Positions 1 to 64,000 of a stretch of DNA of 64,000 bases are shown one piece after another. The stretch is taken from positions 62,001 to 126,000 of the forward strand of contig NZ_JJOY01000024.1 in NCBI RefSeq assembly GCF_000979455.1, written 5' to 3'. Below the pieces are notes generated by a model, which was not told the DNA's origin, ran no database searches, and saw only the letters and a program-made list of their open reading frames with translations. The position numbers and the translations under genes are program-made. This DNA comes from Methanosarcina sp. 2.H.T.1A.6. GTDB lineage: Archaea > Halobacteriota > Methanosarcinia > Methanosarcinales > Methanosarcinaceae. How positions within the stretch are numbered: position 1 is the first letter of the stretch; every line of letters begins with the position of its first letter.

Positions 1-375
1 AGAAGCGAGCTTGGAAAAATTGCATATGAGCGGGAAAACGTTGAGGTAATATTCGGGGATGTTTTCACCATACCTCTTAAAGAGCTCTCTGAGGAGCCTG
101 TGGATGTTATTCTCTCAGACATGACTCTTGAGCCTGAAAACTCAATCAAAGCTCTTGCCAGAGTGCTCCCTCTCCTGAAAGAAGGGGGAAGGCTGCTCCA
201 GGTAATAAAAACCGGAAAGAAGAAAAATCCGAGGCCAGTCCTGAGCAAGATTGAGAACCTAGGGCTTGAAATCCAGCAGGTCATCAATTCCGAAAAGCAG
301 GAGGTTTACGTGGTTGCAAGAAAACTTCTGCCTGAAGAAAAAGAGTCCAGAGGAATTCAAACGGATGAAAGCTGA
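1..375 (+). CDS. SAM-dependent methyltransferase, C-terminal part
   Basis: The reading frame is open from the first base, so the start lies outside the window. The visible 124 residues read like the second half of a class I (Rossmann) methyltransferase: an acidic strand end (VIFGDVF), then VDVILSDM, the usual motif IV position, then a helix and a strand with KEGGRLLQVIKTG. This resembles RNA methylases of the FtsJ/fibrillarin-like type, but the substrate cannot be told. The stop overlaps the start of the DUF2119 gene by 11 bases, so the two are probably translationally coupled. Confidence is good for the fold and low for the substrate. Confidence 0.75.
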   Translation, partial: RSELGKIAYERENVEVIFGDVFTIPLKELSEEPVDVILSDMTLEPENSIKALARVLPLLKEGGRLLQVIKTGKKKNPRPVLSKIENLGLEIQQVINSEKQEVYVVARKLLPEEKESRGIQTDES

Positions 376-1018
376 TGAAAAAGCAGGCTTCTCTCCGAAT
401 AAGCACAACTGTACGGACAAGTACGCTAACGAGACCGGACTAAGGGTCTATGGGCATGGAAAACCTGTTCGCCTCTTTGCTGCAGGGCTGCATGGAGATG
501 AATGGAGGGACACAACGGAAATCCTGATGAAAATAGAGCCTCCTGAAAAAGGCACCCTTGCGTTGATCCCTCTTGTCAAAAGGGGAGAATATACTTCAAC
601 TCTGGACCCGGCTTACTATCAGGTAATGGGGCTAAGTATACTCGAAGCCATTGAAGACCTGAACCCTGAAATTTACATTGAGCTCCATTCCTATTCCAGA
701 GAAAACCTTGAAAAACTTGCAGGCAGGGACAGGCTGGAAAGGACCGGAGTACCTGCCTACAGCGTCCTGAAAGCTGGGGTATTATTGGGTTCGGTTTCTC
801 CCTGGATTCGAAGAAAGTATTTTCCAAAAGAAGCCCTATGCCTCTCTTTTGAGGTCCAGAAAGGAAACCCCGGGTCAAGGGAGTTTGTTGCCAGCATGCT
901 TGAAGTCCTCAAAGAAACTGAGTCAAGGGATGAGTTCGTTGAATACCTGAGAAAAGAATTTCCTGAACAGGCAAGAAAAGCTATCGAAGATTACCGGCGC
1001 TTTTATGGGGAAATCTGA
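365..1018 (+). CDS. DUF2119 family protein, M14/aspartoacylase-like zinc hydrolase candidate
   Basis: This 217-residue protein belongs by appearance to the methanogen family DUF2119. Two short motifs look like the metal site of M14 peptidases and succinylglutamate desuccinylase/aspartoacylase: LHGDEWR near residue 40 (the HxxE pair) and IELHSYS near residue 106 (third ligand). That suggests a small zinc-dependent deacylase or peptidase; the function is inference. The start ATG at 365 overlaps the upstream methyltransferase by 11 bases. A longer frame begins at 266, but its extra residues only cover the upstream gene. The substrate is unknown. Confidence 0.75.
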   Translation: MKADEKAGFSPNKHNCTDKYANETGLRVYGHGKPVRLFAAGLHGDEWRDTTEILMKIEPPEKGTLALIPLVKRGEYTSTLDPAYYQVMGLSILEAIEDLNPEIYIELHSYSRENLEKLAGRDRLERTGVPAYSVLKAGVLLGSVSPWIRRKYFPKEALCLSFEVQKGNPGSREFVASMLEVLKETESRDEFVEYLRKEFPEQARKAIEDYRRFYGEI

Positions 1019-1093
1019 GAGCTTGCCTGCTGAGATATAGATAAAAAAGGAGACTTCCCTCCTGAAAAGGGAGTCTTAAAGCATGGGAAGTGC

Positions 1094-1198
1094 ATATTGA
1101 AATAGTAAGATATTGAAATAGTAAGATATTGAAATAGTAAGATATTGAAATAGTAAGATATTGAAATAGTAAGATATTGAAATAGTAAGATATTGAAA
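1094..1198. repeat. Minisatellite, 16-bp unit
   Basis: Six perfect head-to-tail copies of atattgaaatagtaag followed by a partial seventh. It lies between the 3' ends of two convergent genes. It has no coding potential and no hairpin. Confidence 0.97.
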
Positions 1199-1224
1199 AG
1201 AGTGATTATATAAAAAATGAGTAT

Positions 1225-2220
1225 TTACCCATACCGCAGTAAGGCATTCAGTTCCGAGTCTGTTTTAAGGAACGCCTGCTCTTTTTCATGAAATGTGCGT
1301 TGAGCGACGTCAATCCCGCTTTTCATGGCGATCTGTTCGGACTGGCTTGCGTTATTGTACGTATTTATAAGTTCGTTATAATAGGATCTTTCGGCCTCAT
1401 AGTCAAGAGCCTTTATTTTCCAGTCCCTGTATAGGGAAAGGAAATCTCTATAGTTCCCCGGGTTACTGAAGGTCAGTCCCTGGTAGTACATCTCGTTTTC
1501 ATCACTATATACAATATACCCACCAGTACATTCTACGGCTAACCATGAACCCGGAGAAACTTCAGCCAGAACCCATGCATGATTGAAGCCGTCAATGGTG
1601 CTCGAGTTCGACACATTATATGTACGGCCAGGAACTTCAATCTCCCCAAGTTTCCCGGAATCAGGGCTTTTATGGACAGTTTTCCCATTTGCAATTCTAC
1701 TGTCGCCTGCAGATTCAAAATTTCCGACTGCTATTCTTGAGTTAATGCCTTTTGCCTTTAACATGTTCCAGACATCCTGGGCCATGTTATCACAGTCATA
1801 AACATCATCTTTTGAATATGTGTGGCTACTGGAATACTCGGTTGCTATTTGTTCGCATAACCGGATATTTTTATCAGTCTGTATCCGGTCCTGTGATATA
1901 GGACTGTTTGCACCGGGATATTCATTAGAGCCAAGGGCAAAAGTTGAATATGCAGTCAATAAGGTTCCTAAAATACAAATTAAAGCCACAATCCAGATCC
2001 CTTTAAAAATACACCTGTGGATGGGTATTTTATGGTTATTAAAAGAGAAGAATACTGTTTGAGTAAAATCGAGTTCTCGAGAAGTAGAGGTTTCGGACTC
2101 GAAATCCTTCATCTCAGGTTCAGAACTCTCTATATCAGGTTTGTTTTTAATTCTCTTTCCGCAACCTGAACAAAAAAAGTCTTCCGGATCTACTTTTAAT
2201 CCGCAGTTATTGCAGTACAC
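1225..2220 (-). CDS. Zinc-ribbon membrane protein with transglutaminase-like domain
   Basis: 331 residues. Residues 1-25 form a zinc ribbon (CNNC...CSGC), followed by an acidic linker and one membrane segment near residues 75-98 (GIWIVALICILGTLLTAYSTFAL). The outer part carries the transglutaminase/papain-like layout: Cys in YDCDNMAQDVWNML, His in FNHAWVLAEV, and an acidic third position in LAVECTGG. The predicted topology is an inside zinc ribbon and an outside thiol-hydrolase-like domain. This could be a cell-surface protein cross-linking enzyme or protease, but only the motif order supports that. The gene stands alone. Confidence 0.7.
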   Translation of the reverse strand: MYCNNCGLKVDPEDFFCSGCGKRIKNKPDIESSEPEMKDFESETSTSRELDFTQTVFFSFNNHKIPIHRCIFKGIWIVALICILGTLLTAYSTFALGSNEYPGANSPISQDRIQTDKNIRLCEQIATEYSSSHTYSKDDVYDCDNMAQDVWNMLKAKGINSRIAVGNFESAGDSRIANGKTVHKSPDSGKLGEIEVPGRTYNVSNSSTIDGFNHAWVLAEVSPGSWLAVECTGGYIVYSDENEMYYQGLTFSNPGNYRDFLSLYRDWKIKALDYEAERSYYNELINTYNNASQSEQIAMKSGIDVAQRTFHEKEQAFLKTDSELNALLRYG

Positions 2221-2817
2221 CTTCCACTACCTCTTAGGGGGGTTATCTTATACTCTTCAGGGGTTATTTTATAATTTTAAAGGAGCTTAAGGTCTCAGAA
2301 CCTGTTAAGTGAAAAATGAAGCTTGACCAGCCAGCTCAAACTATTTTTCCCAAAAGTCCGTTCAGGAGCCAATTTTTTGGACTCAGGTGACTAAGGGTCA
2401 GGTAACTAAGGGTCAGTTTGAGAGTCCAGTGATTTGCCCTCCATTTCCCGGAGACCAGAAACATGCAGCTTGAAAAGTATCCTGTAAATTGAGTTTTCTG
2501 GTTAGCCAAAAGCTGGACTTTAAATCCTCTAAATTATTTTCAATTCAAATATAAAATTTACTTACATATATAATTGAGGTAGTTTAATGATAGTTTAATG
2601 GTAGAAAATAATAGAGAAATCATAAGATCGAAGATAAAAACAGATAATCTTAAAAGAGGAAAGTAAAACAGATAATCTAAAAATCCAAAAAGAAGAAAAT
2701 AAACCTGAAGTGGTGACACTTCTTCCGAAAAAGGGAGTTGCAGAAAAGAATCTGCAACTTTTCCTGTAATAAACTAAGTTACTTCCTTTTCAATTGTTAA
2801 ACTGAAAGGGTCAGGTT
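2221..2817. other. Intergenic region with short direct repeats
   Basis: No gene is visible. A short direct repeat (caggtgactaagggt / caggtaactaagggt) lies near 2382-2413. The right part carries the thermosome terminator, and the left part is presumably the promoter of the zinc-ribbon gene. Confidence 0.6.
2731..2762 (-). terminator. Hairpin terminator of the thermosome gene
   Basis: Nine-base perfect arms (agttgcaga at 2736-2744, tctgcaact at 2751-2759) with a six-base loop. On the minus strand the hairpin is followed by CCC and a T-run. It sits about 60 bases after the thermosome stop. Confidence 0.65.
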
Positions 2818-4461
2818 TTACCTGCGCATATTAAGTGCAGGTGCTGACATGCCGTCGTAGGTACTTGCCATATGCTCGGGTCTGACTTCCTGCATTGAGG
2901 AACTCTGGGCGCGGAGCATACTGTCCACACGAAGCACCATTGCCGCAGTTTCGGAGCCTGCTTTGATGGAGTTAACCTTTACCCTGAGAGGGTCAACAAC
3001 ACCTTTTTCAAGCATATCTTCAGCAGCACCGGTCAGGATATTTAAACCGGCGTTTTTGTTTTCTGCATGCTTTGCGCGGAGGTTCAGGATGGTGTCGATG
3101 GTATCCAGGCCTGCGTTTCTTGCAATTGTCCTTGGAATCTCTTCAAGAGCTTCAGCAAAAGCTGTGATTGCCGTCTGTTCACGTCCACCTATGCTGGAAG
3201 CGTAAGAACGGAGTAGGAGTGCAACTTCCATTTCCGAAGCCCCACCTCCGGCAACGACCTTGCCGTCTTCAACCACACATTTCACAACTTTAAGGGCATC
3301 ATCAATTGCACGTTCCAGGTTGTCCACCACATGCTCGGTCCCGCCGCGAAGAACGATTGATACTGATTTTGCACCCTTGCAGTCCCTGAGGTAGGTTTTA
3401 CCCTGGTCGCCGTCTCTGTCCTGCTCAAGGAGCCCTGCGTGCCCGAGTTCTTTTTCTGTAAGTTCCTTTATGTTCCTTACAGGTCTGCCTCCTGTAGCGT
3501 CAGCGAGGTGCTGCATATCGTCGTTTTTCACCCTGCGGGTTGCGTATATCCCCATGCTCTGGAGGTAGGCTGCGATCTTGTCATCCATGCCCTTGGAGCA
3601 GAAGACAGCATTTGCGCCTGCCCTGATTATGTAATCCGCCATCTCAAAAAGGGCCGCATCCTCTTGCTTTACGAAATTTTCGATATCAATTACGTTGCTG
3701 ATCTGAAGCTTTGCCTTGTTTGCGGTCTTTTCGGTCTCCATAGGAGTATCAATGAGCGCGATATTGGGATTTACAACCCTGAGCGAGAAGTTTTTATCGA
3801 GTGCAACCTTGTCGATCACAACTCCCTCCACAAATTCCGTATTCTCAACAAGCCCACCGATATCTTTTGTAAGTATAATGTTTTTAAGGTCGGCTTTTCC
3901 TTCCTCATGAATGGCAAGAACTGCATCCACGCAGAGTTCTGCAATCAAACGGTTGTATTTTTCGGAAGCTTTGCCAGTGATGGAGGTTCTGGCAGTTTTT
4001 ATAAGCAACTCTTTGTCTTCCTCGCCTGCAGTAACTGCCAGGTTCTCTAAAATCTCAACAGCTTTCTCTGCTGCAAGTTTGTATCCTTTGACAACAACTG
4101 ACGGGTGGATTCCCTTTTCAATGATGCCTTCTGCTTTTTCCAGCAGAGCACCTGTGAACACAACAGCGCTTGTGGTCCCGTCACCTGCAGAACTTTCCAG
4201 TGACTGAGCAACTTCCACAAGCATCTTAGCTGTCGGATGCTCAATGGACATATCGTGTAAAATAGTAGCACCGTCATTTGTGATGGTGATGTCCCCCAGA
4301 GGGTTCACAAGCATCTTATCCATGCCTCGGGGTCCAAGCGTACTCTTAACTATGGTTGCTACTGCTTTTGCAGCTGCAATATTCATGCTGAGTACATCTT
4401 TTCCCTTTGTTTGTTCTTTTCTCGGATCTATTATGAAGATTTGCTGGCCACCTTTGTCCAT
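2818..4461 (-). CDS. Thermosome subunit (group II chaperonin)
   Basis: 547 residues, the normal length for an archaeal CCT-like ATP-driven protein-folding chaperonin in the cytosol. Visible motifs are the N-terminal [13 protein letters not shown] with [12 protein letters not shown], the nucleotide-binding [11 protein letters not shown], and the C-terminal [12 protein letters not shown]. The start is taken at [10 protein letters not shown] because AGGAGG lies eight bases upstream (4472-4477); a 42-residue extension in the same frame has no homologous look. The tail ends [10 protein letters not shown] without the Gly-Met repeats of some paralogues. Methanosarcina genomes carry several thermosome genes; which paralogue this is cannot be decided here. 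Confidence 0.97.
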
Positions 4462-4928
4462 ATGAACAAAACCTCCTGAAAATACATAGTATGAATTGAA
4501 GGATAAATAATTGATAATTTGAAGTTGTTTTCTGGCTTGCGGTTGCTTTATCTCAGGTATCAAACCCAAGAACCCTGTTTTGCGCAATTTGTTTAACTTG
4601 CAGATAGTAATTTATCAGGAAATTACTGATAATACTTCTATAAAAATATTCCGGTAATACCTGTGATTTTTCAAAATAAACGCTGTTTCCGCTTCCTGTT
4701 ATGCTGTGATGAAAAAGGCAGTACCCTGTCCTGCTTGCCACAGGGACCTGAAGGAAAATGTTTGCAGGAAGCACTTCTGCCTTTAATTTCTATTACTTAA
4801 AAGAATATTTTAATAGATTCATTCTTTTAAGTGAAATATCGGTTTTTATGCTCTTTTCCAGGGAATTTATTTGTGATTCTGTTTATTTCTACCGAGTTAT
4901 CCGGCTTATTTTTACCTGGTTATCCGGC
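4462..4928. other. Thermosome upstream region with a dyad and a direct repeat
   Basis: No convincing gene. A perfect dyad (ttatcag at 4612-4618, ctgataa at 4626-4632) lies about 155 bases upstream of the thermosome start, a possible operator. Two direct copies of ttatccggcttattttt lie near 4897-4936, next to the rpiA stop. Confidence 0.5.
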
Positions 4929-5633
4929 TTATTTTTGCTGTGTTATAATCTTCACAGACCCGTCTTTATTTCCTATGTAAAGCTCATCCACATTGCAAAA
5001 AATCCCATGCTCAACCACTCCTGGAATTGCAGATAGTTGAAGAGCAAGAGCTTCCGGATCTTTTATAACACCAAATTCTGCATCAAGGACAAAGTTCCCG
5101 TTATCCGTTATTACAGGCCCGTCTTTTTTTACAGCAGACCTGAGTTGTGGTTTTCCACCCAGTTCCAGAATTTTCTTTACGGCAAGTTCTTTTGCAAAAG
5201 GCAGGACTTCCACAGGCACGGTTTTATCAAGCTGCGTGCTCGTTTTCGACTCATCAGCTACAACCACAAACCGTTTTGCAGAAACAGAAACGATCTTTTC
5301 CCTTGTATGAGCTGCCCCTCCTCCTTTAATGGCACGGAGTTCGGAGTCGATCTGGTCAGCTCCATCAATGGCAAGGTCCAGTTCAGGGTGCTGGGAAAGG
5401 GTGGTCAGCCTGATTCCGGCATCTATCGCGAGCATCTCGGATTGGTAAGAGGTGACAACCCCCAGAATATCGAGCCCTTCCTCCCGCACAAGGCGTCCAA
5501 GTTCCTTTATGGTGTATGCAACTGTTGAGCCTGTGCCCAGTCCAACAATCATTCCGGGGCTGACAAGCCTGGCTGCAGCAATCCCAGCTGCCCGTTTTTC
5601 GGGAGAATCAGTAGAAGTATTTCTTTCCGTCAT
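4929..5633 (-). CDS. rpiA: Ribose-5-phosphate isomerase A
   Basis: 234 residues, typical RpiA length. It interconverts ribose 5-phosphate and ribulose 5-phosphate. Family motifs are all present: GLGTGSTV near residue 31, [12 protein letters not shown] near 86, and [13 protein letters not shown] near 103 with the catalytic region. It lies in the same direction as the thermosome and aspS genes, but gaps of about 470 and 90 bases make a shared operon uncertain. In a methanogen it would feed ribose phosphate made through non-oxidative routes into nucleotide synthesis. Confidence 0.97.
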
Positions 5634-5725
5634 TTTATGTTCCGCCTTTAAGATTTAAAAAAGTTAACAACTATTTTTCAAAAACAGGAAATCCTTTCAA
5701 GCTTAAATGAAAAAATTGGAGGGTT

Positions 5726-7060
5726 TCAGGGAGAAAGTCTTCTCCTGTCCCTCGGGAAGAGTACTGTATCCCTGATATTGCCAGTTCCAAGCATGGTCAT
5801 GACAAAACGTTCACAGCCCATTCCCCATCCGGCATGCGGAGGCATTCCGTATTCGAAAGCTTTAAGGTAAAACTCAAAACCGTCAGGGTTTAAGCCCTGT
5901 GATTCGATCCGGCTCTTGAGCAGGTCAGGAATGTGAATCCGCTGAGCTCCTGAGGAAAGCTCCATTGTACGGTGCATCATGTCAAAGGACTTGCTGAATT
6001 CAGGCCTGTCCTCATAAGGCATGGCATAGAAAGGTTTGATCTCCGTGGGCCAGTCGATAATGAAGTAGTGGGATTCGCCTGTAGTTTCGTAGACATAATC
6101 TCCGACTGTGTGTTCCCCGAGAGTTCCAAGATCATCTCCCCAGTGCATTTTCTCTTCAGAACGGCTGTTTATGATCTCGATTACCTCGTCATATGTAAGC
6201 TTCAGGAAAGGAGTCTTCGGGACCTTAAGCTCAACCCCGAGTGCTTCAAGGGAGACTTTGCAGTTCTCAATTACACGGGCATAGACGTAAGCAACCAGGT
6301 TTTCCAGAATTTCCATTACATCGAAGTGGTCGGCAAAGCTGACTTCGACATCGATGGAAGTGGCTTCGTTTAAGTGCCTGCGCGTATCATGCTCTTCTGC
6401 CCTGAAGATGGGGCCGATTTCAAAGACCCTGTCAAACCCGCCGCTCATGAGGATCTGCTTGAAGAGCTGGGGGCTCTGGTTGAGGAAGGCTTCCCTATCA
6501 AAATAGGTGATCGGGAAAAGTGCAGTTCCACCTTCGGTAGCTGTAGCAACGACCTTGGGGGTTGCTGTTTCAATAAAGTTATTCTTTACGAAATATTCCC
6601 TGATTGCCTGGAGAGACTCATGCCTTATCTTAAAAACCGCAGTTGTCTCGGCTCTTCTAAGATCTATAAAACGGGAGTCAAGCCTCGTGTCAAGTTCGGC
6701 TTCCACCTTTCCGGTTGTGTCCATAGGAAGAGGGGAAGCTGCACCGTTCAGGACATTGATCTCGTCAGGAAGCATTTCATAACCGTTCGGAGCTTTTTCT
6801 TCAAATTTGACAGAGCCGGTTACGGAAATTACGGACTCGCGAACGAGCCTTCTTGCTGCATCGAAGAGTTCTTTGTCAATTTTTTTCTTTACGAGTGTGA
6901 CCTGAGCCTTTCCTTCCCTGTCCCTGAGAACAACGAAACAGATCCCTCCGAGGTCTCTGACTTCATGGACCCAGCCTGCGAGGGTTATTTTCTGACCGTT
7001 ATCAACATTTTCTGGCTTGACATCGGCTGTATAATGTGTTCTGAGATTTGCTAAAGACAT
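5726..7060 (-). CDS. aspS: Aspartyl-tRNA synthetase, archaeal type
   Basis: 444 residues, class II synthetase. The N-terminal OB-fold anticodon-binding domain ([27 protein letters not shown]) is followed by the catalytic core: motif 2 [16 protein letters not shown] and motif 3 [32 protein letters not shown] at the C-terminus. Length and lack of the bacterial insertion fit the archaeal/eukaryotic form, which in many methanogens is non-discriminating. The start MSLANLR at 7060 is preceded by AGGTGA; the frame runs 24 residues further up, but that part is hydrophobic noise. Confidence 0.97.
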
Positions 7061-7579
7061 AAATTCACCTTGATTAGGGAATAAATTAAACGTAAATATA
7101 AGAATGAAGCTGAAACGTAGGTGAATAGTCATAACTCATTATTAATGTATTTGTTGCACCGCCCGAATTTCGCTTCGGGAGCACGAAGTCCTTTTCGCTC
7201 GCTTTGCTCGCTCAAGAGGACTAATTTATAAACTAAGTTTAACAGCACACACTAATTGATACTGAATATTTTCCTTATTTTTGACCTTAGGAATAGCCAG
7301 TCTGATTGATAACCATTCACATCTAACATGCCTTTAAAGAGGCGATTTTACATTCTCTTGCGGTTTTGTTTGTGTATGCTTAATAAATAATAATCCTACA
7401 GAAAAAGAAAAAGTTAAAGTGAAATTTCGGTTCTCTTTTTTCTCTTTTTGAATTAAAGATTCAGGAGTCTAAGTCTGCCATGTTATTTGAAAAAATATTA
7501 GCTATGTGAAGGTGAACAACCAACAATAAGCTTCTAAATTGGATATAATAAAATGTGTAGGACAAGCTTTAAAAAATCC
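7061..7579. other. Intergenic region with a CCCGAA/TTCGGG hairpin
   Basis: No gene seen. A perfect hairpin (cccgaa 7162-7167, ttcggg 7174-7179) is followed by a GC-rich stretch (7186-7220) with repeated gctcgc and outer agtcct/aggact arms. It looks like a dispersed intergenic element, though only one copy lies in this window. AT-rich sequence follows up to the next gene. Confidence 0.5.
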
Positions 7580-8485
7580 TTACTCTCTGTATATTGCAAT
7601 TGGTGTTATAGCTATCTCTGGATACGTGACAGACTGCGCCATCTTTTCGAGATTTCTATTTGCATCAAAAAGTCTTTGAAGTGCGTTTTCTATTTGATTA
7701 CCCGTCATATTTAACATGTCATTAGATCTATTTTCAGGTGGTATTGAGGCAATCTGACCAAAAATAGTCCAATCCGATACTGGTGCAGTACCATATTTGT
7801 ATATTATGCTTTCAATATCATCACGTAAATATATTTTATTTAAGTTGCCCACAAAACGAAAATCTGGATATTCTCTAAATGGAAAAATCTTGATTACTAT
7901 CCTATCTTGGTAAAACATATCAATAACAAGAGTCAAACCCTTTCTTGTATCTTTATCAAAATTACTAAGAGATTTATTTACTAAGTCATCATAAGCCAAT
8001 TTAGCTTGTGCTTTAGACAACTCTGTTCTATTAGCTATGTCGCACCTTGCAACAAATTTCGATAATTCATCAAAATTTTCTACAAGTTTTCTAAGCTGAC
8101 TAAAATCATTAATGGCAATTTTTCCTTTGATCAAAATGAAAGAATTGTCAGTAAGTGAATTTCTTAAATCTTCAGAACACACACAAATTTCTTCATTTGG
8201 TATTCTAAGCAATTGACTTTCATTTAAAAGTAGTTTTTCGACTTTATTGTATATGTAATCGTGAAGATATTTTGTTTCAGATAATTGCCGATGAAAATTT
8301 AAGTTTAAATCGGCTTCTGCTTTAAAAAATCCAAATAATCCACCTTCTCCACATAAAGTTGATCCTTCGGAACTTCCGCTAAAGATTTGTGTTTGATCAA
8401 TTAATCCCTCTTCTAACTGCGAAATGATCGACTTGACTCTATCAATATCTATATAAATGAAATCTCTTACGCATCGAGCATTCAT
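7580..8485 (-). CDS. Hypothetical protein resembling DUF6414
   Basis: 301 residues. The opening FIYIDIDRVKSIISQLEEGL resembles the DUF6414 family of prokaryotic accessory proteins (recalled likeness, not tested). A Gly-rich stretch (GSTLCGEGGLFGFFKAEADLN) follows, then a mostly alpha/beta body with no recognisable catalytic motif and no signal or membrane segment. It is AT-rich relative to aspS, isolated, and flanked by long spacers, suggesting acquisition by transfer. The function is unknown. Confidence 0.6.
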   Translation of the reverse strand: MNARCVRDFIYIDIDRVKSIISQLEEGLIDQTQIFSGSSEGSTLCGEGGLFGFFKAEADLNLNFHRQLSETKYLHDYIYNKVEKLLLNESQLLRIPNEEICVCSEDLRNSLTDNSFILIKGKIAINDFSQLRKLVENFDELSKFVARCDIANRTELSKAQAKLAYDDLVNKSLSNFDKDTRKGLTLVIDMFYQDRIVIKIFPFREYPDFRFVGNLNKIYLRDDIESIIYKYGTAPVSDWTIFGQIASIPPENRSNDMLNMTGNQIENALQRLFDANRNLEKMAQSVTYPEIAITPIAIYRE

Positions 8486-8528
8486 CGTAAAACCCTCTAA
8501 ATTTAGAGTTATTTTCTATCTTGACACG

Positions 8529-8801
8529 CTATAAAAATGTTACATATTCGACAGATATACAAAAGTTATAATAGTACATTCGGTTCCGATCTCTTTCGAT
8601 AACAACGCCATTTCTTGGCAACTCACATAAATTCAATATTTCATCATTTATGCAAGAAGGAAGACACAGCGAGGACCCCATAAACTCCCTAGCCATCTTC
8701 ATTTCCAAGAAAGCCTCCCAACCATTATACGCGAGAAAATGTACGCTGGGGGGTATGTAGACGCGAACTACACAGAATACCAGAGCGTCTAAGTTTGACA
8801 T
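8529..8801 (-). CDS. Doubtful small ORF upstream of the DUF6414-like gene
   Basis: 90 codons in the same direction and 43 bases upstream of the DUF6414-like gene. The end (INDEILNLCELPRNGVVIERDRNRMYYYNF) looks protein-like, but the beginning does not and no clear ribosome-binding site is present. It may be the remnant of a larger gene rather than a working one. Confidence 0.25.
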   Translation of the reverse strand: MSNLDALVFCVVRVYIPPSVHFLAYNGWEAFLEMKMAREFMGSSLCLPSCINDEILNLCELPRNGVVIERDRNRMYYYNFCISVEYVTFL

Positions 8802-9120
8802 TCCACAAGTCGGAATCCCTTTTTCTAAGATACCACCTCATCAGGGTGTAAGCTGAGGCAGTGTCGCTAATTTGCTGTAAATTTAAAATCAACTTTTTTG
8901 GAGACTGTATGTGAAACTAATCTACTTATCCCAATTCTTGACTCAAAAACCTCTTAAAATTTGGAATTTTACAGAAAAATTGACAAGCTACCCTTGAATT
9001 TTAATACCGTTTTCGAGTTTTAGACTCTTTAATAGGAAAATGGAAACCAGAAAATAGATAAATAAGGGATAAAACTGGAATATAGGCGTAAAAAGTGAGG
9101 TTTAGAGGAGACAAAATAGC
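8802..9120. promoter_or_regulatory. Upstream region of the cupredoxin lipoprotein gene
   Basis: No gene seen. AT-rich. It ends with a good ribosome-binding site (gaggaga, about 9105-9111) ahead of the GTG start at 9121. Confidence 0.4.
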
Positions 9121-9531
9121 GTGAGAAAGAAACTAATAATTTTTCTGATAATTCTTGGTGTGTTTTTTGCTGTGGGCTGTGTTGAGAATAAAGATTCGGG
9201 AGAAACTGCGCCTACCACACCTGTAGAGGAAGCGGATAATAGAGGAGCAGCAGGAAACGAAGAGAATGTGACAGGAGCAGAGGATGATATTGTTGATATC
9301 GAGATCCGGGGCTACAAATACATACCCCAAAACCTTACTGTGAAAGTTGGACAGACTGTCAGGTGGACTAACAACGATACTGTTCTCCATGATGTGGTAG
9401 GTTCGGGTATTAAATCCGAGTACCTTCAAAAGGGAGAGGCATTTACTTACACATTTGAAGAGGAAGGAACATATGAGTATGTATGCAAAATACACCCCTG
9501 GATGGCAGGAGAGGTAATTGCAGAGGTCTGA
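9121..9531 (+). CDS. Plastocyanin-like blue copper lipoprotein
   Basis: 136 residues starting with GTG behind GAGGAGA. A lipoprotein signal peptide (LGVFFAVGC, Cys20) anchors the protein outside the membrane; an acidic linker (20-65) leads to a single cupredoxin domain. Type 1 copper ligands are visible: His in TVLHDVV, then Cys, His and Met in YVCKIHPWMAG. It is a likely small extracellular electron carrier or copper-binding protein. The gene is monocistronic with long spacers on both sides; no redox partner lies nearby. Confidence 0.9.
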   Translation: MRKKLIIFLIILGVFFAVGCVENKDSGETAPTTPVEEADNRGAAGNEENVTGAEDDIVDIEIRGYKYIPQNLTVKVGQTVRWTNNDTVLHDVVGSGIKSEYLQKGEAFTYTFEEEGTYEYVCKIHPWMAGEVIAEV

Positions 9532-9681
9532 ATAGAGAAGAGAGTTCCTTAAACGAGCTTAGCAAGAATCAAAGGCTGATAAGGAGTGGAGGTTAATAAA
9601 TCATCACATATCGGCACTCTGGAAATGAGATTCTGAACTGTTGGAAAGGTACGCTGGAAGATCGATTGAACACGCATTTTT

Positions 9682-9758
9682 TGTAGTAAATATTTGTAGT
9701 AAATATTTGTAGTAAATATTTGTAGTAAATATTTTGTAGAATATTTTGTAGAATATTT
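9682..9758. repeat. Minisatellite, 13-bp unit
   Basis: Four perfect copies of tgtagtaaatatt followed by two degenerate copies (ttgtagaatattt type). Confidence 0.95.
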
Positions 9759-9838
9759 TTTTATAAACTCCAAAACTTGAAAAACGGAATTCAATTTCAT
9801 TATAAGTTCAAAACCCAAAAACAGGGATCTTTTTTAAA

Positions 9839-9891
9839 AAAATCAAAGTTGCGCTGGCGTACCCCGCAGCAAGCTAGCGGGGTATTCGACT
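9839..9891. repeat. Dispersed hairpin repeat, short form, copy 1
   Basis: Shares the stretch gcgctggcg...accccgcagcaagct...ggggtattcgactg with 27779-27832. accccgc and gcggggt form a stem. Its two ends also match the outer ends of the long element at 38634-38818. Confidence 0.85.
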
Positions 9892-10213
9892 GATAATAAA
9901 AACCTTTTCTGCGAGTCCAGATCTGGCGCGCGCCCGGATTGCATAGAAAAGAGAGGCTGAAATAACTGGAGAGATTATTTTATTTAGATATTTATTTTTG
10001 TGCTTATTGTTCATGAATGAAAATTAACTACATATTAATACAGTTTAAATGGGGTTGAATTATAAAGCCTCTTAATTATAACGAATTATAATTAGATTTA
10101 CAAAAATATGTGTTTTTCACAGATACCTATATATAATGTTACTGAACTCCAGGGTTCTGAATACAACTAGTATTATAATATTATAAAATTTCAGAGAAAA
10201 GAAGGAGTAAAAA

Positions 10214-10957
10214 ATTATACAGATTGTACATCTATCAGATCTTCATTTTTCAGAAGCGTATTTTGTCCCGGAAATTGCAGAATCCATGCTGCAGAGCATA
10301 AATCAGCTGAACCCGGACATTGTGGTAATTACCGGCGACCTGACAGAAAATGGGTTTTCAGCCGAATACGATGGAGTAAAGAAGTTTATTGACAGGATTG
10401 CGTGTAAAGACAAGGTCCTTGTTCCTGGAAACCACGACTCCAAAAATGCAGGATATATTCACTTTGAAGACCTTTTTGAAAATAGGTTCTCAAACCGGAA
10501 TCTCGGGGGTGTAACCGTTGTAGGGGTTGACTCCTCCCAGCCGGACATTGACGAAGGGCACCTGGGAAGAGAAAACTACGGCTGGATCAAAGAAGCCTTT
10601 TCCGGGCAGAATTTTAAGATCTTTGCCCTGCACCACCACCTTGTCCCGATCCCTCTTTCGGGCAGAGAAAACAGCGTCCTTGTCGATGCAGGCGATGTCC
10701 TTGATCTCCTGAACCGCTGCAAAGTAAACCTTGTACTTTGCGGGCACTGCCACATTCCTCATGTCTGGAACCTGAACAACATGCTCGTTGTAAACGCAGG
10801 TACCTTCTGTTCATCCAAGACCAGAGGCAAAACCACGCAGTGCTTTAATCTGATCCAGGCTGAAAACGAAAATTCAGATAATAACAACTGGAAGGTCAGG
10901 GTTTCCAGGGTTTTCCCGCAGGGGAAAATGGAACTGATCACAAAAACAGTAATGTGA
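10214..10957 (+). CDS. Calcineurin-like metallophosphoesterase with a non-standard start
   Basis: The full metallophosphoesterase motif set is present: SDLHF (DxH), ITGDLTENG (GDxxE), VPGNHD, LHHHLVP and CGHCHIPH. It is probably a cytosolic 3',5'-cyclic nucleotide or general phosphodiesterase of about 247 residues. The first ATG in frame is at 10286 and would remove SDLHF, a metal-binding motif. Upstream, an in-frame TAA at 10208 leaves only ATT (10214) or ATA (10217) as possible starts, and ggag sits six bases before the ATT. So either a rare start codon is used or the ATG has been lost. Function from motifs is strong; the start is inferred. Confidence 0.85.
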   Translation: MIQIVHLSDLHFSEAYFVPEIAESMLQSINQLNPDIVVITGDLTENGFSAEYDGVKKFIDRIACKDKVLVPGNHDSKNAGYIHFEDLFENRFSNRNLGGVTVVGVDSSQPDIDEGHLGRENYGWIKEAFSGQNFKIFALHHHLVPIPLSGRENSVLVDAGDVLDLLNRCKVNLVLCGHCHIPHVWNLNNMLVVNAGTFCSSKTRGKTTQCFNLIQAENENSDNNNWKVRVSRVFPQGKMELITKTVM

Positions 10958-11130
10958 GGGTGCATAAGAAATTTTGACATTTCTTTGTCGCCGTATTTTC
11001 CTTCCTTTTTTATTTTTAATTACTCTGATCGGGCTGCGAAAAGTCTGCGAAACGGCTGCAAAAAGGCTGCAAAATCAGTGTCAATAAACCAGAAAATCGG
11101 ATGAAATTAATTACAGTTAGACGAAATTAA

Positions 11131-11799
11131 TTACATATACTTCCTCCGGATCCGCCATCCGACCAGATTATCCGTTTCAACCCTCTCAACCTCTTTTCTC
11201 TCAGCCAGGTCATCCAGAATTTCAAGAAGCTCTTTTTCCTCAATTTCAATCTCGTACCTGTCTTTAAACTCAGCAGTGAGCCGGGAGATATCAAGAGTCC
11301 TGTCCCCGAGAATCTTTTCCGCAAACCCTGCCAGATCCTCATAGCGAGCCCAGGGGTAGATTATCCAGCGCCACCTGATAACCTTCTGGCCATAGAAATC
11401 CGGAGTGAAGGAAGAACAGGTCTTGTGCTGGAGGACTGCAGTTTTGATTTCAGCAGGTCTCAGGCTCTGCACGTAGTCAACCGAAAGGTCCAGGGTCTCT
11501 CCGGTATCAGTGACGTCGTCAATGATGAGCACTTTTTTCCCACTGATGTCCACGGAGATGGGAAACTTTATCCTCGCTTCTGCCTGCATATCCGCACCCC
11601 TCATGTAGTGCTCAACCTTCATAGAAGTCAGGTCATTGAAAAGCAAAAAATCGCAAACCAGCCTTCCAGGCACATAGCCTCCCCTCCCTATGGCAACGAT
11701 CAGGTCGGGCTGGTAACCTGAAGCTTTGATTTTCCGGACAAGAAGCCTGGAAAGACGAAAAACCTCTCCAAAGCTTATGAGCTCGCACCTGAAAGATAC
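11131..11799 (-). CDS. Phosphoribosyltransferase (PRTase), start unclear
   Basis: Type I PRTase with the PRPP-binding motif VLIIDDVTDTGETL and a C-terminal domain of about 80 residues (from GDRTLDISRLTAEF). The first standard start in frame is GTG at 11673, but the frame continues upstream with clear family sequence (CELISFGEVFRLSRLLVRKI, DLIVAIGRGGYVPGRL), so the true N-terminus is near 11799 or beyond. No ATG, GTG or TTG is in frame there; a run of seven A at the boundary could hide a frameshift. Related archaeal proteins are annotated as hypoxanthine/xanthine PRTases; the purine substrate is inference. Confidence 0.8.
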   Translation of the reverse strand, partial: VSFRCELISFGEVFRLSRLLVRKIKASGYQPDLIVAIGRGGYVPGRLVCDFLLFNDLTSMKVEHYMRGADMQAEARIKFPISVDISGKKVLIIDDVTDTGETLDLSVDYVQSLRPAEIKTAVLQHKTCSSFTPDFYGQKVIRWRWIIYPWARYEDLAGFAEKILGDRTLDISRLTAEFKDRYEIEIEEKELLEILDDLAERKEVERVETDNLVGWRIRRKYM

Positions 11800-12349
11800 T
11801 TTTTTTGCAGGAGAGCACCTGGACTGCAGAGCTGCTTTTTCATTTTCGGTGTTCAGATTAATCGCCTTCTGCCTGTATGTCTTCTGCTGATATTCTTTCT
11901 GCCTGTATTAGATTCATCAGTAAAACCGTAAAGTAAATGAGAAACTTATCCTTCCAGTAGTTGACATAAGCCCGGATAAAAAATGCATCCTTTTATCGGA
12001 CTCCGGGAGAAAACAGAAGTAAAAAGTATATTTGAAAAACATCTCCCGATTTTGATCCCCCAATTATAATTTTACTGGAAAATATATAAGGTTACTTCTG
12101 CAAAAGAATAAAGGATCTTCTCCTGTTTATTAATTCTAAACAACCTTTAGATTGACTATTCCAAGGTTCTGAAACCTTAAAAACCAAAATAGACAGCCGG
12201 ATAAAAAATAAAAACCTAACTCGACTGAAAAAACAGAAATGGGCTTCAAAAGCGGTAAAAAACGGCATTTTTATATACCTGCATTCCAGTACTATTTTTA
12301 CAGACAAAAAGGATTTTTCTTGATAGTTTTTAAAAGGAGGATAACAGTT
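11800..12349. other. Region upstream of the small-peptide cluster
   Basis: No gene seen on either strand beyond weak shadow frames. It is AT-rich toward the right and holds the TATA-like site for the peptide cluster. Confidence 0.5.
12268..12277 (+). promoter_or_regulatory. TATA-box candidate of the peptide cluster
   Basis: tttttatata fits the archaeal TATA box. Transcription starting about 25 bases on would give a leader of about 50 bases containing the AGGAGG site before the first 27-residue peptide. Confidence 0.5.
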
Positions 12350-12433
12350 ATGGATTTTAAAGCAATTCTTGCAATACTTGCATTCTGCACTCTTTACTAC
12401 ATCTACCACTATTCATCCGGCGCCATAGTCTGA
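12350..12433 (+). CDS. 27-residue membrane peptide, copy 1
   Basis: A 27-codon ORF with AGGAGG (12335-12340) at good spacing. The product opens MDFKAILA and closes YYIYHYSSGAIV: a short cytoplasmic start, one membrane-spanning helix, and an aromatic-rich exit. A close copy follows 31 bases downstream and a third lies at 13018. Conservation of both ends between copies, with synonymous changes, argues for real coding. The function is unknown; tiny single-helix proteins often act as subunits or regulators of membrane complexes. Confidence 0.75.
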   Translation: MDFKAILAILAFCTLYYIYHYSSGAIV

Positions 12434-12464
12434 GAAAAAATTGTAGAAAAAGGAGTGTAAAGCT

Positions 12465-12548
12465 ATGGATTTTAAAGCAATTCTTGCATTATTAGTCTTT
12501 GCCGTCCTTTACTATATATACCATTATTCCAACGGAGCCATAGCCTGA
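12465..12548 (+). CDS. 27-residue membrane peptide, copy 2
   Basis: Same length as copy 1 and closely similar: MDFKAILA is identical and the ending is YYIYHYSNGAIA. It has its own ribosome-binding site (aggag, eight bases before ATG). The short spacing suggests co-transcription with copy 1. Differences cluster in the hydrophobic middle (residues 9-14), where side chains face lipid. Confidence 0.75.
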   Translation: MDFKAILALLVFAVLYYIYHYSNGAIA

Positions 12549-12987
12549 AAAGAAAAAAAGAAGAGTAATGCGAGAGACTCCATAAAACTACATTATAAGA
12601 TCCAATGGATATGATTGCATTATGTATGAGTGCTGTATCCGGACTTATAAAATATTTTAATTTAGTATTAAAATTACCTGGTTCTACCTAAAATTCTAAG
12701 ATCTGTGGAAACAAGAATGGAGAAAGTGTATTTTTCAGGGATATTTTATGTATATATTTAATTCGATTTTAATCGCACCCTTACTCATTTTTTGGCATAT
12801 TTTTTTCTTACGCTTAATTTTCTGTTACCTCTGAGCTAAAAGACTCAGGGATTTTACGCTTTGTTCTATAAATGCTGTAGAGGATTGCATCATAGACTTG
12901 AAAATTCATCTTATTACCTGAAAATATTTGAACCAGGGAAAACATAAATATAATGTAAATTCGGGGGAGAAACAGAGGATAGGGGGG
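12549..12987. other. AT-rich gap between peptide copies 2 and 3
   Basis: No supported gene. Two 28-codon frames (12605-12691 and 12748-12834) lack good ribosome-binding sites and are not related to the peptide family. Confidence 0.5.
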
Positions 12988-13101
12988 ATTGATAAAATAA
13001 GGGATTTTTTAAAAAGAATAGACTTAAAAGCTTTTCTTGCAATTCTCGTTTTTCTGACACTTTATTATATATACCATTTTTCTGGCGGAGCTATAGATTA
13101 A
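12988..13101 (+). CDS. Small membrane peptide, copy 3, no standard start codon
   Basis: From 13018 the frame encodes IDLKAFLAILVFLTLYYIYH followed by FSGGAID, plainly the same family as copies 1 and 2. The position of their ATG is ATA here. The frame is open upstream and an ATT at 12988, behind a purine-rich gagg-containing tract, could start a 37-residue form. Alternatively the copy is dead. It lies 112 bases ahead of the solenoid-like gene and may be co-transcribed with it. Confidence 0.5.
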   Translation: MDKIRDFLKRIDLKAFLAILVFLTLYYIYHFSGGAID

Positions 13102-13213
13102 AAACAAATAAAATAGAAAGATCAAAAGAAATACATATTAAAGCAGTAACGGACGTCTTAGAAGTACTCATAAAAAGAGAAACAGGGGTATTATACTAAT
13201 AAAGGCATAACTG

Positions 13214-14131
13214 ATGAAAAGGAGCTTCAAAGCTGTGCTTTCAGGAGAAAATGATCAAGCAATGCATAAAGGGCTGGATTCCATCGATGAGGAGTTTGAT
13301 GAAGGAGTCAGCCAGGCTCTTACCTCCCTGACAGAGATAGGTAAAGGTTACCTTAGCGAAAGAAAGGAACTGGAAGCTGAGAAGACGGTATCTTCCATAA
13401 AAGAAATAGGACAGGCTGCTGCCCTTCAGGGTATGGAAAACGCAGCAGTCAATGCTATAAGATCCCTGGAGAAGATGCTCCAGATCTCAATGAAACAGAA
13501 CATGGAAGGCACAACTGTCAGGGTCCTGCTCTCTTTTGGGGCTATAGGGAAAATCGCCGCCGAACAGCAACTTGAGATGGTAGCCAAACTTGCAGCATCG
13601 GTGCTGGGGGAAAGCGGGAACACGGCGGCTCTCCTCAACAGGGAAAGAGAAACCATTGCTGTTACAATCAGCCTTGGGGAAATTGGAAAAGCGGTTGCCA
13701 GGATGAAATTCCCTGATTATTCAGAAAATGCCGCTATATGTATCACCTGCCTTGGAGAAACCGGGAAACTGGCTGCTCAGAAAACCCTTGAAGAAGCTGC
13801 AATAGGAGCAGAACTTATGTTAGAAGAGATGGCTGCAGCAGCCATGGAAGAAAACCTTCAAAGTGCGGCAGGAAGTATCGCAACTTCTATTGAGGAGATA
13901 GGAAAAAGCGCTGAAGAAGAAGAGATGGAAAATGCCGTTTTCCAGGCTGCATCCGCACTCCAGACAATTATAAGCAGTGCTGGGAACAGATACCTGAATG
14001 ATGCCTCGATTGCAGCAAAGGTTGCCCTTGAATCTTTTAACGAATTTGATATAATAAACGACGAAGCCAGTATAAGGAAAATAGAAGAAATCAGGGAAAT
14101 GATGAGAGCACTGTGGATGAATACGAAGTAA
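13214..14131 (+). CDS. Alpha-helical repeat protein, solenoid-like
   Basis: 305 residues made of about seven repeats of roughly 38-42 residues around a core of the form SLxEIGKxAAxxxLExAA (for example SLTEIGKGYLSE, SFGAIGKIAAEQQ, SLGEIGKAVARM, CLGETGKLAAQK, SIEEIGKSAEEE). All-helical and rich in Ala, Glu and Leu, it should fold as a HEAT-like scaffold. No signal peptide, membrane segment or catalytic motif is seen, so a cytoplasmic binding role is likely. The closest upstream gene is the third membrane peptide copy. The family is not recognised by name. Confidence 0.75.
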   Translation: MKRSFKAVLSGENDQAMHKGLDSIDEEFDEGVSQALTSLTEIGKGYLSERKELEAEKTVSSIKEIGQAAALQGMENAAVNAIRSLEKMLQISMKQNMEGTTVRVLLSFGAIGKIAAEQQLEMVAKLAASVLGESGNTAALLNRERETIAVTISLGEIGKAVARMKFPDYSENAAICITCLGETGKLAAQKTLEEAAIGAELMLEEMAAAAMEENLQSAAGSIATSIEEIGKSAEEEEMENAVFQAASALQTIISSAGNRYLNDASIAAKVALESFNEFDIINDEASIRKIEEIREMMRALWMNTK

Positions 14132-14248
14132 AAAACGGTAAAAACAATGAAAGTAAAAAACAATGAAAGTAAAAAACGGTAAAAACAAAAAATAATCCCA
14201 AAAAATAATCCCAAAAAATAATTCCGGAAAAAGGTTCCGGAAGTATCT

Positions 14249-15610
14249 TTAATTTGTAAGAGACTGGATAGGAGCCGGAATTCTTCCTCCCCGCTTTACG
14301 AAAGTCTCCGAACTGAAATTGCTTACTGCCATAATAGGTGCACTTCCGAGCAGCCCGCCGAATTCCACGGAGTCTCCCACTCTTTTTCCGGGTGCGGGAA
14401 TCAACCTGACTGCAGTTGTCTTTTTGTTTATTACCCCAATTGCCATCTCATCAGCAATGATTGCCGAGAGAGTAGTCGCAGGGGTATCACCGGGGACTGC
14501 TATCATGTCAAGACCAACGGAACAGACGCAGGTCATGGCTTCGAGTTTTTCGAGAGAAAGAGCCCCGGCTCTAACTGCTTCGATCATGCCTGCGTCCTCA
14601 CTGACCGGAATGAAAGCCCCGCTGAGGCCTCCTACTGAAGAAGAAGCCATTGCTCCGCCCTTTTTTACGGCATCGTTAAGAAGTGCAAGGGCAGCAGTTG
14701 TTCCGTGGGTTCCACAGCGCTCAAGCCCCATGGCTTCCAGAATCGCGGCAACACTATCCCCGATTTCCGGAGTTGGAGCAAGCGAGAGGTCGAGAATCCC
14801 GAATTCCACACCAAGCCTTCTAGAGACTTCCCTTCCGACCATCTCTCCCATGCGTGTGATTTTGAAGGCTGTCTTTTTGATCGTCTCGGAAATTTCTGTA
14901 AGGTTAGGGTTTTCAAGTTCGCGAACGGCTGCGTTAACCACGCCCGGCCCACTTACACCCACATTGATAACACACTCTGGTTCACCTATTCCGTGAAAAG
15001 CTCCTGCCATAAAGGGGTTGTCTTCAGGGGCATTTGCAAAAACCACCAGTTTGGCACAGCCTATCCCGTCTCTGTCAGCAGTTAATTCCGCAGTCTTTTT
15101 GATTATATTTCCCATCAAGCCGACTGCATCCATGTTAATGCCTGCTTTTGTGGTTGCAACGTTTACGGACGAGCAGACCTTTTCAGTAGAGGCAAGAGCT
15201 TCAGGAATGGAATTTATCAGTTTGAGGTCTCCCCGGGTTTCCCCTTTATGCACAAGGGCGCTGAATCCTCCTATAAAGTCCACACCTGCGGCCTTTGCAG
15301 CTTCATCCATTGTCTTTGCAACGGAAACGAAGTCCGGAGATTTGCAGCTTTCAGCCACTATCGCTATGGGAGTTACGGAAATCCGCCTGTTGATAATAGG
15401 AATTCCATAAAGGCTCTGGATTTCATTCGTTGTCCGGACAAGCTCCTTTGCCCGGGAAGTTATTTTTTCATAGATGTTCTCGTTGAAAACCTCAATATCA
15501 GGGTGGCTGCAGTCCCGGAGGCTGATTCCCATAGTGACGGTCCTTATGTCCAGGTGTTCCATCCTGACCATCTGAATTGTTTCCAGAATTTCTTTCGGGT
15601 TTATAAGCAT
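14249..15610 (-). CDS. UPF0210 (DUF711) PFL-like protein
   Basis: 453 residues, full length for the UPF0210/DUF711 family, whose fold relates to pyruvate formate-lyase but whose reaction is unknown. Family-typical stretches include the N-terminal [30 protein letters not shown] and [18 protein letters not shown] sits seven bases before the start. It follows the ACT-domain gene by 26 bases in the same direction; this two-gene order (ACT then PFL-like) is common in many prokaryotes, which supports a regulated two-component unit. Confidence 0.93.
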
Positions 15611-15636
15611 GAAAAATCCTCCTGCGTTCTCACAGA

Positions 15637-15915
15637 TCAGATCCTGTGCATGAAACGGAAAGCATCTTCATGCTGCACCTTGATCTCAACTCCAAGGCTC
15701 TTTCCTTCGGCACCCATAGCCTGCTGGAAAGCCGCAAGGTCAAAGTTTTCCTTCGGGGCTTCTGCAAGCATGATCATGGTAAAGATGCCCTGCATGATAG
15801 TCTGGCTGATATCGACAATATTTACATTGTAACTGGCCATCACCGTGGTGACCCTCGCAACAATACCTACCCTGTCACTGCCAATAACCGTGATAATGAA
15901 ACGACTTGATGTCAT
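15637..15915 (-). CDS. ACT domain protein, UPF0237
   Basis: 92 residues forming a single ACT domain: [38 protein letters not shown], with the usual Gly between beta1 and alpha1. ACT domains bind amino acids or other small ligands. GGAGA precedes the start. It is first gene of an operon with the UPF0210 gene, so it may sense a ligand for that protein; this is inference from the shared context. Confidence 0.95.
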
Positions 15916-16240
15916 GAAATATCTCCTGTTGATCCTGCTTTATTCTACAGGTTAATACATGAAAACTATAAACAAAGAAATTTTGTTCAGATTGAAGACC
16001 TGATAGATAATAAAGTAAACTGCTCAGCCCCTAAGTAAACTGCTCCAGTCCCTAAGTAAACTGCTTCAGCCCCTAAGTAAACTGCTCCAGCCCTGAAGTA
16101 AAACCTCTAATACTGAAGTAGATGCTCTGATCCCGCTATAACTAAAAATCTTGAGAGAGTATGTAAAAGAAACCGGGTTTGGAAATAAAACAATATCGAA
16201 GTCGGGTTAACCCGCCATCTATGAAAAGCTGATCCTTAGA
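15916..16240. other. Intergenic region with a 21-bp minisatellite
   Basis: No gene seen. The left part holds the promoter of the ACT/UPF0210 operon, the middle the tandem repeat listed separately. Confidence 0.55.
16013..16101. repeat. Minisatellite, about 21-bp unit
   Basis: Four copies of aagtaaactgctccagcccct with small changes and a one-base deletion in the first. Confidence 0.9.
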
Positions 16241-16750
16241 TCAGGCCTCCGTCTCAAAACAGAGCTGGATTATCTTCCCCATAATCCCCTTAATATTTTC
16301 CCTTCCTTTAAGTTTTATTGAAAAATCAGCATACTTAGAATACAGAACCAGCCTTTCTTCAAAAAGTTCTTTAAGGCTTCTGTCCCTGAGCCCTACTATG
16401 CCCCTCTTTCTTGCGTTAGGGATCCTTTTTACGATGCTTCTGAAAGGAGCGTCCAGAAAGACTATCTTTGAGATTTCTTTTAAGTGTCCCATGGCTTTTT
16501 CGGAATAAACCACACTTCCGCCAGGAGAGATGATACAGTTATCCATCTGTCCAAGCCCCAGAATAGCTTCTTCTTCAAACCTGATAAGAGCGTAATCGCC
16601 CTGTTTATCAATCAGGGCTTGAAGAGGCAATCCAGTCCTCTGCGTAATCAGGCCATCGACATCAATAAAAGTATAATCCAGGTGCTTTGCAAGTGCCCTT
16701 CCGATAGTACTTTTCCCCGCTCCTGCCATGCCAATTAATGTTATGTTCAT
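16241..16750 (-). CDS. Shikimate kinase-like P-loop kinase (AroK type)
   Basis: 169 residues, AroK size. Shikimate kinase signature positions are all present: P-loop GMAGAGKST (7-15), the DxD pair in FIDVDGLI, Arg in LIRFEEEA, the SPGGSVV loop, and the lid arginines in KRIPNARKRGIVGLRDRS. The start at MNITLIGM is chosen because the P-loop normally begins close to the N-terminus; a 41-residue extension upstream is not family-like. Most archaea use an unrelated GHMP-type shikimate kinase, so this bacterial-type enzyme may have been acquired or may act on another small substrate. No aro gene is adjacent. Confidence 0.8.
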   Translation of the reverse strand: MNITLIGMAGAGKSTIGRALAKHLDYTFIDVDGLITQRTGLPLQALIDKQGDYALIRFEEEAILGLGQMDNCIISPGGSVVYSEKAMGHLKEISKIVFLDAPFRSIVKRIPNARKRGIVGLRDRSLKELFEERLVLYSKYADFSIKLKGRENIKGIMGKIIQLCFETEA

Positions 16751-17114
16751 TGCCACACGCTTCCTGCCTGCAAAAATCAAGGAATTCACTGACTGAAATT
16801 CCCATAGGTGAAAGGCCTGCAGTCCATAAGTTATCAGGACAAAATATAATCTTCTGCTATATAAAATATACAACGCTAGTATTTTTAAAAAAAAGCAAAA
16901 TTATGAGATGCGTCTTGAATTTCTTACGTCTGACCCGGAACTACCCGGACAGGTTTTACTATTATTGAGATAATTTTATGCAAAAAGTTCATAAAGTTTA
17001 GAATATTGCCCTCTGCTTCACCGCATAAGCAGGAAGAGATAAGGCTTATTCTGTAATGCCATGAAAAAGATTTTCAAAATAATATATTTCAAAATAATAT
17101 AAGACATTGAGAGG
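16751..17114. other. Intergenic region without visible features
   Basis: AT-rich; no gene or strong repeat seen apart from a duplicated tttcaaaataatat near 17073-17101. Confidence 0.5.
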
Positions 17115-17531
17115 CTATTTCCTAACCTGCTGCTCTTTTCTGTTTACTTGCTGAGAACTCAGGCTGCAAATACATTTTTCAACCTCTTTAGAGGAGTGCA
17201 TGAAAGCAGAAATATACTCCAGAAGGACAACCCTGCTGCCGGAGATATAATGCCTGAAAAAGCTTCGTGTCGTCAGCTTATCCACATGTTCCAGGGAAAC
17301 AATTGAAAGGTACATAAGAAGCCGGATAAAAAATACAAGATGGAGCACAAGCATTTTGACCCAGGGGCTGTCAGAACTGATAGCCAGCCCGCAGATCCAG
17401 TTGCAGAGCTTGAGAGAGTGCGAGAGCAGCCTGATATTATAAAAGTGCAAAAAAAGAGCCAGGACTGTAAAGAGAAACGCAGATACAGCTAATAAATTAA
17501 TTTCCTGCGCTGTTAAGTCCATATGGTTCAT
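17115..17531 (-). CDS. Hypothetical membrane protein
   Basis: 138 residues with two or three membrane segments (INLLAVSAFLFTVLALFLHFY; WVKMLVLHLVFFIRLLMYLSIV; a weaker one near 90-110) and a polar, basic tail. No family is recognised. A weak purine-rich site precedes the start. It is an isolated gene. Confidence 0.5.
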   Translation of the reverse strand: MNHMDLTAQEINLLAVSAFLFTVLALFLHFYNIRLLSHSLKLCNWICGLAISSDSPWVKMLVLHLVFFIRLLMYLSIVSLEHVDKLTTRSFFRHYISGSRVVLLEYISAFMHSSKEVEKCICSLSSQQVNRKEQQVRK

Positions 17532-17713
17532 TAACCCTTATTTCTCGCTATTATTTGAATTTATTCTTTTTTAAGGTCCGGTTTTCAATTTAGATCAGTC
17601 AGGCATTTGCTGAAAGCAGGTTTAAGTTTATACTTTCCCATTTAAAGCTCAATCCAGGGAAGTTTATTCAGAAAAAGAGTAAAGAAAACCGGAAGGGATG
17701 CCCGACAAATAAA

Positions 17714-17890
17714 GTGTCTGACCAGAAAAATTTGTCTACCTGCACCCCTGTAACCGGACCTTACCTCAATTTTCCGGAGCCGTTAAAAAATCACACCTAT
17801 CAGCCCCTTCTTATGGGAAAGAAAACGGAAAATCCGGATATTGCCGTTAGCATGAGGAATGGTCTGCCTATGGACACCCCTCTTATGTAA
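17714..17890 (+). CDS. Candidate small protein, 58 residues, GTG start
   Basis: The product begins MSDQKNLSTCTPVTGPYL and ends NGLPMDTPLM. Codon choice (GAC, ACC, GGA, CCG, CTT) resembles real genes here, unlike the surrounding spacer. It is hydrophilic, Pro-rich, with one Cys, and has no known motif. No ribosome-binding site is close to the GTG; the frame stays open about 120 bases further upstream without a standard start. It may be a leaderless small gene or the end of a decayed larger one. Confidence 0.4.
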   Translation: MSDQKNLSTCTPVTGPYLNFPEPLKNHTYQPLLMGKKTENPDIAVSMRNGLPMDTPLM

Positions 17891-18006
17891 AACTTATATT
17901 TAACACTTATCTACAAATTCGTAATAAGAGGTGAGATCGTGTCTAATTAAAGACTTTAAATCTCAGGGATCTATCTGTATTCAAAAAAATATAAAAATGA
18001 AAATTA

Positions 18007-18074
18007 ATAGCCGGGATAATTTATAGCCGGGATAATTTATAGCCGGGATAATTTATAGCCCGGATAATTTATAG
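18007..18074. repeat. Minisatellite, 16-bp unit
   Basis: Four copies of atagccgggataattt (the fourth has one change) and a partial fifth, directly at the 3' end of the aTrm56 gene. Confidence 0.95.
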
Positions 18075-18080
18075 TCTGGC

Positions 18081-18614
18081 TTATTCCCTGACGTTTTCGA
18101 TTACGTGTTTGCCCCTTTCAGCCGGGATAATTGTCAGTTCGGCACCTGGAAACTCTTTCTCAAGCGGCTCGCCCTCTGCGATCCTGTCCATTGTGATTGC
18201 AACTGCCGCAACTTCGGAGTGGGGCTGGCCGCCCACAGCTACGTTCCAGTCAGCGAGCTGGTAAATTTCAGGCGGAACCTTTTCTGCGCCGACAACGATC
18301 ATGAGCTTTTCGCACTTTTTGAGTTCGCCAGTAACATCTGGCAGGTTAACCCCGTACATGGAAAGGTGACAGACTTTTCCGCCTTCTTCTTTCCAGTTCC
18401 TGATTTCCTGCTTGAAGTTAACATTATTTTTAATATAGAAATGCCCACCCCAGCGATTGACCACATCTTCGAGGCTCTGCACAATCCCCGGGTCATCAGA
18501 AGCAAGAAGCATGCCTTCAGCTCCCAGCATCCTGGCAGTTAAGCCAACATGGGTGGTAATTCTCTTATCCCTCTCAGGGCGATGCCCCAGGCGCAGCAAT
18601 ACAATCCTCTTCAT
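18081..18614 (-). CDS. tRNA (cytidine(56)-2'-O)-methyltransferase, aTrm56
   Basis: 177 residues, an archaea-specific SPOUT methyltransferase that 2'-O-methylates C56 in the T-loop of tRNAs. Recognisable sequence includes the N-terminal LRLGHRPERDKRITTHVGLTAR and the knot region MIVVGAEKVPPEIYQLADWNVAVGGQPHSEVAA. It is read in the same direction as the AMP phosphorylase gene, 82 bases downstream of it. The identification is by family sequence memory and is strong. Confidence 0.95.
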   Translation of the reverse strand: MKRIVLLRLGHRPERDKRITTHVGLTARMLGAEGMLLASDDPGIVQSLEDVVNRWGGHFYIKNNVNFKQEIRNWKEEGGKVCHLSMYGVNLPDVTGELKKCEKLMIVVGAEKVPPEIYQLADWNVAVGGQPHSEVAAVAITMDRIAEGEPLEKEFPGAELTIIPAERGKHVIENVRE

Positions 18615-18696
18615 GCTCGGCTAAAACCCTGACAAGGTATTAAAGGGTTTCACTGAAGTTTCACTGAAACAGGGAAAAAAGGAAAAAATATGGGTA

Positions 18697-20217
18697 TTAC
18701 TGGAACCCATAAATTCCAGGGATTCTCTTCAGAAGCATGCCTTCGACTATTATCGGGTTTGTTCTCTGGGCCGTTGTCAATGCGATATCGAGCTTGAATT
18801 CTTTTTCAGCATAGATTGTGAGAATAGAGTCTCCTTTTTTGACCTGTTCTCCCATTTTCTTGTGGATAGCGACCCCGGCTCCTTTGTCACTCGGAGCTCC
18901 TGCAAGCCTGGCAATCTCAATTATCCATTTATTGTCAAACTCGATAACATATCCATCTGTAGAAGCAAAGATATCAGCAGTATACTTGCCTACCTGTATA
19001 TCATCGGATTTAATATTCGGGTCTCCGCCCTGGGCTTCAATGATCTGTCTCATTTTTTCAAGGGCTTTTCCGCTCCTGAGTGTTTCCAGTGCAATTTCTT
19101 TTCCGCGGTCCCTTGGAGCCGCCCCTCCCATCTCAAGAAGAATGCCAGCAAGGGCAGCGCTCTTTTCAATAAGGCTGTTTGGACCTTCCATGCTTTCCAG
19201 CACTTTCAGGGCTTCTATGACCTCCAGTGCCGGACCCACCCTTCTTCCTATAGGGGACGAACCGTATGTGATAGCACACTCGACGTTCATTCCGAGCCTG
19301 TGCCCCAGGTTGATCAGGTCTCTTGCCAGTTTCTGCCCTTCCTGGACAGTGGGGACCTTTGTGCTTGGCCCGACGGGGATGTCCATTACCACATTATCGG
19401 CTCCTATAGCTCCCTTTTTTGCCATGATTGAAGCAAGCATCTGACAGTACGGATCAATGGATAGAGGGTACTCAACTCTGATGAGCTTGTCATCCGCAGG
19501 TGCGATATTGGTGGCTCCACCCCAGACAAGAGCACCTCCCACTTTCTCGGTTATCTCCTTGACTTCCTGAGAACTGAACTCAACAGGGCAGAGCACTTCC
19601 ATGAGGTCTGCAGTGCCTCCGGCACCTGTGATTGCTCTGGAACTTGTCTTTGGGATAAGCAGCCCGTTTGCAGCGACAATAGGGACAACGAGGAGAGAGA
19701 TCTTGTTTCCGGGTACTCCTCCTATCGAGTGCTTGTCCATGATAGGATGAGTGTCAAATTCGATCCGGTCTCCGCTGTCGATCATAGCCCTTGTCAGCCA
19801 TTCGACTTCATCATCAGTCATCCCATGAATATAAGAAGATGTTATAAAAGCCGAAAGTTCGACATCACTGAGGTTTTCCTCCACGATGTCATTTACAAGC
19901 AATTTAATCTCGTCCTGAACAACAGGTTTTTTGTCCATCATCTTCTTGATAATGCTTGCAGATTTGGAACGGAATGCCGGGACAACTTCTACCGGTTTAT
20001 CCCAATCCTGGAAGTGCGCATAAACTTCAGAAAAAACTCCAAGCGTGCCCGGAGGAACCATGTCCTCGGTTGTGTCCACAATAGCAGAAAGGCTTTTATG
20101 TCCACGGATGCGGACCCTATCTCCGGGATTAATTCCCAGTTCTTTCGCATCGGCAATATTAAATAACGCTTTGTGCTGCCCTATTTTTATGTCAAAATGT
20201 TCCAGTTTCAATTGCAT
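18697..20217 (-). CDS. deoA: AMP phosphorylase (thymidine phosphorylase family)
   Basis: 506 residues, the longer archaeal form with about 85 extra N-terminal residues before the thymidine-phosphorylase core. The phosphate- and substrate-binding region KHSIGGVPGNKISLLVVP followed by KTSSRAITGAGGTADLMEVL is intact. Archaeal members convert AMP and phosphate to adenine and ribose 1,5-bisphosphate, the first step of the nucleotide-degrading route that feeds form III RuBisCO. The other two enzymes (R15P isomerase, RuBisCO) are not in this window. Family assignment is strong; AMP specificity is by analogy. Confidence 0.92.
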   Translation of the reverse strand: MQLKLEHFDIKIGQHKALFNIADAKELGINPGDRVRIRGHKSLSAIVDTTEDMVPPGTLGVFSEVYAHFQDWDKPVEVVPAFRSKSASIIKKMMDKKPVVQDEIKLLVNDIVEENLSDVELSAFITSSYIHGMTDDEVEWLTRAMIDSGDRIEFDTHPIMDKHSIGGVPGNKISLLVVPIVAANGLLIPKTSSRAITGAGGTADLMEVLCPVEFSSQEVKEITEKVGGALVWGGATNIAPADDKLIRVEYPLSIDPYCQMLASIMAKKGAIGADNVVMDIPVGPSTKVPTVQEGQKLARDLINLGHRLGMNVECAITYGSSPIGRRVGPALEVIEALKVLESMEGPNSLIEKSAALAGILLEMGGAAPRDRGKEIALETLRSGKALEKMRQIIEAQGGDPNIKSDDIQVGKYTADIFASTDGYVIEFDNKWIIEIARLAGAPSDKGAGVAIHKKMGEQVKKGDSILTIYAEKEFKLDIALTTAQRTNPIIVEGMLLKRIPGIYGFQ

Positions 20218-20532
20218 TAATTAAACACCATCCTTTTCATTCTCAATATTATTGTGAATTTGTAATTGTAATTTATTTCGTCCGAATCAGACACTCTGCT
20301 GGTTTCTAAACCCCGTAAACCGACAGAAAGTCTGAAAAAGATGGAAATTAAGAGCAGAGATAATAGATATCAGGTAAGATCTCAGACCATATAAGATCTT
20401 AGACTATAATATTAAACTGAGCTAACATATTAACCGTCATATTATTTTAAGTAGTTCCGTAAAACCTTTTTGGAAGCAAAAGAGACCTCAGGAAGAAAGA
20501 CTGCAGGAAGAAAAAATAAAAGAAAAAAGGGT
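20218..20532. other. Intergenic region upstream of the AMP phosphorylase gene
   Basis: No gene or repeat seen. AT-rich, presumably holding the AMP phosphorylase promoter. Confidence 0.5.
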
Positions 20533-21408
20533 TCATTTTCGGTCCTGTATCAGTATAACTGCCGCAAGTACAAGCAGAACCCCTGCTAATTGCCAGCCTG
20601 ATAGCATTTCCCTGAAAAAGAAAAAACCTACAAGGGTGCCCACAACTGGCTCCACCGTTGCTACTATGGATGCCCTGCTGGATTCGACTTCCTCAAGCCC
20701 TTTCGTGTACAGCAGGTAGGCAAGTACGGTGGGAAAAAAGCCCAGGCCTGCAAGGTAGATCCAGAAATTACTCGTAAAAAAAGCTCCTGTAAAATTATCA
20801 AAATTGTTAAAAGGCAGAAGAGCCAGGCTTGCAAAAATGAAGGTATAAGCTGCAATTGTCATTGTATGGTACTTTTTGAGGGCAGCTTTTCCGAAAATGC
20901 TGTAAAGGGCATATCCGAAACCTGCCCCTAACCCCGTAAGAAGCCCTGACCCGGAAATAGAAACAGAATCCCCGAGCCCCGGAAGATAACCGGTTACAAA
21001 AGCGCATCCCACAAGGGTTAGCCCCAGAGAAACAAATTTTTTTGTTTCCAGGCTTTCCCTGAAAAAAACTCTGGAAAGGACTGCAACAAATGCAGGAGCT
21101 GTGTAGAGCAAAGTAACGGCAATTGCAATCGAGGTTTCCCTGATTGTGGTAAAATAGCAGAGGTTAAATAAAGCAAGGCTGAAGATGCCTGTTCCCACAA
21201 AATAAAGAGAATCCCGAACCCTTATTTTCAGCAGTTCCGGCCTTGTAAAAAGAAGATAAATCAGCATGATTACAGCCGCTGAGAGAACCCTCAGGGTTAC
21301 AACCTGAAGCGGGGAAAATCCTAAACCATAAAAGCCTCGGACAAAAATCCCTATCGTACCCCACAGGACCGCACCTGCAGCAATCAGTAAATATGCCCGT
21401 TTTTGCAT
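20533..21408 (-). CDS. EamA/DMT-family transporter
   Basis: 291 residues with ten predicted membrane helices in two EamA halves. The first starts LIAAGAVLWGTIGIFVR; the second contains GAGFGYALYSIFGKAAL and ends with the typical VEPVVGTLVGFFFFREMLSGWQLAGVLLVLAAVILI. These drug/metabolite transporters export amino acids or other metabolites; the substrate is unknown. GAAGG precedes the start. Confidence 0.9.
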   Translation of the reverse strand: MQKRAYLLIAAGAVLWGTIGIFVRGFYGLGFSPLQVVTLRVLSAAVIMLIYLLFTRPELLKIRVRDSLYFVGTGIFSLALFNLCYFTTIRETSIAIAVTLLYTAPAFVAVLSRVFFRESLETKKFVSLGLTLVGCAFVTGYLPGLGDSVSISGSGLLTGLGAGFGYALYSIFGKAALKKYHTMTIAAYTFIFASLALLPFNNFDNFTGAFFTSNFWIYLAGLGFFPTVLAYLLYTKGLEEVESSRASIVATVEPVVGTLVGFFFFREMLSGWQLAGVLLVLAAVILIQDRK

Positions 21409-21606
21409 TCCGTAACCTTCTTTTGCCAGATCTTCAGTTTAGTGTACCTGTTCCCATTTGAAATCTTCGTTTAGTGGAATTTGTGACCGAAGGATCCAGC
21501 TGAAAAAATAGAGCATGATTTGAATAATCACTCATTAAATCAAAAAAGAAAGAGAGAAGAAAGAGAAAAGAAAAAGGAATAAAAATAAGTACGCATTGGA
21601 GTTTAT

Positions 21607-21813
21607 TTATTTGTACTTAGATATAGAAACAAGACCCCTGGCAATAGCTATTGCAATAATAGATATCAAGAACGTAGTTAAGAGAACCATGGTAAGATTC
21701 TCTTCATCAGCAAATTTGAACATAAAATAGAAGAGAATAGCACTTAACGCTAATCCAACAAGCAGCAAGATTGCTGCAGGTCCTCCCAAAATCTTTTCAG
21801 TATCCTTACGCAT
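21607..21813 (-). CDS. Small two-helix membrane protein
   Basis: 68 residues with a short charged N-terminus and two membrane helices (GGPAAILLLVGLALSAILFYFMFKF and TMVLLTTFLISIIAIAIARGL). GGAGGG precedes the ATG at good spacing, which supports translation. No family is recognised; the gene stands alone. Confidence 0.7.
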   Translation of the reverse strand: MRKDTEKILGGPAAILLLVGLALSAILFYFMFKFADEENLTMVLLTTFLISIIAIAIARGLVSISKYK

Positions 21814-22225
21814 AAAGACAGTCCCTCCTGAGATAATTCACCAGCAAATTATATTTCCAAATTGTCGTTTCAAATTATTATTTTCAAGTTATCCATTTTA
21901 AGGATCTTTAATACTTCAAGAAACCTGAATGTAACAAAATTAAGCGGTAACTACATTTTCTAACGGAAAGAATTGATTTTAATTCATTAAAGCAACCAGA
22001 GATGAGAATGCATTATTAAAGGGGATCTCTATAGCTTTAAGCGTACCGATTCTTAATATTTTATAAAAGAATCAGGATTATTGATATATATGCTTCAGGT
22101 ATTTACAGCCTTCTAAGTATTAAATAAATTTATAGTTTTTGATATTGAAAATCAAATGATACATCTACAGAAGAACCTGTTTTTTGAAATAACAAATTTA
22201 TCAGGAGAGCGGTCTTGCAAAACAG

Positions 22226-22276
22226 CCTGTGAAGGACGGGGTATTCGTGACCCTCCGCACTCCATTAGCAGTAAAA
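22226..22276. repeat. Dispersed long repeat, right-end fragment
   Basis: About 50 bases (cctgtgaaggacggggtatt then cgtgaccctccgcactcc) match the right ends of the elements at 24704-24883 and 38634-38818. Confidence 0.85.
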
Positions 22277-22314
22277 GAGTGAGCCTGTATAAAAGTTCGT
22301 CAAAAAAATGAGTT

Positions 22315-22348
22315 GCTTTTGGAAAAGGGATTTCCCTTCTCCAAAAGC
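22315..22348 (-). terminator. Terminator hairpin of the lipoprotein operon
   Basis: Arms of about 15 bases (gcttttgga-aaggg / cccttctccaaaagc) with one mismatch and a short loop. On the minus strand it is followed within eight bases by a T-run. It starts five bases after the last gene of the operon. Confidence 0.75.
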
Positions 22349-22353
22349 TGTGG

Positions 22354-22671
22354 TCAACGTTTATTCGGAAGAAGGAGCCGGATCATATAAATTCCTATAA
22401 CCAGGACTATCAAACTGAAGATCGCCTGCATAAGTGCCTGGTACCTTGGATGGAAAAGGGCAATTATCGCTTCTTGCATATTGAAGAAAAAAGAGAAAAG
22501 GGCGATGAAAATCAGCGTTACAAGGGCGACCAGCACTGCTGCATTTACGAGTTTTTTAAACGATGCATCATTATTGTCCTGTGCATCCCCTTTCCCAGGC
22601 TTTCGGACCCCCATAGCCTGATGATCCGTATCCTTTTCCTCAACGCAGGAATTACCTTCTTCTCCAGTCAT
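22354..22671 (-). CDS. Two-helix membrane protein, third gene of the operon
   Basis: About 105 residues: a polar N-terminal 40 residues (acidic, with KGDAQDNNDASFKK), then two membrane helices (LVNAAVLVALVTLIFIALFSFFF and IFSLIVLVIGIYMIRLLL). The start MTGEEGNS is preferred because GGGG lies just upstream; MRGY four codons earlier is possible. Either start overlaps the end of the upstream lipoprotein gene, so translation is probably coupled. Unknown function, likely membrane partner of the two surface lipoproteins. Confidence 0.65.
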   Translation of the reverse strand: MTGEEGNSCVEEKDTDHQAMGVRKPGKGDAQDNNDASFKKLVNAAVLVALVTLIFIALFSFFFNMQEAIIALFHPRYQALMQAIFSLIVLVIGIYMIRLLLPNKR

Positions 22672-23668
22672 ATAACCCCTCATTCCCAGATCTCTTACTC
22701 TTCAAGCCTTTCCTGTGCATAATACATGCTGTCAGCAAGAGGGCTGCAAATACTATCGCACCCCCAAACCCGGGAGTATCTTCTTTTTCCGGGGCTTCAA
22801 CAGGCATGTCTTCTTCCATAAGCGGGTAATTTTTGGTAACTTGCCGCTCTATCTGATCCATTTTTATTGGTTCAAGAACTTCGGAAGTGACAATTTCTCG
22901 ACCATTTTCTTCCACAGTAACCGAAAATGTATATTCGTCCCTTCTAAGGAGCACAAAGCGCACATGCCCTCTAAGCCGGCTTGAACCTTTGACAATCCCG
23001 AGTTCGTCACTTTCAGTATATGCGGTGTAGGGATCGGTCCTTGCAGTGATCACCATGGTCAGAGCTTTGGAATCTCCTCCCTGATTATAAACCCCCGGAG
23101 AGATATCCACCACAGCCTTTGCGTCCCTATCAGTGAACTGGGTAATTACAAGGTTCATGTCGGTAAGCAGGATATCGGCCGGCTGGTCCGCGAAGGTTTC
23201 CGCTTTTATGGTAACAAAGCTGCCCCCTGAATCAAGAAGCTGGCCTTCCTTGAAAAGCTGTACCTCAACCTCATAATCCCCTGGGTCCGCAACTCCCAGA
23301 GAAACACTATTGTAGGCCAGGGACCGGGCTTTGATATAACCCATGTCGAGATCTTTTTCTGCCACAATCAACCGGGTTTCCTGATCAATGATCTTGACTT
23401 TTACGGAAAGCATCGAACTGTCAGTGTTCTGGTCATTCCGGATATAAGGGGTGACCGTCAGAAGAGCACCCTCACCCTGCGGAGTGGACATCACATCCAC
23501 ATCCTGGATGAAGATCTCCTCATACTCCCTGAAAACGCCTCCGGGGTTCTCAAAACAGCCGGAAGAGGACAAAACCAGGGAAATGCTGATTAAAAATCCA
23601 ATAAAAAATAATAGGGGAGATTTTTTAGATTTTATCGGAGCCCTGAATCCCATGGAGACCAAACCCAT
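22652..23668 (-). CDS. Surface lipoprotein with PGF-CTERM-like tail
   Basis: 338 residues. A lipoprotein signal (LVLSSSGC, Cys38) is followed by two beta-rich domains (TPYIRNDQNTDSSMLSVKVKI...; VVDISPGVYNQGGDSKALTMVI...) of immunoglobulin-like look. The C-terminus reads TPGFGGAIVFAALLLTACIMHRKGLKSKR: the PGF motif, a membrane helix and a basic end, as in archaeosortase substrates. Carrying both anchor types is unusual. The start is one base after the stop of the upstream lipoprotein gene, so the two are one operon. The role is unknown. Confidence 0.8.
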   Translation of the reverse strand: MGLVSMGFRAPIKSKKSPLLFFIGFLISISLVLSSSGCFENPGGVFREYEEIFIQDVDVMSTPQGEGALLTVTPYIRNDQNTDSSMLSVKVKIIDQETRLIVAEKDLDMGYIKARSLAYNSVSLGVADPGDYEVEVQLFKEGQLLDSGGSFVTIKAETFADQPADILLTDMNLVITQFTDRDAKAVVDISPGVYNQGGDSKALTMVITARTDPYTAYTESDELGIVKGSSRLRGHVRFVLLRRDEYTFSVTVEENGREIVTSEVLEPIKMDQIERQVTKNYPLMEEDMPVEAPEKEDTPGFGGAIVFAALLLTACIMHRKGLKSKRSGNEGLYDWRRR

Positions 23669-23669
23669 A

Positions 23670-24455
23670 TTATAGTTTCACTTTAAGTACAAGGGTCTGG
23701 GAATCAATAAGATAATCCCCCTGCATCAGATTTACATACACATCGGTTTCCCCGTTGGGAGCGTCGTTCAAAACCGGAAGCTTCACACCCCAGGTATAGG
23801 AGGTCCCACCCTTTGCCATCGCCTCGGTGATGTTAATGCTCTCATTGCTCCCAATTAGCTTATTTTCAATATCAACAAGCACGTACATGGACCCGCCTGT
23901 TATGGTTGTCTGTCCATGATTTTTAGCAGAGAATTTCACAGTGACGTTTTCGCCTTTCTCAGTTTCCCAGGTAGAAACAGGAGGTGCTGCACGCAACTTG
24001 TCGATGCTTTCGGCAAAGCCTACGAACTGTAGCTTCGCATCAGGAAGGACAACGGTCTGAACAGGCACGGCCTTTGTCCTGATTACTGGTTTTCCCTCTT
24101 CATCAATACCCGAAGCATACGACAGGATCAAGATAGAGGTATTTTCAACCCCGCCAAAAGAAGGAGCCATAACCCTGAAACTGACAGAAGCCCGCTTACC
24201 TGCAGGAATATTCACCTGTGAGCTTGACCCGACAATCGTAAAAGGATCAAATGAACTTACAGACACCGCATCAATCGCCTGGGCGCTGTTGTTGTTGAAT
24301 ACGGACACGGAAACATCCTGCTCATTAAACTCTTTGATAACCAGGGGTTCTGCGCTCACATCCAGATCTTCAGAATCAACCGGAGAAGTCGTTGATTCGC
24401 AGCCAGATACAAAGATTACTGAAACGAGTAATATCAAAGCCAGAAACTTCTTCAT
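23670..24455 (-). CDS. Surface lipoprotein with Ig-like domains, first gene of the operon
   Basis: 261 residues with a short signal peptide and lipobox (IFVSGC, Cys19), then two beta-sandwich-like domains (EFNEQDVSVSVFNNNSAQAIDAVSVSSFDPF...; ENVTVKFSAKNHGQTTITGGSMYVLVDIENKLIGSN...) like those that build cell-surface scaffolds. GAGGAGG sits seven bases before ATG. It heads a three-gene operon (lipoprotein, lipoprotein with PGF-type tail, two-helix protein), closed by a terminator hairpin. No enzyme motif is seen. Confidence 0.8.
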   Translation of the reverse strand: MKKFLALILLVSVIFVSGCESTTSPVDSEDLDVSAEPLVIKEFNEQDVSVSVFNNNSAQAIDAVSVSSFDPFTIVGSSSQVNIPAGKRASVSFRVMAPSFGGVENTSILILSYASGIDEEGKPVIRTKAVPVQTVVLPDAKLQFVGFAESIDKLRAAPPVSTWETEKGENVTVKFSAKNHGQTTITGGSMYVLVDIENKLIGSNESINITEAMAKGGTSYTWGVKLPVLNDAPNGETDVYVNLMQGDYLIDSQTLVLKVKL

Positions 24456-25064
24456 GTAAGTACCTCCTCAAATTTCAAAGTCCAGTATTTCTGGAGTTAA
24501 ATAGCGATGAGTAAATATGACTCCTTAGACCCCTAACCCGTTGATTAAAAATAAGCATGAACATACCCAGTAAGCCGGAGCTTTAGTTTTTAACAGATTT
24601 TCACTATCTATAAAATCTGCATATGGACATATAATGGTTACTACATATAGTCGGACATAAATATAAATAGCGGCTATAAAAATAGCTGAATAAAATGGTG
24701 TCCGGCCACCCCAACCTGAACAGGCTGTCCTGCAATTACAACAAATAACAAGATAATTCCTTCTTTTATGATTAAAAGGCTTTAAACTCCTTATTTTCAC
24801 ATATTTTTGCCCTGAAAATAAATTTTCGGACAACCTGTGAAGGACAAGGTATTCGTGATTCTCCGCACTTCCGTAGTAATAAAAATGACATGAAAAGAGT
24901 AAGTACTAAATAAGATCGAAAAATCGGTACGAGTACAAACAAAAGAGAATTAAGCACGCATTAACAGCACTGTTTTTACTCAAGTTTTCACGACATGTCG
25001 ACTACAGCATTCGTGGCGAGAGAGGATACGGCCTGAAGAAATCAGCCGATAAAAAATTAAGTTT
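24456..25064. other. Intergenic region carrying a long dispersed repeat
   Basis: No gene. The element at 24704-24883 fills the middle; the left part is promoter sequence for the lipoprotein operon. Confidence 0.6.
24704..24883. repeat. Long dispersed repeat, copy A
   Basis: About 180 bases aligning with 38634-38818: both contain ccaccccaacctgaacaggctg-like left ends, aattccttctt, cctgaaa, tcggacaacctgt.aaggac and the ggtattcgtga right end. Non-coding; diverged internally by small indels. Confidence 0.85.
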
Positions 25065-25286
25065 TTAGAGAAACTCAAGGCATAGGCATACGTAATATTC
25101 TCTTGCAATTCTTTTAAGCCAGTCTGGAACAATGCAGTACCTGTCAACAATAAGCTCATTCAGGTAGTAGAGGGACTCTTCAGTTTTGCATTCACTTAGC
25201 CTCTTTAAAGCCGTCCTTCTCCCCCATGCAGATCTCTCGTTGTCAAGAGCTTCAAGATAAAGCTGGTATTCTTTGCTATCATCCAT
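25065..25286 (-). CDS. Small hypothetical helical protein
   Basis: 73 residues if started at MDDSKEY (80 if at the ATG 21 bases upstream). All-helical look: KEYQLYLEALDNERSAWGRRTALKRLSECKTEESLYYLNELIV, reminiscent of a single HEAT-like helical pair. A TATA-like stretch at 25310-25322 sits about 25 bases before the downstream ATG, favouring a nearly leaderless short form. The function is unknown. Confidence 0.5.
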   Translation of the reverse strand: MDDSKEYQLYLEALDNERSAWGRRTALKRLSECKTEESLYYLNELIVDRYCIVPDWLKRIAREYYVCLCLEFL

Positions 25287-25307
25287 TAAAGTAAAATTAT
25301 CTACCAA

Positions 25308-26166
25308 AGAATATAAATATTTGTATCCGGTGTCGGAAGCAGCGATATCCAGAAGATTTTCAAGAGATTTTCAGAGACTGCAATTGTAGATTTCGATGGA
25401 AAGGACAATTTTAGGACTTTTCAACGTATACGGATAGTGAACCTTAAGAATTCCGGGTAAATCTAAAAAAATAAGGACTTTTCTAAAGAAAAGGTCAGGG
25501 TAATCAAAAATCGATCCCTGAAAAGAATATAAAAGGGAATCCCCTTTATACAGTGATCCGTAAAAAAGTGTTATCAGGTCGTAGAGTATAAAAATAGGAA
25601 AGGAGAATTCCCATGCAATGATCAGTTGATGAGAATTCCTGCACAAGGTTTTTTGTTCGCTATGCTGACGAAGTAAGTAATAATTCTTCAAAAAAGATAT
25701 ATAATTACCGGCATTGAAATTTCAATATAGGTAACATATTGGCTCACATTGAAATGTTTAACGCCAGCAATAATTTTAAGAGCTTCACTAATTTTTTACA
25801 TATTAAAATTATTTTGAATTAAACGATGAAAAGTGGAGAACCAGAGAAATAATTACTAATTTAACAGATGTCTTTCCGTGTGTGGGACATACGTATTCAA
25901 CTATACTTAAGTGCTAATTTCTACTTATCTGCACTCATTTATACTTATCTGTACTCCATATTTTACCTAAGTTTCATATTTTTATAAGTTTTATTTCCTG
26001 AAGGTTGTATTCCCATTCACTGGTCATCGGTTAAGGACTTTGAAGGCAATTTTCCAGATATCTCTATGCAAAAGTGGGGAAAATACTCTATATAAATACT
26101 ATATATGGACTTTCTGACGGTCTAACTATCACAGTAATATACTGTTATCATATCCTCATTCAGCGC
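25308..26166. other. Long AT-rich intergenic region
   Basis: No convincing gene. A 106-codon frame on the minus strand (25371-25691) has no protein-like character. Short broken plus-strand frames near 25385-25560 may be debris of a transposase, but no family is recognisable. Confidence 0.5.
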
Positions 26167-27600
26167 TCACTCACTGAGTAAAGCTAATGATAGAGATCTT
26201 TTCCTTAAAAATGTGGCAAATAGGACACAAAAGGCGGCTGCACAGATCATTCCTGCCGGATATGAGATACTGCCTGGTAAGCCGAACCCCTCAGGAGCTT
26301 GTAAGATGTATGTTGTTACCACTGCTGTCATAAATGTAGCCGGGGTGGTAGCGATCCAGTGAAATTTGTCGTTATTTGACAAATATACCGCAGATGTCCA
26401 GAGAACTATGGTAGCCAATACCTGATTTGAGAACGCGAAGTAACGCCAGACTTTACTGAAGTCGATCAGGGTCAGACTGAACCCCATGGCAAATATTGGA
26501 AAAGCTATTATTAACCTGTTCTTTAAAGGTCTCTGGTCCAGGTTCATGGCATCAGCTATGGTCAGACGTGCACTCCTGAAGGCTGTATCTCCGGATGTGA
26601 TGGGACAGGCAATAACTCCCAGGATAGCGAGAATTCCTCCTGCAGGCCCCAGCAAACCCAATGACACATTTTTTACCACCAGGGCAGCACCTCCTGCGGC
26701 AGTTATTTCACTCAGGCCGGCTACCCCTCCCGGAAAGAAAGACATTGCGGCAGCTGCCCAGATAAGGGCGATAATCCCCTCTGCTATCATGGCCCCGTAA
26801 AAAATACGCCTGCCATATTTCTCATTAGTCAGGCATCGGGCCATTATTGGGGACTGGGTCGAGTGGAACCCGCTAACAGCTCCGCAGGCGATGGTTATGA
26901 AAAGCATAGGCCACAAAGGAAGGCCGTCAGGATGGAAACTCCTGAAGGCTATTTCAGGTATCTCATATCCTTTGATGAGAAGCATGGAGCCGATGCTTAA
27001 TGCCATAATCAACAGGACAGCTCCGAATAAGGGATAGATACGGCTTATGATCTTATCGATTGGAAAGACAGTGGCTGCGAAGTAATACAGGAGGATAAGG
27101 GCCAGCCAGAAATTCGGGTGGGCCAGCAGCCCTGTGAACCCCAGATTTGTCAGAAGTCCTGCCGGCCCGGACATAAACACCGTTCCTATAAGTATGAGCA
27201 AGATGACAGAGAACGCAATCATGGCAATCTTCGCCTGTCTGCCTAAATAGATCCCCACAATTTCTGAAACGCTTTTTCCCTCATGACGGATACTTAACAT
27301 CCCAGAAAAATAATCATGCACTCCGCCTGCAAAAATACTGCCCAGGACGATCCACAGGAAAGCAGCAGGACCGTATAAAGCTCCCAGAATAGCGCCATAT
27401 ATGGGGCCCAGGCCAGCGATGTTGAGAAACTGGATGAGGAATATGCGGGACCAACCGAGGGGGACAAAATCAACCCCATCTTCCTGGGTGTATGCAGGTG
27501 TCCTTCGTGAGGGATCAGCTCCAAATACATTTTCGACAAACACACCATAAGAAAAATAACCTAGCACAAGAGCGACTAGAGAAAGCAGGAAACTGATCAT
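26167..27600 (-). CDS. cstA: CstA-family carbon starvation/peptide carrier
   Basis: 477 residues with about 13 membrane helices. Family sequence is clear: the N-terminal FGADPSRRTPAYTQEDGVDFVPLGW, FLNIAGLGPIYGAILGALYGPAAFLWIVLGSIFAGGVHDYFSGMLSIRHEGKS, and the later GVIACPITSGDTAFRSARLTIAD. Bacterial CstA carriers take up pyruvate or peptides on starvation. This is the shorter form (about 480 residues against about 700 in E. coli). It has no adjacent regulator. Substrate in this archaeon is inference. Confidence 0.9.
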   Translation of the reverse strand: MISFLLSLVALVLGYFSYGVFVENVFGADPSRRTPAYTQEDGVDFVPLGWSRIFLIQFLNIAGLGPIYGAILGALYGPAAFLWIVLGSIFAGGVHDYFSGMLSIRHEGKSVSEIVGIYLGRQAKIAMIAFSVILLILIGTVFMSGPAGLLTNLGFTGLLAHPNFWLALILLYYFAATVFPIDKIISRIYPLFGAVLLIMALSIGSMLLIKGYEIPEIAFRSFHPDGLPLWPMLFITIACGAVSGFHSTQSPIMARCLTNEKYGRRIFYGAMIAEGIIALIWAAAAMSFFPGGVAGLSEITAAGGAALVVKNVSLGLLGPAGGILAILGVIACPITSGDTAFRSARLTIADAMNLDQRPLKNRLIIAFPIFAMGFSLTLIDFSKVWRYFAFSNQVLATIVLWTSAVYLSNNDKFHWIATTPATFMTAVVTTYILQAPEGFGLPGSISYPAGMICAAAFCVLFATFLRKRSLSLALLSE

Positions 27601-27778
27601 ATTATTTAAGAATGAAACTTTTTATTATTTGTTGGTTTCCCTTCAAAATATTTAGCAGCAGTTTTAATAAATCTAATGCATTTCTTATGTACTCTGAGGA
27701 TTTATCCTTTTGAAAGTATTATGTTAAAATAAAATAGGAAGTAGGATATCTACAGAGCTTGAGTTTTCTTAAATTAGT

Positions 27779-27832
27779 AATCAAAATTGCGCTGGTGCAC
27801 CCCGCAGCAAGCTAGTGGGGTATTCGACTGAA
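27779..27832. repeat. Dispersed hairpin repeat, short form, copy 2
   Basis: Almost identical to 9839-9891, with compensating changes in the stem (gcgggg there, gtgggg here), so the hairpin is partly kept. Confidence 0.85.
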
Positions 27833-27880
27833 ATAAGAAATAATCAGGATCTTTTGCCTTATTTCTTGGGAATCAACCCT

Positions 27881-27990
27881 TTGACCCCCAAATTCAGGAC
27901 TAAAATCCGGTTTTTTTAGTTTACCCTATCAGGCAATGGCCGAACTCCTTAACTTTTAATAGTAAAAGAAATGGCCAGATATTACTAAAA
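27881..27990. repeat. 110-bp dispersed repeat, copy 1
   Basis: Matches 33881-33991: aaattcaggacta, aatccggtttttt, aactccttaacttttaa and aatggccagatattactaaaa in the same order and spacing. Confidence 0.9.
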
Positions 27991-28115
27991 ATGAGGAGTT
28001 TTTTGGAAGATATTTGTTGGGGGTAATCATTACAGAGATTAAATACAAACACGATGTACAAAAATTGGAATGGTAAGTAAATTACTTACTTTTTAAAATT
28101 TATTTAACAACAGTC

Positions 28116-28547
28116 TTACGCTTTAATAATAAGTGTCTTATGAACCCACAACAATCCATTATAACCAGTGCACCTGATAGTCAGACCACTAATATAATAA
28201 CCAGTCTTTGGAAACTTATGTACCGGATTTTTTAGTTGTGGAGTAATTTTTGTTCCTGAGAGAGAAGTTCCATCTCCAAAGTCCCATCTGATATAGGTCT
28301 CTTTACCTCTTGAAAGATCCTTAAATTGTACTATTCGCGGATCAGTACTTGAAGCGGCTACTGCTGTATAATCAATGGAATTACCTCCGCCGGTTAGACG
28401 TTGTGTTGCAGGGGGAGTTCCTGCACCAAGAGGAGTTTTGTATATAGTAAGTGATGCAGAGGCTGCTGAAGACAATAAAGTCAACACCGTTAATACGGTG
28501 AAAACAGATAATGTTATTTTCCATATAGACTTTCTATTAGTTTTCAT
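28116..28547 (-). CDS. Secreted single PKD-domain protein
   Basis: 143 residues with a Sec signal peptide (ITLSVFTVLTVLTLLSSAASA) and one PKD domain (IVQFKDLSRGKETYIRWDFGDGTSLSG...NPVHKFPKTGYYISGLTIR, with the WDFGDG core). PKD domains of Methanosarcina surface proteins mediate protein-protein contacts. It lacks a visible membrane anchor, so it may be released or bound to the S-layer. GGAGA precedes the start. Confidence 0.85.
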   Translation of the reverse strand: MKTNRKSIWKITLSVFTVLTVLTLLSSAASASLTIYKTPLGAGTPPATQRLTGGGNSIDYTAVAASSTDPRIVQFKDLSRGKETYIRWDFGDGTSLSGTKITPQLKNPVHKFPKTGYYISGLTIRCTGYNGLLWVHKTLIIKA

Positions 28548-28738
28548 TTTATTCTCCTATTTTTTTCAGTTTGATCCGGGAACACCCGTATTCAAAAATA
28601 ATAGAAAAAGTTAACATATAAACATACTTATATTCTTAATATCTAATAAAAAAAGCGATGCAAATTTAAAACTTTATAAAGCTTTATTTTTGTATATAAA
28701 ACATTACAACACTCTAAATTTATTAAATAATGATCTCC
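28548..28738. other. Upstream region of the PKD gene
   Basis: AT-rich, no gene; it ends at the terminal sequence of the IS21-type remnant. Confidence 0.5.
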
Positions 28739-29065
28739 TGTCAAAGGCGGTTAAGAATCTTCCAATTTCGGCGGATTAAAAATATTTAATTATCTATTTT
28801 TGAGAAAAGTTAGAGGGTTGTAGATAATGCTGAAAGTGGAAGAATGGCTACTGATACGAGATTTGTATTCATAGGGCTTTAGCATCAGTGAAATCTCTAG
28901 AATAACAGGTTATGCCAGAGAAACTGTGAGGAAATATCTTAACAAAAAACCGCCCCAGAACTGCAGAAACGTCCGCCAAAAACGAGTAAACATGACCCAT
29001 ACAAACCTTACACCCAAAAAAAGATTAATACAGAACCTGTGGAATATGGTTAGAGGTCCAGTACA
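28739..29065 (+). mobile_element. IS21-family remnant: left end plus istA 5' fragment
   Basis: The element begins with tgtcaaaggcggttaagaat, a terminal sequence of IS21 type with the expected TG end, followed about 90 bases later by the start of an IstA-like transposase. Only the first 240 or so bases of the gene remain; istB and the right end are absent. Confidence 0.7.
28827..29065 (+). pseudogene. istA-type transposase fragment, IS21 family
   Basis: Translation gives MLKVEEWLLIRDLYS, a TAG codon at 28872, then GFSISEISRITGYARETVRKYL, the helix-turn-helix that opens IstA. About 85 bases later the reading shifts frame and continues KRPPKTSKHDPYKPYTQKKINTEP before a stop. The TAG probably replaces a Gln codon. 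Even if TAG were read as pyrrolysine, the frameshift and missing remainder make this a dead fragment. Confidence 0.8.
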
Positions 29066-29276
29066 GTAGTATAAAATATGACGAGTAAATCTTGTAAAGG
29101 AATGGCTCCGGAGAAAGGTAAGGATTCGGTTAGTGGTGAATTAAATGAGATATATCAATGGCTGTAGACATAAAAGAGAGAAAAATTCGGAGAAGTACTG
29201 AATTCAACGACCTCGAAATACAAACTGCTAACAATACAAATATATAAATATAGATATCGGCCATAAATTTACTTCG
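29066..29276. other. Upstream region of the LivK-like gene
   Basis: No gene seen; AT-rich and likely to hold the promoter of the binding-protein gene. Confidence 0.4.
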
Positions 29277-30548
29277 ATGTTAATGAAAAGAACAGCATGT
29301 GCTTTAATAGGAATAGTACTTATAGCAACTCTCTGGTCGGGTTGTATTGAATCGACCGGAGAGGCTACCAGTGAATCTGAGGACATAACCATAGGAGCAC
29401 TTTTGCCGCTTACAGGAAATCTTGCTTCCATAGGAGAAGCAAGCCAGACAGCACTTGAAGTATCAGCCGAGGATATCAACAGCTATTTCTCAGGCCTTGG
29501 TTCCGGAAAGAACGTAGAAATAATTGTAAAGGATACCAAAAGTGATCCTGAGACAGCTCTGGAACAGCTCAAGGAACTTGATGAAATGGGGATAACGATG
29601 GTTATCGGCCCGCAGTCAAGCAATGAGGCAGAAGCTGTCATGGAATACGCAACCGAGAATGGCATCATCCTTCTGAGTACTGCATCAACAGCCCCATCTT
29701 TAGCGATCCCTGAAGATAACCTGTTCAGGCTTGTACCTGACGACACCAACCAGGGAATGGTACTGGCTAAGCTGATGACTGATGAGGGAATCGGTACTGT
29801 AATCCCCATGTACAGGAATGACCTGTGGGGCAACGGACTCGCTGATGAGGTCGAGAAGAGTTTTGAGGCTCTTAATGGCACAGTGCTTGAGGGAGTTACA
29901 TATGAAACCGAAAACTCAAACCTTTCCGCAGAAGTAGAGGCACTAAATGAAAAAGTAGTAGCAGCCACTTCAGAACAAGGAGAGGAATCCGTAGCTGTGC
30001 TTCTTTGTTCCTATGGAGAAGTAACAGAGATCTTTGCTTTAGCCCGGAACTATCCTGCCCTGTCGGAGATCAACTGGTATGGCACTGATGGCGTGGCGCT
30101 GAACAGGGGACTAATCAGCGATGATAATGCAGCCGGTTTTGCCACAGCAACCAATCTCAAGGCGCCGATATACGGATACGTGAAAGCTAATGACCTATAT
30201 CAGGTGATTGGACCAAAAATCGAAGAACGACTTGGAAGAATTCCTGAGTCTTATGCATTGACCGCATATGACGCTCTCTGGATAGCTACATTTGTTGATC
30301 TGGATGCCATTCCAGGCAATGATGAAAGTCTAAAAATGGCAATGAATACCATTACAGAAAAAAATTATGGAATTAGCGGATGGACAATACTCAATGAAAA
30401 CGGAGATAGAGAATACTGGAACTATGACATCTGGACAGTCACTGAAGGAAATGGAAGTTACCAGTGGGAACTTTACGGCAAGGTATTCCTGCCATACAAG
30501 AATAACATGTTTATTATGCGGGGTGAAGAACTAACATTTCTTAAATAA
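29277..30548 (+). CDS. Branched-chain amino acid-type ABC transporter binding lipoprotein
   Basis: 423 residues. Signal peptide with lipobox (LIATLWSGC, Cys23), then a type I periplasmic-binding fold of LivK type: ITIGALLPLTGNLASIGEASQTALEVSAEDIN, VIGPQSSNEAEAVMEYATENGIILLSTASTAPSLA, GIGTVIPMYRNDLWGNG, and a late SYALTAYDALWIA. No permease or ATPase gene is adjacent, so it may serve a distant transporter or act as a ligand sensor. The start MLMKRT is followed by MKRT, which is equally possible. Confidence 0.88.
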   Translation: MLMKRTACALIGIVLIATLWSGCIESTGEATSESEDITIGALLPLTGNLASIGEASQTALEVSAEDINSYFSGLGSGKNVEIIVKDTKSDPETALEQLKELDEMGITMVIGPQSSNEAEAVMEYATENGIILLSTASTAPSLAIPEDNLFRLVPDDTNQGMVLAKLMTDEGIGTVIPMYRNDLWGNGLADEVEKSFEALNGTVLEGVTYETENSNLSAEVEALNEKVVAATSEQGEESVAVLLCSYGEVTEIFALARNYPALSEINWYGTDGVALNRGLISDDNAAGFATATNLKAPIYGYVKANDLYQVIGPKIEERLGRIPESYALTAYDALWIATFVDLDAIPGNDESLKMAMNTITEKNYGISGWTILNENGDREYWNYDIWTVTEGNGSYQWELYGKVFLPYKNNMFIMRGEELTFLK

Positions 30549-30567
30549 CCTGACTTTGCCAGTCAGG
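30549..30567 (+). terminator. Hairpin after the LivK-like gene
   Basis: Perfect seven-base stem (cctgact / agtcagg) with a five-base loop, starting right after the stop codon. No T-run follows, so it is a stabilising or termination hairpin of modest confidence. Confidence 0.4.
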
Positions 30568-30868
30568 CAAAAATAAGTGCTCTTTGTTTTGTGTTATTCG
30601 GTCCAAGGAATATACACCAATGAATATACACACAAAACAGAGAGCATTACCTACAATTCGGAACAAGAATTACAATTTCTAACAAAAATTACAATTCCTA
30701 ACAAAAATATATGTGTCCATATCGGATCGATTATTGCTGTCCGATCTTTTTATGAAAACAAGCTGGATGAAATGTATCTGGTGGAAACGGATCTGATGGA
30801 AATGGATCTGATGGAAATTAACATTTTAGCATTTAATTTATTATTTCTAATTTTACAGGTGTTACAAT
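30568..30868. other. Gap between the LivK-like and Cache-cupin genes
   Basis: A 99-codon frame crosses this stretch but looks like chance reading of AT-rich DNA. A direct repeat (gatggaaatggatct type) lies near 30793-30819. Confidence 0.5.
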
Positions 30869-31777
30869 ATGAATAATTTTAAAAATGTACTTACTGTTCT
30901 GCTCATTACTGTTCTTTTGCTGGCAGTTTCCGGCTGTGTGCAGTCAGAAGAACCAGTTGCTATTGAACAGAAAGAACAAATTATTGAAGAAAACCAGACC
31001 GACCTGTTAGCCCAGAAAGAGTATACAATGTCTCAGGTAAATGCAGCTATTGACCTGATAGAGGAAAAAGGAGAGCTTGCATTTCCCGATTTCAGGGAAC
31101 AAAATAGCAAGTGGTTCCATAATGATTCCTACATCACCATCTGGAAGACTGAAGGAATACGTGTTGTTTTCCCTCCAAAAACAAGCGGCGAAGGCGAGAA
31201 TGTAAGCGATCTTAAAGATTATAATGGGAAACTGTTAGGCAAGATGCTCATAGACACTGCTTTAAGCGAAGAAGGCGAGGGATGGGTCAATTATGACTGG
31301 CCAAAACCAGGCGAGACAGAACCTTCAAAGAAGTGCACATTCGTCAAGAGAACTTCTATCAGTAACCAGACATACCTTGTTCATTCCGGCTTTTACGTGG
31401 ATGACTACATCTATAACAAAAACCTTGAAGACATTGAAGATATCAATTACTTTGGAGACGCAACCGTTAGAAATCTGATCAACCCGAATAGAGTTGAAAC
31501 GGATCTGGACCTAAATTACAGCATTGCACATTTTCTAGTTAAACCAGGTAATCCCCTTGATTCCCTCATTATGAAGAACCCGGAAACATATTATGTTCTT
31601 GAGGGTGAAGGCATGCTCTACATAGAAGATGTACCATTTGAACTGAAAAAAGGAAAACTTGTCCTCGTACCTGCAAACTTAAAGCAATACATCGAGAATA
31701 CCGGAGATGTTGACCTTGAGTTACTGGTTATAAACCAGCCTGCATGGAAACCGGAGAACGAGATAATTCTGGAGTGA
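30869..31777 (+). CDS. Cache-cupin lipoprotein
   Basis: 302 residues: signal peptide with lipobox (LLAVSGC, Cys23); a Cache-like sensor region at about 45-190 (VNAAIDLIEEKGELAFPDFREQNSKWFHNDSYITIWKTEGIRVVFPP ... GKLLGKMLIDTALSEEGEGWVNYDWPKPG ... YLVHSGFYVDD); and a C-terminal cupin barrel (AHFLVKPGNPLDSLIMKNPETYYVLEGEGMLYIEDVPFELKKGKLVLVPANLKQYIENTG). The cupin lacks several of the usual metal His residues, so ligand binding rather than catalysis is likely. It follows the binding-protein gene in the same direction and may belong to an extracellular sensing pair. Confidence 0.8.
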   Translation: MNNFKNVLTVLLITVLLLAVSGCVQSEEPVAIEQKEQIIEENQTDLLAQKEYTMSQVNAAIDLIEEKGELAFPDFREQNSKWFHNDSYITIWKTEGIRVVFPPKTSGEGENVSDLKDYNGKLLGKMLIDTALSEEGEGWVNYDWPKPGETEPSKKCTFVKRTSISNQTYLVHSGFYVDDYIYNKNLEDIEDINYFGDATVRNLINPNRVETDLDLNYSIAHFLVKPGNPLDSLIMKNPETYYVLEGEGMLYIEDVPFELKKGKLVLVPANLKQYIENTGDVDLELLVINQPAWKPENEIILE

Positions 31778-31795
31778 TTTTTCACTCCATTTTTT
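31771..31795 (+). terminator. Terminator overlapping the Cache-cupin stop codon
   Basis: Stem ggagtga / tcactcc (31771-31777, 31782-31788), then a run of seven T. The TGA stop is inside the left arm. Confidence 0.8.
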
Positions 31796-31879
31796 TAAAG
31801 AAATCCATCAAGTTTTGATAAATTAGGAAGTTTTTCTATCAAAGAAAGACTTTATAAATCGAATAACTAATTTGTGTAA

Positions 31880-33124
31880 TTAGGGTTTTGTCTTTCTTAC
31901 ATACTTAACTGTCCCTAACACTACTGCAAGTACCCAGATCGGGCTCATGAAAGGAGAGCTTTTTTCTTTCGTTCCTGTATTTGTCTGATTCTCGGTTTGA
32001 GTTATAGGGTTTAAAGAAGTAGTACTGTTTGATTCCATAGTAGAATCGGATTTTGTTACTGAATCTATAAAATGCCCGGCAATTCCACAGGGACCGTTTC
32101 CTACATTCACCGTGGCTGTAACAGTATTTGTGGCAGTGTCAATTACAGAGACATTATTGCTGTCATAGTTTGTCACATATGCTTTTCTTCCATCAGGGGT
32201 TACTTCAACTCCAACAGGCTTAACTCCTACAGGAACTGTAGCTATAGCATTGTTAGTTGCTGTGTCAATTACAGAAACAGTATTATCGTCCTGGTTAACC
32301 ACATATGCCTTTGTTCCAGCCGGGTTAACTGAGATTGAATACGGATAGTTTCCTACATTTACAGTGGCTATAACATTATTAGTTGCTGTGTCAATTACAG
32401 AGACATTATTGCTGCGTTCGTTCAACACATAAACTTTTGTTCCATCCGGATTGACTGCAACATCCCAGGGACTAATTCCTACGTTTACAGTGTCTATAAC
32501 GTTGTTTGTGGCTGTGTCAATTACAGAGACATTATTGCTGCTTCCGTGCGTAACATAAATTTTTGTTCCATCCGGATTGACTGCAACTCCGCAAGGATCA
32601 GTTCCAACACTTAACGTGTCTATTACACTATTTGTAGCTGTGTCAATTACTGAGATATCGGTACTATTGTGGATAGTCACATATACCCTTGTTCCTGCCG
32701 GATTAACTGTAATTCCCCAGGGACAAACTCCTACATTTACTGTGGCATTAACTGTATTTGTCGCGGTGTCAATTACTGAGACATTGGCGCTGAGTAAGCC
32801 TGAGTCTGCCACATATAATTTTGTATCATCTGATGTGGCTACAATACCCCAGGAACAACCTGCCATAGGAATTGTAGCTATAACATTGTCAGTTGCGGTG
32901 TCAATTACAGAGACAGTGCCATTGCTTGTGTCGTTTCCCTCACTCGTCACATATGCAAATGGAGCTGCACCTGCAACACCCGCCAGTATCAAAATCGCAA
33001 GTGCCATTATTCCAAGAGATTTTATGGCAGTATATCCTCTGTGAGCTTTATTGGACATTGTAACAGAAGAAAGTGGAATCGAAAAAGTGGCAATCGGTAT
33101 TGTTGACATAATTTTACCTTTCAT
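31880..33124 (-). CDS. YVTN beta-propeller surface protein
   Basis: 414 residues. After an N-terminal hydrophobic signal (AIKSLGIMALAILILAGVAGA) come about seven blades of 42 residues with the pattern VYVxNxxSNNVSVIDTATNxVIATVNVGxxPxGVAVNPDGTK, the YVTN/surface-layer propeller repeat of Methanosarcina. A C-terminal membrane helix (SPIWVLAVVLGTVKYVRKTKP) anchors it. The start is uncertain between MKGKIMST (33124), MSTIP and MSNKAHRG. Repeats near-identical at DNA level suggest recent blade duplication. It is probably an adhesion or envelope protein. Confidence 0.92.
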   Translation of the reverse strand: MKGKIMSTIPIATFSIPLSSVTMSNKAHRGYTAIKSLGIMALAILILAGVAGAAPFAYVTSEGNDTSNGTVSVIDTATDNVIATIPMAGCSWGIVATSDDTKLYVADSGLLSANVSVIDTATNTVNATVNVGVCPWGITVNPAGTRVYVTIHNSTDISVIDTATNSVIDTLSVGTDPCGVAVNPDGTKIYVTHGSSNNVSVIDTATNNVIDTVNVGISPWDVAVNPDGTKVYVLNERSNNVSVIDTATNNVIATVNVGNYPYSISVNPAGTKAYVVNQDDNTVSVIDTATNNAIATVPVGVKPVGVEVTPDGRKAYVTNYDSNNVSVIDTATNTVTATVNVGNGPCGIAGHFIDSVTKSDSTMESNSTTSLNPITQTENQTNTGTKEKSSPFMSPIWVLAVVLGTVKYVRKTKP

Positions 33125-33398
33125 AATTTATTCCTGATCAGTGTTTATCTTTCACGCTAGTGCGATTCTCAATAAATTCGTACTTAGGATATTTTTCTAA
33201 AACCGTCATTAATTTAAATCAATGTTAGTTAAAAATAACATTAAAAGATAAATATATAATTAATATTTAAAGAGTGATAAATAAAACGTATAAAAAACAT
33301 TAGTATGCTTATATGCTCTTCAAAATTAAACGTGAAGTTTTATTTTACTGGTTAGTTTACAGTTAAAAAGCTGACATTATCCAGGCACATGGAAGTCG
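33125..33398. other. AT-rich upstream region of the YVTN gene
   Basis: No gene or repeat seen. Confidence 0.4.
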
Positions 33399-33609
33399 AA
33401 CAGCCCAACCCTTGAGGAGCTGCTCAATGCCATAGCAGGTTCGGAAAAGCAAGGAACACACCCTGAGCGTCGAAGACTCTATGGTCCGTCTGGCCATCAA
33501 GGAGCTGCCATATTTCAAAATAACCGAGCTTACCTCAGAAAAGCCGGGACAAAAAAAATCCCGAACCCTGTATGCTAAAAACACCGGTTCGAAAGTAGTA
33601 TTCGTTTAA
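33399..33609 (+). pseudogene. Unidentified gene remnant, 3' end
   Basis: Two plus-strand pieces in different frames read like protein: EELLNAIAGSEK, then KEHTLSVEDSMVRLAIKELPYF and KITELTSEKPGQKKSRTLYA up to a TAA. Codon use is gene-like and GC content exceeds the surroundings. It abuts the 254-bp repeat and is probably the tail of a lost gene, perhaps a transposase. The family is not recognised. Confidence 0.4.
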
Positions 33610-33627
33610 AAAAGGGCTCTGCCTTGT

Positions 33628-33881
33628 TAATTAGTTTTGATTATTCCTGAATGCCCGTAAATTGCATCTCATGTTCTTTCTTTCCACCCACCGCGCTCCG
33701 CTTGAACCCGCCTGCATACAGTAGATAAAAATGAAATCATTAGCCGCGCCGGGAAGTCTGACCCCGGAATATCAATCAGGTAGCCGGATTCCATATTTAT
33801 GAAGAATTACTGTCAACAAAAAACGAATCCATGAGTGATTATCTAACGCTTGACCGATGACGCATGTAATTCACTTTACTT
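33628..33881. repeat. 254-bp dispersed repeat R1, copy 1
   Basis: Full-length copy. Shares with 39774-40027 the stretches attattcctgaatgccc, cgcgctccgcttgaacccgc, ttagccgcgccggg, gaagaattactgtcaacaaa and gcttgaccgatgacgcatg-like end, in the same order and spacing. No ORF is conserved. Internal short stems (ccgggaa...ccgg) are present. Confidence 0.95.
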
Positions 33882-33991
33882 GAACCCCAAATTCAGGACT
33901 AACAAAATCCGGTTTTTTGGAATTCTCTGTAAGGTAATGGTTGAACTCCTTAACTTTTAAGAGTAGAAGGAATGGCCAGATATTACTAAAA
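33881..33991. repeat. 110-bp dispersed repeat, copy 2
   Basis: Second copy of the element at 27881-27990, joined directly to the right end of R1 copy 1. Confidence 0.9.
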
Positions 33992-34321
33992 CTTCCAGCA
34001 TGGTCCGGATCTCAAACGTTTCTCTGTTTATCTCCTCCACACGATTGATTTTTCTCTTCTTTACTATCATCTCAGATGTTTTTAAAATGCCTCTGAAATC
34101 ATTCTATCCATAACTCGGACAGGTTTTCTAAAAAGATAACTGATATCAGTAAAACAAGTAGTTTGATCTCGAAAAATCGGCTATCTATGTAATAATCCAA
34201 ATTTGAATAGAAATGTTTAAAATTCTTTATACTGTTACCACTACTAATTTCTCTCAGTATTTTTATATTTATGGCGTTTATTTTTATAATGTTAGATAAT
34301 TAAAGATCAGAGGACATATGA
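33992..34321. other. Upstream region of the S-layer pseudogene
   Basis: No gene. AT-rich with a likely ribosome-binding site (agagg at 34310-34314) just before the start. Confidence 0.5.
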
Positions 34322-36375
34322 ATGAATTCTAAGAAGAAAACAGGTTCAATAGTTTTAGCTTTAACAACACTTTTTTTATTTTTTATTCTCGTGTCATCTA
34401 CGGTATCGGCAGCTTCGGTACAAAATTCTGTGGCCAAGGAGCCATGTGAGTATATTTCGAACGAAAAAAGCAACACTGCCTCCGTAATAATAGAAAGTCC
34501 ATATACTACCGCTTTTCTCATAAACGATATCGTTGAGGTCCGCGGTCCAGTGTATAACGGCGCTGATATCGACGACATAATTGATACATATGGCGACGGT
34601 ACCACCCTTACAATCGATGCTACTCAATTTACAGCATTCTATTATAACATTGACGAGAACGTGGCAACCGAAACCCTTTCCATTAGAGATACTGTAGGCA
34701 CTCAAGGCAATGTTATTGGAGAAGGCGGTATTGTCTACCAGACAACCATTTAGGCTACTAATTATAAGTTTGAAGATTGGGGCATGTATCCTGTTATCGG
34801 CTTCTTTGCAGAAGAGTATATCCCGCTCAACCCTGACAAAGCTGACAAGCTCACAAAGCTCGTCCTTGACAGCGATGATGAGTACAACATCAGAACCGGC
34901 GAAACCCTCGACCTTGGCGAAGGCTATGCTATCGAAGCTAAACAGGTCGATGGTGACGGTAAGAAAGTCTGGCTCGAATTCACCAGGGACGGAGAATACA
35001 TAGACGACGAAATAATCTCAGTCATTGATAACGGCACCAACACCTTGGAATTCGAACTTGATGACATCCAGGGCGAATACGGTGTCGTCGTCCTCAGAGT
35101 GCATATCAACCAGATCTTCCAGGACGCAGCTGGCATGATTGCCCAGATCCAGGGTATCTGGCTCATTGACTATGCAAACGCAATGAACATCGAGGCTGAC
35201 GATGAATTCGGCAAGCTCAATGATGTTTCAATCAACGGTGACACCCTTTTTATCACCAATGCAGACATCTTCACCTTTACCAGGAACTCTGATCAGGAAA
35301 TCGGCCAGGGGATGTTCTTCAAGATTGCTGATACCTCCGCCTCTGAACTCAGGTTCTACCCATTCGTTGAAAAGGTCATCGGAGAGAACAACAGCAAAGT
35401 ACTTCCTGTAGCAGACTTCAGCACAAATGTCACCAGCGGCTATGCTCCCCTTTCCGTCCTCTTTACTGACCTTTCACAAAACGCAACATCGAGGAGCTGG
35501 GATGTTAACAATGACGGAATTGAGGACTCAACCGAGGCAAGCTTTGTTTATGTGTACACTTCTACAGGGACTTACACCACTAAACTGACTGCGATTAATG
35601 CAAACGGCAATGATACAAAAACTACTCTGATAACTGTAGAGAGAAAGAGCAATGGGGGAAGCAGTGGGGGAAGCAGTGGAGGAAGCAGCAGCGGTGGCGG
35701 TGGTGGCGGTTCTCCTGAACCTGCAAGAAATGTTGAAGTGAAGGAACTTTCACAGGTCTTCATTACAAACGGAAAAGCTGTAAAGTTTGATTTCACGAAG
35801 AAGGTTACTTCTGTCATGTATATCACTTTTGATTCAAAGAAGACTGTTGGCAAGACAACAACCATTGTTGAGATGCTGAAAAATAAATCTACGCTTACCC
35901 CGGAGCACCCACAGGTGAGGTCTATAACTACCTGAATATCTGGGTTGGAAACGGTGGGTATGCAACTGAGAAGAACATCGAAAACCCGGTAATCTGTTTC
36001 AAGGTTGAAAAGGCCTGGGTACAGGATAAAAAGATAGACCGGTCTTCGATTACCCTGAACAGATTCAGCAACAAAACATGGGAACAGCTGCCAACCAGCC
36101 TGTTAAGTGAAGATGACAGGTACCTGTATTTCACAGCCAAAACCCCGGGATTCTCTCCCTTTGCAATAACAGGGAAGGTAAATATATCTCCGGAAGAAAC
36201 TGCAATTGGAATACAGCCTGGAGATGAGTCTGACAACTCTGGAGAGAACACGGAGGATACAGGACCGGAAGCTAATCAGGAACCCGAACAGGAAGCAAGT
36301 ACAGGCATGCCGGGCTTCGAAATTATTTATGGCATAGCTGGCCTGCTTAGCGTATTCCATTATATAAGAAAGTAA
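34322..36375 (+). pseudogene. S-layer protein gene, interrupted by TAG and a frameshift
   Basis: One gene is spread over three segments. Segment 1 (34322-34753): signal peptide (ALTTLFLFFILVSSTVSAA) and the first half of a Methanosarcina S-layer domain (DUF1608 type), ending at TAG 34751. Segment 2, same frame: continues ATNYKFEDWGMYPVIGFFAEEYIPL, then a PKD domain (ADFSTNVTSGYAPLSVLFTD), a Gly/Ser linker and the start of a PGF-pre-PGF domain, ending at 35935. Segment 3, shifted frame from about 35900: GEVYNYLNIWVGNGGYATEK, LYFTAKTPGFSPFAITGK and a PGF-CTERM end (GMPGFEIIYGIAGLLSVFHYIRK). One C missing in the CCCC run at 35898-35901 explains the shift. It lacks the second S-layer domain of the main Methanosarcina S-layer protein. 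Either a decayed paralogue or two sequence artefacts/recoding events. Confidence 0.9.
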
Positions 36376-36718
36376 AAAGGAGAAATACAAGGTTAAATGT
36401 GAAAAACAACGGATGAAAGGGAAATCCTTTCACCTTTTTTTACATTTTTGTATTCAATAAATCGGTCGTGGGGGTCAATTACTGAAAACCGCAAACCTGA
36501 GAGTGGTTTTCAAATTTAGACAAAGAAGGCATATGTGCTCGTTTTGCCAGATTTAATCAATAACTCACGGACACTACTGAAGTTAGATTCTTCCTGAGTA
36601 TCAAACCCTCTCAAGCCTTAACCTGATCCCCAAAAAACCAGGTTTTCCCATTCCCTAATCCTCTCCAAAAAATGGCTATTAAGGGTGAAAGGCATACAGG
36701 TGAAAGGCATATCACTTT
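36376..36718. other. Gap after the S-layer pseudogene
   Basis: No gene. A T-run follows the S-layer gene near 36428-36446 (accttttttt) and could end its transcript. Confidence 0.5.
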
Positions 36719-37077
36719 TTATTTTCCTGTTTCTTGCCTGGTGGTTCCTGGCATAGCTATGCTGTCCCAAAGCCGGTCCGCTTCGAGCCTGTCTTCTTCG
36801 GTTAAGGGGGTACCTGACTGAAGATTACACCTTCGCGGGTCGCTATAAACCGCTGCATGGGGTCATATAGATGCAGATCTATGCCTTCCCCGTCCGGTTC
36901 TGCCATTCTGGGCCACATCTTATCTATTGCAGCCTGATATTCTTCGTAAGTCATGCCATCCGGGTCTACCCATTTGGGGTCGAACCTTTGGAAGAACAAT
37001 GAATGCTGGGTAATCACATCATCAAAATAGGCAAAAGTATAAAGGGAGAGTTCACCGTTATAAGCGATTACTAACAT
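36719..37077 (-). pseudogene. Small hypothetical gene with a frameshift
   Basis: The intact frame gives 91 residues (MLVIAYNGELSLYTFAYFDD ... DPMQRFIATREGVIFSQVPP) and stops at 36802. Just beyond, another frame carries clear coding sequence to a stop at 36719: LTEEDRLEADRLWDSIAMPG and TTRQETGK. Adding one C to the five-C run at 36806-36810 (minus strand) joins them into about 119 residues. No family is recognised. It may be an intact gene with a sequencing indel. Confidence 0.6.
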
Positions 37078-37210
37078 TTAAGCAGTAAATTAATCTAAAC
37101 TTTTCTGAAGTTGTGCTTATAGCTCTTAATTGTTTTTGATATATCATAAATATATAAATATGAAAAAGCAATTAAGTAGCTTTTTCAGACAAATCACGGA
37201 AAGTCTAACT

Positions 37211-38419
37211 ATGAATAATTTTAAAAAACTAGGTCTCAGTAATGCTGTTTTGAAATCAATAAATGAACATGGTTTTGAAAACCCTACAGCAGTACAGGAA
37301 AAATCAATTCCCCTAATACTTGCTGGGGAAGATGTTATAGCCGGAGCCGCAACAGGTTCCGGAAAAACACTCGCATTTGCTTCCGGCATATTACAAAATT
37401 CCGAAAAAGGAAAAGGAATTCAGGCTTTGATCCTGACCCCTACAAGAGAACTGGCGGAGCAGGTGGCAAATTCGTTCAGGAAATTCTCAAAATACGACCC
37501 ATTAAATATCGTATATATCTATGGTGGTGTAGGGATCAATCCACAAATTAAAGAATTAAAGAATGCAGAGGTTGTTGTGGGAACACCCGGTAGGCTACTC
37601 GATCATATCAGCAGAAATACTATCAAATTCAATAATGTGAAAACCCTTGTCCTTGATGAAGCAGACCAGATGTTTGATATGGGATTCAAACCGGATGTAG
37701 AAAAAATTATCAAGGAATGTCCTCAAAACAGGCAGACCCTTTTGTTCTCTGCAACCATTACAAAAGATATTGTCCAGCTTTCCCGCAAGCACATGGAAAA
37801 CCCGGTTCGAGTATCAGTAGAATCTTATATCGACCCGCAAAAATTGAATCAGGTCGTTTATAAAGTACAGGATGACATGAAATTATCTCTGCTCGTGTAT
37901 CTTCTACAAAATGAAAAGTCAAACCTCGGGATGGTTTTCTGCAACACAAAAAGAAACACTGAAAAAGTCGCAAAAAACCTGAGAAAATCAGGCATCAATG
38001 CCGTGGCAATTCATGGCGGATTGACACAGAACGAACGAACTCGCATAATGGAAAAATTCCATGCCGGGAACATAGGTGTCCTTGTATGCACAGATGTAGC
38101 CGGAAGAGGACTTGATATACAGGGTGTTTCCCATGTTTACAATTATGATATTCCCAGGGAGAGTAAACAGTATATTCACAGGATTGGAAGAACTGCACGA
38201 GCAGGAACAGAAGGAAAAGCGATAAATATCCTTTCCAAAAATGACCATGCTAATTTCATGAGTGTGCTGAAAGACAATCATGTAGATATTAAGGAACAGG
38301 CACTACCTGCTCTGAAGAAGATTGTAATTGAAAGACCGGAAATAAGATTGCCAAAGCCGGTAAATAGGATGAACAACCCCTCCAGAAAAGGTCATAAACC
38401 CAGGCACAAAAACTGTTAA
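37211..38419 (+). CDS. DEAD-box RNA helicase
   Basis: 402 residues, the minimal two-RecA-domain helicase. Motifs in order: Q motif with GFENPTAVQEKSIP, I ATGSGKT, Ia PTRELAEQV, II VLDEADQMFDMGF, III FSATI, IV LGMVFCNT, V VLVCTDVAGRGLDIQGVSHV, VI YIHRIGRTARAG. A short basic tail (NRMNNPSRKGHKPRHKNC) may bind RNA. The start MNNFKKLGLS is chosen for fit to the family and the ggaaag site upstream; in-frame ATG (37160) and TTG starts exist further up. Such enzymes resolve RNA structures, often in the cold. It sits alone in the accessory region; no RNA partner gene is adjacent. Confidence 0.93.
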   Translation: MNNFKKLGLSNAVLKSINEHGFENPTAVQEKSIPLILAGEDVIAGAATGSGKTLAFASGILQNSEKGKGIQALILTPTRELAEQVANSFRKFSKYDPLNIVYIYGGVGINPQIKELKNAEVVVGTPGRLLDHISRNTIKFNNVKTLVLDEADQMFDMGFKPDVEKIIKECPQNRQTLLFSATITKDIVQLSRKHMENPVRVSVESYIDPQKLNQVVYKVQDDMKLSLLVYLLQNEKSNLGMVFCNTKRNTEKVAKNLRKSGINAVAIHGGLTQNERTRIMEKFHAGNIGVLVCTDVAGRGLDIQGVSHVYNYDIPRESKQYIHRIGRTARAGTEGKAINILSKNDHANFMSVLKDNHVDIKEQALPALKKIVIERPEIRLPKPVNRMNNPSRKGHKPRHKNC

Positions 38420-38472
38420 ACACCGTTCGTCTGTGCATTGCATTATAACTAGCCATTGATCGATTGGCATCG

Positions 38473-38496
38473 GCAGGAGCAATGGACTGCTCCTGC
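38473..38496 (+). terminator. Hairpin downstream of the helicase gene
   Basis: Perfect nine-base arms with a six-base loop, 53 bases after the stop. No T-run follows, so termination is only suggested. Confidence 0.4.
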
Positions 38497-38633
38497 AAAA
38501 ACCCAGGCACGAGAATAAGAACGACGGCCAGTTCGTGCCACTACGATGTAGAAATGCACCCTCCCAATGCCTTCGGACCTATGGGCAGAGGTCGTTGACT
38601 GCGGGGTGGGAGATTTATGCTAAAATCAAAATT

Positions 38634-38818
38634 GCGCTGGCGCACCCCAACCTGAACAGGCTGCCCGACAATTACCTCCAGTAATAACTGAATTCCTTCT
38701 TCTCCAATTTAAAAGCCTTAAATGTCTTTTTTACCATCTTTTTATCCTGAAATAGAATTGTCGGACAACCTGTAAAGGACGGGGTATTCGTGACCCTCCA
38801 TGCTCCCTATGTAATAAA
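38634..38818. repeat. Long dispersed repeat, copy B
   Basis: About 185 bases aligning with 24704-24883. Its left end (attgcgctggcgcacccc) also matches the short hairpin elements at 9839 and 27779, and its right end (ggggtattcg) matches theirs, so the short forms could be internal deletions of this element. Confidence 0.85.
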
Positions 38819-39083
38819 CCTATAGCCTTTGGGCAGTTTATAAGTTCTATCCCTGCACAATCAGTGCTTCCTGTTCCAAACTTCAGCGCCAGTGCTATCG
38901 CTCGTAGCCAAATGGACCAGGTATATCCCGGAAGGTTCCACAACGCAATAAAAACAGAGGGAAATTTTTTATTTCCTGCTACCACATTGAAATTAGAAAA
39001 CAGAGTAATGCAGTGGGTTGGGTTGTGAGTCAGTAAACAAAACGGTTAGAGGAATTTTAACAAAGAGAAGTAGAATGTTAGTT

Positions 39084-39494
39084 TTATTTTTTGTCTATTC
39101 CATTCCATTCCATTAAAGCCTTCTCAATAGATATCAACGTGAACATAGTAGTATTGAATATCTCGTCCGGGTGTTGCGACAGCCAGCTGATTTCGTCGAG
39201 AACGTCTTTTGGGAGCCGAACAAGGTCGTTCTGGTCTTCTCCTATCTTCATGAAATATTCAGTATATCGTGAACCGTACCTGCTGTTATCACTTGCAGTG
39301 ATAGAAATATACTGAGTAAATGACCCATCATTCAATATATCTCTTGAATATCTGTATTGAATTTCTTTAACACAATCCGAGTAATCGTTATTCATTCTTC
39401 TGATGGTATCTGGAATCGATTCACCATCTTTTTGCAAAGCTTTCAGGTCTGAAAATACACTGTTAGAAAGTCTGAAAGTTTTGTATTGCTTCAT
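39084..39494 (-). CDS. Hypothetical protein with VapB-like N-terminus
   Basis: 136 residues. The first 35 (KQYKTFRLSNSVFSDLKALQKDGESIPDTIRRMNNDY) resemble archaeal VapB-type ribbon-helix-helix antitoxins (KTIRLSxxxYxxLKxLKxxGESxSDxI). The remaining 100 residues are not recognised. A TATA-like box at 39518-39525 would give a very short leader. No toxin gene is next to it. It could be a DNA-binding regulator or orphan antitoxin relative. Confidence 0.55.
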   Translation of the reverse strand: MKQYKTFRLSNSVFSDLKALQKDGESIPDTIRRMNNDYSDCVKEIQYRYSRDILNDGSFTQYISITASDNSRYGSRYTEYFMKIGEDQNDLVRLPKDVLDEISWLSQHPDEIFNTTMFTLISIEKALMEWNGIDKK

Positions 39495-39773
39495 ACACTA
39501 CTCGTACAGTTAAGATGTATAAATAGACTACTAAACAAGTATAGTATTTCGCTGAAAATCCTCCCTCTTTTTATCCCCTCCATTTACCTCAGACACTCCA
39601 CTACTATCCCGAAAGACTCACAAATCCACATTACTCTATATCGAAGTTTTTCTATTTTTCGGATAGCTCTTAATGCAAACTCCCCTTAGAAAACCCCAAT
39701 TTTTTCCACTCAACATAAGAAATTATATTTATCTGGAACTACGGATTTTAAGGAAAAGTTCGACGCTCTCCGA
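39495..39773. other. Intergenic region before R1 copy 2
   Basis: No convincing gene; the 67-codon frame here has no protein character. Confidence 0.4.
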
Positions 39774-40027
39774 TTAATTAGTTATTATTATTCCTGAATG
39801 CCCATTAATTACATCTCACGTTCTTTCTTTTCACGCGCCGCGCTCCGCTTGAACCCGCCTGCGTTCAGTAGATAAAAACGAAATAATTAGCCGCGCCGGG
39901 AAATCTAATCCCGGAATATCAACCAGGTATCTGGATTCTACATTTATGAAGAATTACTGTCAACAAAAAACGAATCCATGAGTGATTATCTAACACTTGA
40001 CCGATGACGCATGTAATTCACTTTACT
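39774..40027. repeat. 254-bp dispersed repeat R1, copy 2
   Basis: Full length and the best match to copy 1 (same start ttaatta and same end ttcactttactt). Confidence 0.95.
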
Positions 40028-40160
40028 TTTTGATACCGAAGGTCTGTGAAGATTGATAGTTATTATCCGGGTGCGCAGAAATGCTTTTTTCTCAGGAATA
40101 AAATATGGTGATATTATTCATGCCTCGGGATAAAAGTAATAAGGAAGCTAATTTCAATCC

Positions 40161-40295
40161 ATTGTAGAGGCTCTGCGTGAGTTGCAGGAGACTTATCAGA
40201 GAGTGTGCCTCGTGTCGCATCTTGTGAAGGATAGAGGTTCGAATACCACCCACCGCACTAAAACTGGGAGATATATACAACGGGAAAACGTGTAA
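40161..40295 (+). pseudogene. Possible C-terminal fragment of an SbcC/SMC-like ATPase
   Basis: An open stretch ending at TAA reads IVEALRELQETYQRVCLVSH then LVKDRGSNTTHRTKTG. This resembles the end of Rad50/SbcC/SMC-type ATPases, where a LxELQETFxxVIVISH segment follows the Walker B region. No start or upstream part is present. It may be gene debris; the likeness is from memory and short. Confidence 0.35.
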
Positions 40296-40521
40296 GCTTT
40301 TGGAGATTCAATGCACAACTGAATATTCTATTTATAATATAACTGTACACCATTGTATATAAATAAATATTTTTAGTAAGAATGAATAATTGTCACTGTA
40401 TAAATGAACTGATTTAAAGTATTAAAGCTGACCGTTCAAGCGTATTAACAGCGACAGAAAGTCGATATTTTGAAAATGTTGATCCTGAAAATTTGAAAAA
40501 TTAGTTTTTTGGTTTATTTCT
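40296..40521. other. AT-rich intergenic stretch
   Basis: Nothing visible. Confidence 0.4.
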
Positions 40522-40960
40522 TCAAAAAACCTTATTAAATTTTAGCTCTGGCAACTCATCAACAATATCAACATTCTGGACCCTGAGATTAATAATACTG
40601 AGAAGCAAATCAAGGATATAATGTCCTTTTGATATTTATTAGGGAATTTCATACCAACTGTAAAATATTTGCCTTCAGTGCCTGTGACCTTTACATCCGT
40701 GTATGGAGAACAGTCTCATAATTAAGATGTAAGTCCGTTATTTTCGTCCTGCCATACTAAAACTCTTGAAGTCTGTAAGTTGTCAACACCTCCCAACCAA
40801 AATACTCAGTCAAACGTCTTCATAATGCCGCTAATTGAGTGTAAGGGTGGTTCAATATAAAATGCAAGTGCATAAGAGATCACTTCTTCTGTATATTTAC
40901 CACGTTCACAGAGGGCCATTCCCTGATAATACCACCCCCTTTGGTTTCATAACTCTTAAA
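40522..40960 (-). pseudogene. Decayed gene with a TPR-like segment
   Basis: Reading the minus strand from about 40955 gives WYYQGMALCERGKYTEEVIS YALAFYIEPP, a tetratricopeptide-like helix pair, then SGIMKTFD, a stop, VFWLGGVDNLQTSRVLVWQD, further stops, YTDVKVTGTEGKYFTVGMKF, a frameshift, and LLSIINLRVQNVDIVDELPE LKFNKVF to a final TGA at 40522. At least three stops and one or two shifts show a dead gene. The intact product was probably a TPR-type cytoplasmic protein. Confidence 0.6.
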
Positions 40961-40964
40961 TATG

Positions 40965-41082
40965 TAGGACTTACGTAGTTGAACTGAGAAATCAACAGCA
41001 TTAAACCTTCAACTGTATAAAACACTAAATCGGTCACAATGCTGGATGTGTTTGATTTTGCACATCAAGTGCGTAAGTCCTA
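40965..41082. mobile_element. 118-bp miniature inverted-repeat element
   Basis: Ends are 18-base inverted repeats (taggacttacgtagttga at 40965, and tcaagtgcgtaagtccta at 41065; 16 of 18 match). No coding capacity. It lies between the RNase III stop and the decayed TPR gene. It fits a MITE mobilised by a transposase elsewhere; no clear target duplication is seen. Confidence 0.8.
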
Positions 41083-41088
41083 ATATAG

Positions 41089-42324
41089 TCAAATTGTATA
41101 ATTATGATAGTGTTCATCAAGCCATTTAATAAGGTCTACTTCCCTCAGTATGTTATTTCCTGCGGTTTTTCTGGCTTGTGATTTTGACGGCCCAGACCCA
41201 ACAGCAAAATAGTTCTGTCCCCCCAGTTGCAAATTTATGATAGCCAATTTAATATCCGACGATAATTCGCAAGTCCAGGATGCTCCACTTACGGTGTCTA
41301 ACCGGGCACTGAGCAGTATTAGCATGCCAAAAACATTTTTATGAGCCTTATGTTTTACCCAAGCTACCAATAATTCACCTGTATTATTACTCACTTTCAT
41401 TGACTCGACCTGGGACCTGTTAGGTTTACGGAAAATAAGTTCTTCAGTATCAATAGATGTTGTAGGAGATACCGTTTTTTCTTGTGACAGTAGTATACTA
41501 CTTGCAGGCTTAATCTTTGCATACTGAGGATTATCACCACTAATGGCGAGAAAGGCGGGATATGAGGCTTCATTTATGGCTTTATCCGCTTTATCTCTTA
41601 AATAAAGGTATTTTTGAGCGGCTTCAGCTTCAGCCTTCTTAACTCTAGTTCCTTCTCCTGTAGACACAATTTCACCATTTATTTCGAGTCCAACGGTGTA
41701 TTGTTTACAATGATCAGGACCAGTTTCCTCAAGCAAAGAATAATGAATATTATTTTCACCATAAAGTTCTTGAATTTTGCCTTTTGGGTCTAAATCTGAT
41801 ATTTTCTCCAAAGCACTTTTAATATCAAAAAACTTATTCACAAATTCTTTTGATTTAGAAAATCCTTGATCTCGGTAAATTGCTCCTATAAGTGCTTCGA
41901 TTACGTCTGCATATACATCTTCAATATTTCTTAAATCTCCATGGATTATATGCTCTTTAAGATTTAGTTTACATGCCACAGGAACTAGACTTTCGTTCTT
42001 TACTAGTACTGTCTTAACATTAGTTAAGATCCCTTCTATTTTTTTTATGCCATTAGCTTTCGCATATTCCTCGATATCTTCATTAAGATAAAAATGATCC
42101 GCAATAATAAGGTCTAATACTGCATCCCCCAGAAATTCTAATTTTTGGTAATTAGCATTTCTAAGACTATATTTTTGCTTGAAAATATTCATATTTGATG
42201 GAAGGCCACAAAAAAGAGATTCATGTGTTAACGCCTCTATTAAAAGGCTAATATTTTCAAATTCAATACCGATTATGTTTTGAAAACCTTCTAAATCATC
42301 TGAAAAGTCAGAGTAAATATTCAT
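41089..42324 (-). CDS. rnc: Ribonuclease III with two dsRNA-binding regions
   Basis: 411 residues. The RNase III domain (about 10-170) carries the signature NYQKLEFLGDAVLDLIIADHFY (58-79), with Glu63 and Asp67 at metal-binding positions, and the second motif VYADVIEALIGAIYRDQG with Asp140 and Glu143, so all key acids are present. A dsRNA-binding domain follows (about 179-241: KGKIQELYGENNIHYSLLEE ... KKAEAEAAQKYL), then a linker and a second, weaker one (about 320-400, ending GPSKSQARKTAGNNIL). The bacterial enzyme has one such domain and about 226 residues. RNase III is rare in archaea. GAGGA precedes the ATG and a TATA-like site lies at 42351-42358. AT-rich context and flanking mobile elements suggest transfer. 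Confidence 0.93.
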   Translation of the reverse strand: MNIYSDFSDDLEGFQNIIGIEFENISLLIEALTHESLFCGLPSNMNIFKQKYSLRNANYQKLEFLGDAVLDLIIADHFYLNEDIEEYAKANGIKKIEGILTNVKTVLVKNESLVPVACKLNLKEHIIHGDLRNIEDVYADVIEALIGAIYRDQGFSKSKEFVNKFFDIKSALEKISDLDPKGKIQELYGENNIHYSLLEETGPDHCKQYTVGLEINGEIVSTGEGTRVKKAEAEAAQKYLYLRDKADKAINEASYPAFLAISGDNPQYAKIKPASSILLSQEKTVSPTTSIDTEELIFRKPNRSQVESMKVSNNTGELLVAWVKHKAHKNVFGMLILLSARLDTVSGASWTCELSSDIKLAIINLQLGGQNYFAVGSGPSKSQARKTAGNNILREVDLIKWLDEHYHNYTI

Positions 42325-42350
42325 AATTCCTCACATTCTTGATTTTATTG

Positions 42351-42358
42351 TTTATAAA
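42351..42358 (-). promoter_or_regulatory. TATA-box candidate of the RNase III gene
   Basis: tttataaa lies 27-34 bases upstream of the RNase III ATG. If used, the transcript would be nearly leaderless and would not include the upstream inverted repeat. Confidence 0.4.
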
Positions 42359-42415
42359 GCAATTAATCAAAAACATAGGGAACAATAATTGTAAAAATAA
42401 GCTATAAAAATACAC

Positions 42416-42451
42416 TTTTAGCAAATAGATCTCAAGATTCTATTTGTTAGA
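42416..42451. repeat. Hairpin A, related to the tip of the large inverted repeat
   Basis: gcaaataga and tctatttgt form a stem. The whole stretch resembles 42547-42585 (both read ctttta-gcaaata... with a Gln-free, non-coding loop atct..aaga), so the hairpin motif is present twice. Confidence 0.75.
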
Positions 42452-42456
42452 AGGGT

Positions 42457-42677
42457 ATTTTAATTGTTTATAGTTATGATTATGTTCTTTATGTTCAAAG
42501 TTAAACTAATGATAATAGTAATAGTAAATATAATCTATTAAAGTACCTTTTAGCAAATAAATCTTGAGAACTTATTTGCTAAAAGCGTAGTTTAATAGAT
42601 TAGTTTACTACTATTAATCGCATTAGCTTAACTATAGCAACATTTAACTTATAATATAAATAACTATTTGTTAAAAT
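42457..42677. repeat. Long imperfect inverted repeat (about 220 bp)
   Basis: The tip has perfect 13-base arms (ttttagcaaataa 42548-42560; ttatttgctaaaa 42572-42584) around an 11-base loop. Moving outward, pairing continues as taatctattaaa/tttaatagatta (42531-42542/42591-42602), gtaaa and atagta blocks, gttaaactaat/attagcttaac (42500-42510/42622-42632, one mismatch), tagtta/taacta and attttaa/ttaaaat at the ends. As RNA either strand would fold into a hairpin of roughly 100 interrupted pairs. It lies between two leftward genes, 130 bases upstream of RNase III. Confidence 0.85.
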
Positions 42678-42689
42678 CGAATTATAAAT

Positions 42690-42777
42690 CTAGTGTCGCA
42701 TCAGCAGTAAAATGTCGTATAAAATCAATTACAACTATTCAGAATCAGTCAATACTTGAGGATTGACACGACACTAG
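42690..42777. mobile_element. Miniature element with CTAG flanks
   Basis: Inverted ends ctagtgtcg (42690) and cgacactag (42769) are perfect over nine bases. If CTAG is read as a target duplication, the element is 80 bases with ends tgtcgcatca / tgacacgaca (8 of 10 paired). No coding capacity. CTAG duplications are known for some archaeal insertion sequences. Confidence 0.7.
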
Positions 42778-43102
42778 TCATGTGTAGTAATGTGTCTTTT
42801 GTTTCAAATTAAAGTACTTATCAATCTCTTCACACTCCTGGCCTTAAAATTCAAATTACTTTCCTTTGCTTTTTTTCTTCAAAATAAGCCAAATCACTTC
42901 CATGCGTCTTCGGTTAAGTAAGGAATCATGATAAATTGCCTCCACTTCACAACAGTTCTCAAATATTGGATCATATTGTAAGCTGGAACAGGGTATCGAT
43001 TTCATGTTAATAGGCCAAAACTTAAGGCAGGCTTCTGGTGCAAAATCAATAGCTTTAGGGTAAGAAAATTCCTTAACCGATGACCAATGAAATCTTACTT
43101 AT
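42778..43102. other. AT-rich intergenic region
   Basis: No gene seen; short stretches recall flanks of R1 but are too short to assign. Confidence 0.4.
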
Positions 43103-44188
43103 TTACCAAAAACGCCACCATTTTTTACTTTGTGCATTTTCTGGCAAGGGTCCCATTGTTATTTTTTCTTTTAGCGCAAATTTTTCTATTTCCATACTTG
43201 TTATTTGATCCCAACGTATTGCTTTTACTGTGCTGCCATCATTTAAAATTATTAACGATTCATTTTGTATATCGTCGATTTTACCAGATATCTCCACCGC
43301 ATTTGTTTTTATTCGTAAATGAGGAAAATCATCAATATAATAATCATTTATTTTTTGCTTAAAGAGATTTGAGAATAATTTAGCGTTATTATACAACATA
43401 ATTATGAAAACACAGCTCAAACCAATAGAGACTAAATAAACACAAATAAAACAAAGGGATACAAAATAGTTTATAAGTCCTGTTAATGAGCTCGTTATCA
43501 ATTTTATAACTACGTCATCAAAATAGATCGTAAAAAATAAAACGATGGCGTTAAATCCAATAATTATTCCCATTGAAAACCAAATTGAGTAATAAAAATA
43601 TTTTGAACTTCTTTTTAATGACAATTCCTTTGTAAGTTTTGGCTCCAGGTATCCTTTTGAGTAGAAAACAATTAGATAGAAAGATATAATCATACTCACG
43701 ACTAAAGTAAAAATGTTAAGAGTTATAAGTATCATAATTAGATCTTTATCGTTATGTCCATAATTCAAATAACTGTAATATGGTGAGAGTAAAATAAAAT
43801 TATTAAATCCTCTTATTTGAGAAATCACAAAACATGAAATAAATAAAAACATCGAAAAAAGAGCTCCTATCGGCGCACCTTCAACAAACCACACGTTTTT
43901 CTTCCACGTATCTTGTTTATATTTCTCTATTTTATGATATAGATCACCTATCGGTTTGGAATTGATGATTAAAAAATTTTGATATGCGATTTTTCCTAGT
44001 GCAGGTAAATAATTTTTATTAAAGTGGCTTGAAAAATAAGCCTGAATTGGAATACATAAAAGAGGGATTATAAGACTTGTTATAATAACTCCAAATACCC
44101 CATAAGATTCCTCGATATTTATCACATTTTGCCATAAGATAATTAGGTGTAAATATAATTTATGAAATTTTTGTGATGAGATATACAT
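43103..44188 (-). CDS. Hypothetical six-to-seven-helix membrane protein
   Basis: 361 residues, strongly AT-rich codon use. Membrane segments near 33-53, 106-124, 155-180, 205-228, 240-265 and others; the last 90 residues are soluble and end with a small beta-like part (VEISGKIDDIQNESLIILNDGSTVKAIRWDQI) and the tail KKWWRFW. No family is recognised. The same aromatic ending (TWWKFW) closes the decayed frame just upstream, at 44198. Codon bias unlike the core genes suggests foreign origin. Confidence 0.7.
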   Translation of the reverse strand: MYISSQKFHKLYLHLIILWQNVINIEESYGVFGVIITSLIIPLLCIPIQAYFSSHFNKNYLPALGKIAYQNFLIINSKPIGDLYHKIEKYKQDTWKKNVWFVEGAPIGALFSMFLFISCFVISQIRGFNNFILLSPYYSYLNYGHNDKDLIMILITLNIFTLVVSMIISFYLIVFYSKGYLEPKLTKELSLKRSSKYFYYSIWFSMGIIIGFNAIVLFFTIYFDDVVIKLITSSLTGLINYFVSLCFICVYLVSIGLSCVFIIMLYNNAKLFSNLFKQKINDYYIDDFPHLRIKTNAVEISGKIDDIQNESLIILNDGSTVKAIRWDQITSMEIEKFALKEKITMGPLPENAQSKKWWRFW

Positions 44189-44197
44189 AAAAATACG

Positions 44198-44345
44198 TTA
44201 CCAAAATTTCCACCAGGTTTTCCTATCAATGACTTCTGGCAGAGCTTCATATTCAATTTACTATTCTCCTAAATCAAGCTCTGGATATTTACAGCCTGTT
44301 TTTGTGTGACTTCGTTAAGCTGGCTGATCTGGTCATCCTAAGATC
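44198..44345 (-). pseudogene. Coiled-coil gene fragment ending WWKFW
   Basis: Minus-strand reading gives DDQISQLNEVTQKQAVNIQS LI, a stop, then after a shift IEYEALPEVIDRKTWWKFW and TAA at 44198. The first part is a coiled coil; the end matches the tail of the neighbouring membrane protein. Start and body are missing, so it is a remnant. Confidence 0.5.
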
Positions 44346-44469
44346 TCAAAAAACCGGACCCTAGAACTCGATTGACTCAAAGCCGCGCCGAATTCTAAAA
44401 TAGGGTTTTGAGGTTCCAGCCGGCGGTGGAGACAATTTTCCTTTAGGTTTTATCCCATGCACTCCCTGT
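44346..44469. other. Region with a small dyad
   Basis: ctcaaaa..accctа-type and tagggttttgag arms (about 44345-44363 and 44400-44412) can pair. No gene. Confidence 0.35.
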
Positions 44470-44629
44470 TTAATTAGGTTTTATTATTCCTGAATGACCG
44501 TAAATCACATCTCGCATTCTTTCTTTCCACCCGCCCCGCCCCGCTTGAACCCGCCCGCGTAAGTAGATAATAATGAAATCATTATTCGTGCCGGAAGTCT
44601 GATTCCGGAATATCAACCATGTAGCCGGA
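44470..44629. repeat. 254-bp dispersed repeat R1, copy 3 (truncated)
   Basis: Left 160 bases of R1, more diverged (ccgccccgccccgcttgaac), truncated on the right near gtagccgga. Confidence 0.9.
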
Positions 44630-45162
44630 GACGACCAGAATTTTGGCTTCACAAAAATTCCTGCAGGTCAGCAGGAAAGTGAAAGTATTCGGTTGAGCCG
44701 TTTAAAAGGCAAAAATAAAAAAATCGATTAATTCATAATGGGGCGTTTCATCTTCTCAGGAAGGAATTGAAAAAATGATTGATTAATACTTTCAGTCCGC
44801 TATATGACTTTATTAATAAAAAATCGACGTTTTGCTATATGTGTTGAAAAAATCGGGACACGTCCCGCAGGGAAGAATTCCGGACAACTGGCACGGGTCA
44901 TTTATAACTACCTATTTATAATAATACGCAGAATTATCTGCCTGAACACATTATCCGAAAAGTGAAAAGAAAATATGAAGAGAAAATGTGAAGAGAAAAT
45001 GTGAAGAGAAAATGTGAAGAGAAAATGTGAAGAGAAGTTCTTCAAAAATGATTTTGCTTCTTGCTTCAGATTATTTTTATCTTAACCTCAAAATCTTAAC
45101 TCAAAGTTTTTAAGTCCTTACTTTATCCATCCAATTAATGAGAAAAACCCGAGAGAAGAAAT
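44630..45162. promoter_or_regulatory. Long upstream region of the uvr operon
   Basis: No gene. TATA-like sequence (tttataactacctatttataataa, in two parts, 44911-44935) could drive uvrA. A 13-bp minisatellite lies between this site and the start. Confidence 0.45.
44977..45035. repeat. Minisatellite, 13-bp unit, uvrA leader
   Basis: Four copies of gaagagaaaatgt plus a partial fifth, 130 bases before the uvrA start. Confidence 0.95.
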
Positions 45163-48144
45163 ATGAAAAATATCATCGTTAAAGGGGCGCGGGAACACAA
45201 CCTGAAAGACATTACCGTAGAACTTCCGCGGGACAAATTCATCGTTATCACCGGCGTCTCAGGCTCGGGGAAATCCACCCTGGCCTTTGACACTATCTAT
45301 GCCGAGGGGCAACGGCGCTATGTGGAGTCCCTCTCTGCTTATGCGCGGCAGTTCCTCGGGCTTATGAACAAGCCGGATGTGGACAGCATCGAAGGGCTGT
45401 CTCCGGCAATCTCGATAGAGCAGAAAACAACTTCTAAAAACCCCCGGAGTACGGTGGGGACCGTCACTGAAATCTATGACTACCTCAGGCTGCTTTTTGC
45501 AAGGGTTGGGACTCCTTACTGTCCTATCCATGATATCAAAATAGAGTCCCAGTCTCCGGAAAGGATCGCGGACAGCCTCAGCAGGGAATGCGAGGGAATG
45601 GTTACAATCCTCGCTCCCATAGTCCGCCAGAAAAAAGGGACTTATCAGCAGCTTTTCAGGGACCTGAACAGCGAAGGCTTTACCCGGGTCAGGGTAAACG
45701 GGGAAATCTACAGGACCGACGACGAGATCTCCCTTGACCGCTACAAAAAGCATGATATTGAAGTGGTAATTGACCGCCAGGACCCTGCCGAAGACCGGTC
45801 AAGGCTTGTCGAAGCCTGCGAAAATGCTCTCCGGAAAGCTGAAGGGCTCTTAATTGCCGTCGATTCCGAAGGGAAAGACCACCTTTATTCTTCGAACATG
45901 GCCTGTCCTGTCTGCGGGATGGCTTTTGAGGAACTCCAGCCCAGGATGTTTTCCTTCAACAGTCCCTTCGGGGCATGTGAAACCTGTAACGGGCTCGGGA
46001 TTAAGATGGAGTTCGATCCTGACCTCATAATTCCTGATAAAAGCCTGTGCATTGCCGACGGAGCCGTTGCTCTTTACAGGAACTTCCTTGACGGCTACCG
46101 AAGCCAGCACCTGACAGCTGTTGCAAAGCATTTCGGTTTTGATATATTTACCCCTCTTGAAGCCCTCTCAGCGGAGCAGTACAACGCCCTCATGCACGGC
46201 TCAGATGATCGAATCCAGTTCAGCATGAGCATGAAGAACGGGGACGCCCAGTGGTCCCACAAGGGCACATGGGAAGGGCTTCTTCCGCAGTCTGAGAGGC
46301 TTTATAACCAGACGAAGTCCGAGTACCGGAGAAAAGAACTCGAGAAGTTCATGCAGGTTCGCCCCTGTCCGGATTGTGAAGGCAAGCGCCTGAAAGAAAA
46401 GGTTCTTGCAGTCAAGCTCTCCGGAAAGTCGATTGTGGATACAACAGACCTTTCCATTATCCAGTGTATCCGGTTTTTCGAAAACCTGACGCTTTCGGAA
46501 AAAGAGCAGGAAATCGCAAAACAGGTCTTGAAAGAAATTCGTTCCCGGCTGGGTTTCCTTGAGCACGTGGGGCTTGGTTACCTGACCCTTTCCCGCGGTG
46601 CAGGCACTCTTTCCGGGGGAGAAGCCCAGCGGATCAGGCTGGCAACACAGATCGGTTCAAACCTCATGGGAGTACTCTACGTGCTTGACGAACCTTCCAT
46701 AGGGCTGCACCAGAGGGATAACGAGCGGCTGATCCAGACCCTGCAGACCCTGCGGGATCTCGGGAACACCCTCATCGTGGTAGAACATGACGAGGATACT
46801 ATCAGGGCTGCGGACTATGTGCTCGATATAGGCCCGGGTGCAGGGATACATGGAGGTTATGTGGTAGCCGAAGGGACACCCGCAGAAATCGAGAGAAATC
46901 CGGAGTCTCTGACAGGCAAGTACCTCTCAGGAGAAAAGCAGATAAAGCCTCCAGCCCTCCGCCGCCAGAGCGAGGCCTTCATCCGACTGAAAGGCTGCCG
47001 GGCAAATAACCTGAAGGACATCGATGTGAATATCCCCATAGGGCTTTTCACAGTAATTACCGGGGTTTCGGGTTCCGGAAAATCTACCCTTATCTATGAT
47101 ACTCTTTATAAAGCCCTGATGAAGAAGATTAACAAATCAAACGTGACACCCGGGGAATATGACGAGCTGGTTTTTGACTCCGAGCTCGATAAGGTAATTG
47201 TTATCGACCAGAGCCCCATAGGCAGGACCCCGCGCTCGAACCCTGTGACCTATACCAAGGTCTTTGATGCGATCAGGCAGGCTTTTGCCGAAACAAAGGA
47301 AGCAAAAATCCGTGGGTACAAAACCGGGCGCTTTTCTTTCAACGTAAAAGGAGGGCGCTGTGAAGCCTGCCAGGGAGACGGGCTGATCAAGATTGAAATG
47401 AATTTCCTGCCTGATGTTTACATTGAATGTGAAGAATGCAAGGGCACGCGCTATAACCGGGAAACCCTTGAGGTAAAATACAGGGGCAAATCGATTTCCG
47501 AAGTCCTGGACATGACCGTGGAAGAGGCTGCCGAGCAGTTTGAGAACATCCCTGCAATCAAAGGCAAGCTCGATACCCTCACGCGAGTAGGGCTGGGATA
47601 CATCAAGCTCGGGCAGAGTTCAACGACCCTTTCCGGGGGAGAAGCCCAGAGAATAAAGCTGACCCGCGAACTTTCTAAAAAGGGCACAGGAAAGACCATT
47701 TATCTTCTTGACGAGCCCACAACAGGGCTGCATTTCCATGACGTTAAAAAATTGATTTCAGTCCTGAACGGCCTTGTTGCAAAAGGAAACACTGTGGTTG
47801 TTATCGAACACAACCTGGACGTCATCAAGTCAGCGGACCATATAATCGATCTCGGTCCCGAAGGCGGGAATGCAGGCGGGGAGATTGTTGCCACAGGTAC
47901 GCCAGAAGAAATTGCCCTGGTCCCGGAAAGCTATACCGGGCGCTTCCTTGCTCCCAGACTTTCGGGAGAGAGGAACTCATACCTGGAGTCGGGAGCGCAG
48001 CCCGTTGAGGCAGTTTTCGAGGACGGGGAAGATTATGAGGCCGATTTTGAAGAGTTCGAAGAGGACTCGGATGAAAGTCTTGAAGGAGAACCAGAAGACT
48101 TCGATGAAGGACCGGATGAGGTATTTGAAGGACAGGCGCTTTAA
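45163..48144 (+). CDS. uvrA: Excinuclease ABC subunit A
   Basis: 993 residues. Two ABC ATPase halves with Walker A GVSGSGKS at 31-38 and about 632-639, signature LSGGEAQRI near 484 and 822, and zinc modules CPVC...CETC near 248 and CEAC...CEEC near 733. UvrA loads UvrB on damaged DNA in nucleotide excision repair. The last ~45 residues are very acidic ([20 protein letters not shown]...), longer than the usual bacterial tail. First gene of uvrA-uvrC-uvrB. Bacterial-type uvr genes in mesophilic methanogens are thought to come by transfer. GAGAGAAG precedes the start. Confidence 0.98.
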
Positions 48145-48145
48145 A

Positions 48146-48200
48146 GGATTTCTGAAAAAAGATTTCTGAAAAAGGATTTCTGAAAAAGGATTTCTAAAAA
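48146..48200. repeat. Tandem repeat between uvrA and uvrC, 14-bp unit
   Basis: About four copies of ggatttctgaaaaa beginning right after the uvrA stop. Confidence 0.9.
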
Positions 48201-48259
48201 AATTAAAACCTGAAAACCGGATTTGAGTAAACCAAATTTGAACGCAATGAGGCTCAAAA

Positions 48260-49810
48260 ATGATTGATCTGGATGCTCTTCCGCACCTGCCCGGCTGCTA
48301 CCTTTACATGGACGAGGACGGGGTTGTGCTCTACGTGGGGAAGGCAAAGGACCTTAAAAAAAGGGTGAACAGCTATTTCCAGAAAAGGGACCACGACCCT
48401 AAAACAGCGAGCCTTGTGCAGGCTGCCAGGGGCCTTGACTTCATTGTCACAAATACGGAGGTGGAAGCCCTGCTCCTTGAGAATACCCTGATTAAGAAGC
48501 ACTGGCCCAGGTACAATATTCTCCTCAAGGACTCAAAGCGATATGCCTGCATCCACCTTACCGGAGAAAAATTTCCCCGGATCATGATTTCCCGGAAAAA
48601 TACCGGAGAAGGAGAGTTTTTCGGGCCTTTCGTTTCTGCAAAGGAAAGGGACTACATCTTCGAGGTCGTAAGAAAAACCTTCCAGCTCAGGACCTGTAAA
48701 AAAATGCCTGTACGTGCCTGCCTCCGCTATCACATCGGAGTATGCAGCGGACCATGCATAGGCAGTATTTCCATGGAGGAGTATGGAGAGAAGGTAAAAA
48801 GGGCCACTTCTGTCCTGAAAGGCAACATCAGGGAACTTATCGAGTCCATGGGAATAGAGATGAAAGAGCTGGCTTCCAGGCAGCAGTTTGAGCAGGCCCT
48901 GGAACTCCGAGATGAGATTGCAGCCCTTGAAAGCCTTCAGGAAAAGCAAAATATGGAGAGGCAGAAGAAGCATGACGAGGACATTCTGAACTACATTGTC
49001 AGGAATGATACCGTCTACCTCATGCTCTTCAAGGTTTACAAAGGGACTCTGGAAGACAAGCAGGACTATGTCTTTGCCTTCGGGCAGGAGTTTCTGGAAG
49101 AATTTCTGGTGCAGTATTATTCCGAGAATGACCCGCCTGAGGAACTGATCGTTCCCGAGCCTCTTGAAGAGTCCCTTATAGAATTCCTGGCGCATGTGAA
49201 GGGAAAGAAAGTGAAAGTAACAGTTCCGAAGCAGGGAGAGAAAAAAGAACTTCTCGACCTGGTCCTGAAAAATGTTGAAATAGGATTTTTCGGGGACAGA
49301 AAAAAAATCGAAGCTCTGCAGAGTAAACTCTCTCTCCCCAAACTCCCGAACGTTATCGAGTGCTTCGATATCTCCCACCTCTCAGGCACGGCTACGGTCG
49401 GTTCGATGGTGCAGTTCAGGGGAGGCAGGCCTGATAAACATAATTACCGTCGCTTCAAAATCGAAAGTATAGAAGGAATTGATGATTTTGCTTCCATTGC
49501 AGAGGTTGTGCGGAGGCGCTATTCCCGCCTGCTTGAAGAAAAACACGACATGCCTGATTTAATTATCATAGATGGGGGCAAAGGGCAGCTCTCTTCAGCT
49601 TTCCAGGAACTCAGGAAACTGAAGCTCAGAGTCCCGATTATTTCCATTGCCAAGCGGGAAGAGGAAATTTATGTACCAGGGCTTAAGTCCCCTCTCCCCA
49701 TAAAAAAAGATGAAAAAGCCTCTCTCTTTGTCCAGGAAATCCGGGACGAAGCCCACAGGTTTGCAATCAACTACAACCGCCTGCTCAGGCAAAAGTCACT
49801 GATCCCGTAA
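48260..49810 (+). CDS. uvrC: Excinuclease ABC subunit C, short form
   Basis: 516 residues. The N-terminal GIY-YIG nuclease (PGCYLYMDEDGVVLYVGKAKDLKKRV, about 12-37) makes the 3' cut; a Cys cluster (CKKMPVRACLRYHIGVCSGPCIG, about 150-172) and a UVR helix (about 195-230) follow; the RNase H-like half (IECFDISHLSGTATVGSMV; LIIIDGGKGQLSSA) makes the 5' cut. The frame ends at NYNRLLRQKSLIP, so the C-terminal helix-hairpin-helix pair of E. coli UvrC (about 610 residues) is missing. Gap of 115 bases after uvrA, 46 before uvrB. Confidence 0.97.
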   Translation: MIDLDALPHLPGCYLYMDEDGVVLYVGKAKDLKKRVNSYFQKRDHDPKTASLVQAARGLDFIVTNTEVEALLLENTLIKKHWPRYNILLKDSKRYACIHLTGEKFPRIMISRKNTGEGEFFGPFVSAKERDYIFEVVRKTFQLRTCKKMPVRACLRYHIGVCSGPCIGSISMEEYGEKVKRATSVLKGNIRELIESMGIEMKELASRQQFEQALELRDEIAALESLQEKQNMERQKKHDEDILNYIVRNDTVYLMLFKVYKGTLEDKQDYVFAFGQEFLEEFLVQYYSENDPPEELIVPEPLEESLIEFLAHVKGKKVKVTVPKQGEKKELLDLVLKNVEIGFFGDRKKIEALQSKLSLPKLPNVIECFDISHLSGTATVGSMVQFRGGRPDKHNYRRFKIESIEGIDDFASIAEVVRRRYSRLLEEKHDMPDLIIIDGGKGQLSSAFQELRKLKLRVPIISIAKREEEIYVPGLKSPLPIKKDEKASLFVQEIRDEAHRFAINYNRLLRQKSLIP

Positions 49811-49856
49811 ATAAAAGTCATTGGTCTCGTATAACTATAGAGAAGGTCTTGATTAC

Positions 49857-51869
49857 ATGAAAGTTTCCAGCCAGACACCCGAGCCATTATCCGGAAAAAA
49901 GTTCGAAACAATACACGATGCACGGTACTGGGACAGCCCTCAGTTTAAACTGATTTCCGATTTTGAGCCCAGGGGCTCTCAGCCAGAAGCTATCAGGCAG
50001 CTTGTAGAGGGGCTGGAGAAGAAAGAAAGATGCCAGACTCTTCTAGGGGTCACAGGGTCAGGAAAGACCTATACGGTCGCGAATGTCATAAACCAGGTCA
50101 GAAAACCGACTCTTGTCATTGCCCATAACAAGACCCTGGCTGCCCAGCTATATAATGAGTTCAGGGAGTTCTTCCCTGAAAACCGCGTTGAGTACTTTGT
50201 CTCATATTATGACTATTACCAGCCTGAATCCTATCTTCCTGCCAAAGACCAGTACATTGAGAAAGACGCGCAGATAAACCCGAAGATTGAACAGATGCGC
50301 CTTGCAGCTACAGCCTCCCTGATGTCACGCCAGGACGTAATTGTGGTGGCTTCCGTGTCCTGCATCTACGGGCTTGGCAACCCTGAGAACTTCCAGAAGA
50401 TGGGGTTTGAACTGAAGGTTGGAGATAAGGTCCAGAGAAAGGAAATCCTTGAGAAACTTATCGATATCCAGTTTGAAAGAAATGACCTGGAACTCATGCC
50501 CGGGCGCTTTCGCGTAAAAGGAGACACTATTGATATCATTCCCGGTTACTTCGATGACATCATCCGGGTTGAGCTCTTCGGGGACGAGGTTGACCGTATT
50601 TCCGAACTGGACAAGCAGACAGGGCAGCGAAAAGAAGAGATGGACTACTTCTTCGTCTACCCTGCCAGGCATTATGTTATCCCTGAAGAGGAGCAGAAAA
50701 GCGCAATCCAGGCTATCCTTGAAGAGCTTGAGGAGCGCCTGCCTGACCTCGGGCTGCTCGAGTCCCACAGGCTGAAGCAGCGCACGCTCTATGACATGGA
50801 GATGATTGAGGAAACAGGCAGCTGTAAGGGCATTGAGAACTACTCAAGGCACTTTGACCACAGGCAGCCCGGAGAACAGCCTTTCTGCCTGATTGACTAT
50901 TTCCCTGAAGATTTCCTCCTGGTCATTGACGAAAGCCACCAGACCATCCCCCAGCTGCACGGAATGTATAACGGAGACCGCTCGCGGAAAAAGAGCCTTA
51001 TTGATTACGGCTTCAGGCTACCCAGTGCATTTGACAACAGGCCCCTGAAATTTGACGAATTTGAAAAATACATGAAAAACGTGGTCTTCGTCTCGGCAAC
51101 CCCTGCAGACTACGAGCGGGAGCAGTCCGCCCGGATCGTGGAACAGATTATCCGCCCGACAGGCCTCGTTGACCCTGAGGTTGAGGTACGCCCCCTTGAG
51201 GGCCAGGTCAGGGACGTTATGCAGGAGGTCAGGAAAATAGTGGACAGGGGAGACCGCGCCCTTGTGACTACCCTGACCAAAAAGCTCGCAGAAGAACTGA
51301 CCGAATTCCTTGCCAGAAACGAGATCAAAGCCCGCTACCTGCACTCCGATATCAAGACCATCGAAAGGACAGAAATCATCCGTGAACTGCGCCTTGGCAA
51401 ATTCGATGTCCTTGTCGGAATCAACCTGCTCAGGGAGGGGCTTGACATCCCCGAGGTGGGCTTCATCGGTATCCTGGACGCAGATAAGGAAGGCTTCCTC
51501 AGGGACTCAAAGAGCCTAATCCAGATCATAGGCCGCGCAGCCCGGAACTCCAGTTCAAAGGTCGTCCTCTATGCCGACAGGATGACCGATTCCATCAAAA
51601 AAGCTGTAAACGAAACCGAACGCCGCCGCGCAATGCAGATCGCCTACAACGAAGAACACGGCATTGTCCCGACAACCATCCGAAAACCAATCAGGGAAAA
51701 AGTAGTGGATATTACCGACACCAAACACATCCCGAAGACCGATATCCCCAACGTAATCATTGAACTGGATACGGAGATGAGGGAAGCTGCGGACAGGCTG
51801 GACTTCGAACGCGCAATCCAGCTCAGAGAAATCATAAAGAGACTGGAAAAAGAGATAAAAACGGTGTAA
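49857..51869 (+). CDS. uvrB: Excinuclease ABC subunit B
   Basis: 670 residues. Helicase core with Walker A GVTGSGKT (64-71), the beta-hairpin YFVSYYDYYQPESYLPAKDQYIEKD that clamps DNA, and motif VI QIIGRAARNSSSKV; the C-terminal UVR domain (DRLDFERAIQLREIIKRLEKEI) binds UvrC. ATG at 49857 is chosen over the TTG 12 codons upstream because AGAAGG precedes it and the family starts there. Last gene of the operon; a strong terminator follows at once. Confidence 0.98.
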   Translation: MKVSSQTPEPLSGKKFETIHDARYWDSPQFKLISDFEPRGSQPEAIRQLVEGLEKKERCQTLLGVTGSGKTYTVANVINQVRKPTLVIAHNKTLAAQLYNEFREFFPENRVEYFVSYYDYYQPESYLPAKDQYIEKDAQINPKIEQMRLAATASLMSRQDVIVVASVSCIYGLGNPENFQKMGFELKVGDKVQRKEILEKLIDIQFERNDLELMPGRFRVKGDTIDIIPGYFDDIIRVELFGDEVDRISELDKQTGQRKEEMDYFFVYPARHYVIPEEEQKSAIQAILEELEERLPDLGLLESHRLKQRTLYDMEMIEETGSCKGIENYSRHFDHRQPGEQPFCLIDYFPEDFLLVIDESHQTIPQLHGMYNGDRSRKKSLIDYGFRLPSAFDNRPLKFDEFEKYMKNVVFVSATPADYEREQSARIVEQIIRPTGLVDPEVEVRPLEGQVRDVMQEVRKIVDRGDRALVTTLTKKLAEELTEFLARNEIKARYLHSDIKTIERTEIIRELRLGKFDVLVGINLLREGLDIPEVGFIGILDADKEGFLRDSKSLIQIIGRAARNSSSKVVLYADRMTDSIKKAVNETERRRAMQIAYNEEHGIVPTTIRKPIREKVVDITDTKHIPKTDIPNVIIELDTEMREAADRLDFERAIQLREIIKRLEKEIKTV

Positions 51870-51878
51870 GTAGTTGAG

Positions 51879-51918
51879 ATAGCTGAGTCTTTAACTAAAC
51901 TCAGCTATTTCCCTTTTT
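51879..51918 (+). terminator. Terminator of the uvrACB operon
   Basis: Perfect ten-base arms (atagctgagt 51879-51888, actcagctat 51899-51908), ten-base loop, then T-rich tttccctttttct. Confidence 0.85.
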
Positions 51919-51985
51919 CTCAAGGTAATGAATTTTCGTTCATCTCATAATTTTCGTTCATCTCATAAGCCAGAAAGGCCGGAAC

Positions 51986-52588
51986 TCAGGGCATCGGGCT
52001 TAAAACCTCTTTTTCTCCAAGAAACATTTCAGAGTAGTCTGCCGATCTACCGGCATCTCTGGGGCAGGTGAAAGTAAGGCTTTTTGGTCCGAGAATACAG
52101 GACAGGGGTTTTGCTTTTTCAAAATCCATTCTGCCTTCCTCATCAAAGAAGTTCTCATCAACTTCCAGGTTTACGACTTTTCCTATTATCAGGGAAAACT
52201 TTTCTCTCAGGATCTCCTCCACAAGGGTGCATTCGGCCCAGGCAAGGCATCCTTCAATTCCGGGAGCACTTACCATCTCAGAGAAGTGGGGCCTTAGTCC
52301 GGCCATTTCGAATTCATCTACTTCCGGGGGATAATTCCGGGAACAGACCATGACGGCTTCTTCCATCCCGACGGGAGGAATATTGATGACAAATTCCCCT
52401 GTTTCACGGATATTTGTGAGTGTATCACGCTTGAGCCAGGAAGCAAGAACTACTTCCTCCAGGGGGCGAAGGATTGGAGTTATATTAGACCAGGGGGCAG
52501 CATTTCGGGTTCTTTCTTTAGAGACCGTGGAAATAAGGGCAACAGGCAGGGGAAAGATTTGCTCTCTTTTACTCGGTTTTAATTTCAT
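51986..52588 (-). CDS. Flavin reductase-like FMN-binding protein
   Basis: 200 residues, flavin reductase-like split-barrel: PLPVALISTVSKERTRNAAPWSNITPILRPLEEVVLASWLKRDTLTNIRETGEFVINIP, the characteristic order of this family, then VGMEEAVMVCSRNYPPEVDEFEMAGL. Archaeal members bind FMN; the partner is unknown. The start at 52588 (MKLKPSKREQ) has AGGTGA at good spacing; the ATG seven codons earlier has none. Convergent with the uvr operon. Confidence 0.88.
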   Translation of the reverse strand: MKLKPSKREQIFPLPVALISTVSKERTRNAAPWSNITPILRPLEEVVLASWLKRDTLTNIRETGEFVINIPPVGMEEAVMVCSRNYPPEVDEFEMAGLRPHFSEMVSAPGIEGCLAWAECTLVEEILREKFSLIIGKVVNLEVDENFFDEEGRMDFEKAKPLSCILGPKSLTFTCPRDAGRSADYSEMFLGEKEVLSPMP

Positions 52589-52848
52589 TCGTTCACCTCG
52601 AAACCTCATAAATTACAATGTTATTATTTTGAATCCATTTAACATTTTATGTTATTATTTATTGACATGTTACGAATATCTAAATGTGAATCGGAAAAGA
52701 ATGCTTCATATCCTGATATGACGGATTATAGAATCAGAGTACCTGTGGCAAGAGCATGTATCCTCCTAAATCTCATGACAAAAAGATGCGGGCCTGAAAA
52801 CAACATAAAGTCTTCTTCGGAAAACCATATCCCAGATATATCTTTGAA
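52589..52848. other. Spacer upstream of the flavin reductase gene
   Basis: No convincing gene; a plus-strand frame from 52649 has no protein-like start and runs out of frame with the uvrB-like fragment. Confidence 0.4.
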
Positions 52849-52954
52849 ATGGATGTGGAGAATAGGGAAGCTACTGGCAGGCTGGACTTCGAGCGTGTAA
52901 TCCAGCTCAGGGAACTGAGAAAGAGCCTGGAAAAAGAGGTAAAAACGGTGTGAA
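52849..52954 (+). pseudogene. Duplicated fragment of the uvrB 3' end
   Basis: MDVENREATGRLDFERVIQL and RELRKSLEKEVKTV to TGA copy the last 35 residues of UvrB (MREAADRLDFERAIQLREII KRLEKEIKTV), including the UVR motif, at 52849-52954. It starts with ATG, but nothing before it resembles UvrB clearly (a weak NHIPDIS trace at 52824). It is about 1 kb downstream of uvrB and looks like a partial, diverged duplication. Confidence 0.85.
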
Positions 52955-53381
52955 GGTGAGAAAAGCCTTCGGAAATGAAATTTTTCTTCAGTTTTTCATT
53001 TTTTAATAGTTCTTTTCATTATATTGTCTTGCCTTAAAATATCCCTCTATATTAGTCTTTTCATTTTTATATTTACTTAGTATTATTTTTTTTGAGGTTT
53101 GCTCTGCTTGAATCTCAAATTCTCATAAATTTGATGGAAATTTATAACCAAGATGAACAGTTTGCTTCTATCTTTACTTTTTTTATAATTATATGTAACT
53201 CCTTATATTAAATGAATATCAAAAATTTCTATAATTTAATTTTGACCAGAAGGTCTATTGATACTGATTGCTTAGGTTTTTATGCCCTATACTGTTTTAA
53301 GTATATTTAACTAAATAAGTTTATCTAATCATTGATCGATAGAAAAACATTCACTTAATTTCTCTAAAGGAGGTTTGATGG
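52955..53381. promoter_or_regulatory. AT-rich upstream region of PEF-CTERM gene 1
   Basis: No gene. The block ctgttttaagtatatttaactaaataag (read in parts, 53291-53320) recurs as ctgtttaaagtatatttaactaaataag upstream of PEF-CTERM gene 2 (54499-54526) and includes a TATA-like element; see findings. Confidence 0.6.
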
Positions 53382-53996
53382 GTGAAGTTAAAATATATTA
53401 TTGGAGTTCTTGCACTCTTTCTACTTATGGTTGGCACCGCAAGTGCAGAAACATTCTTATTAACTGAGACAACTGATGATTATAATTATGGTATATCTAT
53501 AAAAGTTCGGGTAGATTATAATCCCACAGACAACACTTTGACGTTCCAGGTTATAGAACCTCAAAATAAAGTCTATGATGGTTACACTATTTCAAACGTA
53601 GATCTTAAGAATATCTGGATCAAAACCACACCTGATAAAGTTAGTGTCATCTCACCTAACAACGTGTGGAACGATCCTGCTAATAACCATGGTAGTATAG
53701 GTAATTTTGGAGCCTTTGACACCCAGATCACTAAAGAACAAGATATTAAATCACCAGGTCCTGTTACCATAAAACTGGCCGATGGCCTTACTCTAGACGA
53801 CCTTATAGCAAATTCAAATGATGGCTATGTCGTAGCTGTACATGTTGGATTTCAAAAAGCTGGAGTAGCTGGAGAAATAGGATGTAGTGGTAAGGTTAGA
53901 GGCAATACATTAATTCCAGAGTTCCCCACAGTCGCTCTGCCTGTCGCTGCAATAATGGGAATAATGTTCATTTTCGGTCGCAGAAAACAGGAATAA
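53382..53996 (+). CDS. PEF-CTERM surface protein 1
   Basis: 204 residues starting with GTG eight bases after AGGAGG (53368-53373). Signal peptide (YIIGVLALFLLMVGTASA), a beta-rich body (TFLLTETTDDYNYGISIKVRVDYN...; YTISNVDLKNIWIKTTPDKVSV), then the PEF-CTERM end IPEFPTVALPVAAIMGIMFIFGRRKQE: PEF motif, membrane helix and basic tail, recognised by archaeosortase C-type enzymes. No archaeosortase lies in the window. A paralogue is at 54586. T-rich DNA after the stop could end transcription. Confidence 0.92.
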   Translation: MKLKYIIGVLALFLLMVGTASAETFLLTETTDDYNYGISIKVRVDYNPTDNTLTFQVIEPQNKVYDGYTISNVDLKNIWIKTTPDKVSVISPNNVWNDPANNHGSIGNFGAFDTQITKEQDIKSPGPVTIKLADGLTLDDLIANSNDGYVVAVHVGFQKAGVAGEIGCSGKVRGNTLIPEFPTVALPVAAIMGIMFIFGRRKQE

Positions 53997-54082
53997 GCGA
54001 CTAATCTTTAAGGCGCGAACCCCCCTTAAAAATTAACCTTTTCTTTTTTTTCGTTTTTGGGGATTCACTCAATCCTGACGCT

Positions 54083-54367
54083 TCATTCTCCGTCAGCGTC
54101 AGAGTCATCATTTTCATTTTCGTCTCTTTCGTCTCTTTCCGAATATCCTGTTTCCTCTGTCTTTCTTGCTTCTTCTCTTTCCTTTTCTGCTTTTATGAGC
54201 TCTCTTTCGGTTTCAGTTCCTAATTTCGTTTCTTGTGACTTTTTTGCGCCATATTTTGTATAGGCAAACATAGCCATCAGTACTATAAATGAAGCAAGTA
54301 AAAAAACGAGCATCGTATTGAGCATGTGACCATAAGTACCGAATGAAGTTTCAGAACCAAAAGCCAA
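54083..54367 (-). CDS. Small TM plus coiled-coil protein, copy 1
   Basis: 94 residues (fewer if MLNTML is the start): one membrane helix (NTMLVFLLASFIVLMAMFAY), then a highly charged tail (KKSQETKLGTETERELIKAEKEREEARKTEET...) likely to form a coiled coil, ending very acidic (DERDENENDDSDADGE). It faces PEF-CTERM gene 1. A similar protein faces PEF-CTERM gene 2. No known family. Confidence 0.65.
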   Translation of the reverse strand: MAFGSETSFGTYGHMLNTMLVFLLASFIVLMAMFAYTKYGAKKSQETKLGTETERELIKAEKEREEARKTEETGYSERDERDENENDDSDADGE

Positions 54368-54585
54368 ATACAGTTACTCTCCAATTTTTTTAAAAAAATA
54401 TATGCGTTTTTGTAAATGAAAAATCAATATATTTTCAGGATTTAATTTAATACTCAATGTCTTTAGCTGAGGATTAATTATTCTTTTACAATTACACTGT
54501 TTAAAGTATATTTAACTAAATAAGCTTATCTAGGTATAATTATATTAAAAACATTTTCGTAGTTTCTGTAAAGGGGTTAAAACAA

Positions 54586-55182
54586 ATGAAAACAGTATAT
54601 GTTATTGGAGTACTGGTGTTTTTACTGATTACGGTGAGTTCTGCGAGTGCAGCATCTTTTTATTTAACTGAGGTAAATGATCATACATATGATGGAAAGA
54701 TTCGGATTGAAGTATCTTACAGTGGAAGCACTATAACTGTTAAAGATGTAAGTACTTCTCTTGATGGTATCTCAAACGTGGACATTAAAGAGATTGGAAT
54801 TCAGCTTCCTACCGGATACAGAGTTACAAGTGTAGTCGATAGCAGTAAACCTGCTAATCGTTGGTCTGCTAGTTCCGGTAATTATCAGGAAAGTGAATTC
54901 GGACGTTTCAATACACAAATTATCAGAGACCCTGGTAAAAGCTCAAAAACTAGGGGTCCAATTACAATCAATTTAAATAAAGAGTTAGAAGGCACTCTTC
55001 CCTTAAACAACAATCAAAACAGCGTTGTTGTCCATATTTCATTTGGTGAAAAAAAAGAAGCTCTTGTAGGCAGCACATGGGTCGGAGGCAGTGCCCAGAT
55101 TCCTGAATTTCCCTCAATTGCCCTGCCAGTTGCAGCAATAATGGGCTTAATGTTCATTCTGGACACCAGAAGAAAAGAATAA
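54586..55182 (+). CDS. PEF-CTERM surface protein 2
   Basis: 198 residues: signal peptide (YVIGVLVFLLITVSSASA), beta-rich body related to protein 1 (FYLTEVNDHTYDGKIRIEVSYSGSTITVKDVS; ISNVDIKEIGIQLP; RFNTQIIRD), and PEF-CTERM end IPEFPSIALPVAAIMGLMFILDTRRKE. It is clearly a paralogue of the 53382 gene. A hairpin terminator follows. Confidence 0.92.
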   Translation: MKTVYVIGVLVFLLITVSSASAASFYLTEVNDHTYDGKIRIEVSYSGSTITVKDVSTSLDGISNVDIKEIGIQLPTGYRVTSVVDSSKPANRWSASSGNYQESEFGRFNTQIIRDPGKSSKTRGPITINLNKELEGTLPLNNNQNSVVVHISFGEKKEALVGSTWVGGSAQIPEFPSIALPVAAIMGLMFILDTRRKE

Positions 55183-55228
55183 GGAATTAGAAAAGAATAA
55201 GGAATTAATTTTAGTTGTTTGCATGGAT

Positions 55229-55262
55229 GCCCTTTCACATAATAAAGGGCTTTTCTCTTTTT
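55229..55262 (+). terminator. Terminator of PEF-CTERM gene 2
   Basis: Seven-base stem gcccttt/aaagggc (55229-55235, 55244-55250), then ttttctcttttt. Confidence 0.8.
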
Positions 55263-55287
55263 ACTCCATCTCTCAGGAAATCGGTTA

Positions 55288-55488
55288 TTATTCTTCTTTT
55301 TCCTCCATCAGCTCTTTAAGTCTTTTTTTCTCAGCAATTTGCCGGGCAATTCTTTCAGCTTCGGCTTTCTCTCTTTCTTCACGCATTTTTTTTGTGACTT
55401 TCTTTGTATAAATAAATACAAACAGTAGGGCAACAAATGAAATCAGCAAAAAAATGATTATCATGTTCAGTGTGGGTTCGATGTTCAT
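55288..55488 (-). CDS. Small TM plus coiled-coil protein, copy 2
   Basis: 66 residues: membrane helix (TLNMIIIFLLISFVALLFVFIYTKK) followed by a charged coiled coil (TKKMREEREKAEAERIARQIAEKKRLKELMEEKEE). Same layout, orientation and position as 54083, facing PEF-CTERM gene 2, so the pair was duplicated as a module. Confidence 0.7.
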   Translation of the reverse strand: MNIEPTLNMIIIFLLISFVALLFVFIYTKKVTKKMREEREKAEAERIARQIAEKKRLKELMEEKEE

Positions 55489-55527
55489 TCCCGGTCACCA
55501 TTAATAAGTTGGTGGGAGTTCTATTTG

Positions 55528-55848
55528 TTAATTTCTAAAAAATGGAAGAAAATCTTCTTCCTGAAAGCTTATTTTATAATATCCGCCATACCTTTCAGTA
55601 ATTTCCCTGGCAGTATTGTAGGCATCATACAGATTGTAGATCCAGAACAGCGGATAGAGGATGTAACCGATTAAAACTATTGCTCGGAAGCCGAAAAGAA
55701 ATGCAAGAATGATAAAGACAATCCCAATAGAGGCAAGAATGAAAAAGATAATCCCTTTCATGATCTGCCCGTTATAAATCTGCCCGAGGCCCGGGATGAA
55801 GAATGACAGTACTGCAGCAATACCGGGGGTTTTCCCTGGTTGAGACAT
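55528..55848 (-). CDS. TM2-like small membrane protein
   Basis: 106 residues. The opening GIAAVLSFFIPGLGQIYNGQIMKGIIFFILASIGIVFIIL is the TM2-domain type (PGxGQxYxG), followed by a second hydrophobic hairpin and FWIYNLYDAYNTAREI. Such proteins are common in archaea, function mostly unknown. Confidence 0.85.
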   Translation of the reverse strand: MSQPGKTPGIAAVLSFFIPGLGQIYNGQIMKGIIFFILASIGIVFIILAFLFGFRAIVLIGYILYPLFWIYNLYDAYNTAREITERYGGYYKISFQEEDFLPFFRN

Positions 55849-56010
55849 TTTTTATGCTCCCTTCCCTGTTTTTGATTGTTTTTTTCCAGGTAATATTTTC
55901 ACCGGGTAATATTTTCACCGGTTGATAGAGCCTATTTTTCGAACTCAAGTAAATATTCGTCATATAACCCGGATTAAATTAAAATCAAACTTGATTATTT
56001 GTCAAACTGA

Positions 56011-56382
56011 CTAAACATAATAAGCTACATAGAAGCGGTAAGCAACCTTAACTTCGTCCATTTCCCTGGATACCGGTTCAAAATCCAACTGATCAGTTTT
56101 GTAAACTTTTTCTCCGAAGTCTTTGAATGTGACCTCACATTTTGTATTTTCGGGAAGCTGAGCCTCAAAACTATCGCATTTTCTGCAGATTTTATGAATA
56201 AGAGTTTCTGTTTCTCCGGGACTAAAGGTTTTTTTGTTTTCAGGCCTGTAATTTACTTCAACCGTCAGTTCTTCTTTGCTGAGCAGATCTGCCCAGAAAC
56301 CAGAGAGTTCTGCTCCTTCTATCCTGTAGTCCTGAAGTTCGAAACTCCTTGTTATCGTGTTCTTTATCTTACCTTCTTCCAT
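56011..56382 (-). CDS. Hypothetical soluble protein
   Basis: 123 residues, no signal or membrane segment. Two Cys (HKICRKCDSF) could bind metal but lack a partner pair. Codon use and length look real. The family is not recognised. Confidence 0.6.
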   Translation of the reverse strand: MEEGKIKNTITRSFELQDYRIEGAELSGFWADLLSKEELTVEVNYRPENKKTFSPGETETLIHKICRKCDSFEAQLPENTKCEVTFKDFGEKVYKTDQLDFEPVSREMDEVKVAYRFYVAYYV

Positions 56383-56706
56383 ATATTTAGTTTAGAAAGT
56401 GGGTATATATAAACTATTTCAATAAACAACAGAGATACATTAAAAAAGGTATACAAAAGGGGAACTGACAAAATGAGATTTAGTCCATGAGGCTGAAATT
56501 CCGGCTGAAACTTCCAGTTGAATTGTTTTATTTTGGAGTCATGAAACTGTCGTTCGTGAAAACGCGCCCGTGAAAATGATATATAAATGCTGACAATAGC
56601 CCTGAAGTTTCGGGTGACTTAAACAAAAAAGCTCTTTTGACCCGGATTAATAAAAAGTGAAATTAAGAGTGAGTTTGGTCAAACTCAACTCATCTGGCCC
56701 TCTTAA
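56383..56706. other. Intergenic region
   Basis: No gene or precursor peptide for the radical SAM enzyme was found. TATA-like gatatataaat near 56578-56588. Confidence 0.45.
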
Positions 56707-57849
56707 TCAGATCTTCTTAAGCATGAGAGACATTATGCCCGGCTTTGAAGGTTTCATTGTCTGGGGCATAAACATATCCATGCCGCCAGCGGACCCGAAC
56801 ATTTCCTCGTTGACTCGTTTGGTTATTTCATCGAATATCATCTTATAGGCAACGCAGTGCGGGTCGACACCTTTTATTTCCCCGTCCGTGGGTACTATAG
56901 CATTGTAAGGGCATCCGCCTCTGCAGTACTTGATATGGGCGCATTTGCCGCATTCCGTGTCTACGTACTCCTTATATTGGTGCATGAGCTTCCAGGCATC
57001 GGACTGGGCGAGGTCTGCCATGGTTGGGTGGTCATATACATTGCCCATGACATACTCGGGCATGCCTACGAAACGGTAGCAGGGGTAGATTGCTCCATCA
57101 GGGCCCACTGCAAAGGTATCTCCCATGCAATCCACGAAGGTGCAGACAGTGCCTCTGCCTGTGAACACACACTTGCACAGGTGGTCAATGTTCATGACCT
57201 CAATCCTGCCCACGTTTTCCAGATATTTGTCCAGAAGGTAAATTAAGAGTTCCCCATACTCTTCAGGATCAAGTGCCCATTTCTCGGGGTTGTCATCCTT
57301 CAAAGACGGCAGGCAGGCGTGCAATTTAAGTGTTAAACCTTTTTCCAGGTAAAAATTGAAAATATCCTCCCTGAACTTTACGGAATGGGAGGTAAAAGTA
57401 GTGATGAATCTCACCAGCAGCCCGTGAGCTCTGGCAATCTCATAGCCTCTCATGGTCTTTTCATAGTACCCTTTTCCCCTCTGCAGGTCGTTAAGCTCCT
57501 GGGGACCATCCAGACTGGAACCGATTGGAATATTGTATTTGGCAAGAATCTCGGCTATTTCCGGGGTAAGCTTCCAGAGGTTTGTCTGTATGGCAAAAGC
57601 AACTCTCCTGGAACTCAAGCCTTCAGCCAGCAAGGGTAAGGCTTCCCGATAAAAGTCCGCTCCTGCCAGGAGAGGCTCTCCACCATGGAAGGTAAAAGTA
57701 ACCGAATCCCCCCTGAAGCCCTTAAGCCATTCAACCACTTCTTTAATGGTTTCGATACTCATTATCGGGGATTTTTCCTCGGAACTCCAGCAATAACTAC
57801 AATTCGCAGGGCAACCCAGGGTAGGGATTAGCATCACATGAAAAGGCAT
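56707..57849 (-). CDS. Radical SAM/SPASM peptide-modifying enzyme candidate
   Basis: 380 residues. The radical SAM cluster motif CPANCSYC (Cys13, 17, 20) is at the N-terminus, then TFTFHGGEPLLAG, and a C-terminal SPASM region with several Cys (CTFVDCMGDTFAVGPDGAIYPCYRF; CGKCAHIKYCRGGCPYNA; DPHC) for extra FeS clusters. This layout is that of anaerobic sulfatase maturases and methanogen enzymes thought to modify peptides. Neither a sulfatase nor a precursor peptide is adjacent. AGGTG precedes the start. Substrate unknown. Confidence 0.9.
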   Translation of the reverse strand: MPFHVMLIPTLGCPANCSYCWSSEEKSPIMSIETIKEVVEWLKGFRGDSVTFTFHGGEPLLAGADFYREALPLLAEGLSSRRVAFAIQTNLWKLTPEIAEILAKYNIPIGSSLDGPQELNDLQRGKGYYEKTMRGYEIARAHGLLVRFITTFTSHSVKFREDIFNFYLEKGLTLKLHACLPSLKDDNPEKWALDPEEYGELLIYLLDKYLENVGRIEVMNIDHLCKCVFTGRGTVCTFVDCMGDTFAVGPDGAIYPCYRFVGMPEYVMGNVYDHPTMADLAQSDAWKLMHQYKEYVDTECGKCAHIKYCRGGCPYNAIVPTDGEIKGVDPHCVAYKMIFDEITKRVNEEMFGSAGGMDMFMPQTMKPSKPGIMSLMLKKI

Positions 57850-58312
57850 ATTAAAGCACCTTTTTTATAAGCTTCTTTAAATTATTAGTAGTTTTCTAAA
57901 AGTTGTCCTTTCAGTAAATCAGTTGTTAAAGGATTCTTCAAAGAATTTTATTCTTCATTAAAAGTTTTCACTCTGCTAACTTCTCTCTGCTAACTTCTCT
58001 CTGCTAACTTCTCTCTGCTAATTTCACTCTGCTAATAGATAAGTAAATTTGATGAAGCCTAAATTGTAGTTCTAATTTTAGTTTCCTATACATTTAGATA
58101 GATTATTAATTAGTTAATTGAATCAAATCTCTTAAAGGGTTCTCAAACCCACTCAGAAAATATCCTTAATCGTTAAATCTTAAGTTTCAGTGCTTAATAT
58201 TTGAGATATTCTAAATCTAAAACACGTTCTAAAAGAGCATTTGGTGACTGACGACAGATCGTTTAAAGTTTGAACCTCCGGATTTAGAGGAGGATCAACT
58301 GAGGGGAATAGA
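57850..58312. other. Divergent promoter region with a minisatellite
   Basis: No gene. TATA-like cttataaaaa near the radical SAM start; the 14-bp tandem repeat is listed separately. Confidence 0.5.
57971..58038. repeat. Minisatellite, 14-bp unit
   Basis: Three exact copies of ctctgctaacttct, one variant (ctctgctaatttca) and a partial fifth. Confidence 0.95.
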
Positions 58313-58528
58313 ATGGCTAAATTTGAAGTTTATCCGGATGAATCCGGAGAATACCGTTTCAGATTGAGAGCAAGAAACGGGCAGATTATCGCTGTAAGCC
58401 AGGGCTACAAAAGCAAGGAAGGTTGCGTGAGGGGAATCCAGTCCGTAAAAGCAAATGCTCCGACTGCACGGATAGTTTTTCTTGAAGAGGAACCTGATAT
58501 AAAAAAAGGAGTTGGAGTTTCAGTTTAA
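58313..58528 (+). CDS. DUF1508 (YegP-like) protein
   Basis: 71 residues, one DUF1508 unit: KFEVYPDESGEYRFRLRARNGQIIAVSQGYKSKEGCVRGIQSVKANAPTARI. Bacterial YegP has two such units; the role is unknown. GAGGGG precedes the start. The last nine bases overlap the end of the convergent pyrophosphatase-like gene. Confidence 0.93.
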   Translation: MAKFEVYPDESGEYRFRLRARNGQIIAVSQGYKSKEGCVRGIQSVKANAPTARIVFLEEEPDIKKGVGVSV

Positions 58529-58927
58529 TCTCTCGAGTTCGATTCCTTCAAACCGGCATTTTGTGATTTTTCCTTCATGAAAAGCATAGAGAAATACTTT
58601 GAAAAGGGCATAAAGCCTGAAATAATAAGAAAGCAGGACAGGAGAACAAAAGCCACTGATATATACCAATCTCTTATCATCCCGGATAGAATTGTCAAGG
58701 AACCTTACAATCCCATCAAAGCTCTCCCTTTCAAGGGTGCTTCCTCTGGGCAGGCGGGGACCGAGCACAACCACATCTTCTTCCATGCCGTCCGGACTCG
58801 TTGTACCCTCTACGAAACCATAATTAAAGATAGTAGGCAGGGGAGAAATAAAAGCTCTTTCATAGCCTTTTTCTGTTTTTCGGTATTTCGAAAAACTGTA
58901 TTTGGGAGTTTCTATAAATATTTTCAT
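58520..58927 (-). CDS. Inorganic pyrophosphatase-like protein, probably not a normal PPase
   Basis: 135 residues, shorter than soluble PPases (about 170). The region IFNYGFVEGTTSPDGMEEDVVVLGPRLPRG matches the PPase core YNYGFIPxTxxxDGDPxDVLVL, but the middle Asp of DGDxxD is Met here. E. coli Asp65 and Asp70 positions are kept, Asp67 is lost. Activity may be changed or absent. A hydrophobic patch (SPVLLSYYFRLYALFKVFLYAF) near 95-116 is unlike PPase. GGA precedes the start. Confidence 0.7.
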   Translation of the reverse strand: MKIFIETPKYSFSKYRKTEKGYERAFISPLPTIFNYGFVEGTTSPDGMEEDVVVLGPRLPRGSTLERESFDGIVRFLDNSIRDDKRLVYISGFCSPVLLSYYFRLYALFKVFLYAFHEGKITKCRFEGIELERLN

Positions 58928-59310
58928 ATCAAATTTTCCTGCGTGTGTTCAGGATCAGCTTTTATCTCTATTTCGCTTTTTTCTTTTCTCAGGCTTTGTT
59001 TCTTTTTGTAGCTTTCGCAATTTCAATCCTTCTGTTACTCTGTATGATTTGTACTGGCTCAACAGAAAAAATAGAAACTGAAGCGTACTGAAAGGCAGAG
59101 AGTGAAAGTCAAATAATAAAATATACAAAGATGAAATGCCTGCATAAGTGCCTGAATAAGTGTCTGAATAAGTCCTGAATAAGTGCCTGAATAAGTGTCT
59201 GAATAAGTCCTGAATAAGTGTCTGAATAATTAAGTTTCCTATTAAGTGTCCTGATAAAGAACCTGAAATGATGAAAGGTCTGCAATTTTACCAGACAGAG
59301 GTGTCCTGAG
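58928..59310. other. Intergenic region with a minisatellite
   Basis: No gene. Holds the tandem repeat at 59138 and presumably promoters of both neighbours. Confidence 0.5.
59138..59230. repeat. Minisatellite, 11-12-bp unit
   Basis: About eight copies of cctgaataagtg with variants tctgaataagtg and cctgaataagt. Confidence 0.92.
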
Positions 59311-60306
59311 ATGAGTTTTCGAGATAGAGTGACCCTGCGAGATACAATGAAAGGAATAGTTGAAGAACCCCTGCTTCCCTTAGTCCCAAAGCGCTTTGAT
59401 TATGTAGGGGATATTGCAGTAATTTCTATCCCAAAGGAACTTGAGGCTTACAGGGACTCTATTGTTTCAAAGATTCTTTCGATGAGGGGCAATACCCGGG
59501 CTATACTCAACAAGGTCAGCAAGCTTGAAGGGGAACACAGGGTAGCCCAATTTGAACTTATCTCCGGAGAATCTGCAGAAACCCTTCACAGGGAAAACGG
59601 CTGCACATACAGAATGGATGTAAGAAAGGTTTTTTTCAATCCCAGGCTTTTCTGGGAAAGGGCACGTGTGGCCTCAAAAGTTCTTCCTGGAGAATCTGTT
59701 CTGATCCCTTTTGCAGGTGTGGGCCCCTTTGTGCTCCCTTCTGCAAGAAAAGGGGCAGTTGTCTTTGCAATCGAAATAAATCCTGACGCCTGTGCCTGCC
59801 TGAAAGAAAATGTCCGGTTGAACCGACTTGAAAGGCAGGTGACCGTAATCCAGGGAGACGCTGAGTCTATTCTTCGTAATCCCGGCTCTTTAAACCCTGA
59901 TATCAAGCCCGGAAACGTGGTTGAGATCGAAACCGGAAACGTGGTTGAGATCGAAACCGGAAATGCAGTTGAAACCGAAAGTGCAGTTGAAACCGAAAGT
60001 GCAGTTTTTCCTTCTGTAATTGCCGACTCCGAATCCGGGAAAATTAAAGGATTCCGGGTTTCGGAAAATGGGTTTGACAGAGCAATTGTGCCAACTCCTT
60101 ACGGCAGGGATCATTTTCTTTGTGAGGTTTCAGGACTTGTAAGAAAAGGAGGGAACATCCATTTTTACACTTTCAAAAAGGATTCTCAGATCCCTGGATT
60201 AATTGAAGAGTACGGAAAAATAGGGTTCGAGGTCGAATATTACAGGCGCTGCGGAAACGTTGCCCCAGGCGTCAGCAGGTGGGTTTTTGACCTGCTTAAA
60301 AAATAG
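59311..60306 (+). CDS. Trm5-type tRNA methyltransferase with internal repeat expansion
   Basis: 331 residues. The N-terminal part (LVPKRFDYVGDIAVISIPKELEAYRDSIVSKIL) and the core with SAM motif I (VLIPFAGVGPFVLPSARKG) and motif II (AIEINPDACACLKENVRLN) are those of archaeal Trm5, which makes m1G37 in tRNA. The usual N-L/P-P motif IV reads FDRAIVPTPYGRDHF, a variant. A low-complexity insert (GNVVEIETGNVVEIETGN then AVETESAVETESAV) at about 202-233 comes from DNA tandem repeats. Assignment as Trm5-like is good; position specificity is inferred. Confidence 0.85.
   Translation: MSFRDRVTLRDTMKGIVEEPLLPLVPKRFDYVGDIAVISIPKELEAYRDSIVSKILSMRGNTRAILNKVSKLEGEHRVAQFELISGESAETLHRENGCTYRMDVRKVFFNPRLFWERARVASKVLPGESVLIPFAGVGPFVLPSARKGAVVFAIEINPDACACLKENVRLNRLERQVTVIQGDAESILRNPGSLNPDIKPGNVVEIETGNVVEIETGNAVETESAVETESAVFPSVIADSESGKIKGFRVSENGFDRAIVPTPYGRDHFLCEVSGLVRKGGNIHFYTFKKDSQIPGLIEEYGKIGFEVEYYRRCGNVAPGVSRWVFDLLKK
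59913..60006. repeat. Intragenic tandem repeats in the Trm5-type gene
   Basis: A 27-base unit (ggaaacgtggttgagatcga + aaccgga region) occurs two to three times, then a smaller 18-base unit (gcagttgaaaccgaaagt) two to three times. All keep frame. Confidence 0.95.
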
Positions 60307-60827
60307 CCGCGTAAGACTGCAACCGGCCTGCCCCCGGATAAGAAAGGAAATTATATCGATCCCGAAAACCGTTTTTAGTCCAATCTTCATCGGATACCTC
60401 CGCCAGCTCGTCTGGCGGCCCTGCAAAAAAGAAGCAAGAAGACAGAAGAAAAAGAGATTAAAAAACGATATGCAAAAAAGTATTTTTCAGATAGAATTTA
60501 ATTCTGCTCCGTTTGGTATACTTACAGGTTTTTTTGTTGATTTCCCGTGCTGGTTTTTTGATTTTTTGTTGATCTCTTATAGGCTTCCCCGGTCATTTCT
60601 ACCTGTTAGTTTCTTACAGTGTTCTCAGGAGTTTTCACTTTCTGGTTCTTATTTTCACTTCTTTTTTGTCTGAAAGCCGCTCTCCTGCGTCGAGCGTGAC
60701 AGGAACGACCCAGTACGGCGAATAAGGTTGTATGGGTCAAAGAAATCGTAATTTAGTTCGCTTGAGCAAAGCTTTCAGTATTTAATTCGTCTTTTCAGCG
60801 GTTTTTTCAACCTTTAAACTGAGCTTT
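60307..60827. other. Intergenic region with a GC-rich hairpin
   Basis: No supported gene; the 137-codon frame across it has no protein character. Perfect hairpin ccgccag-ctcgt-ctggcgg at 60400-60418, about 95 bases past the Trm5-type stop. Confidence 0.5.
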
Positions 60828-62258
60828 TCAGTCCTCAAGCCCGAGATGTTTCATAATATGGTGGTAGTGCTCAGGAGACAGCCGGGAATAAAAGGCTCTT
60901 GTGACGACTTCACTTAGGGACGGATGGATGTCCATACTGCGGATAATTGGCTCTGCACTTCCCGATGCCGTGTACATGAGAGGAATAATCTGGTGGATCA
61001 GGACCGAAGCATGGGGTCCTATAATATGGGCGCCCAGAATTTTTTCTTCCTGCCCGTCCAGAATCACTTTTACGAAATAATCCCTGGCTTCCATAGCAGC
61101 TCCCTTTGCCGTATCTTCAAAGAGTTTAAAGCCTATCACGACCCTGTCTTCCCCGTACTCCTTAATAGCTTCCTGTTCTGACATCCCTACGCCTGCAATT
61201 TCAGGGTAGGAGAAAACTGCGTGCGGTACGGCATGGTAATCTGCCTTTACTTTTTCTTTCATGATTGCATTGAGGTAAACTATTCCGGACTCATAGTTTC
61301 CTACATGCTTGAGCAGATATTTTCCGTTTGCGTCCCCGAAAGCCCAGATATTTGGCTGGGAGGTTTCAAGATACTCGTTAACTAAAATCCAGCCGTGGGG
61401 ATCTGTCTTGATTCCTGCCCTTTCGGGTTGGAGGATATCAGTATTCGGGACTCTGCCTGTTGCCACCAGGATTTCGTCTACAGTAACTTTTGTCTCCTCT
61501 CCTGAGTTTCTTTCCTTTGCAACAACGGTTTTCTGCCTGTTACTTTCTTTTCTGACCTCTATGGCTTCGTGGTTTGTAAGGATCCGCATATATTCCGACA
61601 TCTTTATCCTGGCAAGTTCGGAGATTTCTGGCTCTTCCTGGGGAAGAAAATGCGAATTTCTTCCTATAACCGTGACTTCTGCCCCCATGGCTGAAAAGAA
61701 GTGCCCGTACTCGGCTCCTATGTAACTTCCCCCGAGAATGGCAAGACTTTTCGGGCATTCATTGAGTCCAAGTACAGTGTCGCTTGTAAGGTAGCCGGTT
61801 TCTTCAAGCCCTTTAACAGGCGGGATTGCAGGCCTTGAGCCCGTACACAGGAAGATCATCTCAGAGTGAAGGGTTTCTTCACCAACCCTGAGGGTATACG
61901 GGGATATAAATTCGGCAGCTTCGGGATAATAGTCAAGGTAAGTACTCTCAGTTAGCCCTTCCCTGATCATATCGATGTCTTCCCCTATCCTTCTGCGCAT
62001 CCTTTCCATGATCATGCGGAAGTCAATATCTTTTATCTCGAGCTTAATACCGAAAAGCGGAGCTGTCTCAAGTTCCCTGACAAGCTCTGCAGGGTAGAGC
62101 AGAAGCTTTGAAGGGATACACCCTTTTGTCAGGCAGATCCCCCCGGGTTCATCCTTATCTATAACAGCTATTTTGAGCTCCGGATTCGAATCGATAATTG
62201 AGTTCACATAGTTCATTCCGGAACCCGTGCCTATCACAATCAGGTCATAATTTTTCAT
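60828..62258 (-). CDS. Dihydrolipoamide dehydrogenase-type flavoprotein
   Basis: 476 residues, class I pyridine nucleotide-disulfide oxidoreductase. FAD site VIGTGSGMNYV at 8-18, redox pair GGICLTKGCIPSK (Cys42, Cys47), NAD(P) site ILGGSYIGAEYGHFFSAMG, second FAD segment WAFGDANGK, and a C-terminal dimer region with HPSLSEVV (catalytic His). No lipoyl enzyme gene is near, so the partner could be a glycine-cleavage or other disulfide system, or the enzyme may reduce another disulfide or metal. GAGGGG precedes the start. Confidence 0.9.
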   Translation of the reverse strand: MKNYDLIVIGTGSGMNYVNSIIDSNPELKIAVIDKDEPGGICLTKGCIPSKLLLYPAELVRELETAPLFGIKLEIKDIDFRMIMERMRRRIGEDIDMIREGLTESTYLDYYPEAAEFISPYTLRVGEETLHSEMIFLCTGSRPAIPPVKGLEETGYLTSDTVLGLNECPKSLAILGGSYIGAEYGHFFSAMGAEVTVIGRNSHFLPQEEPEISELARIKMSEYMRILTNHEAIEVRKESNRQKTVVAKERNSGEETKVTVDEILVATGRVPNTDILQPERAGIKTDPHGWILVNEYLETSQPNIWAFGDANGKYLLKHVGNYESGIVYLNAIMKEKVKADYHAVPHAVFSYPEIAGVGMSEQEAIKEYGEDRVVIGFKLFEDTAKGAAMEARDYFVKVILDGQEEKILGAHIIGPHASVLIHQIIPLMYTASGSAEPIIRSMDIHPSLSEVVTRAFYSRLSPEHYHHIMKHLGLED

Positions 62259-62751
62259 AATTTTCCCCTCACAGCAAGCATAAAATAAGATCTCAACCAG
62301 TTACTGGATTTGTTAACTGGATTTGTTAACTGCAATAATTATCTGTCTGTTTTGCTAATTACACTTATCCTTAAATAAAATGATTCTTATAGCAAAAGAA
62401 GACCTAAACCCACTCAATCACAATTCTAAAAAAGACTGTCTCCCGGATTGCAGGGGAAAGATACTTTCTTAGATATAAAATTAGTAGCAGATGTCTGTCT
62501 TTCTGAGATACAAAATTAGTAGCAGGTGTCTGTGGAGTAAAGTTTCTTACAAAAAAGTTACTTTGATCTTTGAATATCTTCCAGAGCCGGCGTGAAAACC
62601 TTTCCGAGCGTAAGTAATAAGATACATAAATATTTTTAAATCATATTTCATTTTAAATAATTGTTTGAAGGAAAAACAACTATCTTTTTATAAAGAAAAA
62701 CCTATTTTATGTAGCTTCTCAGGAAGAATAAAAAACAAAAGATGGCTTAGA
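62259..62751. other. Divergent intergenic region
   Basis: No gene. Two direct copies of a ~28-base block (agata.aaaattagtagcag.tgtctgt) at about 62471-62535, and a short ggatttgttaact repeat at 62306-62331. Confidence 0.6.
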
Positions 62752-64000
62752 ATGAACAGAGCTACCCCCCTCCTAGAAAATGGGAGTTCCTATCACGGAA
62801 TTCCTGTGATGCACATCTTATATCTCCTGCTTATTCTGATAGCTCCTTTTGCAGGGGTAGATCTCCTCCTCCTTCTTTCTCTTGTCCTTTTTCTGGGACT
62901 GAGGTTTTCTGGAAAGTTTCTTTCCTGCAGCAGAGATGCGGTCAGCCTTTCTTTTTCCCTTACACTGATGCTGCTTGTTTCTGCAGTTTCTAAAGACCTT
63001 CCGTACACATTCCCATTTTATATAGTCCTTGCCGCCTTTGCAGTTGCAGCAGTAGGAAACCACAGCTCTTTTTTTTCGGAAAGAGGCTTTACGGCGGATT
63101 TAGATTCCAGAAAGAGCAGGATGAAGAAAAGAGGTTTTTCACTGCTATGGAGTTCGATTTTTCTTGCACTCAGGATTACTGCGGCGTTTCTTGCAGCAAG
63201 CTGGATTGTCTACTGGCAGGGACTTCCGATCTCGTATAACTTTGTTTTTTTCATAGCTGTTATTGGAGCAGTTACGGGTTCTCTTTTTGAGTCCATTCCT
63301 TCAAAGATAGACAGTAATATCCCTGTGACTCTGGGAGCAGGGATGACGATGTGGATTTTTGAGGAGTTCAGGTACTGGGTCCCTCCTGAGAAAATGCTTG
63401 TAGCCCTTGCCTTCTCCCTTTTCCTCGGTGCGCTGGCGTACAGGGCGAAAATTGCCGACGTTTCTGCCCTCCTCAGTGCTGCCCTTCTTGGAGTCCTGAT
63501 AATTGTTTTCAGCGGACTTCCGTGGTTTTTGCTCCTGCTTACTTTTTTCATTCTGGGAGGCGGGTTTACCAGGTACAAGTACGCATACAAGGAATCAATC
63601 GGGATTGCTCAGGCAAAAGACGGAATCAGGAGCTATGAAAACGTATTCTCGAACAGTACCGCAGCCCTTGTCCTGGCAGTAGCATATGGTGTTTTCCAGG
63701 AACATAGCCTTCCGATTATTTATGCCTACATGGGAACTGTTGCAACCGCTACAGGCGATACTCTGGCAAGTGAAATCGGGACCACGGCAAAAGGAAGACC
63801 CAGAATGATCACAACTCTCAAGCTTTCGGAACCCGGAGCTGATGGGGCTGTTTCCTCGCTGGGGGAACTTGCCGCAATTTTTGGTTCTGCAGTCATAGGC
63901 GTGCTCGGTTATGTTCTAGGGATATCTGACAACCTTCTGCTTTCAGTCCTTATTACAACTGCAGGAGGCTTTATCGGAACAAATGTGGACAGCTTTCTCG
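62752..64000 (+). CDS. DUF92 family membrane protein, N-terminal part
   Basis: The frame is open to the window end (416 codons seen). It has many membrane helices, then the DUF92 core: GGGFTRYKYAYKESIGIAQAKDGIRSYENVFSNSTAALVLAVAYG, GTVATATGDTLASEIGTTAKGRPRMITTLKLSEPGADGAVSSLGELAAIFGS. The family (TIGR00297) includes plant VTE6, a phytyl-phosphate kinase; an archaeal role in polyprenyl phosphate metabolism is plausible. Start at 62752; ATG at 62812 is an alternative. The C-terminus is outside the window. Confidence 0.88.
   Translation, partial: MNRATPLLENGSSYHGIPVMHILYLLLILIAPFAGVDLLLLLSLVLFLGLRFSGKFLSCSRDAVSLSFSLTLMLLVSAVSKDLPYTFPFYIVLAAFAVAAVGNHSSFFSERGFTADLDSRKSRMKKRGFSLLWSSIFLALRITAAFLAASWIVYWQGLPISYNFVFFIAVIGAVTGSLFESIPSKIDSNIPVTLGAGMTMWIFEEFRYWVPPEKMLVALAFSLFLGALAYRAKIADVSALLSAALLGVLIIVFSGLPWFLLLLTFFILGGGFTRYKYAYKESIGIAQAKDGIRSYENVFSNSTAALVLAVAYGVFQEHSLPIIYAYMGTVATATGDTLASEIGTTAKGRPRMITTLKLSEPGADGAVSSLGELAAIFGSAVIGVLGYVLGISDNLLLSVLITTAGGFIGTNVDSFL

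Follow-up and report, generated by a model that had tools for sequence, protein, structure and literature searches.

In Escherichia coli, cleavage in the 5' UTR of rnc, the gene of RNase III, destabilises the rnc mRNA (PMC8708148; PMC3997798). A further case, cited by title in the second source, is the ribonuclease PNPase, which controls its own mRNA (pnp) via a double-stranded leader (PMC3997798). The archaeal locus analysed here can be compared with both. As in E. coli rnc (rncO), a long stem-loop lies in the putative 5' UTR on the same strand as the gene; it is a suitable RNase III substrate, and negative feedback would be expected. Unlike rncO, the present leader is archaeal, unrelated in sequence and duplicated in tandem in some genomes. 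It also has an anti-Shine–Dalgarno (anti-SD) strand that is common to the stem foot and to a hairpin over the Shine–Dalgarno sequence (SD). The likeness to pnp would be self-control of a ribonuclease through a double-stranded leader. The two leaders are unrelated in sequence and host. In the control of the pnp leader, two enzymes act.

As in translational riboswitches and RNA thermosensors, mutually exclusive pairings of the anti-SD would set the access to the SD. Unlike in riboswitches, no ligand pocket was seen here, and the signal is proposed to come from RNase III as it binds or cuts the long double-stranded RNA (dsRNA) stem. Archaeal MITEs and palindromic repeats are likewise inverted repeats in AT-rich intergenic DNA, and two of them adjoin the locus. 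These adjoining MITE-like repeats, however, are multicopy in this genome, while the hairpin is tied to one gene.

We consider it very probable that the hairpins are a cis-acting RNA leader of rnc. That this leader serves self-limiting control, with RNase III feeding back through the hairpins, is likely by analogy with E. coli. A covarying RNA leader on a subset of the RNase III genes of the family is previously undescribed: literature searches returned no description of such a leader, and we know of no earlier archaeal example.

The RNase III gene and its distribution

The window is the whole stretch of 64,000 nucleotides of Methanosarcina sp. 2.H.T.1A.6 that was analysed (genome G000), and all positions refer to it unless another locus is named. 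The RNase III gene rnc (411 aa) is on the minus strand at 41089–42324, with its start codon at 42324. Its product matches Pfam PF14622 (2e-20), PF00636 (1.6e-14) and PF00035 (2.2e-12), as well as PDB entry 1o0w and others; the match to TIGR02191 (5.7e-44) is below the model's own cut-off. The protein comprises an RNase III domain, a dsRNA-binding domain and an extra C-terminal region (residues 246–411). The catalytic motif is intact, with E63, D67, D140 and E143 as the metal-site residues, assigned by the motif of Aquifex and E. coli RNase III. The C-terminal region (41092–41589) has no Pfam match. It is common to longer RNase III-like proteins in four other genomes (G062, G130, G095 and G100), and its far end resembles, by eye, a second dsRNA-binding domain.

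RNase III is present in 34 of 112 genomes of the methanogen family. Among the genomes of the window's own genus that were searched, it was found only in this one. The gene was probably acquired horizontally, since the nearest relative of the RNase III core is in another genus (G103, 72% identity). The RNase III tree was poorly resolved, and the leader-bearing genes require four changes on it; they may have a single origin. An RNase III alignment search of genome contigs returned mostly bacterial RNase III, and viral contigs held distant RNase III only.

Two tandem hairpins upstream of rnc

The region 42390–42690 folds at -85.9 kcal/mol on the plus and -81.2 kcal/mol on the minus strand (z -8.8 and -10.6), and no shuffle equalled either value. 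The folding of both strands that the preliminary description had suggested thus gave far better structures than shuffled sequence. That description had reported one inverted repeat of about 220 bp with a related smaller hairpin beside it. The strong fold held up and so did the related neighbour, but the repeat is not a single one: the interval cuts two tandem related hairpins.

Both hairpins are on the rnc strand. Hairpin A (42368–42499, minus strand, 132 nt, z -6.0) is proximal and ends 44 nt from the ATG. Hairpin B (42491–42646, minus strand, 156 nt, z -11.2) is distal, about 167 nt from the ATG, and has the longest near-perfect stem, including perfect 14-nt arms at 42547–42560 and 42572–42585. 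The two hairpins have a stretch of 56 nt in common with 79% identity. They are also scored by one covariance model, R1 (described below), which matched A at 42370–42499 with 95.3 bits and B at 42503–42632 with 108.3 bits. Within the window, Rfam gave no match above the gathering score. No dispersed copies of the hairpin were found in this genome, only the two tandem hairpins at the rnc locus.

The leader at other RNase III genes

Nine genomes, which belong to five genera in two families of a single archaeal order, have related hairpins upstream of their RNase III genes; this answers the question, raised in the preliminary description, of whether the repeat stands beside other RNase III genes. 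The sample comprises nine loci, two of which are near-copies of others, with start codons chosen by rule. By DNA similarity alone, the only convincing match outside this genome was in G034, where a relative of the hairpin lies just upstream of an RNase III gene; this gene has only 42% identity to that of the window. Structure was needed for the others: when the regions upstream of about 40 RNase III genes were folded, similar long hairpins emerged in G064, G067, G032, G081, G103 and G101. Together with G000 and G034, these are the first eight leader genomes.

The hairpins are on the same strand as the gene, and the proximal one ends 38–43 nt from the ATG in seven of the eight loci. A tandem pair as in the window is present in G101, and G032 and G081 have an apparent second hairpin upstream (by eye). 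Largely, the hairpins differ in sequence. What the loci have in common is an outer stem, TATTAAAA...TTTTAATA, followed by CTTATTTTT; the sequence of the inner stem varies between genera. About 30 other RNase III genes of the family have no leader, and hence RNase III does not in general require one. The remaining RNase III loci were also scanned locally, and no further leader was found.

The covariance model R1 was built from ten hairpins of these eight genomes and then applied to complete genomes. Among the 112 genomes of the family, its only matches were those ten sites and their opposite strands. Across the 186 genomes of the order, which include the family, it found one new site, in a genome of another family (G037, E 1.3e-10 for a single genome), and this site is immediately upstream of the RNase III gene there. 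There, 21 of 23 modelled pairs are standard, and an SD hairpin follows (-11.5 kcal/mol, z -2.4). An upstream in-frame start codon, when taken as the start of this gene, hides the leader. No additional site was found in the class and phylum samples. Across the family, order, class and phylum sample, every R1 match was at an RNase III gene; because of the stricter filters of these searches, weak members may be missed, and eight of the nine loci had trained the model. Many copies without RNase III, which the preliminary description had named as evidence against its idea, were thus looked for across genomes, and none were found.

In G067, the RNase III seems to be internally deleted, yet its leader is intact. 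The related RNase III genes of G114, G099 and G106 have in-frame stops, and an intact leader hairpin is absent there.

Covariation of the long stem

When the eight gene-proximal hairpins were aligned, 89.7% of the cells were paired, compared with 45–53% when the 3' strand was slid. Two-sided changes were found in 23 cells, compared with 9.0 in shuffles (0/500). G-U outnumbered A-C in the stem by 28 to 10 (p 0.0025); with the two near-copies left out, the ratio was 20 to 9 (p 0.03). Deriving the consensus structure from this very strand somewhat favours G-U. Such an asymmetry would be expected of a structure that acts in the RNA of the rnc strand, and not of a DNA element or an antisense RNA. 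The stem is kept by selection as an RNA structure.

These data bear on whether the hairpins are a mobile or DNA element (a MITE or a cruciform) that came in together with the gene or close to it. The locus is AT-rich (27–30% GC) and probably horizontally acquired, and the cassette is bracketed by two unrelated MITE-like repeats, as would be expected of such an element. Neither this genome nor any other searched has a copy of the hairpin away from RNase III, however, and both the excess of G-U over A-C and the two-sided changes in the stem argue against an element acting as DNA. We regard this origin as highly improbable.

Surroundings of the locus

One of the MITE-like repeats (40966–41084, ends TAGGACTTACG) is just 3' of the rnc stop codon and has 14 matches in its own genome, itself included. 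The second (42690–42777, CTAGTGTCGCATCA...TGACACGACACTAG) is just 5' of the leader and recurs at five further places in the genome. An ORF of 361 aa upstream of rnc (43103–44188) is membrane-protein-like and has no Pfam match. Tandem 13-bp repeats, AAATGTGAAGAGA, are located just upstream of uvrA (44945–45048).

Next to three RNase III loci are C-terminal remnants of a family B DNA polymerase, multicopy in the genus: the window (about 42830–42930, by eye), L029 (about 10966–11225) and L030 (8595–9059). The remnant was considered as a partner and rejected. Intact copies mostly have no comparable 3' hairpin, and in a non-exhaustive search no polymerase gene of this kind was seen at the other leader loci. 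The RNase III gene of G064 is near apparent type I CRISPR cas genes (L201, 8986–11855; Cas7-like sequence, by eye). As the neighbouring genes differ between loci, we do not propose a wider operon or a defence system.

Promoter position and the rnc transcript

Two equally good TATA-like sites are present on the minus strand. One, TTTATATT (about 42653–42660), is 5' of both hairpins. By analogy with the genome pairs G064/G067 and G032/G081 it is proposed as the leader promoter, with transcription starting near 42630. The other, TTTATAAA (about 42351–42358), lies downstream of hairpin A but ahead of the gene and falls within the loop of the SD hairpin.

G064 and G067 are about 40% identical further upstream, and their identity rises abruptly, to about 90% or more, at AAAACCGAAACTTATTTAAT, a sequence that resembles an archaeal BRE/TATA promoter. 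A comparable jump between G032 and G081 occurs at ATTTTTATATTATG. In both pairs, the high identity is unbroken from the TATA-like promoter through the hairpins to the ATG, and G037 has TATATATA at the matching promoter place. Given this continuous conservation, which begins at a promoter-like site 5' of the hairpins and extends to the start codon, the hairpins probably form the 5' leader of rnc and belong to the same transcript. The preliminary description had noted a TATA-like site between the hairpin and the gene and concluded that it would keep the hairpin out of the mRNA. The site exists, but the conclusion finds no support, given the continuous conservation in the two pairs and the covariation of anti-SD and SD. 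A second, shorter (leaderless) transcript may arise from the 42351–42358 site in this genome.

If that site were the own promoter of rnc, the hairpin could be a separate small RNA (an sRNA or guide) matured by RNase III. A TATA-like site is found between hairpin and gene both here and in G034, and the U5 tract, which follows the outer stem and is invariant, might serve as a terminator. In G064 and G067, however, there is no TATA-like site comparable to TTTATAAA between hairpin and gene. The conserved promoter 5' of the hairpins and the unbroken conservation into the gene also disagree with a separate RNA, as does the covariation of the SD helix with the hairpin foot. We therefore judge a separate RNA to be improbable. 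As the inner stem differs between genera, there is no conserved guide, and the CRISPR-like or guide reading was dropped for this reason. Neither the guide-like nor the mobile-element option of the preliminary description gained support, while its option of an autoregulatory leader was strengthened by conservation, covariation and the blind model match.

The U5 tract, invariant in all nine proximal hairpins, might also point to a transcription attenuator, in which the stem and the tract terminate transcription unless RNase III or another factor acts. Its conservation is, however, explained by pairing with the A-rich 5' strand in the consensus stem. Moreover, the distal hairpin B of this genome has no U5, and attenuation leaves the downstream SD helix unexplained. 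This makes an attenuator very unlikely.

The SD helix and the anti-SD strand

The SD of rnc directly follows each proximal hairpin. In the window, the SD GAGGAA (42327–42332, minus strand) is paired in an SD-sequestering hairpin (42326–42383, minus strand, -15.6 kcal/mol, z -3.2). According to the folding, the strand pairing with it, TTCCCTATG (42374–42382, minus strand), is also part of the 3' foot of hairpin A. This arrangement was absent from the preliminary description and was found in the present analysis. The 3' foot of the hairpin is complementary to the SD at the other loci as well (TTCCTTGTG, TTCCTTATG, TCCTTTTATA, TTCCCTATG and so on).

The SD hairpin has a z of -3.2 to -5.0 in six of eight loci; a z of -3 or lower was found at 3 of 60 control gene starts. 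In G034 this hairpin is weak, and in G103 it does not reach significance. In the SD helix, 86.9% of cells were paired compared with 42–60% when slid, and 11 cells had two-sided changes compared with 4.3 when shuffled (0/500). Over the seven loci with covariation, a helix covering the SD is firmly established as conserved.

In most loci, the anti-SD strand has a second pairing partner in the 5' foot of the long hairpin (for example AAGGAA or AAACAAAGGGAAC). As the same strand is used in both, pairing with the SD and pairing within the stem foot are mutually exclusive. The balance between them was computed from structure ensembles, bearing in mind that thermodynamic folding of AT-rich RNA is uncertain. 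From the full leader to the 3' fragment after a cut, the unpaired fraction of the SD fell from 0.67 to 0.02 in G064, from 0.44 to 0.10 in G067, from 0.28 to 0.03 in G101 and from 0.36 to 0.18 in G000. In G032, G081, G034 and G103, the computed equilibrium already favours a covered SD with the full leader. The predicted balance is thus even in G064 and G067, partial in G101 and G000 and on the side of the covered SD in the other four. A switch in these four must rely on the order of folding or on other control.

Proposed mechanism

Feedback is the most economical reading, since RNase III binds and cuts long dsRNA, as in E. coli rnc. The anti-SD arrangement suggests an added step, in which cutting hands the anti-SD strand to the SD. 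The promoter upstream of the hairpins would drive a leader that folds into a long dsRNA stem, or two of them in tandem, such as RNase III naturally takes as substrate, directly followed by the ribosome-binding site of rnc. The intact stem would form first during transcription and hold the anti-SD at least partly, leaving the SD free. As RNase III accumulates, the stem would be bound or cut. The released anti-SD strand would then pair with the SD, and synthesis of RNase III would stop. That the hairpins are transcribed together with rnc, that the RNase III it encodes cuts them and that the switch turns in this direction are inferences. This cleavage-driven switch, as modelled from the folds, is put forward tentatively, at somewhat under even chances.

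A simpler course would be that of E. coli, in which the stem is cut and the mRNA decays. The SD hairpin would then be a separate constitutive brake or a thermosensor, uncoupled from the stem. The anatomy is the same as that of the known rnc leader, whose 5' UTR cleavage destabilises the mRNA (PMC8708148), and in four of the eight loci the SD is covered with or without an intact stem. Set against this, the anti-SD strand is common to the stem foot in most loci, and competition is predicted in G064, G067, G101 and G000. We hold uncoupled decay to be rather unlikely. Decay and SD covering could act together, and the likelihoods given to the alternatives partly overlap with that of the preferred explanation.

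Implications

The leader is a natural candidate substrate for studies of archaeal RNase III. Covering of the SD induced by cleavage is a route directly testable in vitro and in a genetically tractable methanogen; if true, the switch would be a new way of ribonuclease self-control. The leader would also be part of a horizontally moving cassette of promoter, leader and RNase III gene. If the switch is real, bacterial-type autoregulation of RNase III would exist in archaea, whether it was transferred along with the gene or arose anew.
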